DNA from: Actinomycetales bacterium
Lineage (GTDB): Bacteria; Actinomycetota; Actinomycetes; Actinomycetales; Kineosporiaceae
Length of the DNA stretch: 38,461 bases
Assembly (NCBI GenBank): GCA_012719445.1
Contig: JAAYAH010000029.1
Location: 1-38,461 of the forward strand
Reading direction: 5' to 3'
The notes beneath the pieces are model-generated. The model was not told the DNA's origin and did no database searches. It worked only from the letters and a program-made list of their open reading frames with translations. The stretch's first letter is position 1. Each line of letters opens with the position of its first letter. A program made the translations under genes and the position numbers. Below, piece by piece: positions 1 to 38,461 of this stretch.

Positions 1-1
1 G

Positions 2-871
2 ATCTCCGGTAGCTGGATCCACGACGTGTCCTACGTGCTGGACACCTCGACCGGGCAGTACCGGAGAGTCCCGTTCCGGGTGCTGCTCTCCCCGGACGGG
101 ACACAGGCCGTGGTGAGCTCGGGCACCGACGTCGGGCTGGTGAGCAGGTCGGCCCTGCTGCGCGACGGCGGCGCCGCCGTCCGCTGGACGGGCCTGCGCT
201 ATCGGGAACGGGGACCGGCCTGGTCCCCGGACGGCAGGGCCGTCCTGATCGGCTGGGACGACGACAGCAGAGACTTCACCGTGCAGCGGTACGACCTGGC
301 GACCGGGAGGACCACCACGAAGCGTCTCCGCCTCGACGGTCCGACCACCCCCCAGAAATCGAGCATCACCTGGGCCGATGACTCCCAGGCCTACCTGGTC
401 TACCGGCACCCCACCGATTCGCACGAGCCGGCGGTCGTGGAGTGCGTCGAACCGGACGGCACGGTCATCGTCCGGTGGGAGACCTCCACGACCCCCGGGG
501 CCATCGGGGGGCGGGGCATGCCCGGGACCGGGCAGCGCTCCCCCTCCGGGCGCCTCGTGATCATAGATGCCTCGACCTGGAAGAGCACCTCGACGGTGAT
601 CGACATGTCGAGCGGCCGGATCGTGGACTGGCTCCCGGCCGGGGTGCGCCCGGTCGGGTTCCTCGACGAGGGCACCGTGGCCTGGTTGGCCCCGACCTGG
701 GGCTACCTGGACTGGAAGGAGAAGGCGGTACTCGTGATCGCCGACCTCAGCACCGACAGGGTGCTCCGGGAGCTCGAGGTTCCGCATCCCCCGACGATGA
801 CCGTGACGGCGGTCCAGCTCGGCTCGACGGAGGGACTCACGGGGCATGCAGCGGCGCGCGGCTTCTCGTGA
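2..871 (+). CDS. Beta-propeller (WD40-like/TolB-like) protein, 5' truncated
   Basis: The reading frame is open from the first bases of the window, so the gene begins upstream and only about the last 289 codons are seen. A GTG at 26 is in frame but has no ribosome binding site and is probably internal. Repeated S-P-D-G/S-P-S-G turns (LLSPDGTQ, AWSPDGRA, RSPSGRLV) at roughly 50-60 residue spacing, each followed by a hydrophobic strand, are typical of TolB/WD40-like propeller blades. No enzyme motif is visible. Such proteins are often extracytoplasmic and mediate protein-protein contacts, but the N-terminus that would show a signal peptide lies outside the window. The stop codon lies inside the first copy of a 16-bp tandem repeat, so the last residues may be repeat-derived. 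The specific function is unknown. Confidence 0.75.
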   Translation: MSGSWIHDVSYVLDTSTGQYRRVPFRVLLSPDGTQAVVSSGTDVGLVSRSALLRDGGAAVRWTGLRYRERGPAWSPDGRAVLIGWDDDSRDFTVQRYDLATGRTTTKRLRLDGPTTPQKSSITWADDSQAYLVYRHPTDSHEPAVVECVEPDGTVIVRWETSTTPGAIGGRGMPGTGQRSPSGRLVIIDASTWKSTSTVIDMSSGRIVDWLPAGVRPVGFLDEGTVAWLAPTWGYLDWKEKAVLVIADLSTDRVLRELEVPHPPTMTVTAVQLGSTEGLTGHAAARGFS

Positions 872-957
872 CCACCGCGTATTGGTGACCGCGGCTTCTC
901 GTGACCGCCGCTTCTCGTGACCGCCGCTTCTCGTGACCACGGCTTCTGGTGACCACC
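861..957. repeat. 16-bp tandem repeat, about six units
   Basis: Units of the form GCTTCTCGTGACCRCC begin at 861, 877 (degenerate), 894, 910, 926 and 942. All are 16 bp apart except one 17-bp step. The stop codon of the upstream propeller gene (869-871) is the TGA inside the first unit. The rest of the gap up to 1144 shows no gene and no clear terminator. Confidence 0.85.
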
Positions 958-1144
958 TGCCGTCACCGGTCGGGCCGGCGTCCGCCCCGCCCGGTGACGG
1001 CGGGCACGATATCCGCGAACGCCCGCGCCGGTCCCGGACGCCCTCGTACGATCAGGGTGGCCTGGTGGTGACAGCGGCCTGCGGAGGCAGGAGGCCACGA
1101 GAGGTCATGGGAGCGGGGGGATCGTCATCGGGGACCGTACGGGG

Positions 1145-2431
1145 TTGTGTCAGCCCGGCCTTCGCCGGGAGCGATCGCACCGTCACCTCGTCACTGCCGC
1201 CGTGGTCGCCGCGACCTTCGCCGCCGTCGTCGCCGTCCTCACCACGGCGACCCGCCGCCAGTCCGATCTGACGATCTTCGTCGAGGCTGTCCGCGCCTGG
1301 ATGCACGGTGGTGCCCTCTACGACTACCTCAAGCCCGGCACCCCGTACGGGTTCACCTATCCGCCGTCCGCGGCCCTCCTCATGACACCGATGACGCTGG
1401 TGAGCTGGCGGACGCTGGTCGTGGTGCAGACGTGTCTGTCCGCCGTCGCGACCGTCGGCGTCCTGGCCTGGATGCTGGCGCCGTGGGCACGCCGGTCGGG
1501 TCTGCCGCTCGCCGCGACGACGGCGGTGGGGCTGGGGGTCCTCGCGGTCCTGGTGCCGGTGCAGGACGTGCTGGGCTACGGGCAGGTCAACCTCATCCTG
1601 CTGGGGCTGGTGACGGCGGACCTGGCCTGGGGCGTCGCCGGGGGACGGCGCTGGGCCGGGATCGGGATCGGCGTGGCCACCGCGATCAAGCTCGTGCCCG
1701 GGCTCTTCGTGCTGTACCTGATCGTCACCAGGCGGTACCGGGCTACCCGGACGGCCTGCGCGACCTTCGCCGTCCTCACCGTCGGGACCGCCGTCCTCGC
1801 CCCGTCGGCGTCGGCCGACTTCTGGCTGCACCGGTTCTGGGACGTCACCCGGGTGGGCAACCCGGCGTCGGGGTACAACCAGTCGGTGCGGGGGGCCCTG
1901 CTGCGCATGGGGCCGCCCCTGGACTCGGCACTCGTCTGGCTCGTGGCCTGCGCCGCGGTGCTGGGGATCTGGATCCTCGGGGTGCGCCGTCAGCCGGTCG
2001 TCGACGACCGGGTCGGCCTCGCCCTCACCGGCGTCGCGATCTGTCTGCTGTCCCCGATCGCCTGGGTCCATCACCTCGTCTGGGCCGTCCCGGCCCTCGT
2101 CGTCGCCTTCTGCTCCGGCCGACGGGTGCTGGCCGGCGTCACGGTGCTGGTGTTCGGCACGCACCTCCCGTCGATCTGGCTGGACGGTTCGCTGCCGGTC
2201 CGGGCCGGGCCGAGGAACGCCCTCACCTGGGTGTGCCTCGGCCTCCTGCTGGCGGTGTCGTCCCGGTGGGACCGGACGGCCGGTCGCGGGCAACGGAGTG
2301 CCCCGCAGTGGGTGCCGGACCCGCGGTCCGAGGAGCGATGGGCGACCGCGTCGTCCACCGGAACCGCGAAGAGGTCCTGGTCCTGGCGGACGCGGACCGA
2401 CGACGACGCCCGTCCCGTCGGCCACCGGTAG
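1145..2431 (+). CDS. GT87 family (DUF2029) membrane glycosyltransferase, GT-C fold
   Basis: A 428-residue polytopic membrane protein with about nine or ten hydrophobic helices. An acidic motif (QSDLTIFVEAV) falls just after the first helix, where GT-C enzymes carry their catalytic Asp in the first extracytoplasmic loop. The following segment (YDYLKPGTPYGFTYPPSAALL), the GQVN motif and the SPIAWVHHLVW motif are characteristic of GT87/DUF2029 proteins. Family members, such as the mycobacterial alpha-mannosyltransferases PimE and MptC, use polyprenyl-phosphate-linked sugar donors at the outer membrane face to extend lipoglycans; the exact acceptor here cannot be read. The start is taken as TTG 1145 after a G-rich stretch, with the in-frame GTG near 1199 as an alternative. 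The C-terminal 60 residues are hydrophilic and Arg/Ser-rich. A hairpin terminator follows. Confidence 0.85.
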   Translation: MCQPGLRRERSHRHLVTAAVVAATFAAVVAVLTTATRRQSDLTIFVEAVRAWMHGGALYDYLKPGTPYGFTYPPSAALLMTPMTLVSWRTLVVVQTCLSAVATVGVLAWMLAPWARRSGLPLAATTAVGLGVLAVLVPVQDVLGYGQVNLILLGLVTADLAWGVAGGRRWAGIGIGVATAIKLVPGLFVLYLIVTRRYRATRTACATFAVLTVGTAVLAPSASADFWLHRFWDVTRVGNPASGYNQSVRGALLRMGPPLDSALVWLVACAAVLGIWILGVRRQPVVDDRVGLALTGVAICLLSPIAWVHHLVWAVPALVVAFCSGRRVLAGVTVLVFGTHLPSIWLDGSLPVRAGPRNALTWVCLGLLLAVSSRWDRTAGRGQRSAPQWVPDPRSEERWATASSTGTAKRSWSWRTRTDDDARPVGHR

Positions 2432-2470
2432 CGCGGCGGCGTTCCGAGGGGCGAGTCCCTCTGGCCGGAT

Positions 2471-2493
2471 CACCCTCTCACGGTGAGGGGGTG
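2471..2493 (+). terminator. Hairpin terminator after the GT87 gene
   Basis: CACCCTCTC pairs with GAGGGGGTG (one G-U pair) around a five-base loop. It is followed directly by GTTTTGT, a T-rich tract unusual for this GC-rich sequence. It lies 40 bp after the GT87 stop codon. Confidence 0.7.
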
Positions 2494-2709
2494 GTTTTGT
2501 GACGCCAGGACGGCCAGGCTGGATCTCGACCAGGGACGTCACTCGCGGCGGCCCCGAGCGCGACAGGAACGGGGCCGCGACGCACCGGGGGCAGTGCCGT
2601 TCTGCCGGGTGGCTCGGTGCACGGCGGGCGGCGTCGGTTCGAGGGCAGCGTTCCACGGTGCCCTCGATGGCCATCGACCGGCCGACGAGCCGGTCGGGAG
2701 GGGACGACC

Positions 2710-3084
2710 GTGATCGGGGACAACGTCCGGGCCGAGCGGGCCCGCCGGTACTGGCTCCAACGTGACCTGGCCGAGCGACTGGGCCGTTCGCGGTCCGTCG
2801 TGTCGGCGATCGAGTGCGGCCGCCGCCGGGTCACCCCGGAGTGCCTCGAGGAGCTGTGCCGGGCCTTCGGCATCCCGGCCAGGCGGCTGCTGTACCGGGC
2901 GACCCCGGTGGAGCTGACCACCCTCGGGCTCGTCCCCGGGCCGTTCCCCGCCGAGGACGAGATCCCTGCCTCGCCGCGGGTGCCACGACCGGCGCGGCCG
3001 GTGCCCGACGCCGCGACCGATCCCGGTCAGCAGTTCTCGACCAACATCCTCATCGCGGGAACCGGCTGGGGAGGCCGGTGGTAG
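2710..3084 (+). CDS. Small XRE/Cro-C1 helix-turn-helix protein
   Basis: The start is GTG 2710, five bases after a strong GGGAGGGG ribosome binding site, giving 124 residues. Residues about 5-60 form a Cro/C1-type HTH: the segment WLQRDLAERLGRSRSVVSAIE places the recognition helix, followed by the conserved tail with CRAFGIPARRLLY. The remaining 60 residues are Pro/Ala-rich and end in an uncharged Gly/Trp-rich tail (TNILIAGTGWGGRW) not typical of the family. It converges with the NodIJ-like export cassette, with only 24 bp between stop codons. It is probably a DNA-binding regulator; its target is unknown, and the neighbouring exporters and glycosyltransferase are possible candidates. Confidence 0.8.
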   Translation: MIGDNVRAERARRYWLQRDLAERLGRSRSVVSAIECGRRRVTPECLEELCRAFGIPARRLLYRATPVELTTLGLVPGPFPAEDEIPASPRVPRPARPVPDAATDPGQQFSTNILIAGTGWGGRW

Positions 3085-3108
3085 CGGGCCCCTCCCCCGG
3101 ACCGGACC

Positions 3109-3963
3109 TCAGCGGCACAGGGTCCGACTGATCCGCCGGGAGGCGAGCCAGAGCCCGAGGACGCCGACGCCCACGAGGTAGCCCAGGTGGACCAGCAGAC
3201 CCCACCCGGGCGAGCCGAAGGTGAGGTCGCGGACGGCGGAGACCCCGTGGAACAGCGGGGTGAGGTGGACGACGACCTGCGCCGCCGTCGGGTAGTCCTC
3301 CACCGGCGCGAACGTCCCCGAGAACAGGAACATGAGGAAGACGGCCGCACCCAGGTAGTCGAAGTCCTGCCAGCCGGTGAGGAAGGTCGCGAGCAGCAGG
3401 CCGAGCCCGCCGAAGGCGAACCCGATGAGGACCGCGACGGGCAGGGCCGCGAGCGCTCCGGTGACGGTGGTCAGCCCCATCGCCGTCATGATGACGACGA
3501 AGGACAGCGCGAAGAGCGACGCCTGGGCCAGGGACCACAGCAGCTCACCGATGGCGATCTCGGCCGGCGTGACCGGGGTGCAGACCGTCGCGTCGTAGAG
3601 CTTGCGGAACCGCATCTTGGCGAAGAACCCGATGGAGGACTCCATGAAGGGGCCGCTCATCGCCGAGGCTGCGAGCATGGCCGGAGCCACGAACACCGGG
3701 TAGGGCACCCGCTGGCCGTCGGCCAGGGTGATCTCGCCGATCAGTCCGCCGACCCCGAACCCGATGGACAGCAGGTACAGCAGCGGTTCGAGCAGACCGG
3801 TGGCCAGCAGGAGCGCCTCACCGAGGTTCCTGGCAGCGGTCAGGTCGCGCAGGAACACGGCACCGACCCGACCGACCCGACCGATCCGGCCGGCCCTGTC
3901 GACCCGGCCCGTCCTGCCCTCCGCGCGGCGGGCCAGCCGCACCAGCAGCAGCCCTCTCACCAC
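3109..3963 (-). CDS. ABC-2 family transporter permease (NodJ-like), second permease of the cassette
   Basis: A 284-residue membrane protein with six predicted helices and the ABC-2 signature near the C-terminus (FLFSGTFAPVEDYP, then LTPLFHGVSAVRDLTFG), as in NodJ/DrrB-type exporters. It is the last gene of the cassette ATPase (4777-5721), permease (3998-4768) and this gene, all on the minus strand; 34 bp separate it from the previous stop. The start is GTG 3963, followed by a second GTG codon. Residues about 12-35 are a basic low-complexity stretch built on G-R-V/I-G-R units and encoded by a degenerate CCGACC repeat; this is unusual before the first membrane helix and makes the start less certain. 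Exporters of this type move hydrophobic molecules or lipid-linked sugars; the substrate here is unknown. Confidence 0.85.
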   Translation of the reverse strand: MVRGLLLVRLARRAEGRTGRVDRAGRIGRVGRVGAVFLRDLTAARNLGEALLLATGLLEPLLYLLSIGFGVGGLIGEITLADGQRVPYPVFVAPAMLAASAMSGPFMESSIGFFAKMRFRKLYDATVCTPVTPAEIAIGELLWSLAQASLFALSFVVIMTAMGLTTVTGALAALPVAVLIGFAFGGLGLLLATFLTGWQDFDYLGAAVFLMFLFSGTFAPVEDYPTAAQVVVHLTPLFHGVSAVRDLTFGSPGWGLLVHLGYLVGVGVLGLWLASRRISRTLCR

Positions 3964-3997
3964 GACGGCTCACCCGCCACCGCTCTCCGTCCCCCCA

Positions 3998-4768
3998 TCA
4001 GTCGGTGAGCCTCCTGGCGAAGGCCCTGCGGGCGACCAGGAACCCGGCAGCCGTCCAGAGCAGCAGGTACCCGACGTGGGCCGGCACACCCCAGGCGGTG
4101 GGAACCCCCAGGGTCGCCGCCCGGCACAGCTCCACCCCGTGCCACAGCGGCGAGATCGCGGCGAGCACCTGTCCGACGGCGGGCATCCGCGACACGGGGA
4201 AAAAGACCCCGGAGAACAGGGACAGCGGGACGACGAGGACGCGGTAGATCACGTCGAGCAGCGCCACCTCGGAGATCGTCGCGCTGTAGGCGAACACGAA
4301 GGCGGCGATGGAGAAGCCGGCCAGGACCGCAGCGGGCAGGGCGAGCAGGCCCCTCGGCCCACCGAGGGTCCCGAGCAGCCCCATGACCAGGACGAACCCG
4401 GTGGCGGAGATGGTGACCCGGACCAGGATATAGCCGAGGTGCCCGGTCAGGATGTCCGTGGTGGTGAGCGGGCTCGCCCGCATCATGTGGTAGGTCCTGG
4501 CCCAGTGGAAACCGCTGTAGACGGCGTGGGTGCCCTCCCCGATCCCCACCTGCACGGCCGTCGAGGCCAGCAGGCCGGGGGCGATGTAGGCGAGGTAGGA
4601 GGCACCGAGCCCGTTCCCGGAGGATCCGTCGACGTAACCGCCGACCATCCAGCCCATCCCGACGAGGAACACCGCGGGGATGACGAAGAAGGTCAGGATC
4701 GTGCCGCGCCAGGTCCGCCGGTAGGTGATCAGGTGGTACTCGAACGCGGCGACGGCAGGATGCAGCAC
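3998..4768 (-). CDS. ABC-2 family transporter permease (NodJ-like), first permease of the cassette
   Basis: GTG 4768 begins eight bases after the ATPase stop codon, giving 256 residues, so translation is probably coupled. The N-terminus reads AVAAFEYHLITYRRTW, the usual amphipathic lead-in before the first helix. Six membrane segments follow, and the family motif LFSGVFFPVSRMPAVGQ plus ISPLWHGVELCRAATLG lies before the last helix, closely resembling NodJ-type permeases. The presence of two different permeases after one ATPase suggests a heterodimeric channel. The reading frame stays open far upstream inside the ATPase gene on the same strand, but the ATPase frame there carries all the family motifs, so the short version is correct. 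Confidence 0.88.
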   Translation of the reverse strand: MLHPAVAAFEYHLITYRRTWRGTILTFFVIPAVFLVGMGWMVGGYVDGSSGNGLGASYLAYIAPGLLASTAVQVGIGEGTHAVYSGFHWARTYHMMRASPLTTTDILTGHLGYILVRVTISATGFVLVMGLLGTLGGPRGLLALPAAVLAGFSIAAFVFAYSATISEVALLDVIYRVLVVPLSLFSGVFFPVSRMPAVGQVLAAISPLWHGVELCRAATLGVPTAWGVPAHVGYLLLWTAAGFLVARRAFARRLTD

Positions 4769-4776
4769 GGGAGGCC

Positions 4777-5721
4777 TCAGTCCACCAGGGTGCGGCCGGT
4801 GAGGTGCAGGAAGACGTCCTCCAGCGTGCTGCGGCGGACCAGGACGCTGGACGGCGTGGCGTCCCGCTGGTGCACGGCGTCGACCGTGGCGTCCCCGTCG
4901 ACGGTGTAGAGCAGGATCCGGTCCGGCAGGACCTCCTGCCGCTCGCAGCAGCCGGTCAGCCGGTCCCCGAGCCGGGCGGCGACGGCGTCCGTGCGCTCGT
5001 TCCCGAACCGCAGCTCGACGACCTCCTTGGTGGAGAACTCGTCGATGAGCTGCCGTGGTGATCCCTCGGCCACGATCCGGCCCCGGTCCATGACGACGAG
5101 ACGGTCGCAGAGCTGTTCGGCCTCGTCCATGTAGTGCGTGGTGAGCACCTGGGTCACGCCCCGCTGCTTGAGCTGGAACAGCCGCTCCCAGACGAGGTGC
5201 CGGGCCTGGGGGTCCAGGCCGGTCGTCGGCTCGTCGAGCATGAGGACGTCCGGGTCGTTGATCAGTGCCCTGGCGATGGCGAGGCGCCGCTTCATGCCCC
5301 CGGACAGCGGCTCGACCCGGTCCCTCGCCCGTTCGGTGAGCTGGACGAACTCCAGCAGCTCCTCCGCCCGGCGGCGGGCCTCCCTCCGGGCGATCCCGAA
5401 GCACCTGGCGTAGACGGTGAGGTTCTCCCGGACCGAGAGCTCCTCGTCGAGCGAGTCCCGCTGGGGGCAGACACCGAGCCGTGCCCTGATGGCAGGACCG
5501 TCGGCGACCGGGTCGCGACCGAAGACCCGCAGGGTGCCGGCGGACGGCGGGGACACGCAGCCGATCATCCGCATGGTGGACGACTTCCCGGCGCCGTTGG
5601 GCCCGAGGAAGCCGAAGAACTCCCCGGGCCGTACCCGGAGGTCGATGCCGTCGACGGCGACGAAGTCCCCGAACCGCTTGACCAGGCGGCGCGCTTCGAT
5701 CAAGGGTTCGGGTTCCGGCAC
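4777..5721 (-). CDS. ABC transporter ATP-binding protein, NodI/DrrA-like exporter
   Basis: A 314-residue protein with all nucleotide-binding motifs: Walker A GPNGAGKS at 40-47, Q-loop Gln 87, signature LSGGM at 139-143, Walker B VLMLDEP at 159-165, D-loop TGLDP and switch His 196. The sequence after Walker B (TTGLDPQARHLVWERL) is close to NodI. The C-terminal ~100 residues carry the regulatory extension of DrrA/NodI-type ATPases, ending in RRSTLEDVFLHLTGR. It powers the two permeases encoded downstream, acting at the inner face of the membrane. The GTG start follows a TAGGGT -10-like element by only six bases, so the mRNA may be leaderless. The exported compound cannot be inferred. Confidence 0.92.
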   Translation of the reverse strand: MPEPEPLIEARRLVKRFGDFVAVDGIDLRVRPGEFFGFLGPNGAGKSSTMRMIGCVSPPSAGTLRVFGRDPVADGPAIRARLGVCPQRDSLDEELSVRENLTVYARCFGIARREARRRAEELLEFVQLTERARDRVEPLSGGMKRRLAIARALINDPDVLMLDEPTTGLDPQARHLVWERLFQLKQRGVTQVLTTHYMDEAEQLCDRLVVMDRGRIVAEGSPRQLIDEFSTKEVVELRFGNERTDAVAARLGDRLTGCCERQEVLPDRILLYTVDGDATVDAVHQRDATPSSVLVRRSTLEDVFLHLTGRTLVD

Positions 5722-5727
5722 CCGGCA

Positions 5728-5733
5728 ACCCTA
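5728..5733 (-). promoter_or_regulatory. Candidate -10 element of the NodIJ-like cassette, possibly leaderless
   Basis: On the minus strand TAGGGT (TANNNT form) ends six bases before the GTG start at 5721, which places the transcript start at or next to the start codon. No good -35 hexamer is seen, so this is a weak call. Confidence 0.35.
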
Positions 5734-5763
5734 ACCACCCTGTACCGATCATCGCACCGCGTT

Positions 5764-5778
5764 ATCGCGTGTCGCGAT
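5764..5778. promoter_or_regulatory. Inverted repeat, candidate operator
   Basis: ATCGCG-TGT-CGCGAT is a perfect 6+3+6 inverted repeat. It lies between the 3' end of the small Cro/C1 gene (5803) and the NodI-like gene start (5721). It could be an operator for one of the neighbouring HTH proteins or a weak terminator stem. Confidence 0.4.
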
Positions 5779-5802
5779 CATGGCGTCCGGGCGGCTCCCC
5801 CG

Positions 5803-6039
5803 TCAGCCTGCCTGCCCGCTGCCGAGACGGGGGAAGGGGTCGGTGGAGAAGACCACCTCGACGGGCACCTCGAAGTAGGCGGCGATCCGCAGCGCGAGAT
5901 GCAGGCTCGGGGCGTACTCGCCGCGTTCGAGGTAGCCGATCGTCTGGTAGTGCACGCCGAGGGCGGTGGCCAACTCGCGCCGCGACACGTTCCGCTCGGC
6001 GCGCAGCATCGCGATGCGGTTGTGGATCTGCTCGGTCAT
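5803..6039 (-). CDS. Small Cro/C1-type helix-turn-helix regulator
   Basis: A 78-residue protein starting at ATG 6039. It is almost entirely a Cro/C1 domain: residues 2-66 contain RIAMLRAERNVSRRELATALGVHYQTIGYLERGEYAPSLHLALRI split over five helices, with the recognition helix at VHYQTIGYLE and the conserved tail FEVPVEVVF. It begins eight bases after the permease stop and is the third gene of the cassette ATPase-permease-regulator. Such minimal regulators next to ABC-2 exporters are common in Gram-positive bacteria and usually control their own operon. The inverted repeats at 8068-8081 and 5764-5778 are candidate sites. No effector domain is present. Confidence 0.88.
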   Translation of the reverse strand: MTEQIHNRIAMLRAERNVSRRELATALGVHYQTIGYLERGEYAPSLHLALRIAAYFEVPVEVVFSTDPFPRLGSGQAG

Positions 6040-6047
6040 GGCGACGG

Positions 6048-7004
6048 TCAGTATCCCTTGGCGATGACCCGCTGGCGCGCGGCGGCGACCTGCGAGCCGG
6101 ACTGTCGCCGGGCCATCCGTCGGAGCGCCACCGGGGCCAGGACGACCCCGGCGACCGTCCACCCCCCGAGGACGAGCACCGTCGCGACCGGGTGCCATGA
6201 ACCGCCGGCCTCCAGCGCGGCGGCCTCGGGCGGCAGCAGGGCCGAGCGCAGCCCGAGACCGAGCCAGTAGGTGGGCAGGAGCCGACCGATCACCTGCAGC
6301 CACTCGGGCAGGGCCGAGAGCGGGTAGAAGATGCCGGAGATCGCCATGCTGCCGTAGATGACCAGGCTGGCCCAGGCGAGCATCATCGGCCCGCGCAGGA
6401 CGGCGCCGAACAGCGCACCGATCGGCAGGGTCGCGAGGAGACCGAGCAGGCTCACCCCCACGAAGGTGAGCCATCCCCGGGCGTCGGTCGGGGTGACGCC
6501 GTCGAAGAACGGCGCGGCGATGACGAGCATGCCGAGGACCGGTCCGAGCGAGATCCCGGTGTAGACGATCATGTTGCCCATGAGGTGGCTGAGGACGCCG
6601 TTGGGGATCGCCTTGGCCCGCAGCAGGGTGCCGTCCTCACGCTCGGCGAGGAGCTGACCGGCGACTCCCATCATCCCGCCGCTGATCAGGGCCATCGCGA
6701 GCACCCCGGGGATGCCGAGCTGGGCCAGCGACACCTCGCTGCCCATGACCTCCGTGCCGCGGAGGAAGTGCAGCACGAAGAGCCCGAGGGCGGGGAACAG
6801 CAGCCAGCCGAGCACGTTCCAGGAGAACAGTTGGATGCGCAGCTCCACCGCAGCGTGCCGGAAGGCCCCTCGGACGGCGGCCCGGAGGCTGCCGGGGACA
6901 CCCCGCCACCGAGGTACCAACCGTCGTTCGCCGACAGGTGCCGACCGTCGGCCGTCGACCGGTGCCGATCCTTCACCGACCGGTGCCGAGCGCCCCGCGC
7001 TCAT
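6048..7004 (-). CDS. ABC-2 family transporter permease
   Basis: A 318-residue membrane protein whose ATG overlaps the upstream ATPase stop as ATGA (7001-7004), so the two are translationally coupled. Six membrane helices follow a long hydrophilic N-terminus. The ABC-2 features are the segment LAEREDGTLLRAKAIPNG after the second helix and GIFYPLSALPEWLQVIGRLLPTYW before the last, as in DrrB/YadH-like export permeases. The first 30 residues consist of three imperfect S-A-P-V-G/D-E/G units (repeat at about 6926-6993), which look like a local repeat expansion and not conserved structure. It pairs with the ATPase at 7001-8056; the substrate is unknown. Confidence 0.88.
   Translation of the reverse strand: MSAGRSAPVGEGSAPVDGRRSAPVGERRLVPRWRGVPGSLRAAVRGAFRHAAVELRIQLFSWNVLGWLLFPALGLFVLHFLRGTEVMGSEVSLAQLGIPGVLAMALISGGMMGVAGQLLAEREDGTLLRAKAIPNGVLSHLMGNMIVYTGISLGPVLGMLVIAAPFFDGVTPTDARGWLTFVGVSLLGLLATLPIGALFGAVLRGPMMLAWASLVIYGSMAISGIFYPLSALPEWLQVIGRLLPTYWLGLGLRSALLPPEAAALEAGGSWHPVATVLVLGGWTVAGVVLAPVALRRMARRQSGSQVAAARQRVIAKGY
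6926..6993. repeat. Degenerate 21-24 bp tandem repeat in a coding N-terminus
   Basis: Three imperfect copies of a unit resembling TTCACCGACCGGTGCCGA encode the repeated S-A-P-V residues at the start of the ABC-2 permease. The end of the neighbouring ATPase is also low-complexity (G-R-D-P-G-R units). Confidence 0.6.
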
Positions 7005-8056
7005 CGTGCCTCCTCGCGCTCTCGTCCCAGTTCCCGTCCCTGCCCTCGCCCCGGATCTCGGCCGGGGTCTCGTCCCGGTTCCCGTTCCGTGGCCCCGGCT
7101 CCGACGCCGGCGGGAGCGAGGGACGGCTCGGGAGCGAGGAAGTCCCGTGCGGGGTCGTCGTCCGCACCGGGGGCTCCCGACTCGACCCGCCGCACCAGCG
7201 AGAGATAGGCGTCCTCGAGCGTCGCCCGGCGGACCTCGAGATCGGTGATCTGCCCGCCCGGCGCGTTGAGCACCTCCCGCAGGTAGTCGGCCGGGTCCTC
7301 GGTGGCGTGCACGTGGGTCACCCCGTCGCGGGCCCAGCGGATCTCGGCCGTCGCCGACACCCGCCGCCGGAGGTCGTCCGGCGAGCCGTCGGCGACGATC
7401 CGGCCGCCGACGAGCACGAGGATGCGATCGGCGAGCTTCTCCGCCTCGTCGAGGTCGTGCGTTGTGAGGAGGATCGACACGTCCTCGTCGGCGAGACCAC
7501 GGATGAGGTCGTGGAAGTCGCGACGCGCCTGGGGATCGAAGCCCGCGGTGGGCTCGTCGAGGAAGAGCAGCTCCGGGCGGCCGACCAGGCCGACGGCGAC
7601 GTCGAGACGCCGGCGCTCACCGCCGGAGAGGCCGAGGATCGGCCGGTCGGCCTTGTCGGCGAGCCCGACCCGCGCCAGGAGGCTGTCGGTGTCCCACGGT
7701 CGGGGGCGCTCAGGGAGGGAGTACGGGCGGTAGAACTCGCCGAGGTGGGCGAGCAGCTCGCGGACCCGCCAGCGGGCGTGGTCCCGCCAGGACTGCAGGA
7801 CGACGCCGACCCGGGACCGCCACACCTCGTCGGCGTGGATCGGCTCCTCGCCGAGGACGCGGACGTACCCGGCCGAGGGGGCGCGGAAGCCCTCGAGGAT
7901 CTCGATCGTCGTCGTCTTGCCCGCTCCGTTCGGCCCGAGCAGGGCGACCACCTCGCCGGCGGCGAGGGCCAGGTCGACGCCACGGAGCACCTCGGTCCGG
8001 CCGTAGCTCATCCGCAGCCCGGCAACCTCGATGGCACGCTGATCCATCACACTCAC
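7001..8056 (-). CDS. ABC transporter ATP-binding protein of an ABC-2 exporter
   Basis: A 351-residue ATPase with Walker A GPNGAGKT at 41-48, Q-loop Gln 88, signature LSGGE at 143-147, Walker B LLFLDEP at 163-169, D-loop AGFDP and switch His 200. The DrrA-type C-terminal domain ends near residue 290 (RRATLEDAYLSLVRRVE). About 50 further residues form an acidic and then Arg/Gly-rich low-complexity tail (repeated G-R-D-P-G-R), probably not structured. The start is GTG 8056; ATG 8047, four codons in, is an alternative. It is the first gene of a three-gene unit with the permease (ATGA overlap) and a small HTH regulator. A short inverted repeat lies 12 bp upstream of the start. Confidence 0.92.
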   Translation of the reverse strand: MSVMDQRAIEVAGLRMSYGRTEVLRGVDLALAAGEVVALLGPNGAGKTTTIEILEGFRAPSAGYVRVLGEEPIHADEVWRSRVGVVLQSWRDHARWRVRELLAHLGEFYRPYSLPERPRPWDTDSLLARVGLADKADRPILGLSGGERRRLDVAVGLVGRPELLFLDEPTAGFDPQARRDFHDLIRGLADEDVSILLTTHDLDEAEKLADRILVLVGGRIVADGSPDDLRRRVSATAEIRWARDGVTHVHATEDPADYLREVLNAPGGQITDLEVRRATLEDAYLSLVRRVESGAPGADDDPARDFLAPEPSLAPAGVGAGATEREPGRDPGRDPGRGQGRELGREREEAR

Positions 8057-8067
8057 ACGGCGGAATG

Positions 8068-8081
8068 TAGTACACCTACTA
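8068..8081. promoter_or_regulatory. Inverted repeat TAGTA-N4-TACTA, candidate operator
   Basis: TAGTA-CACC-TACTA is a perfect 5+4+5 inverted repeat in a locally A/T-rich patch, 12 bp upstream of the ABC ATPase start. It lies in the divergent gap towards the amylase gene. Its position suits repression of the ATPase-permease-HTH operon, possibly by that operon's own HTH protein. Confidence 0.5.
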
Positions 8082-8254
8082 TCGATCGCACAACACCAAC
8101 GTCAACATCGCTGGAGAGACGCCGATGGCCTCGCCCCGTGATCTCCCTCAGGTGGCCGGGCGGGGTTGCGCGGACGACGCGCGGGTCCGGCGATCCGGCC
8201 CTACGGTCTGGAACGGGCCGGTTCGCCGGCACCGGACCTCCTCGGGGAGTCGCG

Positions 8255-8299
8255 ATGAGTGTTCGCAGGGCAGCGACGGGCGTGCGGCGGGGCACGTGA
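8255..8299 (+). CDS. 14-codon minicistron ahead of the amylase gene
   Basis: GGGGAG (8244-8249) lies five bases before ATG 8255, a better ribosome binding site than the one in front of the amylase. The frame encodes MSVRRAATGVRRGT (five Arg), and its TGA (8297-8299) overlaps the amylase ATG (8299-8301) as TGATG. The layout suggests translational coupling. The peptide itself may have no function. This is a reading of layout only; no homologue is recognised. Confidence 0.45.
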   Translation: MSVRRAATGVRRGT

Positions 8300-10137
8300 T
8301 GGGCATGCGCAGCGTCGACGACCTGGATTTCGACGACGTCACCAGGGGATCGTTCACCCCGTCGCCGGAGGCGTGGGAGGACGAGGTCCTGTACCTGCTG
8401 ATGCCGGACCGGTTCTCCGACGGCAGGGAGGCAGGCCTCTCCCTCCCCGGCGTCCCGGCCGAGGAGTTGACGCCGCTCTACACCGTCGAGGACATGGGCA
8501 GCGCCGTGACCACCGAGGCGGACGCCGCCCGGTGGCGGGAGGCCGGCCGGAGCTGGGTGGGCGGCACCCTGGCCGGGATCCGCAGCAAGCTCGACTACCT
8601 CGCGGACCTGGGTGTCACCGCCTGCTGGATCACCCCCGTGCTCCGGCAGGCCAGGACCCTGCCCGGCGAGACCGCGAACTACCACGGCTACGCAGCCCGG
8701 GACTTCCTGGCCGTGGACGAGCGCTTCGGCACGGCCGAGGAACTCCGGGACCTGGTCGATGAGGCGCACCGGCACGGCCTGCGGGTGATCCTGGACGTCG
8801 TCCTCAACCACGCGGGAAACGTGTTCGCCTACCGGGACCCGGCACCGGTGTGGACCGGGCAGACCCACCCGGTGGCGGGGTGGTACGACGGTGACCGGAC
8901 GCTGGTCCCGTTCACGCCGGAGGCCGCCGCGGCGGCCTGGCCGGACGGCGCGGTGTTCCCGGCGGAGCTGCACCCACCGGACTCCTTCAGCCGCAGGGGC
9001 CGGATCGTCGACTGGGAGAGCTACCCGCAGTACGTCGAGGGCGACTTCCAGACGCTGAAGGACATCCACCACGGCTCGGGCACCGTCGAGGACTTCACCC
9101 CCTCCCCCGCGCTCCAGGCCCTCACCCGGGCCTACTGCTGGTGGCTCGCCTACGCCGACCTGGACGGGTTCCGCGTTGACACGGTCAAGCACATGGAGCT
9201 CGGCGCCACCCGGTACTTCGCCTCGGTGGTGCACGAGTTCGCGCGGATGCTCGGCAAGAGCCGGTTCTACCTCATCGGGGAGATCGCCGGACCGCGGACG
9301 CAGGCCATCAGCACCATGGAGCTGACCGGTCTCGACGCCGCCCTCGGCCTGGTCGACGTCCAGCGCCGGCTCGAGGCGACGGTGAAGGGGTGGGGAAGCC
9401 CCACCGGCTACTTCGACCTGTTCCGCAACTCGGCGGAGCTCGGGAAGGACTCACCGACCTGGTTGCGCGACACCGTGGTGACCGGCTTCGACGACCACGA
9501 CAACGTCCGCCAGGACGGCGTCAGGTCCCGGTTCTGCGCCGACCCGGAGGGCCCGGCCCTCGTCCTTGCCGCGTTCGCCCTCACCGTGACCACGCTGGGC
9601 ATCCCCTGCGTCTACTACGGGGACGAGCAGTGTCTGGACGGAAGCGGCGGCGGGCCCGACGCCGACCGGTACCTCCGCGAGGCCATGTTCGGCAGGGAGT
9701 TCGGGGCGTTCCGCAGCCGCGATCGGCACGTGTTCGACTCCGGCCGTCCCGTGTACCGGGAGCTGTCCCGGGTCCTGGCCGTCCGGTCGGCCGAGCGGGC
9801 ACTCCGCCAGGGCAGGCAGTACCTGCGGCAGGTCTCCGGCGACGGGGTGTCGTTCGGGTACCCGACGTCCTTCGGCGGCTCCCGGATCCGCAGCATCGTC
9901 GCCTGGTCACGGATCCTCGCCGACCGGGAGGTGCTCTGCGCGATCAACAACGACCCCGACACGACCAGGTCCGCCTGGGTGACGGTCGACGCGGGGCTGC
10001 ACTCCCCCGGTGACGTCCTGCGGTGCCTGTACTGCAGCGCACCGGAACCGCAGGCCCCGCTGCCGGTGGCCGACCGCAACGGCAGGGCGGTCCTGGTGGA
10101 GCTTCCCCCGGGGGGCGTGGGGATCTACGCCCCCTGA
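8299..10137 (+). CDS. GH13 alpha-amylase-family enzyme, cytoplasmic
   Basis: A 612-residue protein from ATG 8299; GTG 8296 and ATG 8305 are alternatives. All four GH13 regions are intact: region I DVVLNH from residue 166, region II GFRVDTVKH with nucleophile Asp 294, region III GEIAG with acid/base Glu 328, and region IV FDDHDN with Asp 401. The N-terminus (DEVLYLLMPDRFSDG) is the first barrel strand, and about 130 C-terminal residues form a beta-rich C-domain. There is no signal peptide, so it probably acts on intracellular alpha-glucans or maltodextrins; hydrolase versus transferase activity cannot be decided from sequence. A minicistron overlaps its start, and a strong hairpin lies between it and the convergent lipoprotein gene. 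Confidence 0.92.
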   Translation: MGMRSVDDLDFDDVTRGSFTPSPEAWEDEVLYLLMPDRFSDGREAGLSLPGVPAEELTPLYTVEDMGSAVTTEADAARWREAGRSWVGGTLAGIRSKLDYLADLGVTACWITPVLRQARTLPGETANYHGYAARDFLAVDERFGTAEELRDLVDEAHRHGLRVILDVVLNHAGNVFAYRDPAPVWTGQTHPVAGWYDGDRTLVPFTPEAAAAAWPDGAVFPAELHPPDSFSRRGRIVDWESYPQYVEGDFQTLKDIHHGSGTVEDFTPSPALQALTRAYCWWLAYADLDGFRVDTVKHMELGATRYFASVVHEFARMLGKSRFYLIGEIAGPRTQAISTMELTGLDAALGLVDVQRRLEATVKGWGSPTGYFDLFRNSAELGKDSPTWLRDTVVTGFDDHDNVRQDGVRSRFCADPEGPALVLAAFALTVTTLGIPCVYYGDEQCLDGSGGGPDADRYLREAMFGREFGAFRSRDRHVFDSGRPVYRELSRVLAVRSAERALRQGRQYLRQVSGDGVSFGYPTSFGGSRIRSIVAWSRILADREVLCAINNDPDTTRSAWVTVDAGLHSPGDVLRCLYCSAPEPQAPLPVADRNGRAVLVELPPGGVGIYAP

Positions 10138-10212
10138 GGCGCCTGCGACAGCCGGCGCCTTCCGGACCGGTCGGCGAGACACCCACATGTGAGACACATG
10201 TCACACTTGTGC

Positions 10213-10248
10213 CGACCGCTGCGATCAGGGTCGACCGCTGCGATCAGG
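10213..10248. repeat. 19-bp-spaced direct repeat
   Basis: CGACCGCTGCGATCAGG occurs twice, at 10213-10229 and 10232-10248. It lies in the non-coding gap after the amylase gene, next to the short palindrome CACATGTG near 10189. No function is evident. Confidence 0.7.
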
Positions 10249-10296
10249 ACGGTCCCGTACCCCTGCTGTCGCCGACCGGACACCACCCGGAACGCG

Positions 10297-10334
10297 GCTC
10301 TCCCCCGGCCCAGGAGCCTGGACCGGGGGAGAGC
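10297..10334. terminator. Strong bidirectional hairpin between convergent genes
   Basis: GCTCTCCCCCGG pairs perfectly with CCGGGGGAGAGC over 12 bp. After a single C/A mismatch, CCAG pairs with CTGG around the loop GAGC. It has no T tract, as is usual for actinobacterial terminators. It separates the plus-strand amylase gene from the minus-strand lipoprotein gene. Confidence 0.75.
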
Positions 10335-10420
10335 GGAGGGACGCCGCCGATCGGGCGGGCTCCGTGAGGACCCCCCCCGACGACGAACACCGGACGGTGA
10401 GGTCCGGACGAGAACAGAGG

Positions 10421-11152
10421 TCAGAACGAGAACACCTGGCTCGCGGGAGGCGCCTTGACCGTCACCTTCTTGTTCCAGTCCTTGAACGCCACCTTCCCGT
10501 CGGTTCCCTTGAGCAGGACGGGGTAGGGCTCGCCGTTGGCGGCGACGTAGAGCCGGTCGTCCGTCCCGGTCTCCTTCAACTCGACGACCGCGATCCCGTA
10601 GACGGTGGTCTCCCCCACCCGCTCGAAACCGGAGGTGGTGTCCTTGAGTCCGGACAGGAGCTCCTCGAGACCCATCATCTGGTTCATCTCCGCCGCCTCG
10701 TCGGCCGATCCCTCGAGCTTCATCCACTTGCCCCTGAGCATGCGGGCGACCTCGGCACCCGCCTGCTTCCGGTAGAAGGCGTCGCTCCCCCTTACGTAGA
10801 GGGCGTTGCCCACCTTGCGGAACAACAGCTTCCCCTCCTTGGTGACGGCGGTGCCGAACCCATCGCCGTCCGCGACGATGAAGTTGACCTTGTAGGTCTC
10901 ACCCTTCTCCTTGACGGTGCCCCAGTAGTGGACCGACGAGGCGCCGACGGCCGCGTCGTAGGCGGCCGTGACGAGGTCGGCGGCGTCGGTCGCCTCCGGC
11001 GTCGCCGAGGTCGGGACGGCAGTCGTCCCACCGGTAGCACCGGTCGGCTCGGGATCACCACCGCCACACCCCGTGAGGACGAGCGCCAGCCCGCAGGCCG
11101 TCGCCGTCAGGGCGGTGAGACGAGACACGCGCGATACGCGCTCTGACAACAT
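10421..11152 (-). CDS. Lipoprotein, possibly LolA/LppX-like fold
   Basis: A 243-residue protein with ATG 11152, seven bases after GAGGAG. A lipoprotein signal peptide is clear: basic N-region, hydrophobic segment LTALTATACGLALV, then lipobox LTGC, followed by a Gly/Thr/Pro-rich linker. The mature part alternates beta strands with short turns (SSVHYWGTVKEKGETYKVNF, LLFRKVGNALYVRGSDAFYRK, DRLYVAANGEPYPVLLKG). This is reminiscent of LppX/LprG/LolA-like half-barrel proteins that bind lipids, but the resemblance is only in pattern, and the function stays unassigned. It should sit anchored on the outer face of the membrane. It is downstream of and co-oriented with the phosphotransferase gene, 247 bp away. 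Confidence 0.8.
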   Translation of the reverse strand: MLSERVSRVSRLTALTATACGLALVLTGCGGGDPEPTGATGGTTAVPTSATPEATDAADLVTAAYDAAVGASSVHYWGTVKEKGETYKVNFIVADGDGFGTAVTKEGKLLFRKVGNALYVRGSDAFYRKQAGAEVARMLRGKWMKLEGSADEAAEMNQMMGLEELLSGLKDTTSGFERVGETTVYGIAVVELKETGTDDRLYVAANGEPYPVLLKGTDGKVAFKDWNKKVTVKAPPASQVFSF

Positions 11153-11399
11153 CGAGAACTCCTCGCAATATTTCGTGGACGGCTCAGCAGCCGCAGGTCG
11201 CTGTCGTTGTGCCAGCAGATCGACCTGTCCCCCGATACGTCGCACCATCAACCGCGACGCGTGACGCCGATGAACGTCGGGTATCGAAGACCGAGCCCCG
11301 GATGAACCGGAGAGCCATGATTCGGGGCGGGACGACCCGACGCAAGTCGTATGGCGGAAGGTGTCCGAGATACTTCGGAGAGTGGCCGTCCGTGCGCGC

Positions 11400-12200
11400 T
11401 CACCCGTCCAGCAGAGCGCGACGCAGGTCCTCCTCGTGCTCGTCGATCCACGCGGTGTCGGCGAGCCAGCTCCGGCCGTGGCCTGCCTCCCAGAGTCCCG
11501 CCCAGGGCTGCGATCCCGCCGCGGCACCCCGCCGGAGCAGGTCGTACATGCTGCGGGTGCGCCGGGCCAGCAGCCCGGCCAGTTCACGCCGTCCGGGCTC
11601 GTCCAGGTCGTACCCGTCGGCGAGCGCGCACAGCCCGACGGCAGCCCTCGCCGTCCGCGTGCCCGGTGCCAGCGGGACGAAGGCGTGCGCGGCGTAGGAC
11701 AGGTCCCAGAGCCGGGTCCCCGGTGCGACGAGGTCCCAGTCGATGACGACCAGCCGGGCGCCGTCGACCTCCCCAGGGCCGCGGACGAGGTTCCACGGCG
11801 CGAGATCGTGGTGGACGACGAGCTCCTCCCGGTCAGGGGGGATCACCCGGTTCCACCGGACGTCGGGGGGCGGGACGAACCCCTCGAGGGCGTCGTGCAG
11901 CGACCTCACCACCCGACCGATCCGGACCAGCGCCTCGCGGTACGGCCACCGCGGCGGCGGGAACGTGTCGGCGACCTCGCCGGGGACGTGCTCCACGACG
12001 TGCCGTCCCCGCTCGTCCAGACCGAGGCTGCGCGGCGCATGGGGGTATCCCACCGACTCCAGGTGCGTCAGGACGGCGTGCACCGCCGGCGTCCACGGCC
12101 CTGCCGGACGGCGCACCGTGTCACCGACGCGCACCACTCCCGGGGTGACGTTGCCCCCGGCGAGCGGCTCCTCCGCCGGCTCCTCCACCAGCTCGTCCAC
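11400..12200 (-). CDS. APH-type (aminoglycoside/choline kinase-like) phosphotransferase
   Basis: A small-molecule kinase of the APH/protein-kinase-like fold. The segment GGNVTPGVVRVGDTVRRPAGPW is the nucleotide-binding start of this actinobacterial subfamily. The catalytic loop is VVHHDLAPWNLV (H-x-D-x4-N), and the metal-binding Asp is in VVIDWD. GTG 12200 gives 266 residues; GTG 12188 is equally possible, and neither has a convincing ribosome binding site. The open frame continues upstream to 12458, but that part overlaps the parC promoter region and does not look like this family. The substrate cannot be predicted; resistance function should not be assumed, since most members of this broad family phosphorylate unknown metabolites. 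It is divergent from parC. Confidence 0.82.
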   Translation of the reverse strand: MDELVEEPAEEPLAGGNVTPGVVRVGDTVRRPAGPWTPAVHAVLTHLESVGYPHAPRSLGLDERGRHVVEHVPGEVADTFPPPRWPYREALVRIGRVVRSLHDALEGFVPPPDVRWNRVIPPDREELVVHHDLAPWNLVRGPGEVDGARLVVIDWDLVAPGTRLWDLSYAAHAFVPLAPGTRTARAAVGLCALADGYDLDEPGRRELAGLLARRTRSMYDLLRRGAAAGSQPWAGLWEAGHGRSWLADTAWIDEHEEDLRRALLDG

Positions 12201-12493
12201 CAGGGCATGATCCCGCGAACGGCGGGAACGGTACCGAATGATCCGATCCGGGGCGGGTCGCTGCCCGGCGGAGCACCCCCGCCACGGGACAATGCGCACC
12301 GAAGGGCAGACGACACCGGTCCGTGCCGTGTCGTACCCATGGGCGAGACTGCATCCGTTCCGCCCGGTGCCGCCGAGCCCGTCCGGCACGCCACCGGCGT
12401 CCCGGGACGACCCGTCCCCGGCGCCGGCCACCGGAGAAACCCTCCGGTCCCGCACCACCCCGTACCAGGCACCGCACCAGAGGAGAACACCCC
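12201..12493. other. Divergent promoter region of the phosphotransferase and parC
   Basis: No gene is supported on either strand in these 293 bp. An AGAGGAG ribosome binding site for parC lies about nine bases before its ATG. No clear -10/-35 pair could be chosen. Confidence 0.5.
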
Positions 12494-15061
12494 ATGGCCC
12501 GCCGCCAGCCGTCCGCGCCCCCGCCGGAGGAGTACACCGAGCGGATCGTCGACGTCGACGTCGAGCAGGAGATGCAGGGCGCCTTCCTGGAGTACGCCTA
12601 CTCGGTCATCTACTCCCGTGCCCTCCCCGACGCGCGCGACGGCCTCAAGCCGGTGCAACGGCGCATCCTCTACACGATGGCCGACATGGGGCTGCGCCCC
12701 GACCGCGGCCACGTCAAGTGCGGCCGCATCGTCGGGGACGTGATGGGCAAGCTGCACCCGCACGGGGACGGCGCCATCTACGACACCCTGGTCCGGCTGG
12801 CGCAGGACTTCACCCTCCGGGTCCCGCTCGTCGACGGGCACGGCAACTTCGGCTCCCTCGACGACGGCCCGGCCGCGTACCGGTACACCGAGGCCCGGCT
12901 GGCCCGCACCGCGCTGCTGATGACCGACGGGTTGGACGAGGACACCGTCGACTTCGGCCCCAACTACGACAACCAGCTCACCCAACCGCTGGTGCTGCCG
13001 TCCGCCTTCCCCAACCTGCTGGTCAACGGAGCGAGCGGGATCGCCGTCGGGATGGCGACGAACATGCCCCCGCACAACCTCGTCGAGGTCATCGGCGCGG
13101 CCCGCCACCTCATCGCGAACCCGGACGCCACCCTCGAGGACCTGATGCGCTTCGTCCCCGGGCCGGACCTCCCCTGCGGAGGCAAGATCGTCGGCCTGGA
13201 CGGCATCCGGGACGCCTACGCGACCGGCCGTGGCACCTTCCGCACCAGGGCGACCGCCCGGATCGAGAACGTGACGGCGCGCCGCAAGGGCATCGTCGTC
13301 ACCGAGCTTCCGTACCTGGTCGGCCCGGAGAAGATCATCGAAAAGGTCAAGGACCTCGTCCAGGCCAAGCGGCTCCAGGGCATCTCCAACATCACCGACC
13401 TCACCGACCGCACCAACGGGCTCCGCCTGCTCATCGAGGTCAAGGGCGGGTTCAACCCCGAGGCGGTGCTGGAGCAGCTCTACAAGATGACGCCGATGGA
13501 GGACTCCTTCGGCATCAACAACGTCGCCCTCGTCGAGGGCCAGCCGCGCACCCTCGGCCTGCGGGAGCTGCTCCAGGTCTATGTCGACCACCGGCTGGAG
13601 GTCGTCCGGCGCCGTTCCGAGTACCGCCGCCGCAGGGCCGGCGAGCGCCTGCACCTGGTGGACGGGCTGCTCATCGCGATCCTCGACATCGACGAGGTCA
13701 TCGCGGTGATCCGGTCCAGCGACGACACCGCGGCCGCACGCACCCGGTTGATGGGGGTCTTCGACCTCAGCCAGGTCCAGGCCGACTACATCCTCGAGAT
13801 GCCGCTGCGCCGGCTGACCAAGTACTCGCGGATCGAACTGGAGAAGGAGAAGCAGGAGCTCGAGCGGACCATCGCCGAGCTCACCGAGATCCTCACCGAC
13901 GACGCCCGGCTGCGGGGGGTGGTCTCGTCCGAGCTGGCCGCGGTCGCCGAGCAGTTCGGGACGCCGCGCCGCACCGTGCTCCTGGAGTCCGCCGGTACCA
14001 CGGTGACCGCGGCCAAGGCCGCGCCGTTGGAGGTTCCCGACGACCCGTGCTGGGTGCTGCTGTCCAGCACCGGCCTGCTCGCCCGCACCACCTCGGCCGG
14101 GCCGCTGCCCGCCGTCGACCCCGCGCACCGGGCCCGTCACGACGTCATCACCTCCGCGGTGCGGGCGACCGCCCGGGGTGAGATCGCGGCGGTGACGAGC
14201 GCCGGGCGGATGGTCCGCATCCCGGTCCTCGACATGCCCACGCTCCCCCCGACCTCGGCCTCGCCGTCACTGGCCGGGGGCGGACCGGTCGGCGAGTTCC
14301 TCACCCTCGACAAGGGCGAGCGGCTGCTGACGCTGTGCACCCTCGGTCAGGACTCCCCCGGCCTCGCCCTCGGCACCGCCCAGGGCGTGGTGAAGCGGGT
14401 GACGACGGACTACCCGTTGAACAAGGAGTCCTGGGAGGTCATCTCCATGCGCGACGGTGACGAGGTGGTCGGCGCCGTCGAACTCACCGGCGAGCAGGCG
14501 GACCTGGTCTTCGTCACCAGCGACGCCCAGGTGCTCCGGTTCCCCGCGGCCAAGGTCCGCCCCCAGGGCCGGAGCGCCGGCGGCATGGCGGGGATCAACC
14601 TCTCCACGAAGGCGAGAGCGATCTTCTTCGGCGCCGTCGACCTCTCGGTGAAGGACGGCGAGTGGGCCAGCGTCGTCGTCACCGTCGCCGGGTCGTCGTC
14701 GGCCCTTCCCGGCACCCAGCCGGGAACCGCCAAGGTGACCCCGTTCGCCGAGTACCCCACCAAGGGACGGGCGACCGGCGGGGTCCGCAGCCACCGGTTC
14801 CTCAAGGGCGAGGACACCCTGCTGCTCGCCTGGGCCGGGCTGGCGCCCGCCCAGGCCGCCGCGGCGAACGGCGTCCCGCTGCCCCTGCCCGCCCCGGACT
14901 CGCGTCGCGACGGCTCGGGGACGCCGCTCCGGCAACCGGTGCACGCCGTCGGCGGACCTGTCCCGTCCCGGCCGGAGGTCACCGACCCCGGGCAGACGCC
15001 GGAGGGCGGGGACGGCGGGGCGACCGGACCGGCGCCGGGACAGCTCGAACTAGGGGACTGA
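12494..15061 (+). CDS. parC: DNA topoisomerase IV subunit A
   Basis: An 855-residue type IIA topoisomerase A subunit. The N-terminal breakage-reunion domain carries DARDGLKPVQRRILY and the catalytic Tyr 131 in AAYRYTEARLA; a C-terminal beta-pinwheel domain follows (repeats such as GRMVRIPV, GVVKRVTTDYP, QVLRFPAAKVRPQGRSAGG). I call ParC over GyrA because no canonical GyrA-box QRRGGKG is present and because the partner ParE gene is nearby. The quinolone-resistance-determining segment reads HPHGDGAIYD: Gly 93 occupies the position of E. coli GyrA Ser 83, while Asp 97 matches Asp 87. The tail after residue ~790 is Pro/Gly-rich low complexity. The start is ATG 12494 with AGAGGAG upstream. ParC with ParE decatenates chromosomes. 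Confidence 0.95.
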   Translation: MARRQPSAPPPEEYTERIVDVDVEQEMQGAFLEYAYSVIYSRALPDARDGLKPVQRRILYTMADMGLRPDRGHVKCGRIVGDVMGKLHPHGDGAIYDTLVRLAQDFTLRVPLVDGHGNFGSLDDGPAAYRYTEARLARTALLMTDGLDEDTVDFGPNYDNQLTQPLVLPSAFPNLLVNGASGIAVGMATNMPPHNLVEVIGAARHLIANPDATLEDLMRFVPGPDLPCGGKIVGLDGIRDAYATGRGTFRTRATARIENVTARRKGIVVTELPYLVGPEKIIEKVKDLVQAKRLQGISNITDLTDRTNGLRLLIEVKGGFNPEAVLEQLYKMTPMEDSFGINNVALVEGQPRTLGLRELLQVYVDHRLEVVRRRSEYRRRRAGERLHLVDGLLIAILDIDEVIAVIRSSDDTAAARTRLMGVFDLSQVQADYILEMPLRRLTKYSRIELEKEKQELERTIAELTEILTDDARLRGVVSSELAAVAEQFGTPRRTVLLESAGTTVTAAKAAPLEVPDDPCWVLLSSTGLLARTTSAGPLPAVDPAHRARHDVITSAVRATARGEIAAVTSAGRMVRIPVLDMPTLPPTSASPSLAGGGPVGEFLTLDKGERLLTLCTLGQDSPGLALGTAQGVVKRVTTDYPLNKESWEVISMRDGDEVVGAVELTGEQADLVFVTSDAQVLRFPAAKVRPQGRSAGGMAGINLSTKARAIFFGAVDLSVKDGEWASVVVTVAGSSSALPGTQPGTAKVTPFAEYPTKGRATGGVRSHRFLKGEDTLLLAWAGLAPAQAAAANGVPLPLPAPDSRRDGSGTPLRQPVHAVGGPVPSRPEVTDPGQTPEGGDGGATGPAPGQLELGD

Positions 15062-15090
15062 CACCCCGTCCGTTCCCGAGCCGACTCACC

Positions 15091-16680
15091 TCACCGACGG
15101 CGCAGGGTCCCTTCCGGCGCGGTGCCGTCGAGGTAGTCCGCGCCTGCCGGCACCTCGGTCCCGTCGGCGACGAGACGGACGAAGACCAGGTCGTCGCCCT
15201 CGTGCCGGAACTCGTAGAACCCCTCCTCCCGATCGGTGCTGTACAGGCGGAGCAGGTCCCCGGACTGGCTCCACGAGCCGAAGGCCTCCAGTTCCGCGCC
15301 CGGGACCTGGGTGACCTTCCCGTTCCGCTCCAGGGTGAGGTCGATCGGGATGAGCTGGAGTTCGTGGCTGCCGCCGATGATCGAGCTGAGCTCTCCGGCC
15401 CAGGAGGTGCCCGAGAGATCGTCGTCCGACCCCGGGGCCGGGGTCCCCGTTCCCCGGTCGGTGGTCCCGTCGGGTTCCGGGGAGCCCTCACCGGGGCCGC
15501 CCGGCCAGGCCGTCCCGGCCAGGCCGAGGAGCTCCGGCACCGCAGACGGGTCGTCAGCCGTGGGGTCGGCTCCGATACTGCGCAGCCAGGGCTCGACGTC
15601 CTTCGGGGACAGCGGGGTGACGTACACCGGCCCGCGGTGCTTCTTGAGGTTCGCGTAGGGGTCCGTGAGCGGGACGGTCAGCTCCGGTAGATCGATGCCG
15701 AGCACCTTGTTCTCCTGCGCGAAGCTGTTGATCTGCTCCGCGCCGAACCAGACGGCGTTCACCGTGTTGACGGCCTTGTCGAGGTCCCCCGGCATCGTGA
15801 CGATGGTCAGCAGGCCGGAGACCGGCTCCGTCACCGACCGGACGTCCCCGAGGAACGCCGAGACGCCGTTGTGGTTGCCCAGCGCGATCCGGGCGGCGTC
15901 GTCGGAGACCTCGAGGACGAGGTCCGCCCCGCTGACGACCACGGCGGCCTTGGCCAGGGTGCTGCCGCCGACCACGGCGGCCGTGCCTCCGGTGAGCGCG
16001 ATCGTGCCGACGAACCCGGCCACCTTGCACCCGTCCTTGATCGCCGCCGCGGAGGTCTCCAGCCGGGAGAAGGTGTCCCCCGCCTCGTTCCAGGCGTCGG
16101 CCTCGACCTGCGCCTGGTCCTGCTGCAGGATCTGCCAGGCCCGCCGGGCGTCCACCCCCAGGTGCGCGGCCAGGGTCGCGATCTTCTTCCCCGCGGGAGC
16201 GGCGTCGAAGACGTTGGAGATCTCCTCCCGGTCGTAGGCCCTCGCGACGGAGGCGAGCCGGACGGCGCCGAGCGGTGACGCCCCGCCCGGCATGCCGATG
16301 CCCCGGGCCTCGTCGGTGGAACGGGAGGCGACCTCGACGAGGCCCTCCGCCGCCGACCGCAACGCGTCGCTGCCGGACTCCAGGGCCTTCCACTCCCGGA
16401 CCAGGGCGGTCATCTCGGCGTTCCACGCCGGGTACGGGGTGAGCGACGCCCCGGTGAGCGCGACGTCCGTGCGGTAGCGCAACTGGACGTACTCCCTGGC
16501 GATGCTGGTGACGTCCAGAAGGACGTCGTGCGCTCTGGAGGCGCCGGGGGCCTCGGTCCTGCCGGTGAGGCGGTCCCTCACGGCACAGCCGGACAGGAGC
16601 AGGGTGACCCCCACCGTGCAGATCGCCAGCAGAGACATGACTTTCAGTGACCGACGTCTCACGATCCGTAAGGATCTCAC
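15091..16680 (-). CDS. Large lipoprotein of unknown function
   Basis: A 529-residue protein from GTG 16680 (GTG 16662 and ATG 16638 are also in frame). A basic N-terminus, hydrophobic segment and lipobox LLSGC (Cys 32) predict a membrane-anchored lipoprotein. Residues about 45-215 are largely helical and charged. Residues about 220-251 form an uncharged Gly/Ala/Val-rich segment (VAGFVGTIALTGGTAAVV then LAKAAVVVSG) that could be a buried or membrane-inserting hairpin. A Pro/Gly/Asp linker near 395-420 leads to a C-terminal beta-rich domain of about 100 residues (SWAGELSS..., DLTLERNGKVTQVPG..., GDLLRLYSTDREEGFYEF), similar in pattern to lipocalin- or META-like barrels. I do not recognise the family. 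It converges with parC with only 29 bp between stop codons. Confidence 0.75.
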   Translation of the reverse strand: MRSLRIVRRRSLKVMSLLAICTVGVTLLLSGCAVRDRLTGRTEAPGASRAHDVLLDVTSIAREYVQLRYRTDVALTGASLTPYPAWNAEMTALVREWKALESGSDALRSAAEGLVEVASRSTDEARGIGMPGGASPLGAVRLASVARAYDREEISNVFDAAPAGKKIATLAAHLGVDARRAWQILQQDQAQVEADAWNEAGDTFSRLETSAAAIKDGCKVAGFVGTIALTGGTAAVVGGSTLAKAAVVVSGADLVLEVSDDAARIALGNHNGVSAFLGDVRSVTEPVSGLLTIVTMPGDLDKAVNTVNAVWFGAEQINSFAQENKVLGIDLPELTVPLTDPYANLKKHRGPVYVTPLSPKDVEPWLRSIGADPTADDPSAVPELLGLAGTAWPGGPGEGSPEPDGTTDRGTGTPAPGSDDDLSGTSWAGELSSIIGGSHELQLIPIDLTLERNGKVTQVPGAELEAFGSWSQSGDLLRLYSTDREEGFYEFRHEGDDLVFVRLVADGTEVPAGADYLDGTAPEGTLRRR

Positions 16681-16763
16681 GAGGCGATCCTGTCCCGGGA
16701 GACCAGGCCCCGGGCGACGACACGCGTTCACCGCGTACGGATCATGACCGTGATCTACGTCTC

Positions 16764-16797
16764 CCGGGTGCGGCGAGGTTCTCGCGGCAGCACCCGG
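16764..16797. terminator. Second hairpin after the RND pump gene
   Basis: CCGGGTGC pairs with GCACCCGG (8 bp), enclosing GCGAG-GTT-CTCGC. It lies five bases beyond the larger hairpin and could act as a back-up terminator protecting the lipoprotein gene downstream. Confidence 0.6.
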
Positions 16798-16801
16798 TGG
16801 A

Positions 16802-16852
16802 CGAGGGCCCTCCGTGGTCCGGGACGGATGCCCGGACCACGGAGGGCCCTCG
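16802..16852. terminator. 22-bp perfect inverted repeat, terminator of the RND operon
   Basis: A perfect 22-bp stem (16802-16823 with 16831-16852) encloses a seven-base loop ACGGATG, beginning 11 bp after the RND pump stop codon on the minus strand. The length and perfection make it the strongest hairpin in the window. It has no T tract. Confidence 0.85.
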
Positions 16853-16863
16853 ATGACGGTGGG

Positions 16864-19800
16864 TCAGCGGGCGTAGTCGAGCACGGGTCCGAGGTCCCGC
16901 TCGTCGAACGGTTCCTCACCCCCGTCGTCGCTGTCGCCGTCGTCGTCGCTGTCGTCGTCGCCGTCGTCGCCGTCATCGCCGTCGTCACCGCCGCGACCAT
17001 GACCGTGGTCGTCGTCCCGACCGTCCTCCCCGCCGTCGGTCGTGTCCTGACCGCTGGCGACCCCGGATGCGGTCCGCCGGGCCGCCCGGCGCTCCTTGAC
17101 GCCCTCGACCATGGTGTAGAGGCTCGGCACCAGGACCAGGGTCAGCAGGGTCGAGGTGGTCAGACCACCGATGACGACGATGGCCAGCGACTGGGAGATG
17201 AAGCCGCCCTCACCGGTCAGCCCCAGGGCCATCGGCAGCAGGGCGAAGATCGTCGCCACCGCGGTCATGAGGATCGGGCGCAGCCGGTGCCGGCCGCCCT
17301 CGACGACGGCCTCGTGCAGCGGGACCCCGTCCCGCCGGTACTGGTTCACGAGGTCGATGAGCACGATCGCGTTCGTCACGACGATGCCGACCAGCATGAG
17401 CATGCCGATGAGCGCCGGGACGCCGAGCGGCGTGCTGGTGAGCAGCAGCATGAGCAGTGCCCCGGTCGCCGCGAACGGGATCGAGACCAGCAGCACCAGC
17501 GGCTGCACCAGGCTGCGGAAGGTGGCGACCATGATGATGAACACGATCGCGATGGCCGCCAGCAGGGCGAGCCCGAGCTGGCTGAAGGCCTCACGCTGGT
17601 CCTCGGCGATCCCGGCCACCTGGTAGGAGGCTCCGGCGGGCAGGTCGAGGTCCGCGAGCCGCTGTTCCAGGGCAGCCGACGCGGCGCCGAGGTCCTGGCC
17701 GACGGGGGTGCCGGTCACGGTCACGCTGCGGACGCCGTCCATCCGGCTGACCTGCACCGGGCCGTCGACCGCGCGCACCTCGGCCAGCTCGGTGAGCGGG
17801 ACGAGACCGGCCGGTGTCGGCACGACGAGGGAGCGCACCCCTGCCACCGTCGTCGGCGGGGTGCCGACGCTGATCACCACGTCCTGGGGGATGCCGTCGA
17901 TGACGGCCCTGCCGGCCGTCTGTCCCCGGAAGGCCGCGGCCACGACGCCGCCGATCGCGTTGTCGGACAGGCCGAACCGGGCGGCGACATCCCGCCTGGC
18001 CGAGATCTCGATCCGCTGGGCGCGCTCGGCCAGGTCGCTGGTGACGTTCTTCAGCTCGGTGGTCTGGGTCGCGGCCCTCCGCACCGCCTCGGCGGCTCCG
18101 GCCAGGGTCTCGGCGTCCGGGGCCTGCACGATGACCTGCACCCCGGTCATGCCGAAGCCCGACTGGGCACCGCCGACCTCGAACTCGCCGACGCCGGGGA
18201 GCTCCTTGAGCTCCCTCTCCAGCCGGTTCTGGACGTCGGTGACCTGCTCGTCGATGTCGGCCGCCACCGTCACCGAGTAGGTCACCGTGGTGGTGCCGCC
18301 GGTGAGCCCGGGGATCATCCCGCCGCCGACGGTGGTCTGGTAGGACTCCACCGTGCCCGCGTCGCGCTCGGCGGCCAGCACCTTCTCCACCGCGCGGGCA
18401 GCCGTGTCCGTCGCGGCCAGGCTGGTACCTGCCGGCAGGGTCTGGGTGATGCTCAGGGTGTCCTGCCCGTCCTGGTCGATGAAATTGGTCTCCAGCAGCG
18501 GGGTCATCGCCAGCGTGCCGCCGAAGATCACCACTGACGCGCCGACGGTGATCCAGCGCCGCCGCACCGCGAACCGGATGATCGGGACGTAGGCGCGCTG
18601 CAGCGGGCTGCGGAGCTCCCGCCGCACCGCCTCACGGCGCACGGTCTCCGGGTCGGTGAGGTTCCCCGGCTGCTCGAGGAACCAGTAGGCCAGCACCGGG
18701 ACGATGGTCAGCGCGACGAACAGCGACGCCAGCAGGGCGACGGTGACGGTGACGCCGAAGGGCCGGAAGAGCTCCCCCACCATCCCACCGACCAGTGCCA
18801 TCGGCAGGAACACGGCGACCGTGGTCAGCGTGGACGCCGTCACGGCCCCGGCGACCTCCCTGACCGCGTCGAGGATGGCCCGCACCTTCTCCTCGCCGTA
18901 GCCGAGATGCCGCTTGATGTTCTCCAGCACCACGATGGAGTCGTCGACCACCCGGCCGATCGCGATGGTCAGCGCGCCGAGGGTGAGGATGTTGAGCGAG
19001 AGCCCGTCCGCCCACATCGCGATCAGGGTGACCAGGACCGAGAGCGGGATGGACACCGCGGTCACCAGGGTCGACCGCAGCGAGAGCAGGAACACCAGGA
19101 TGACGATCACAGCCATGATCAGGCCGAGGAGTCCCTCGGTGCCGAGGCTCTCGATGGACTTCTCGATGAACGGTGCCTGGTCGAAGACGACGGTCAGCTC
19201 GGTCCCGCTCCCGAGCTCCGCCTGCCACTCCTCCAGGTGGTCGGCGACGGCGTGGGAGATCTCGACGGCGTTCCCGTCCGGTGTCATGGTCACCATGACG
19301 CCGAGGCTCGGTCGCCCGTTCGTCCGGGTCAGCGACGACGGCGGCACCGGGACCGACGCGACCTCGGCCACGTCACCGAGGCGCACCGGCCGGACGCCCT
19401 TCGCCGCGCCACGGGGGGCCGCCCCGGCCGGCGGGGACAGGTAGAGGTCGCGGATGTCGTCGAGCGAGTCCAGCATGCCGCCCGACTGGACGGTCAGCGA
19501 CCGGTCCCCCTCGGTGACGACCCCGGCCGGGATCGCGGTGCCGGCGCCCTCGATGGCGGAGCTGATCGAGGCGGTGCTCAACCCGGCCTTGGCCAGGGCC
19601 CTGACGTCAGGGGTGATGGTGACCGTGCGGCTCGACGCGCCGAGGAGCTCGGCCTGCCGGACGCCGTCCAACCCGGTGATCTCCGGCAGTACGACCCGGT
19701 CCAGCCGCTCCACCAGGACGTCGGTGTCCGGACCGGCTGCGGCGAGGACGACGGCCGGCATGATGTCGTTCATGGTCCCGGTGAGGACCTGCGGCTCGGT

Positions 19801-20169
19801 GTCCTCGGGGAGCAGCGACGAGATCCGGCTGAGCGCCGTGTTCATCCGGTTCGTCGCAATGTCGATGTCCGTCCCGTACTCCAGCTCGATCTGGACCAGG
19901 CCGAAGCCCTCGAGCGCCTTCGACACCACCGTCTTGACGCCGGGGACGCCACGGACGGCCTCCTCGATGGGCTCGACGACCTGGCTCTCCACCACGTCCG
20001 GAGCCGCCCCCGGGTACTGCGCCGTGACGAGAGCCCCGGGCAGGTCCATGGACGGCAGCAGCTGCTGTTGCAGCGAGGGGATCGCCAGCAGGCCGAAGAA
20101 GGTCGCGGCGAGGGTGATCAGACAGATCAGTGCCCTGTTGGACAGGCTCAGACGGGTGAGGGCGTGCAT
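16864..20169 (-). CDS. RND family efflux transporter, HAE1/SwrC-like
   Basis: A 1101-residue RND permease with the full duplicated layout: TM1, a large extracytoplasmic loop, TM2-6, TM7, a second loop and TM8-12. The N-terminus (MHALTRLSLSNRALICLITLAATFFGLLAIPSL, split here by its first helix) and the TM4 proton-relay pair Asp 409-Asp 410 (GRVVDDSIVVLEN) match AcrB Asp 407/408. The TM10 Lys of AcrB is replaced by Thr (GIVVTNAIVLID), as I recall for Gram-positive pumps such as SwrC. It probably exports hydrophobic or amphiphilic compounds using the proton gradient; no adaptor or channel gene is nearby. After TM12 there is a cytoplasmic tail with a His cluster (DDDHGHGRGG) and a long run of Asp/Gly. 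A TetR gene precedes it by 97 bp on the same strand. Confidence 0.93.
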   Translation of the reverse strand: MHALTRLSLSNRALICLITLAATFFGLLAIPSLQQQLLPSMDLPGALVTAQYPGAAPDVVESQVVEPIEEAVRGVPGVKTVVSKALEGFGLVQIELEYGTDIDIATNRMNTALSRISSLLPEDTEPQVLTGTMNDIMPAVVLAAAGPDTDVLVERLDRVVLPEITGLDGVRQAELLGASSRTVTITPDVRALAKAGLSTASISSAIEGAGTAIPAGVVTEGDRSLTVQSGGMLDSLDDIRDLYLSPPAGAAPRGAAKGVRPVRLGDVAEVASVPVPPSSLTRTNGRPSLGVMVTMTPDGNAVEISHAVADHLEEWQAELGSGTELTVVFDQAPFIEKSIESLGTEGLLGLIMAVIVILVFLLSLRSTLVTAVSIPLSVLVTLIAMWADGLSLNILTLGALTIAIGRVVDDSIVVLENIKRHLGYGEEKVRAILDAVREVAGAVTASTLTTVAVFLPMALVGGMVGELFRPFGVTVTVALLASLFVALTIVPVLAYWFLEQPGNLTDPETVRREAVRRELRSPLQRAYVPIIRFAVRRRWITVGASVVIFGGTLAMTPLLETNFIDQDGQDTLSITQTLPAGTSLAATDTAARAVEKVLAAERDAGTVESYQTTVGGGMIPGLTGGTTTVTYSVTVAADIDEQVTDVQNRLERELKELPGVGEFEVGGAQSGFGMTGVQVIVQAPDAETLAGAAEAVRRAATQTTELKNVTSDLAERAQRIEISARRDVAARFGLSDNAIGGVVAAAFRGQTAGRAVIDGIPQDVVISVGTPPTTVAGVRSLVVPTPAGLVPLTELAEVRAVDGPVQVSRMDGVRSVTVTGTPVGQDLGAASAALEQRLADLDLPAGASYQVAGIAEDQREAFSQLGLALLAAIAIVFIIMVATFRSLVQPLVLLVSIPFAATGALLMLLLTSTPLGVPALIGMLMLVGIVVTNAIVLIDLVNQYRRDGVPLHEAVVEGGRHRLRPILMTAVATIFALLPMALGLTGEGGFISQSLAIVVIGGLTTSTLLTLVLVPSLYTMVEGVKERRAARRTASGVASGQDTTDGGEDGRDDDHGHGRGGDDGDDGDDGDDDSDDDGDSDDGGEEPFDERDLGPVLDYAR

Positions 20170-20266
20170 GCTGGTGACCGCTCCGGAAGGTGGGTGGACG
20201 GTACGGGTACACAGGTGGGACCGATGACGGCGGTGTCCGCGTTCCCCCCTCTGGTGGTGATCTGGG

Positions 20267-20899
20267 TCATGTGGGTCGGTCGGGATCCGGCAGGCCCTCG
20301 GCGAGCAGGTCGAACGCCTCGTTCAAGAGTTCGGTCAACGGAAGCCGATAGTTGATGTGGTGCCACCTGATGAGCGCGCTGCGGAACACGGCGAGCGCGA
20401 CCGACGCCACGACGCCCGGATAGGGATGCTCGATCGGGTCGAGGCCGGTCCGGTGGGCCACGGCGTCGACGAGGTCGTTCATCATGACCTCCCCGCTGGC
20501 CACGAGCCGGGACCACAGCTCGGGTGACCGTTCGACGACGGCGAGCTGCCGGCACAGGACGGACGGCTCCTGTTCGACGGACGCCGCCTCCGCGGCCAGA
20601 GCCGCCCGGACCGCCGCAAGGGAGCCGAGGTCGGGCGGTGCCTCCCGGATCCTGCGGGTGATCCGGTCCCCCGCGTCGAGGCCGATCTGGGTGAGTGCCT
20701 CCTCCTTGCTGGAGAAGTAGTTGAAGAACGTCCGCGGTGACACGTTGGCGGCGGTGCTGATCTGGTCGACGGTGACCAGGTCGGCGCCGTACTCGGCGGC
20801 GAGCCGCAGCGCGGCCTCGATGAGAGCGGCCCTGGTCTCCCGCTTCCGCCGCTCGCGATGCCCGATCCCCTCGCCCGACCGCGATGGATCACTTGTCAC
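20267..20899 (-). CDS. TetR family transcriptional regulator
   Basis: A 210-residue regulator. The N-terminal TetR HTH is clear at residues 15-62 (RETRAALIEAALRLAAEYG, then TVDQISTAANVSPRTFFNYFSSKEEAL), and a variable helical ligand-binding domain follows. It is transcribed in the same direction as, and just upstream of, the RND pump gene, the usual arrangement for a local repressor of an efflux pump. A good promoter (TTGCGT-16-TAGGCT) ends six bases before the GTG start with no ribosome binding site, so the mRNA is probably leaderless. A short inverted repeat overlaps the -35 box and may serve autoregulation. The ligand is unknown. Confidence 0.93.
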   Translation of the reverse strand: MTSDPSRSGEGIGHRERRKRETRAALIEAALRLAAEYGADLVTVDQISTAANVSPRTFFNYFSSKEEALTQIGLDAGDRITRRIREAPPDLGSLAAVRAALAAEAASVEQEPSVLCRQLAVVERSPELWSRLVASGEVMMNDLVDAVAHRTGLDPIEHPYPGVVASVALAVFRSALIRWHHINYRLPLTELLNEAFDLLAEGLPDPDRPT

Positions 20900-20905
20900 G
20901 AGACG

Positions 20906-20933
20906 AGCCTATTCGGTCGTGCACGTCACGCAA
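20906..20933 (-). promoter_or_regulatory. Promoter of the tetR-RND unit, leaderless type
   Basis: On the minus strand: -35 TTGCGT (20933-20928), a 16-bp spacer, and -10 TAGGCT (20911-20906), followed six bases later by the GTG start codon at 20899. The spacing puts the transcript start at the start codon. Confidence 0.6.
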
Positions 20934-20940
20934 AATTGCG
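20929..20940. promoter_or_regulatory. Inverted repeat overlapping the -35 box, candidate TetR operator
   Basis: CGCAA-AA-TTGCG is a perfect 5+2+5 inverted repeat that covers the -35 hexamer of the tetR promoter. Its position fits autorepression. The arms are short, so this is tentative. Confidence 0.4.
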
Positions 20941-21036
20941 CACTCTGCAGCCCTGACGGAGGTCGGGCCGAGGGCACGGGCGAGGGGACAGCGGCCCGGG
21001 AACACCGTCCCGACCCTCCGGGCGAACGGGGGCTGG

Positions 21037-21813
21037 TCAGACGTCCTTGGCCCAGAACGCGCTGCGGTGGATCACCTGGTACCCGAGTCCGGTGTAGAGG
21101 GAGACGGCTCCGGACCAGTTCTCCGCATCCACGTCCAGCCCGGCGTGGTCCAGGCCGGCGGCGGCGAAGGCGTGCATCGAGGCGCTCAGCAGGGCGGTCG
21201 CGACCCCCCTGCCCCGCCACGGGCGGCGCACCCCGAGCACCTGGGTCCAGCCCTCGGTGAAGCCCCACACGGCCCAGTCCGCCTCGTGGGCGGCGGACAG
21301 GGCGTAGCCGGCGACCTCGTCGCCGTCGCGGACGACGAAGCTCCACCCGCCGCGGAAGCTCCGGCCCCCGGTGAACCACGACCGCCAGGCCTCCGGGGTC
21401 TGCGGCTGGGACCCCCAGTGGTCGGCGAACGCCTCGTTGTGGGCGAGCCGTACCCGCTCGTCGAGCCCCGGATCGCGGGCCAGTTCCTCGTCGAAGGGGA
21501 GCACCAACAGGTCACCGGGACGCAGCTGGACCAGCCCGAAGGCCCGTGCCCTGCCCTCACCGTCGACGGCCAGCACGCTGTCGGCCGCCAGGTCGATCCA
21601 GTCGGGTGCGAGTTCCTCGACGAGGTCCTCGGCGGAGAAGTGCTCGTGTCCGCCGTCCCGACGGGTGATCGCCTCCAACAGGTCGGCCCAGAGGCCGGCG
21701 TCGGCGACGGCGAGCGGGCGCCAGATCAGGCCGGGCGAGGCTCCGGGAGCGGCCCCTGGCACCGCACCGGGCGCCGCGGCGAGGTCACGCGGCGAGGTCA
21801 CGCGGCGGCCCAC
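21037..21813 (-). CDS. GNAT family N-acetyltransferase
   Basis: A 258-residue protein with a GNAT domain in its C-terminal half: VRRPWRGRGVATALLSASM is the acetyl-CoA pyrophosphate-binding motif A, and LDVDAENWSGAVSLYTGLGYQVIHR is motif B plus the usual C-terminal strand. The N-terminal half (LIWRPLAVADA, HNEAFADHWGSQPQTPEAW) resembles a degenerate second GNAT domain, as in mycothiol-synthase-like proteins, so a tandem GNAT is likely. The substrate is unknown. The gene follows parE by nine bases on the same strand. The first 25 residues are Ala/Pro/Gly repeats encoded by copies of CGAGGTCACGC, also present at the parE 3' end, so the true start may lie downstream of GTG 21813. Confidence 0.85.
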   Translation of the reverse strand: MGRRVTSPRDLAAAPGAVPGAAPGASPGLIWRPLAVADAGLWADLLEAITRRDGGHEHFSAEDLVEELAPDWIDLAADSVLAVDGEGRARAFGLVQLRPGDLLVLPFDEELARDPGLDERVRLAHNEAFADHWGSQPQTPEAWRSWFTGGRSFRGGWSFVVRDGDEVAGYALSAAHEADWAVWGFTEGWTQVLGVRRPWRGRGVATALLSASMHAFAAAGLDHAGLDVDAENWSGAVSLYTGLGYQVIHRSAFWAKDV

Positions 21814-21822
21814 ACCTCGAGG

Positions 21823-23991
21823 TCACGCATCGATGCGGTCGCGGTCGAGCCGGCTCGCGCCGTCGACGATGAAGTCCTTCCGCGGCGCGACGTCGTTGCC
21901 CATGAGCAGGTCGAAGACGCGCTCGGCCGCGGCGGCGTCGGTGATGGTCACCCGGCGCAGGGTCCGCCGACGGGGGTCCATCGTCGTCTCGGCCAGCTGG
22001 TCGGCGTCCATCTCGCCGAGGCCCTTGTACCGCTGGATCGGCTCCTTGTACCGCCGCCCCTTCCGCTCCAGCTGGGCGAGCAGCCGGTGCAGCTCCGGCT
22101 CCGAGTAGGTGTAGACGATCTCGTTCTTCTTCCCCCGTGCCCCCACGACCTCCACCCGGTGCAGCGGCGGGACCGCGGCGAAGACCCGGCCGGCCGCGAC
22201 CAGGGGACGCATGTACCGGAAGAACAGGGTGAGCAGCAGGGTGCGGATGTGCGCGCCGTCCACGTCGGCGTCGGTCATCAGGATGACCCGTCCGTAGCGG
22301 GCCGAGGCGAGGTCGAAGGTCCGCCCGGACCCGGCGCCGACCACCTGGAGGATCGCCCCGCACTCGGCGTTCTTCAGCATGTCGCCGACCGAGGCCTTCT
22401 GGACGTTGAGGATCTTGCCTCGGATGGGCAGCAACGCCTGGAACTCCGAGGACCGGGCGAGCTTGGCCGTGCCGAGGGCGGAGTCGCCCTCCACGATGAA
22501 CAGCTCGGAACGGTCGACGTCGTCGGTGCGGCAGTCGGCCAGCTTCGCCGGGAGGGAGGAGGTCTCCAGGGCGTTCTTGCGCCGTTGGGTCTCCTTGTGC
22601 TGGCGGGCGGTGACCCGGGTGCGCATCGCCGAGACGACCTTCTCCAGCACCAGGCCGGCCTGGGCCTTCTCGGCCCGCTTCGTCGACGTGAGCAGCGCCG
22701 TCAGCTCCCGCTCGACGACCCGCGAGACGATCCCCCGCACGGCGCTGGTGCCGAGGACCTCCTTGGTCTGCCCCTCGAACTGGGGCTCGGCGAGCCGGAC
22801 GGTGACGACGGCCGTCAGCCCCTCCAGCACGTCGTCCTTGTCGATCCGATCGTCCTTGCCGAACTTCAGCCGCCTGGCGTTGTCCCCGACCACCTGCCGG
22901 AACACCTTCACCAGGGCCTGTTCGAACCCCGCGACGTGGGTGCCCCCCTTGGGGGTGGCGATGATGTTCACGAAGGACCGGAGCTCGGTGTCGTACCCGG
23001 TCCCCCAGCGCAGCGCGATGTCGACGGCGCACTCCCGCATGACGTCCGTCGGCACCATGTGGCCCTTGCTGTCCAGCACCGGCACCGTCTCGGAGAAGTG
23101 CCCGATGCCCTGCAGTCGCCACACGTCGGTGACCGGCTGGTCGGTGGCGAGGAACTCGACGAACTCGGCGATACCGCCGTCGTGGACGAAGGTCTCCTCG
23201 TGCGGGCCGTCCTCGCCGGGGGTGCCCGGCAGCCCGCGCGCGTCGCGCAGGGTGATCTCCAGTCCGGGGACGAGGTAGGTCGTCTGCCGGACCCGGGTGA
23301 CCAGCTCGTCGTAGGCGTAGGTGGCGTCCTTGAGAAAGATCTGGCGGTCGGCCCAGCAACGCACCCGGGTGCCGGTGACTCCGCGCCGGACGCTGCCGGC
23401 GAGCCTCAGCTCGGAACGGTCGACGAACGGGGTGAACGTCGCGTCGGGGGACGGCTCGGCGCCGTCGGCGAAGATGCCGGGCTCGCCCCGGCGGAAGCTC
23501 ATCACGTGGGTCCGGCCGTTGCGGTCGACCTCGACGTCCAGGCGGGCGGACAGGGCGTTGACGACGCTCGCGCCCACCCCGTGCAGCCCGCCCGAGGCCG
23601 TGTAGGAGCCGCCGCCGAACTTGCCCCCGGCGTGCAGCTTGGTGAAGACGACCTCGACACCGGTGAGGCCGGTCTTGGGCTCGACGTCCACCGGGATGCC
23701 CCGGCCGTCGTCGGTGATCTCGATCGAGCCGTCCGCGTGCAGGATCACCTCGATGCGGCGGCAGTGACCGGCGAGGGCCTCGTCGACGCTGTTGTCGATG
23801 ATCTCCCACAGGCAGTGCATCAACCCCCGGGAGTCGGTGGAGCCGATGTACATGCCCGGCCGCTTGCGGACGGCCTCCAGTCCCTCGAGGACGGAGAGGT
23901 GTCGGGCGGTGTAGCCCGACGCTGCGTCCCGGGCGCTCCTGCGCTCCACGCGCAGCTGAGCGCGTTCTGTGGATGTGGGCTGGACTGCCAC
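21823..23991 (-). CDS. parE: DNA topoisomerase IV subunit B
   Basis: A 722-residue type IIA topoisomerase B subunit. The GHKL ATPase region shows WEIIDNSVDEAL (Glu 63, Asn 67), DDGRGIP and GGLHGVGASVVNALS. The transducer domain follows, then the TOPRIM domain with EGDSA (Glu 501) and DADVDG (Asp 574, 576, 578), and the C-terminal segment RYKGLGEMDADQLAETTMDP that contacts subunit A. GTG 23991 is chosen because the conserved core begins at GYTARHLSVLEGLEAVRKRPGMYIG (split between strands); the open frame continues upstream to 24234 but is repetitive there. I call ParE over GyrB because of its place near sigA and DUF7455 and the parC gene 7 kb away; GyrB is the alternative. With ParC it decatenates and relaxes DNA using ATP. 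Confidence 0.93.
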   Translation of the reverse strand: MAVQPTSTERAQLRVERRSARDAASGYTARHLSVLEGLEAVRKRPGMYIGSTDSRGLMHCLWEIIDNSVDEALAGHCRRIEVILHADGSIEITDDGRGIPVDVEPKTGLTGVEVVFTKLHAGGKFGGGSYTASGGLHGVGASVVNALSARLDVEVDRNGRTHVMSFRRGEPGIFADGAEPSPDATFTPFVDRSELRLAGSVRRGVTGTRVRCWADRQIFLKDATYAYDELVTRVRQTTYLVPGLEITLRDARGLPGTPGEDGPHEETFVHDGGIAEFVEFLATDQPVTDVWRLQGIGHFSETVPVLDSKGHMVPTDVMRECAVDIALRWGTGYDTELRSFVNIIATPKGGTHVAGFEQALVKVFRQVVGDNARRLKFGKDDRIDKDDVLEGLTAVVTVRLAEPQFEGQTKEVLGTSAVRGIVSRVVERELTALLTSTKRAEKAQAGLVLEKVVSAMRTRVTARQHKETQRRKNALETSSLPAKLADCRTDDVDRSELFIVEGDSALGTAKLARSSEFQALLPIRGKILNVQKASVGDMLKNAECGAILQVVGAGSGRTFDLASARYGRVILMTDADVDGAHIRTLLLTLFFRYMRPLVAAGRVFAAVPPLHRVEVVGARGKKNEIVYTYSEPELHRLLAQLERKGRRYKEPIQRYKGLGEMDADQLAETTMDPRRRTLRRVTITDAAAAERVFDLLMGNDVAPRKDFIVDGASRLDRDRIDA

Positions 23992-24013
23992 GACCTCGTG
24001 CACTCCTGACTCT

Positions 24014-24140
24014 GCGACCGGCGGTGTTCCTGGGGACCGACGGCACTCTTCGGACCGACCGACCCGTCCGGGGACCAACGGCCTTCCCCCGGACCGATGG
24101 TGCTCTCGGGACTCACGGTGTTCTTCGGACTGACGATGAC
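24014..24140. repeat. Degenerate 18-20 bp tandem repeat upstream of parE
   Basis: About seven imperfect units, each built on GGACCGACGGTGTTCTTC, lie directly upstream of the parE start. They stay open in the parE frame, which explains the artificial N-terminal extension of that frame. No role is evident. Confidence 0.6.
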
Positions 24141-24446
24141 TCTCCTGGCGGGTGACGCCATGCAGGCTACCCATGAGCACCGACCACCCGGCCCGACGAG
24201 GCGGCGACACGCTGGGGCGCACCGGAGGTACCACCCATATTCCGCCTGACGGACTTCCATCATCTCGCCCGACCGCCTTCGCGCAGAGCGAACGCCCCTT
24301 CTCGGCCCGACGGGGAACGCGGCAGCCTGGTTGACTGTTGTCCTGACCGACCGAAGTGCACCGACACGAAGGTCGTGTCCCGGCCCGTCACGCGGCTCCC
24401 GGCCCGGGAGCCACGAGCCGACAGGAGACCAGAGGGAGGTCCGCCA
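24141..24446. other. Divergent regulatory region between parE and the DUF7455 gene
   Basis: No gene is supported on either strand in these 306 bp. On the plus strand TTGACT at 24331-24336 could be a -35 box for the DUF7455-DUF456 pair, but no good -10 follows at the usual spacing. On the minus strand TAGCCT near 24170-24175 is a possible -10 for parE, about 180 bp upstream of its start. Confidence 0.4.
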
Positions 24447-24674
24447 GTGGCCGCAGCCATCGCCCCAGCCCCCCTGAACGCGGCGGACCGCTGCGACCGG
24501 TGCGGTGCCAGGGCCTACGTGAGGGCCCTGCTCCCCGGCGGTGGGGAGCTGCTCTTCTGCGCGCACCACGGCCGCGAGCACGAGGCCGCGCTGCGGGCGC
24601 GCGACGCCGAGATCCACGACTACACCACCCGGCTGGCAGAGACCTCGCCCACGGCACCGGACGACGAGCGCTGA
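24447..24674 (+). CDS. DUF7455-type small zinc-ribbon-like protein
   Basis: GTG 24447 is preceded by the strong ribosome binding site GAGGGAGGT at six bases, giving 75 residues. Cys 16 and Cys 19 (DRCDRCGARAYV) with Cys 38 and His 40/His 41 (LLFCAHHGREHE) form a likely zinc site of one CxxC knuckle plus C-x-H-H. The pattern L-N-A-A-D-R-C-D-R-C-G-A-x-A-Y-V-R is, from memory, conserved in actinobacterial proteins encoded beside the primary sigma factor gene. The function is unknown; binding to RNA polymerase or nucleic acid is only a guess from context. Its stop is five bases before the DUF456 gene, so the two probably form an operon. Confidence 0.88.
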   Translation: MAAAIAPAPLNAADRCDRCGARAYVRALLPGGGELLFCAHHGREHEAALRARDAEIHDYTTRLAETSPTAPDDER

Positions 24675-24679
24675 CCACC

Positions 24680-25177
24680 GTGAGCAGCCTTCCGGTCGAC
24701 GCCGTCACCCTCCTCGCCGGTGTGATGATCGTGGTCGGACTGGTCGGGGTCGTCGTGCCCGTCCTGCCCGGCCTGTTCCTGGCCTGGGCAGGGGTCGGGG
24801 TGTGGGCCGTCGACCGGCAGGACACGACCGGATGGGTCGTGCTGGCCGTCGCCACCGCGCTGGTGGTGGTCGGCAGCGTCGTGAAGTACCTGCTCCCGGG
24901 ACGTCGCCTGCGCACCTCCGGGGTGCCGTGGACGACCCTCGCCCTCGGCGGGGTGCTCGGGGTCGTCGGCTTCTTCGTGATCCCGGTGGTCGGGCTGGTC
25001 GTGGGGTTCGTCCTCGGCGTGTACCTGGGGGAGCTGGCCCGGCTCGGCGGCGACCGCCGGGCCGCGTGGCCGTCGACGCGCGCGGCCCTGACCGCGGTCG
25101 GCTGGAGCATCCTCATCGAGCTCGCCACCGGCCTGCTCGTCGCGGCCACCTGGGTCGCCGGACTCGTGCTGGGGTGA
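24680..25177 (+). CDS. DUF456 family membrane protein
   Basis: A 165-residue membrane protein starting at GTG 24680, five bases after the DUF7455 stop. Four or five hydrophobic segments are visible (about residues 8-40, 47-66, 77-112 and 138-165). The first contains GLVGVVVPVLPGLFLAWAG, the DUF456 hallmark (G-x-V-P-x-L-P-G), and GxPWTTLALGGVLGVVGFFVIPVVGLVVG carries its glycine-rich second half, split here over two helices. The family has no established function. The gene ends 225 bp before the LacI/GGDEF gene and has no obvious terminator. Confidence 0.88.
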   Translation: MSSLPVDAVTLLAGVMIVVGLVGVVVPVLPGLFLAWAGVGVWAVDRQDTTGWVVLAVATALVVVGSVVKYLLPGRRLRTSGVPWTTLALGGVLGVVGFFVIPVVGLVVGFVLGVYLGELARLGGDRRAAWPSTRAALTAVGWSILIELATGLLVAATWVAGLVLG

Positions 25178-25402
25178 CCGTCCGCGTCCGTATCGCGGAG
25201 GACCACCACCCGACCTGCCCCGAGCTGTGACGAATCGCCCAGTTACGGGGAGCGGATCCTGTGAGCCGGGCAACGATTCGGCACCGTACTGTCGGAACGC
25301 CGCGCGTTGCTGGACACTGGGTCACCTCACGTCGACCACGTCGCAAGGGTGATCACGCTCCGGGGATGCCGGTGTCTCCGGGACGATCGGGATGGCAGGA
25401 GC

Positions 25403-27322
25403 ATGGAGCAGACACCCGCTCGCCCCGTCCTCGCCGTGGTCACCGGGGTCGAGGAGTACCAGACGCGCCTCCTCAGGGGGATCGGGGCCGGCCTCGTCCC
25501 CCACGGCGTCCCGCTGCTCGTCCACGCCAACGACCCGTCGGTCAACAGCGTCCCCCCGCTGCTGCGGCGGCTGCTGCACGCCGGCGGCTTCAGCGGGATC
25601 GTCACCGCGCCGGGAGTCACCACGGAGGAGGAGCGCCAGCTCATCGAGCTCCTGGACACGCTCGACCTGCCGGTCGTGCACATCGGGCAGGACGTCCCCG
25701 ACGCGATCACCGTCCACGCCGACAACGTCGCCGGGATGAGGGCCCTCATGGCCCACCTGCTCGACGAGTGCGGGGCCAGGAACCCGGCCATGGTGCGGGG
25801 TATGGCCCACCAGCCGGACGCGGCGACCCGGGAGCAGGTGTTCCGGGACGAGCTCCGGCGTCGGGGGATCTCCGTCCAGGAGGAGCTGATCGTCGACGGG
25901 CGGTCGACCTACGACCACGCGTACGAGGCGACGAGGGCGCTGTTCGGCGAGCACCGCGACATCGACGTCGTCGTCGCGGTCAACGACTCGTCCGCCTTCG
26001 GGGTCCTCGACGCGCTGACGGACATGGGCTACGAGGTCCCGGCCGACGTGATGGTGACCGGGTTCGACGACGACCCGGCCGCCGCCCTGCACTGGCCGGG
26101 GCTGACGACGATCGACCAGGACGTCGAGGGGCAGGGCCGGCTCGCCGCGGCGCTGCTCATGGAAGAGATCACCGGGCACCGGGCGGATCGCGGCCGGGTG
26201 GTCCCGTCCCGGCTCGTCGTCCGCGGCTCCACGCAGCCCGGGGGCGACCGGGGGGGTGACCGGCTCGCCGAGGCCCACGCCATGAACCGGGCCATCCAGG
26301 GCCACGTTGCCGCCCGGGACGCCGTGCTCGGTCTCAACCGGGTGATGAACCGGTGCCGGTCCATGGACCGGGTCGCCACCGCCCTGGCGTCACGCCTCGA
26401 CAACCTCGGCATCCGCCGCTGCTTCCTCGCCGTCTACGAGTCGGTCGGCAGCGAGATCCCGGTCACCGGCGAGCGCGCCCGCCTCATCCTCGACTACCGC
26501 GACGGGAAGACGACACCGGTCGACGACGAGGTCTTCCCGACGCACCAACTGCTCCCGGAGCCGCTGCGGACCGAGCTGCAGCAGGGGATGATCGTCCTGC
26601 AGCCGCTGTCCGGTCTGGACCGGGATCTCGGGTACGTGCTCTACGAGCAGGTGCGCGGGGTGACCCGGGTGGCCGAGGCACTGCGCCACGACCTGTCGCG
26701 CACCCTCGACTCGGTGGCCAGCACGCAGTCGCTGGAGGACCACGCCGCGACGCTGGAGGCGCTGGTCGCCCAGCGGACCCAGGAGCTCAAGCGGGCCAAC
26801 GCCGAGCTGCAGCGCTCGCTCATGGTCGACGGCCTCACCCGGATCGCCAACCGGATCGCCTTCGAGCGCCACCTCGAGGCCCAGTGGAAGGAACTGGACG
26901 GCCGCGAACTGGCGTTGCTCATCCTCGACGTCGACCTGTTCAAGGCCTACAACGACCGGTACGGGCACGTGCACGGCGACGAGGCGCTGAAGATCGTCGC
27001 CTCCTGCCTCCAGGAGTCCGCACGGCACCCCGGCGACCTGGCCACCCGGTACGGGGGCGAGGAGTTCGCGGTGGTGCTCCCGGACAGCGGCGTCGAGGCG
27101 GCCTCGGCCGTGGCGACCCGGTTCCGCGCCCTCCTCGCCGAGGCCGCCATCCCGCACAGTGCGTCCTCGGTCGCCCCCGTGGTCACCGCCAGCATCGGCA
27201 TCGCCGTCGCCAGGGTGCGTCCGGGGCTCAGCCTCGCGGTCGTGGTCAACGCCGCAGACCAGGCCCTGTACCGGGCCAAGGCCCTCGGCCGGAACCGGAT
27301 CGCCTTCGCCGACCGGATCTGA
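25403..27322 (+). CDS. LacI-type sensor / GAF-like / diguanylate cyclase fusion
   Basis: A 639-residue soluble protein. Residues about 8-285 form a periplasmic-binding-protein-like domain of the LacI/GalR class (VLAVVTGVEEYQTRLLRGI, GIVTAPGV, DIDVVVAVNDSSAFGVLDAL, VMVTGFDDDPAAAL, TTIDQDVEGQGRLAAALL). It has neither an N-terminal HTH nor a signal peptide, so it should sense a sugar-like or other small ligand in the cytoplasm. Residues about 300-430 look GAF-like. A coiled coil near 445-472 leads to a GGDEF domain with an intact catalytic motif GGEEF at 551-555, so diguanylate cyclase activity is expected. The inhibitory RxxD site reads H-P-G-D, losing its Arg. The start is ATG 25403; the AGGAG before it is close (about two bases), so a start further upstream is possible. 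Confidence 0.9.
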   Translation: MEQTPARPVLAVVTGVEEYQTRLLRGIGAGLVPHGVPLLVHANDPSVNSVPPLLRRLLHAGGFSGIVTAPGVTTEEERQLIELLDTLDLPVVHIGQDVPDAITVHADNVAGMRALMAHLLDECGARNPAMVRGMAHQPDAATREQVFRDELRRRGISVQEELIVDGRSTYDHAYEATRALFGEHRDIDVVVAVNDSSAFGVLDALTDMGYEVPADVMVTGFDDDPAAALHWPGLTTIDQDVEGQGRLAAALLMEEITGHRADRGRVVPSRLVVRGSTQPGGDRGGDRLAEAHAMNRAIQGHVAARDAVLGLNRVMNRCRSMDRVATALASRLDNLGIRRCFLAVYESVGSEIPVTGERARLILDYRDGKTTPVDDEVFPTHQLLPEPLRTELQQGMIVLQPLSGLDRDLGYVLYEQVRGVTRVAEALRHDLSRTLDSVASTQSLEDHAATLEALVAQRTQELKRANAELQRSLMVDGLTRIANRIAFERHLEAQWKELDGRELALLILDVDLFKAYNDRYGHVHGDEALKIVASCLQESARHPGDLATRYGGEEFAVVLPDSGVEAASAVATRFRALLAEAAIPHSASSVAPVVTASIGIAVARVRPGLSLAVVVNAADQALYRAKALGRNRIAFADRI

Positions 27323-27408
27323 CGGTCGTGCCACGCCCGGAGCCGATCACGGGCCGGGCCGCTCCCGCCACGTGGGCGACGACGTGCCGGCCGGGTCGGG
27401 GCGGCGGC

Positions 27409-29160
27409 TCAGTCCAGGTAGTCGCGCAGGACCTGGGAGCGGCTCGGGTGGCGCAGCTTCGACATGGTCTTGGACTCGATCTGCCGGATCCGCTCCCGGG
27501 TGACCCCGTAGACCTTCCCGATCTCGTCGAGGGTCTTCGGCTGGCCGTCGGTGAGGCCGAACCGCATCGAGACCACGCCGGCCTCGCGCTCGGACAGGGT
27601 GTCCAGCACCGAGTGCAGCTGCTCCTGGAGCAGGGTGAAGCTCACCGCGTCCGCCGGAACCACGGCCTCGGAGTCCTCGATGAGGTCGCCGAACTCGCTG
27701 TCGCCGTCCTCACCGAGCGGGGTGTGCAGGGAGATCGGCTCGCGACCGTACTTCTGGACCTCGATGACCTTCTCCGGGGTCATGTCGAGCTCGCGGGCCA
27801 GCTCCTCCGGGGTCGGCTCGCGGCCGAGGTCCTGCAGCATCTGTCGCTGCACCCGGGCCAGCTTGTTGATGACCTCGACCATGTGCACCGGGATCCGGAT
27901 GGTCCTGGCCTGGTCGGCCATCGCCCGGGTGATCGCCTGCCTGATCCACCAGGTGGCGTAGGTGGAGAACTTGTAGCCCTTGGTGTAGTCGAACTTCTCG
28001 ACCGCCCGGATGAGGCCGAGGTTGCCCTCCTGGATCAGGTCGAGGAACAGCATGCCGCGGCCCGTGTACCGCTTGGCCAGCGAGACCACGAGCCGGAGGT
28101 TCGCCTCCAGCAGGTGGTTCTTGGCCCTGCGCCCGTCCTCGGCGATCCATGCCAGCTCCCGACGCAGCTTGACGTCGAGTCGCTCGCCGGAGTTGAGCTG
28201 CTCCTCGGCGAACAGGCCGGCCTCGATCCGCTTGGCGAGCTCCACCTCCTGCTCGGCGTTGAGGAGGGCCACCTTGCCGATCTGCTTGAGGTAGTCCTTC
28301 ACCGGGTCGGCGGTGGCACCCGCGGTGGCGACCTGCTGGGCGGGAGCGTCGTCGTCGTCGTCGGAGAGGACGAAGGCGTCCTCCTCGACGGGCGCGGCGG
28401 ACTTGCCCTTCTCCTTGCCGCCCTTGCCGGCGGGACCCGGCTCCGGCTCCTCGAGATCCTCGATGACGAGGTCGTCGACCACGAGGTCCTCGACGTCGAC
28501 GTCCGCCGCCTCGGCGTCCAGGTCGGCGTCCGGTTCCCCGGCCGGGCCGTCCTTCGCCTCCGCCGGGTCGCCCGCGGCCTTCTTCGCGGCGGCCCCGCCC
28601 TTCGAGGTCTTCTTCGCAGCAGCCTTCCGGGCGGGCTTCGCCTTCGCCGCGGCGCCGGCGGGCTTCCGGGAGCCGGTGGCCTCGGGCGCGGTCGGCTCCT
28701 CGTCGGCCGCCACGGCCTCGACGGCGGCGGTCTCCTCCGCAGCGGCCTTCCGGCGGCTTCCCTTCGCGGTCTTCGTCGTCCGCGCGGTCGTCGACCGGGT
28801 CGTGGCCCCGCCGGTGTCCGGGGACTCCGGCTCCCCCTCGGCCGCGGGAGGGGCCGCCTTCGCCCTGGCCTTGGGACGGCGGGCCGTCGAGGCGGAGGCC
28901 GTGGCCGCGGAACGGGTGCTGGACGCCGGGACAGCCCGGCGGGACGCGCCCTCCGCCGGGATGGCGACGGTCACGCCGGCATCGTCGAGTGCCCTCAGCA
29001 CCGCTTTCATCCGCGGCATCGGCACCGCGGCCTGCTCGCAGGCGGTGCGCAGAGCCTGCGCGTCCACGCTGCCTCGGGTGGAACCGAGACGCAGCAGCTC
29101 CTGGAGCGCCGGGTGGCTGAACTCAGGGGGAAGAGGCCGGGAGGTCGGAACCGACGACAC
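27409..29160 (-). CDS. sigA: Primary RNA polymerase sigma factor (SigA/HrdB/RpoD)
   Basis: A 583-residue group 1 sigma-70. The N-terminal 65 residues form a region 1.1-like domain. Residues about 70-275 are Lys/Ala/Glu/Asp-rich low complexity, typical of actinobacterial HrdB. Region 1.2 is [21 protein letters not shown]. Region 2 is complete ([57 protein letters not shown]). Region 4.2 ends the protein ([20 protein letters not shown], then [17 protein letters not shown]). GTG 29160 lies six bases after GAAAGG and is preferred over TTG 29166. A possible TTGACC -35 box lies at 29263-29268 without a good -10. The gene converges with the LacI/GGDEF gene. Confidence 0.97.
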
Positions 29161-29350
29161 GGACAACCTTTCGTCGACACGTTGTGGGCGCCCCGGGCCG
29201 GGACGTCGCGGGTGGTCTGCAGTGGCAACGGAACCAGGGCCGGATCAATGCCCGAACCCCGCGGTCAACTCTCCATTCTGGCACGATCCCGGAACTGGTC
29301 GCGCCCAGCCCGTCCCCGCGGGGTCGCCGGGCCGCTCCGTCGACGACGGG

Positions 29351-29749
29351 TCAGGACGTCGCCTTGACCGCGAGCACCGGGCAGTGCGCCTCGAGCAGGA
29401 CCCGCTGGGCGTTGGAGCCCAGGATGAGCTTGCCCACCGGCGACCTGCGGCGCAGGCCGATGACGATGACCTGGGCGTCCACGTCCTGGGCGACGGAGAG
29501 CAGGTCGTCAGCCAGCTCCGTGCCCTCGGGCAGGTCGCGGACCTCGTGGGCGACCCCGGCCGCGTCGAGCTCCGACCGGACGGCCGCCAGTTCCTCCTCG
29601 GTCCTGGCCAGCTCCGCGGCGTCGACGTCTCCGCCGTGGTCGGAGTTCACCACGACGAGGCCAGTTCCCCGCAGCCGGCACTCGCCGGCAGCCCGGCGCA
29701 GCGCCGCTCTGCCCTCCGGAGTCGCCACGTACCCGACCACGACGGCCAT
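29351..29749 (-). CDS. Universal stress protein (UspA family)
   Basis: A 132-residue single UspA domain. ATG 29749 follows AGGAGGG by about seven bases. The first strand is AVVVGYVATPEGRAALRRAA. The segment DAQVIVIGLRRRSPVGKLILGSNAQRVLLEAHCPVLAVK, split over its last three strands, carries the G-x-R-R-R-S-P-V-G-K-L-x-L-G-S signature of ATP-binding members. It lies between metX and sigA on the same strand, 123 bp after metX. UspA proteins are cytoplasmic and linked to stress or dormancy; the specific role is unknown. Confidence 0.92.
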   Translation of the reverse strand: MAVVVGYVATPEGRAALRRAAGECRLRGTGLVVVNSDHGGDVDAAELARTEEELAAVRSELDAAGVAHEVRDLPEGTELADDLLSVAQDVDAQVIVIGLRRRSPVGKLILGSNAQRVLLEAHCPVLAVKATS

Positions 29750-29872
29750 CCGCCAGCCCTCCTTGTGCGCCTGTCCGGACCCGGTGCACCACGACCACAC
29801 CTCAGCCGGTGAACCTACCCGATCGCCCACCGGTCCGCCGCCGAGCCCCGCCGTCGGGCGGCCGGGTCGGCC

Positions 29873-31042
29873 TCAGGGACGGGACAGGACGCGATCACCC
29901 AGCAGATCGTCGACGACGGACCCGACGGCCTCGGTCTCGATGAGGAAGGCGTCGTGGCCGAACGGCGAGCTGATCACCCTGACCGACCCGGCGTCCGGGA
30001 TCCCCGCGGCGATCTCGCGGTTGAGTTCGACGGGGTAGAGCCGGTCGGAGTCGACGGCCACAACGGCGCTGCGCGCGGTGACCCGGCACAGGGCGTTGGC
30101 GACACCCCCGCGACCACGGCCGACGTCGTGGGAGTTCATCGCCTCGGTGAGCACGACGTAGGAGTTGGCGTCGAACCGGTGGACGAGCTTGTCCGCGTGG
30201 TGGTCCAGGTAGGACTCGACGGCGTACCGACCACCGTCGCCCAGGGGGTTCTCCCCGGTCTGGGACTTGCGACCGAACCGGAGGTTGAGCTCGTCCGCGG
30301 CCCGGTAGGTGGTGTGCGCGATCCGACGCGCGACCCCGAGCCCCAGGTGCGGGCCGGTGCCGGGAGCCGCGTCGTAGTAGTCCCCGCCGCGGAAGCCGGG
30401 GTCGGCCCGGACGGCGGCCAGCTGCGACGCGCACCAGGCGATCTGGTCGCCCGTCGCGGCGGCGCAGGCGGCCAGCACCAGCAGCCGCTCGACCCGCCCG
30501 GGACAGGTGACGGCCCACTCCAGCGCCCGCATCCCGCCCATCGACCCGCCGAGGACCAGCGCCCAGCGGTCGACGCCCAGCCGGTCGGCGAAGGCTGCCT
30601 CGGCCCGGACCAGGTCGCGGATGGTGAGGAACGGGAACCGACTCCCCCACGGCCGGCCGTCTGGGGCCGTCGACGCCGGACCGGTGGTGCCCTGGCAGCC
30701 GCCGAGCACGTTCGGCGCGACGACGAACCAGGTCCTGGTGTCGATCGGGCGGCCGGGACCGACCAGCCCCTCCCACCAGCCAGGGGTGGGGTGCCCGGGA
30801 CCGGCCGGTCCGACGACGTGGCTGTCCCCGGTGAGCGCGTGCAGCAGGAGCACCGCGTTGTCCCGGGCAGGGGACAGCCGCCCCCAGGTCTCGTAGGCGA
30901 CCCGCACCCGTGGGAGGACCCCGCCTGCCTCGAGGCGGACCTCCCCGAGGTCGAGGAAGCGCCGGTCGCCGGGATGGCCGTCCTCCGGCCACGCCCCCGT
31001 CACCGGGGGCGTGGCCGGCCCGACCGCGATCGCCGCCGTCAT
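29873..31042 (-). CDS. metX: Homoserine O-acetyltransferase
   Basis: A 389-residue alpha/beta-hydrolase-fold enzyme that acetylates homoserine for methionine synthesis. Conserved parts are AYETWGRLSPARDNAVLLLHALTGDSHV (first half of the oxyanion region), NVLGGCQGTTGP, and the nucleophile elbow GGSMGGM with Ser 167. Later come SYLDHHADKLVHRFDANSYVVLTEAMNSHDVG (split between helices), the catalytic Asp in VDSDRLYP and His in FGHDAFL. The gene lies 57 bp after metY on the same strand, forming a metY-metX operon. The good ribosome binding site GGAGGA is 23 bases upstream and belongs to a six-codon ORF whose stop overlaps this ATG, so coupling is likely. A start further inside the gene is the alternative. 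Confidence 0.95.
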   Translation of the reverse strand: MTAAIAVGPATPPVTGAWPEDGHPGDRRFLDLGEVRLEAGGVLPRVRVAYETWGRLSPARDNAVLLLHALTGDSHVVGPAGPGHPTPGWWEGLVGPGRPIDTRTWFVVAPNVLGGCQGTTGPASTAPDGRPWGSRFPFLTIRDLVRAEAAFADRLGVDRWALVLGGSMGGMRALEWAVTCPGRVERLLVLAACAAATGDQIAWCASQLAAVRADPGFRGGDYYDAAPGTGPHLGLGVARRIAHTTYRAADELNLRFGRKSQTGENPLGDGGRYAVESYLDHHADKLVHRFDANSYVVLTEAMNSHDVGRGRGGVANALCRVTARSAVVAVDSDRLYPVELNREIAAGIPDAGSVRVISSPFGHDAFLIETEAVGSVVDDLLGDRVLSRP

Positions 31043-31059
31043 CGGACGGCCTGGTCCAT
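31039..31059 (-). CDS. Six-codon minicistron overlapping the metX start
   Basis: GGAGGA lies five to six bases before ATG 31059. The frame encodes MDQAVR and its TGA overlaps the metX ATG as ATGA (31039-31042). MetX itself lacks a ribosome binding site at normal spacing. Ribosomes terminating here could restart at metX. The reading is based on layout only. Confidence 0.45.
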   Translation of the reverse strand: MDQAVR

Positions 31060-31099
31060 GCGTGTCCTCCGCGTCGTCGCCTCGGGTGCGCCCGCTGCG

Positions 31100-32416
31100 T
31101 CAGGCGCCCTTCGCCGCCCGGAAGCCGGTCTCCAGGTCGGCCAGGATGTCGTCGATGTGCTCGATGCCGACCGACAGCCGGATCAGGCCGGGGGTCACCC
31201 CGGTGGTCGCCTGCTCCTCGGGGCTGAGCTGGCTGTGGGTGGTGGACGCCGGGTGGATCACGAGGCTGCGCACGTCCCCGATGTTGGCCACGTGGCTGTG
31301 CAGCCGCAGGGCGTCGACGAACCGCTTGCCCGCCTCGATCCCGCCCACGATCTCGAAGGCCAGCACGGCGCCCGTCCCCTTCGGTGCGTACTTGCGCCCC
31401 CGCTCGTACCACGGGCTCGACGGGAGTCCGGCGTAGCTCACGCTCTCGACCTCGTCCCGCCCGGCCAGCCACTCGGCGACCCGCTGGGCATTGGCCACGT
31501 GCCGCTCCACCCGCAGGCTGAGCGTCTCGATCCCCTGGGCCAGCAGGAAGGCGTTGAACGGCGAGACGGCCGGGCCGAGGTCGCGGAGCAGCTGCAGGCG
31601 GGCCTTGAGGATGTACGCCAGGTTGGCGCCGAAGGCCCCGCCAACCCCGAGGTCACGGGCGTACACCAGGCCGTGGTAGCTCGGGTCCGGCTGGTTGAAG
31701 CCGGGGAATCGGTCCTGCTGGCCGGCGAAGTCGAAGGTGCCGCTGTCGACGATGACCCCGCCGAGGGCCGTGCCGTGCCCGCCGAGGTACTTCGTCGTGG
31801 AGTGGACCACGATGTCGGCCCCCCACTCGATCGGCCGGATCAGGTACGGGGTGGCCACGGTGTTGTCGATGATCAGCGGGACGCCCACCTCGTGGGCCAG
31901 GGTTGCCACGGCCTCGATGTCCAGGATGTCCTGCTTGGGGTTGGAGATGCTCTCGCCGAAGAACGCCTTGGTGTTCGGCCTGACCGCGGCCCGCCAGGAG
32001 GCGATGTCGTCGGGGTCCTCCACGAAGGACACCTGGACGCCCAGCTTCGGCAGGTTGTAGTGGAGCAGGTTGTAGGTCCCGCCGTAGAGGCTGGGGCTGG
32101 CCACCACGTGGTCGCCCGCCTCGGCGACGTTGAGGATCGACAGCGTCACGGCCGCCTGCCCGCTGGCGACCAGCAGGGCGCCGACCCCGCCCTCGAGGTC
32201 GGCGAGGCGCTTCTCGACCACGTCGGTGGTGGGGTTCATGAGCCGGGTGTAGATGTTGCCGAGCTCCTTGAGGGCGAAGAGGTTCGCCGCGTGCTCGGCG
32301 TCCCGGAACACGTAGGACGTGGTCTGGTAGATGGGCAGCGCCCGGGCGCCGGTCTCGGCGTCGGGGGTCTGGCCGGCGTGGATCTGACGGGTCTCGAACG
32401 ACCAACCACTGGTCAC
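31100..32416 (-). CDS. metY: O-acetylhomoserine sulfhydrylase (aminocarboxypropyltransferase)
   Basis: A 438-residue PLP enzyme of the Cys/Met metabolism family. Visible landmarks are FETRQIHAGQTPDAETGARALPIYQTTSYVF at the N-terminus (split by a turn), YTRLMNPTTDVVEKRLADLEGG, and the Asp of the PLP pocket in IIDNTVATPYL. The Schiff-base Lys 209 is in VHSTTKYLGGHG. The pattern TRLMNPTTDVVE and the length over 420 favour MetY over cystathionine gamma-synthase (about 390). It uses sulfide and O-acetylhomoserine to make homocysteine. GTG 32416 follows AGGAG by seven bases. A SAM-IV riboswitch and a short leader ORF lie in its 5' region, so it should be repressed when S-adenosylmethionine is plentiful. 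Confidence 0.96.
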   Translation of the reverse strand: MTSGWSFETRQIHAGQTPDAETGARALPIYQTTSYVFRDAEHAANLFALKELGNIYTRLMNPTTDVVEKRLADLEGGVGALLVASGQAAVTLSILNVAEAGDHVVASPSLYGGTYNLLHYNLPKLGVQVSFVEDPDDIASWRAAVRPNTKAFFGESISNPKQDILDIEAVATLAHEVGVPLIIDNTVATPYLIRPIEWGADIVVHSTTKYLGGHGTALGGVIVDSGTFDFAGQQDRFPGFNQPDPSYHGLVYARDLGVGGAFGANLAYILKARLQLLRDLGPAVSPFNAFLLAQGIETLSLRVERHVANAQRVAEWLAGRDEVESVSYAGLPSSPWYERGRKYAPKGTGAVLAFEIVGGIEAGKRFVDALRLHSHVANIGDVRSLVIHPASTTHSQLSPEEQATTGVTPGLIRLSVGIEHIDDILADLETGFRAAKGA

Positions 32417-32539
32417 GAAGGTCTCCTGGAGGTGGACGGGCGGGCCGTCGCGGCCTCGCCCGGCGGCATCTTCCGCTGGGGGGGTTGCGAGTTGGCCACC
32501 ATCACGTCGGTGACGGCGAGGACCGCCTGACGGCTGGCG

Positions 32540-32561
32540 CCGGGAGCACCGTCGCTCCCGG
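32540..32561 (-). other. 8-bp hairpin in the metY leader
   Basis: CCGGGAGC-N6-GCTCCCGG lies between the leader ORF and metY. It could be an attenuator stem responding to translation of the leader ORF, or a simple structural element. No T tract follows. Confidence 0.4.
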
Positions 32562-32584
32562 TCAGGACAGGACGGTCAGGAGCG

Positions 32585-32608
32585 TCACGGGCACATTCGC
32601 TGGATCAC
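32585..32608 (-). CDS. Seven-codon leader ORF between riboswitch and metY
   Basis: A perfect AAGGAGG (32624-32618) stands nine bases before GTG 32608. The ORF encodes MIQRMCP and stops at 32585, about 170 bases before metY. It contains an internal Met and a Cys, the amino acids closest to the product pathway, which suits a leader peptide. The ribosome binding site lies just after the riboswitch aptamer and could be masked by it. No homologue is recognised. Confidence 0.45.
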   Translation of the reverse strand: MIQRMCP

Positions 32609-32643
32609 GGGTAACGGCCTCCTTCGGACGGGGCCCCGCCGTG

Positions 32644-32759
32644 GGCCCGCGCTTGCCTTCCGCCACCTCGGCGGAAGGCCTGGTCATCACCCGGGGCACC
32701 CCACCGCGGTGGAGGGTTGCCGACCAGCGAGCCGGGGCTTGGTGCTGGTGCTCTTGACC
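32644..32759 (-). ncRNA. SAM-IV riboswitch
   Basis: The minus-strand RNA closely follows the SAM-IV aptamer. GGTCA (start) pairs with TGACC to close P1. CCAGC pairs with GCTGG (P2) around GCCCCGG. The conserved CGGCAACCCTCC leads to the small hairpin CCACCGCGGTGG, then GGGGTGCCCCGGGTGATGACC (split between pseudoknot and P1 strands). A 10-bp hairpin with a five-base loop (32655-32679) follows, then the conserved end GGCAAGCGCGGG. It binds S-adenosylmethionine and controls the metY-metX operon. The stem GGGCCC-N6-GGGCCC (32631-32648) shares bases with the aptamer end and could be the competing structure. Confidence 0.92.
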
Positions 32760-32766
32760 GCTCTCG

Positions 32767-32795
32767 ATGATAGATCAGCCTAACCAATCTGAACA
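32767..32795 (-). promoter_or_regulatory. Candidate promoter of the riboswitch-metYX transcript
   Basis: On the minus strand TATCAT (32772-32767) is a good -10 placed about seven bases before the first riboswitch base, with TGTTCA (32795-32790) as a weak -35 at 17 bp. An alternative -10, TAGGCT, lies at 32782-32777. The promoter overlaps the last codons of the DUF4192 gene. Confidence 0.5.
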
Positions 32796-33908
32796 GCTGG
32801 TCTCGTCATCCGAGACACCGCCCTGATCGGCCCAGCGTGGCGGGACCGCCTCCTCCAGCAGCAGCCCGACGAGGCGGGCGAGCCGGTGCCCCGGCTCCTC
32901 GGCGACGGCACGTTCGGCGAGCAGCCGGGCCCGCGCCCCGTCGCCGCTCCACCATGCGGCCCAGGCGAGCACCCCGAGCACGTCCGCGCGCCGGCCGGGC
33001 CCGGCCTCCCTGGCTGCCGCGGCCAGCAGGGCCGTTCCCCTCGTCAGCAGCTCCTGGTCAGGGGCTCCGTCGAGCACCGAGCCGGGGACCGGGTGACCCG
33101 TCAGCAGGTCCTCCGGCACCCGGCCCGCCCCGGGGACGAGGGTGAGCAGGACGGCGTCCCGCAGCCGGACGTCCCGCAGCGCGGCGGCGAACCCCGACCG
33201 CGGGGCGACCGCCGTCCCGCCGAGGACCTCCCGCCAGTGAGCCAGCCAGCCCGAGGCGTCGAGCCGGGGATCGCCGAGCGGCTCGGCGGGCCTCGCCTGC
33301 TCCGTCGGTGCCCCGGATCCGGCCGGAGCCGCCGATGCCCCGGATCCCGTCGGAGCCGCCGGCACCTCCTGCTCTCCCGGCTCCCCCGGTCGCGCGGAAC
33401 CGGGAGGGCCACCGGCCGGCTCCACGTCGGCCAGCAGGGTCGCCTCGTCCGGGGCGAGCACCCGCCCCATGGCCACCATCCGGGCGGCGACCTCGCTGGA
33501 CTCGACCTCGGCCAACGGGAGTTCCGGACAGCAGCCGTCGACCGCGCAGCGCAGCGAGCCGAAGGTGCTCGGGCCGACGTACAGCGCCTCGGCCAGCGTC
33601 AGCCCGGCCGCGGACATCACCCCGGCCGCCACGCGGGCGACCCGCCGCGACACCTCGTGGTCCCGGTCCGTGACCGCGATCACGACGGCCGCGTGCGCCC
33701 CCGTCCGCCGGAGGGGACGGACGACGGAGCGGCACACCGCCGTCAGGGTCCGCCGGTCCGCCGCGCCCAGGTCGGCCCGGACCACCAGCCCGGTCCGGCC
33801 GCGGACCCCGTCCAGCCCGATGACGACCACGCTCTCCCTCGGCCGGTACCCGAGCTGGTACCAGGCGAGGGCGACGAGTTCCCGGGGACCGCCACGCACG
33901 ATGGTCAT
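32775..33908 (-). CDS. DUF4192 family protein
   Basis: A 377-residue soluble protein. The N-terminal ~150 residues show the DUF4192 pattern: RGPxELVALAWYQLGYRPRESVVVIGLDG at the start (here with RGGPRELVALAWYQLG), then ADLGAADRRTL and VVIAVTDRDHEVSRRVARVAAGVMSAAGL. A Pro/Ser/Ala-rich linker near 165-205 leads to a helical C-terminal half that includes a TPR-like motif (LGVLAWAAWWSGDGARARLLAERAVAEEPGHRLARLVGLLL, split over its helices). The family is found in Actinobacteria and has no known function. The 3' end of the gene contains the metYX promoter. Confidence 0.9.
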   Translation of the reverse strand: MTIVRGGPRELVALAWYQLGYRPRESVVVIGLDGVRGRTGLVVRADLGAADRRTLTAVCRSVVRPLRRTGAHAAVVIAVTDRDHEVSRRVARVAAGVMSAAGLTLAEALYVGPSTFGSLRCAVDGCCPELPLAEVESSEVAARMVAMGRVLAPDEATLLADVEPAGGPPGSARPGEPGEQEVPAAPTGSGASAAPAGSGAPTEQARPAEPLGDPRLDASGWLAHWREVLGGTAVAPRSGFAAALRDVRLRDAVLLTLVPGAGRVPEDLLTGHPVPGSVLDGAPDQELLTRGTALLAAAAREAGPGRRADVLGVLAWAAWWSGDGARARLLAERAVAEEPGHRLARLVGLLLEEAVPPRWADQGGVSDDETSCSDWLG

Positions 33909-34013
33909 GCCGGGAGGCTGCCGCCCCGCGGGACCGCTCGGAGCCGGTCCCGGCCGGGCTGTGGACGACGTGACGAACGGGGTGCCTGTCGACGACTCGA
34001 GCCCGGTGCCCGG

Positions 34014-34475
34014 CTACTCGACGACCTCTCCGCGGATCACCCGACCGCCTGCCCCGTTCTCCGGGCCCCCGTTCTCCGGGCCCCCGTTCTCCGGGCCCCC
34101 GTTCTCCGGGCCCCCGGCGGCCGGGCCCGCACCGGCAGCCTCCCAGGAGAGGTACAGGTCGGTCTCCGACAGGACAGCACCGGTCAACCAGGTGAGGACG
34201 ACGAGGTCGTCGCCGAGCCCGAGGATCGGGACGAGGATCTCCGGCACGGCGTCGAACGGGGAGACGAGATAGACCAGCGCGGCCGCCATGAGGACGAGCC
34301 GGCTCCGGGAGAGGTTCGGGTACCTGCCGGTCAGGCCCCTGCCGATCATCCGCGGCAGGGCGGCGACCCGGGTCGCCAGACCGGGGGCTCCCGGCCGCTG
34401 GGAGGCGCGGACCACCGTCCACAGCGCCTTGATCGCGGCGACCCTCCTGACCGGCGTGATGCGACTGCGAGCCAT
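34014..34475 (-). CDS. DUF1232 membrane protein with repetitive C-terminal tail
   Basis: A 153-residue protein. ATG 34475 follows GGAGGAGGG by six to seven bases. The DUF1232 motif is unmistakable: LVLMAAALVYLVSPFDAVPEILVPILGLGDDLVVLTWL, split between two hydrophobic segments around SPFD-x-V-P-E. A basic amphipathic N-terminus (SRITPVRRVAAIKALWTVVRAS) precedes it. The C-terminus contains four G-G-P-E-N units encoded by four perfect 15-bp repeats. The family has no established function; it is often annotated as a small membrane-associated protein. The 105 bp after its stop and the 220 bp before its start hold no supported gene. Confidence 0.88.
   Translation of the reverse strand: MARSRITPVRRVAAIKALWTVVRASQRPGAPGLATRVAALPRMIGRGLTGRYPNLSRSRLVLMAAALVYLVSPFDAVPEILVPILGLGDDLVVLTWLTGAVLSETDLYLSWEAAGAGPAAGGPENGGPENGGPENGGPENGAGGRVIRGEVVE
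34056..34115. repeat. Four perfect 15-bp tandem repeats in the DUF1232 gene
   Basis: GTTCTCCGGGCCCCC repeats exactly at 34056, 34071, 34086 and 34101. On the minus strand this adds G-G-P-E-N four times near the C-terminus of the DUF1232 protein. Perfect identity suggests recent expansion and likely length variation between strains. Confidence 0.9.
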
Positions 34476-34695
34476 GCCGCCCTCCTCCGTCCGCGGACCG
34501 GGAGCCGCAGCCGCCTGCGGGCACCTCGGCGGACTCCTCGACGTCAACGCTGCCATGCTCCGCGGGGTTCCGCACCGGTCACGGCCCGGCGCACCGCTCA
34601 CGGCCCACCGCCGGTTCGGGGGACCAGCTCCGATCCGGCGTGCGCCGGGGGCGGCCGGAGGCCGGGAGGCGACCCGGCCGGTCCGCGCGGACACC

Positions 34696-36339
34696 TCAGC
34701 CGACGACGGTGGCGTCGCCCCCGTCCCCCTTGGCCGCGTACATCGCCACATCGGCCCGCCGCAGCCAGGCGTCGTCCTCGATCGGCTCGCGCCGCACCGC
34801 GACCCCGACGCTCACGGTGACCCTGTCCGCCCTGCCCGAGCCCGACCGCTCCCGCACGGTCTCCCGCAACCGGTCGCCCAGGGCGGCCGCGGCGGTCGCG
34901 TCGAGGAGGGCGACGACGACGAACTCGTCCCCGCCCCAGCGCGCGACGATGTCGTCGGACCTCGCCGCCGCGCGCAGCGCCGCGGCGACCCGCCGCAGCA
35001 CGGCGTCGCCCGCGAGGTGGCCGCAGGTGTCATTGACCTCCTTGAACCCGTCGAGGTCCAGCAGCAGGAGGGCCACGTTCTCCCCTGCGGGACGGCGGCT
35101 CGACTCGGCGATGGCCGCCGCCGCGCCGCGCCGGTTCACCAGGCCGGTCAGGGAGTCCAGTGAGGCGGCCCTGGCCAGCAGCCGCCGCTCGTCCGCGCCG
35201 CGGAGCAGGTCGACCCGGGCCCGGAAGAGGGCTTCGAGCAGGGCCATGTCGTCCCCGACCCGTTCCTCGGCCAGCCGGACGTACTCCGCTGCGCCGCTGC
35301 CCTCGCGCTCGACCTCGGGATGCTCCGCGCGCATCACCTCGTAGGCCAGCACCTGCCGGTCCCCCTCGACCCCGCTGCCCTCGATCTTCGACAGCAGCAC
35401 CCGACCGGCCTGGACGGCCTCGGCCGACCGCCCCTCGCGGACCAGGGCCCGTACCCACGCCGCCCCCCACAGCAGTTGCGGGGGCACCCCCTCCGTGCCG
35501 CGGTCGAGCACCGAGCGGCATCCCTCCAGGCGTTCCATGGCCGCGGCGGAGTCCCCGGTCGCCGCCTCGCGCAGGGCCTGCAGCACCCGTTCCTCGTCGG
35601 CCACGACGTGGTAGGAGTCCCCGTCCGACAGCCGGACGGCCCGGTGGATCTCCTGCACCGCCTGCCCCAGCAGGTCGGCGTCCGGGACGTACGGCGGGCG
35701 GCGGCCCACCGCCATGCCCGCCACGGCGTGTTCGAGGGCGAGGTTGCTCCACCGGGCGACCCGGTGGTGCCGGGGAAGGAAGGTCTCCACGGCCTCGAGC
35801 CGTGACTCGACCCTTCGGGCCTCGTCGGCGACCCCGAACAGCCGCAGCGCGACCCCGAGCGCCCCCAGCGCCCCCTGGATCTCCTGGTTCTCCAGGTCAC
35901 GGAGCCCCGGCTCCATGGCCAGCGCCTGCGCCAACTGCTCGACGGCCTCCTCCATCCGGCCCTCACGACGGAGCAGGTCGACCAGCAGTGCCCTGCCCTG
36001 CAGTCCGGTGGCCATGAGTTCGTGCTCACGGGAGATCGTCACGAGGTCCTGCGCGACCTCGACGGCCGCTGCGGTCTCCCCGGCCATGTGGAAGGCGAGG
36101 GCACGGGCGTAGAGGGCGTGGGCCCGCTGTCGGGGACGGGTCTCCTCGGCCAGCACGGCGGCGGTCTGCCGCAGGACGTCGCCCGCGTGCCCGTCCTGCG
36201 CCCGGACGATCCAGTCCTCGCCGCGACTCACCGTCGATCCGCCTTCCCGCGCGACCGCGACGAGGCCGCGCACCGTCACCGGCATCGTCTCGCACGTCGC
36301 GTCATCAGGGTCACTCGCGGCACCGTGCGTTAACGTCAC
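34696..36339 (-). CDS. Diguanylate cyclase with helical (TPR-like) repeat domain
   Basis: A 547-residue soluble protein. Residues about 45-370 are alternating amphipathic helices with TPR-like spacing (for example RQRAHALYARALAFHMAGE, then GRMEEAVEQLAQALAMEPG). The C-terminal ~165 residues form a GGDEF domain: SLDSLTGLVNRRGA at its start, DLDGFKEVNDTCGHLAGDAVLRRVA, and the catalytic GGDEF at 469-473. The I-site is intact (R-S-D-D, five residues before GGDEF), so product inhibition is expected. The repeat domain may bind partner proteins. GTG 36339 is taken as start; ATG 36285 is an alternative. There is no membrane segment. Confidence 0.9.
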   Translation of the reverse strand: MTLTHGAASDPDDATCETMPVTVRGLVAVAREGGSTVSRGEDWIVRAQDGHAGDVLRQTAAVLAEETRPRQRAHALYARALAFHMAGETAAAVEVAQDLVTISREHELMATGLQGRALLVDLLRREGRMEEAVEQLAQALAMEPGLRDLENQEIQGALGALGVALRLFGVADEARRVESRLEAVETFLPRHHRVARWSNLALEHAVAGMAVGRRPPYVPDADLLGQAVQEIHRAVRLSDGDSYHVVADEERVLQALREAATGDSAAAMERLEGCRSVLDRGTEGVPPQLLWGAAWVRALVREGRSAEAVQAGRVLLSKIEGSGVEGDRQVLAYEVMRAEHPEVEREGSGAAEYVRLAEERVGDDMALLEALFRARVDLLRGADERRLLARAASLDSLTGLVNRRGAAAAIAESSRRPAGENVALLLLDLDGFKEVNDTCGHLAGDAVLRRVAAALRAAARSDDIVARWGGDEFVVVALLDATAAAALGDRLRETVRERSGSGRADRVTVSVGVAVRREPIEDDAWLRRADVAMYAAKGDGGDATVVG

Positions 36340-36411
36340 GATTCGCAGCGTAGCGGTCGGGTGGGGAGGAGCGGGTCGGAGTCGGGGTGATCCCGGACGA
36401 CGGGACGCCGA

Positions 36412-36705
<294 letters not shown>

Positions 36706-36766
36706 TCACGCGCATGCCCCTGGCAACCGAACAGACCAAGTCATATCTTCCCAGCTATTCCGGGAT

Positions 36767-36795
36767 CATATGGTCAGTGAGGTATTTACCATATG
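36767..36795. promoter_or_regulatory. Inverted repeat CATATGGT-N13-ACCATATG
   Basis: Perfect 8-bp arms are separated by 13 bp in a low-GC stretch upstream of the CsoR/CstR-like gene. One arm is part of TATGAT, a near-consensus -10 on the minus strand. It may be an operator for an unidentified regulator. Confidence 0.5.
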
Positions 36796-36829
36796 CGCTC
36801 TGTGACTGTTTAGGATCCGAGGTTCACGA

Positions 36830-36842
36830 ATCAGTGACTGAT
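36830..36842. promoter_or_regulatory. Palindrome ATCAGT-G-ACTGAT
   Basis: A perfect 6+1+6 palindrome in the same low-GC region, flanked by CACG/GTCACG sequences. GTCAGTGA near 36773-36780 repeats part of it. It is a candidate second operator. Confidence 0.45.
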
Positions 36843-36901
36843 CCGTCACGCATCGTCGGAGATCGTGCGGGCTCGCGGCTCACCTCCGGTCGACGTGCGA
36901 C

Positions 36902-37768
36902 TCACCGCCGGTCGAAGTGCTGGTAGTCCGGGGCCCCGAAGTCCCCTCCCCACCGGAACCCCGCCTCGACGAAGGCCCGGTGCACCGCGTCCCCCCGGCG
37001 GATCATCCCCGGACGGGACACCGACCGGTCCAGGAACGCCCTGCCGGCCGGAGGGAGGACCCGGTCGTCGAGGACGTAGGGGTTCTCGACCGGGTTGACG
37101 TCGACGGCACGGCCGTAGGCATGGCGTGACCACACCCGCGACGCGGAACCGGCGACGAATCGGCAGTTGAAGGCGGAGGTGTTGTCATCGGCCATGGACG
37201 CGTCGTCGTCGGCCCCGTACGCGGTGACGGGCCGGATCCTGCGGACGGGGAAGCGCCGGTCGAACATGCGGGCGAAGACCCGGCGGGCCGCCGGCACCAC
37301 GTCCCGGTGCAGCACGAGGGTCCCCGTCCGCACCCGGCCGTCGAACCCCCAGTGGGTGAGGGTCACCGCCCTCAGGTCCTCCGGCCCCACCGGACACCCG
37401 TCCCGCCAGGACCGACCCAGTTCCCTGGCGGTGACCCGGCGGACCTCCCAGCGGAACTCCCGCGTCCCCGGCACCCGCCCGGTGGTGGTGGTGGCGCCGG
37501 GGCGGGTCGCCGTCCCGGAGCCACCCGGGGTAGCGGTCGTCGTGGACACCGCGGCCGGGGGGCCACCGCCGTCCCGCACCGGCCCGGCACGGTGCTCCGG
37601 GCCCGCCGTCCCCTGCCCGGCCGCCACCCGGTACCCCGTGACGACGACGGCGACGAGGACCAGAGCGACCGCCACCCGCACCAGCGCCCCGGTCCTGGAG
37701 TCGCCCGTGAGCACGGCCCTCACCCGCACGCCCGTGCCCCCGTCCGCACCCTCTGCCGAGTCCCGCAC
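36902..37768 (-). CDS. M15-family (D-alanyl-D-alanine carboxypeptidase-like) peptidase, membrane-anchored
   Basis: A 288-residue protein with an N-terminal signal anchor (about residues 28-48, VRVAVALVLVAVVVTGYRVA) and a Thr/Gly/Pro-rich linker to about 100. The C-terminal M15C-type domain carries the zinc ligands His 216 and Asp 223 in SRHAYGRAVDVNP and His 284 in DYQHFD. NPVENPY and WGGDFGAPDYQHF are typical of the CwlK/VanY-like group that cleaves peptidoglycan stem peptides. The active site should face outside. The start at GTG 37768 lies 13 bp after the L,D-transpeptidase-like stop on the same strand, so both are probably co-transcribed. Confidence 0.88.
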   Translation of the reverse strand: MRDSAEGADGGTGVRVRAVLTGDSRTGALVRVAVALVLVAVVVTGYRVAAGQGTAGPEHRAGPVRDGGGPPAAVSTTTATPGGSGTATRPGATTTTGRVPGTREFRWEVRRVTARELGRSWRDGCPVGPEDLRAVTLTHWGFDGRVRTGTLVLHRDVVPAARRVFARMFDRRFPVRRIRPVTAYGADDDASMADDNTSAFNCRFVAGSASRVWSRHAYGRAVDVNPVENPYVLDDRVLPPAGRAFLDRSVSRPGMIRRGDAVHRAFVEAGFRWGGDFGAPDYQHFDRR

Positions 37769-37781
37769 GCCCGTCCCCGGC

Positions 37782-38461
37782 TCATCGGATCGAGATCACG
37801 GTGCCGGGTCGCTCCCAGCGCATGATCGCGCGCAGGGCTGTCGCCGAGACGGCGACACATCCCGCGGTCGGCTGCCCGGTGTCCAGGTGGAGGAAGATCG
37901 CGCTGCCGAGCCCGGCCGTCCGTTCCTCGTTGTACCCGATCACCTGGGCGAGCCGGTACGCGCGGATCCGCAGCCGCTCGGCGCTGGCCCACCGGCCACG
38001 CGCCGGGGCGCGCTGACGGGTGTTGTAGAGCGGGGACGCCGGATCGTCGACCCACACGTCGCGACCGTCCACGGCGAACCAGCCGAGCCGGAGGCCGGGG
38101 TCGACTGCGGTGCCGAAGCCCTCCCGCAACGGGAAGGTCCCCGCCGGCGTCCTGCCGTCCCCCTCGCGCTTGGTCCCGGACCGGGCGACCCCGCCACGAC
38201 CGACCCGCCCGGCGTACGGGCCGAGGTCCCGCCGGTACCCGGCCCCCTCCCTGCGGCAGGCCGACACCTCGGCCCTCGTCCCCCGCGCCAGCACCACCAG
38301 GACCCGGGCGGCGACGGCCCCGGGGGGGACCTGGCAGTCGACGGACCGGGTCACCGGCGCCGCGGCGGGGAGCGCGGCCGGCGCGGGCACCCGTGCGTCG
38401 GCGCAGCCTCCCGTCCCGACCGGCACGACGACCAGGGCGAGCATCCCGGCGAACGCCCGCA
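37782..38461 (-). CDS. L,D-transpeptidase (YkuD-like) family protein, possibly 5' truncated
   Basis: At least 220 residues are seen. ATG 38444 is in frame, but the frame is open to the window edge and residues before it would supply the basic part of a signal peptide, so the true start probably lies outside. The visible hydrophobic segment (MLALVVVPVGTGGCADA) looks like an export signal, perhaps for a lipoprotein. The YkuD catalytic motif is clear near the end: IFLHLDTGQPTAGCVAVS gives H-x8-G-C with nucleophile Cys. Earlier, GDGRTPAGTFPLREGFG is the usual start of this fold. These enzymes form 3-3 peptidoglycan crosslinks, though members with this H-x-D-x-G motif are less well characterised. 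It is followed by the M15 peptidase gene. Confidence 0.85.
   Translation of the reverse strand, partial: RAFAGMLALVVVPVGTGGCADARVPAPAALPAAAPVTRSVDCQVPPGAVAARVLVVLARGTRAEVSACRREGAGYRRDLGPYAGRVGRGGVARSGTKREGDGRTPAGTFPLREGFGTAVDPGLRLGWFAVDGRDVWVDDPASPLYNTRQRAPARGRWASAERLRIRAYRLAQVIGYNEERTAGLGSAIFLHLDTGQPTAGCVAVSATALRAIMRWERPGTVISIR

Follow-up and report, generated by a model that had tools for sequence, protein, structure and literature searches.

To our knowledge, the signal that is sensed is unknown for most diguanylate cyclases. The available text of a 2022 review on cyclic di-GMP (c-di-GMP) counts Periplas_BP among the notable putative sensor domains (PMC8846402). No characterised fusion of such a LacI-type ligand-binding (PBP) domain to a GGDEF domain was found in the literature searched, most subscription journals lying outside its coverage, and the accessible parts of PMC1592074 and PMC1183210 make no mention of a PBP-GGDEF architecture. 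For two other groups of cyclases the accessible text describes a relation between linker length and switching: Rec-GGDEF cyclases, which switch the register of a coiled coil, have an axxdexx last heptad and linker lengths in steps of seven (PMC8041772), and phytochrome cyclases follow a similar length rule, with exceptions (PMC9587094). Actinobacterial genomes carry between 0 and 80 GGDEF proteins each, according to the available part of a survey of genomes other than MAGs (PMC10746217).

We analysed a stretch of 38,461 nucleotides (the window) of contig JAAYAH010000029.1, from an Actinomycetales bacterium of the Kineosporiaceae (assembly GCA_012719445.1), and followed up one of its genes, which combines a LacI-type domain and a GGDEF domain in a single frame. 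Our preferred reading, to which we assign a probability of about 0.6, is that its product acts as a soluble, cytosolic one-component diguanylate cyclase that would be switched by ligand via a coiled-coil register shift.

Domain layout of the window protein

The gene (25403..27322, plus strand, as are all features below unless stated otherwise) starts with ATG and encodes 639 residues, which were divided into domains using the open reading frame, Pfam and an AlphaFold model. Pfam recovers Peripla_BP_3 at residues 122-277 (E 9.5e-29; Peripla_BP_1 matched too) and GGDEF at residues 474-632 (E 1.4e-44), both well past chance level and both in one frame, as expected from the first-pass annotation, which had proposed a LacI-type sensor fused to a GGEEF cyclase. 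The model, built with 28 paralogues (mean pLDDT 89.7), shows the order PBP, helix, GAF, helix, GGDEF; the arrangement of these domains is uncertain, because the pTM of the full model is only 0.69. The LacI-type domain comprises residues 9-273 (25427..26221) and its fold is closest to LacI-family regulators by Foldseek, namely a LacI ancestor, CelR with cellobiose and RbsR with ribose. A connecting helix (residues 284-316, 26252..26350, from the model) leads to residues 321-420 (26363..26662), for which Pfam returned no GAF profile match up to E 0.1. Modelled alone, this middle part forms a small alpha-beta domain (pLDDT 92.3) that matches many GAF entries, with VIA-align Z scores up to 11.9 and an rmsd of 2.8 over 134 residues. 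The two-part layout described earlier thus had the sensor and the cyclase right, but overlooked the GAF domain between them. Residues 423-473 (26669..26821) form a long signalling helix in the model, a probable coiled coil judging from linker length modulo 7 and heptad pattern, and the GGDEF domain, assigned by Pfam, follows at residues 474-635 (26822..27307), with WspR as its closest solved sequence.

No LacI helix-turn-helix (HTH) was matched by Pfam in the window protein. The position of the start was compared among the 39 pieces of the paralogue family described below: the N-terminal anchor motif is correctly placed in 28, the remaining 11 being mis-anchored by the search pattern or devoid of an N-terminal end, and in 18 of these 28 an ATG lies exactly 8 residues ahead of the motif, as does the ATG at 25403 in the window gene. 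Upstream, a GTG and a TTG occur 18 and 32 codons before this ATG, and the frame is open to 25265 only, so the space is too small for a LacI HTH. A Kyte-Doolittle scan in 19-residue windows detected no membrane segment; the most hydrophobic stretch (mean 1.58) starts at residue 597, within the GGDEF domain. An upstream start that adds an HTH or a hydrophobic leader, one of the findings that were to overturn the first-pass annotation, was therefore looked for and rejected on the common start, the short upstream frame and the lack of a hydrophobic stretch, and the proposed absence of HTH and membrane parts holds, a hydrophobic leader likewise being absent by the Kyte-Doolittle scan.

In the cyclase domain both the GGEEF active-site motif (residues 551-555, 27053..27067; translation and paralogue alignment) and the DxLT motif, here DGLT, are conserved. 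GGEEF is present in 27 of 28 aligned paralogues, the remaining one being degenerate, and from its intact catalytic motif the window protein is most likely a diguanylate cyclase. The RxxD inhibitory site is not required for diguanylate cyclase activity. At the place of this I-site the window protein reads HPGD (residues 542-545, 27026..27037; translation and paralogue alignment), the canonical Arg being replaced by His, as had been noted, with an Arg one position earlier (RHPGD). This replacement is no peculiarity of the window protein: among the 28 paralogues RxxD is found in 8, only the shifted Arg in 13 and neither in 7, i.e. the canonical site is missing in 20. The suggested loss of product feedback agrees with the missing Arg, but this alone does not establish it.

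The window gene has as neighbours a DUF456 gene on one side and a convergent sigma-70 gene on the other, neither of which gives a hint to the ligand. The window encodes a second GGDEF protein (34699-36339, minus strand, 547 aa), with the GGDEF domain at residues 392-541 and no further Pfam match.

A paralogue family with exchangeable outputs

A profile of the PBP and GAF parts matched 36 places in the source genome at E 1e-60, compared with 3, 2, 1, 1 and 1 in five and none in seven of the 12 other genomes of the same taxonomic family. From the source genome 39 family pieces were extracted, of which 28 comprise a PBP-GAF-GGDEF region (27 with GGEEF, one degenerate), two end in PAS-GGDEF-EAL, one in a HATPase histidine kinase and one stops after the GAF domain; two further pieces together make up a single copy, probably frameshifted, and five of the 39 are cut at or near contig ends. 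The sensor half is thus modular, its output being GGDEF, PAS-GGDEF-EAL, histidine kinase or none. Right behind the kinase-output member (L048:7181-9466, HATPase_c) comes a GGDEF-EAL gene (L048:9466-11751) of the same strand. In total, the source genome contains 106 GGDEF, 50 EAL and, over the cut-off, 75 Peripla_BP_3 matches, fragments at contig ends included. As many as 40 of the 106 GGDEF matches share a frame with a LacI-type domain: 30 belong to the window family and 10 to a second class of longer LacI-type PBP and GGDEF proteins, six of which also contain EAL. Nine of the ten second-class frames are L046:4292-7048, L051:5381-8734, L058:1367-4552, L059:5947-9165, L060:6775-9909, L061:4948-9447, L062:6534-8897, L063:4680-7550 and L063:7594-11337.

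The assembly consists of 283 contigs, several copies are truncated at a contig end or close to one, and two cut copies (L052 and L047) are near-identical in the tree, which raises the question whether mixed or duplicated contigs have inflated the paralogue number. This is highly improbable: completeness is 99.3 and contamination 1.85, the GC content of the 31 sequences compared is even (0.72, SD 0.012), three copies lie in tandem on contig C194 and others share contigs C155, C10, C104 and C144, and the 27 other aligned rows are 41-61% identical to the window protein, and are hence not strain variants. Contamination as the origin of the copies is likewise unlikely in view of assembly quality, even GC and several copies per contig.

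To place the family in its evolutionary context, a PMSF tree of 47 rows was used, with 35 copies of the source genome, five from two sister genera and other rows; four of the 39 pieces, being the two halves of the frameshifted copy and two cut copies, were left out. The 35 and the five copies are intermixed and form one group to the exclusion of the remaining rows (92/97, not starred), the outgroup rows being distant, long-branched and unsure. Two subclades contain source-genome copies only, one of 9 rows (100/100) and one of 16 rows (85/95). Mapping of the genome label on the tree needs 5 changes, at least 3 of them by starred branches, and in two starred forks a source-genome copy is paired with a copy from a sister genus. 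Unless genes were exchanged, some of the expansion is thus older than the genus split. With five copies from two sister genera inside the clade, an expansion confined to the source genome could not be upheld. Each of the two EAL-output copies is sister to a GGDEF-output copy (100/100) and a starred clade unites the kinase-output copy with two GGDEF copies, which by parsimony suggests at least three output changes.

Among 396 sampled Actinomycetota genomes, scored for presence on the four best candidates per genome, the PBP and GAF part occurs in three at E 1e-55, the source genome included. A sister genus (L151/G007 and L152/G004) has one copy per genome at E 1e-60, in which about 130 additional residues separate PBP from GAF and the GGDEF motif is degenerate (GGQRF). 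L177 (G165), from another family of the phylum outside the order, is a close relative (E 1.7e-134) and a possible case of horizontal transfer. A plasmid search yielded only weak matches among the best ten, annotated as LacI regulators or unannotated. Further away, uncharacterised PBP-GGDEF frames with a GGDEF motif, mostly of 620-750 aa, occur in Lachnospiraceae, Ruminococcus flavefaciens, Butyrivibrio, Treponema and Granulosicoccus. The 80 loci fetched are 18-31% identical to the window protein; in 31 of them the match extends to at least residue 391 of the 438-residue query, i.e. into the GAF part. Among the matches listed, the 81 frames (80 loci plus the window) comprise 46 with GGDEF, 22 with a LacI HTH, 4 with HATPase_c, 3 with EAL and 3 with HD. 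In the Spirochaetales MAG Zod_Metabat.353 (L091/G050) the PBP and GAF profile has 90 matches, and the frames of most of the listed ones span 700-1300 aa. LacI-type sensors with other outputs may have expanded independently here; plain LacI regulators may be among the matches. The view of the window gene as a little-described module is correct insofar as no biochemical study was found in the literature searched, but it is not a one-off, having about 36 paralogues and counterparts in other phyla.

Putative ligand pocket, linker phasing and the proposed switch

R143, D195 and D222, which we take to lie at or beside the ligand-anchoring places of LacI and PurR, are invariant in all 28 aligned paralogues, as are D139, R132 and W231. 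Conversely, positions 193, 196, 169 and 170, which flank these putative anchors, are highly variable. Position 168, presumably the stacking place in PurR and LacI, is Phe in 21 of the 28 and Ser in the window protein, so its pocket is possibly atypical. Invariant anchors with variable flanks fit a retained ligand binding with scope for different ligands, without proving it. The conserved anchor residues make the earlier proposal of sugar-type sensing plausible.

The ligand may be of another kind, such as a nucleobase, a quorum signal or another metabolite, the mechanism being otherwise the same. Purines are the ligands of PurR, a protein of this LacI-type fold, and the sequence matches include PurR chains. 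No gene neighbourhood indicates a sugar, but the nearest folds are those of the LacI ancestor, CelR with cellobiose and RbsR with ribose, and the source genome has 92 matches to CBM_2, a cellulose-binding family, which suggest a strongly plant-polymer-degrading organism; we therefore consider a non-sugar ligand rather unlikely. Pairing of the family itself with cellulose-binding or plant-polymer genes was not supported. CBM_2 is the commonest family among 116 neighbour genes (7/116, genes called by a GC3 script), but it has those 92 matches in the genome as a whole. A CBM_2 match lies within 2 kb of 5 of 37 family places, compared to 6 of 68 places with another GGDEF, not counting 7 weak or cut GGDEF matches, and 5 of 39 with another PBP_3; when family places are distributed at random over their contigs, 3.5 on average come to lie near CBM_2 (p 0.21).

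The GAF domain could be a second or even the main sensor of the window protein. In the extreme case the PBP half would be a non-sensing dimerisation scaffold and the GAF domain the real input, consistent with the pairwise identity of GAF, which at a mean of 37.5% is below that of both PBP (47.6%) and GGDEF (56.8%), as expected for a diversifying input. We regard this as improbable, given that the PBP anchors are invariant while their flanks vary strongly and that all 37 matches to the window-type GAF in the source genome are found in frames with PBP, in a frameshifted copy or in copies cut at a contig end or near it. A further possibility is that the paralogues are largely redundant and share one ligand, having arisen by duplication and drift rather than for ligand diversity. 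At 16 PBP positions that we took to form the pocket core the mean entropy is 0.83 bits, compared to 1.60 for the whole PBP domain, and some copies are decaying, namely the one whose GGDEF is degenerate, the frameshifted one and the one that lacks an output; the mean PBP identity, however, is 47.6% while GGEEF is kept in 27 of 28, and the residues next to the anchors diverge strongly, so that we hold redundancy to be doubtful, albeit a serious option.

The linker between GAF and GGDEF, measured in the 28 paralogues as the residue count from L435 (GAF helix) to D476 (DxLT), has lengths of 23, 41, 55, 58, 62, 69, 76 and 97 residues. Six of these, 41, 55, 62, 69, 76 and 97, equal 6 modulo 7 and together cover 26 of the 28 proteins, and the two exceptions, 23 and 58, each fall 18 residues short of one of these lengths (41 and 76, respectively), a relation that was noticed post hoc. 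If lengths were independent, the probability of at least five of the seven lengths other than 41 matching the remainder of 41 would be 0.001. No such rule holds for a loop in the GAF domain, whose 13 lengths spread over six remainders modulo 7 and which served as control, other stretches being too constant in length to be informative. Counted back from DxLT, heptad position a is Leu at -7 in 28/28 and at -14 in 27/28, and positions d and e of the last heptads are mostly Ser, Ala, Asn or Leu (Ser at -4 in 17, Leu or Ala at -3 in 24, Ala at -11 in 21 and Asn at -10 in 24 of the 28). By analogy with the Rec-GGDEF cyclases, length rule and heptad pattern point to the same register switch in the window protein.

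In the ligand-switched cyclase that we favour, a small molecule, most likely an imported sugar or sugar derivative, would bind in the cleft of the LacI-type domain, and closure of this domain would be relayed through the connecting helix to the GAF domain. From there the signal would pass along a parallel coiled coil to the pair of GGEEF cyclase domains, which a shift in coiled-coil register would switch. The DNA-binding output of a LacI repressor would herewith be exchanged for c-di-GMP synthesis. Ligand class, direction of control, register shift and physiological role are what we infer from the features described above. Flagellin is encoded in 13 of 13 genomes of the taxonomic family, source genome included. 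The source organism most likely belongs to the family of Kineosporia but to another genus, as one genome of its family (G008) shows the two GyrB/ParE places of G038, the Kineosporia babensis genome of locus L136. On a wider scale we tentatively suggest, with the odds still against it, that some 40 cytosolic LacI-type receptors for different imported metabolites may form an internal chemosensory array that writes into c-di-GMP (a few into a kinase or phosphodiesterase) and replaces direct transcription control in a flagellated, plant-polymer-degrading actinobacterium.

Comparison with described systems

A single sensor family that resembles well-understood sugar repressors has about 36 members in the source genome, alongside its 106 GGDEF matches. 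With their common domain order and phase-locked linkers they amount to an unusually large set of inputs to a single signal, c-di-GMP. Since the paralogues differ in pocket flanks, linker length and type of output but agree otherwise, they provide a natural experiment that makes the coupling of ligand to register directly testable.

With LacI/GalR regulators (the LacI ancestor 9nt3-9nt5, CelR 5ysz, RbsR 9ny7 and CcpA) the window protein has the ligand-binding fold and the anchor residues in common; unlike these, it has no DNA-binding domain and a cyclase as output. WspR is closest to its GGDEF domain, and coiled-coil linker lengths in steps of seven are shared with WspR/DgcR-type cyclases, as described for Rec-GGDEF proteins in the available text of PMC8041772, whereas its input is a LacI-type domain plus GAF instead of a receiver domain and its canonical I-site Arg is missing. 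In the PadC phytochrome cyclases, too, a coiled coil leads to GGDEF, and its length mostly changes by multiples of seven (PMC9587094). The fold matches of the GAF-like part of the window protein include phytochrome GAF domains; no phytochrome domain set is seen in this protein, however, and light sensing is not suggested. A periplasmic PBP-cyclase of the CdgH type would be expected to have a signal peptide or transmembrane helix before the cyclase; the Kyte-Doolittle scan gives no hydrophobic segment here. In another actinobacterium, Actinoplanes, AmlR/ACSP50_2473 also ties a LacI-type regulator and maltose metabolism to c-di-GMP, but according to the available part of that report sensor and cyclase are not fused there: the LacI-type protein stands alone and represses an operon in which a maltase gene and a GGDEF-EAL gene are found (PMC6828939). 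In view of the PBP-GGDEF frames of rumen Clostridia, Treponema and Granulosicoccus the domain order itself is not new; the novelty seems to lie in the size that the array reaches within a single genome, in the swaps of output and in the phase-locked linkers.
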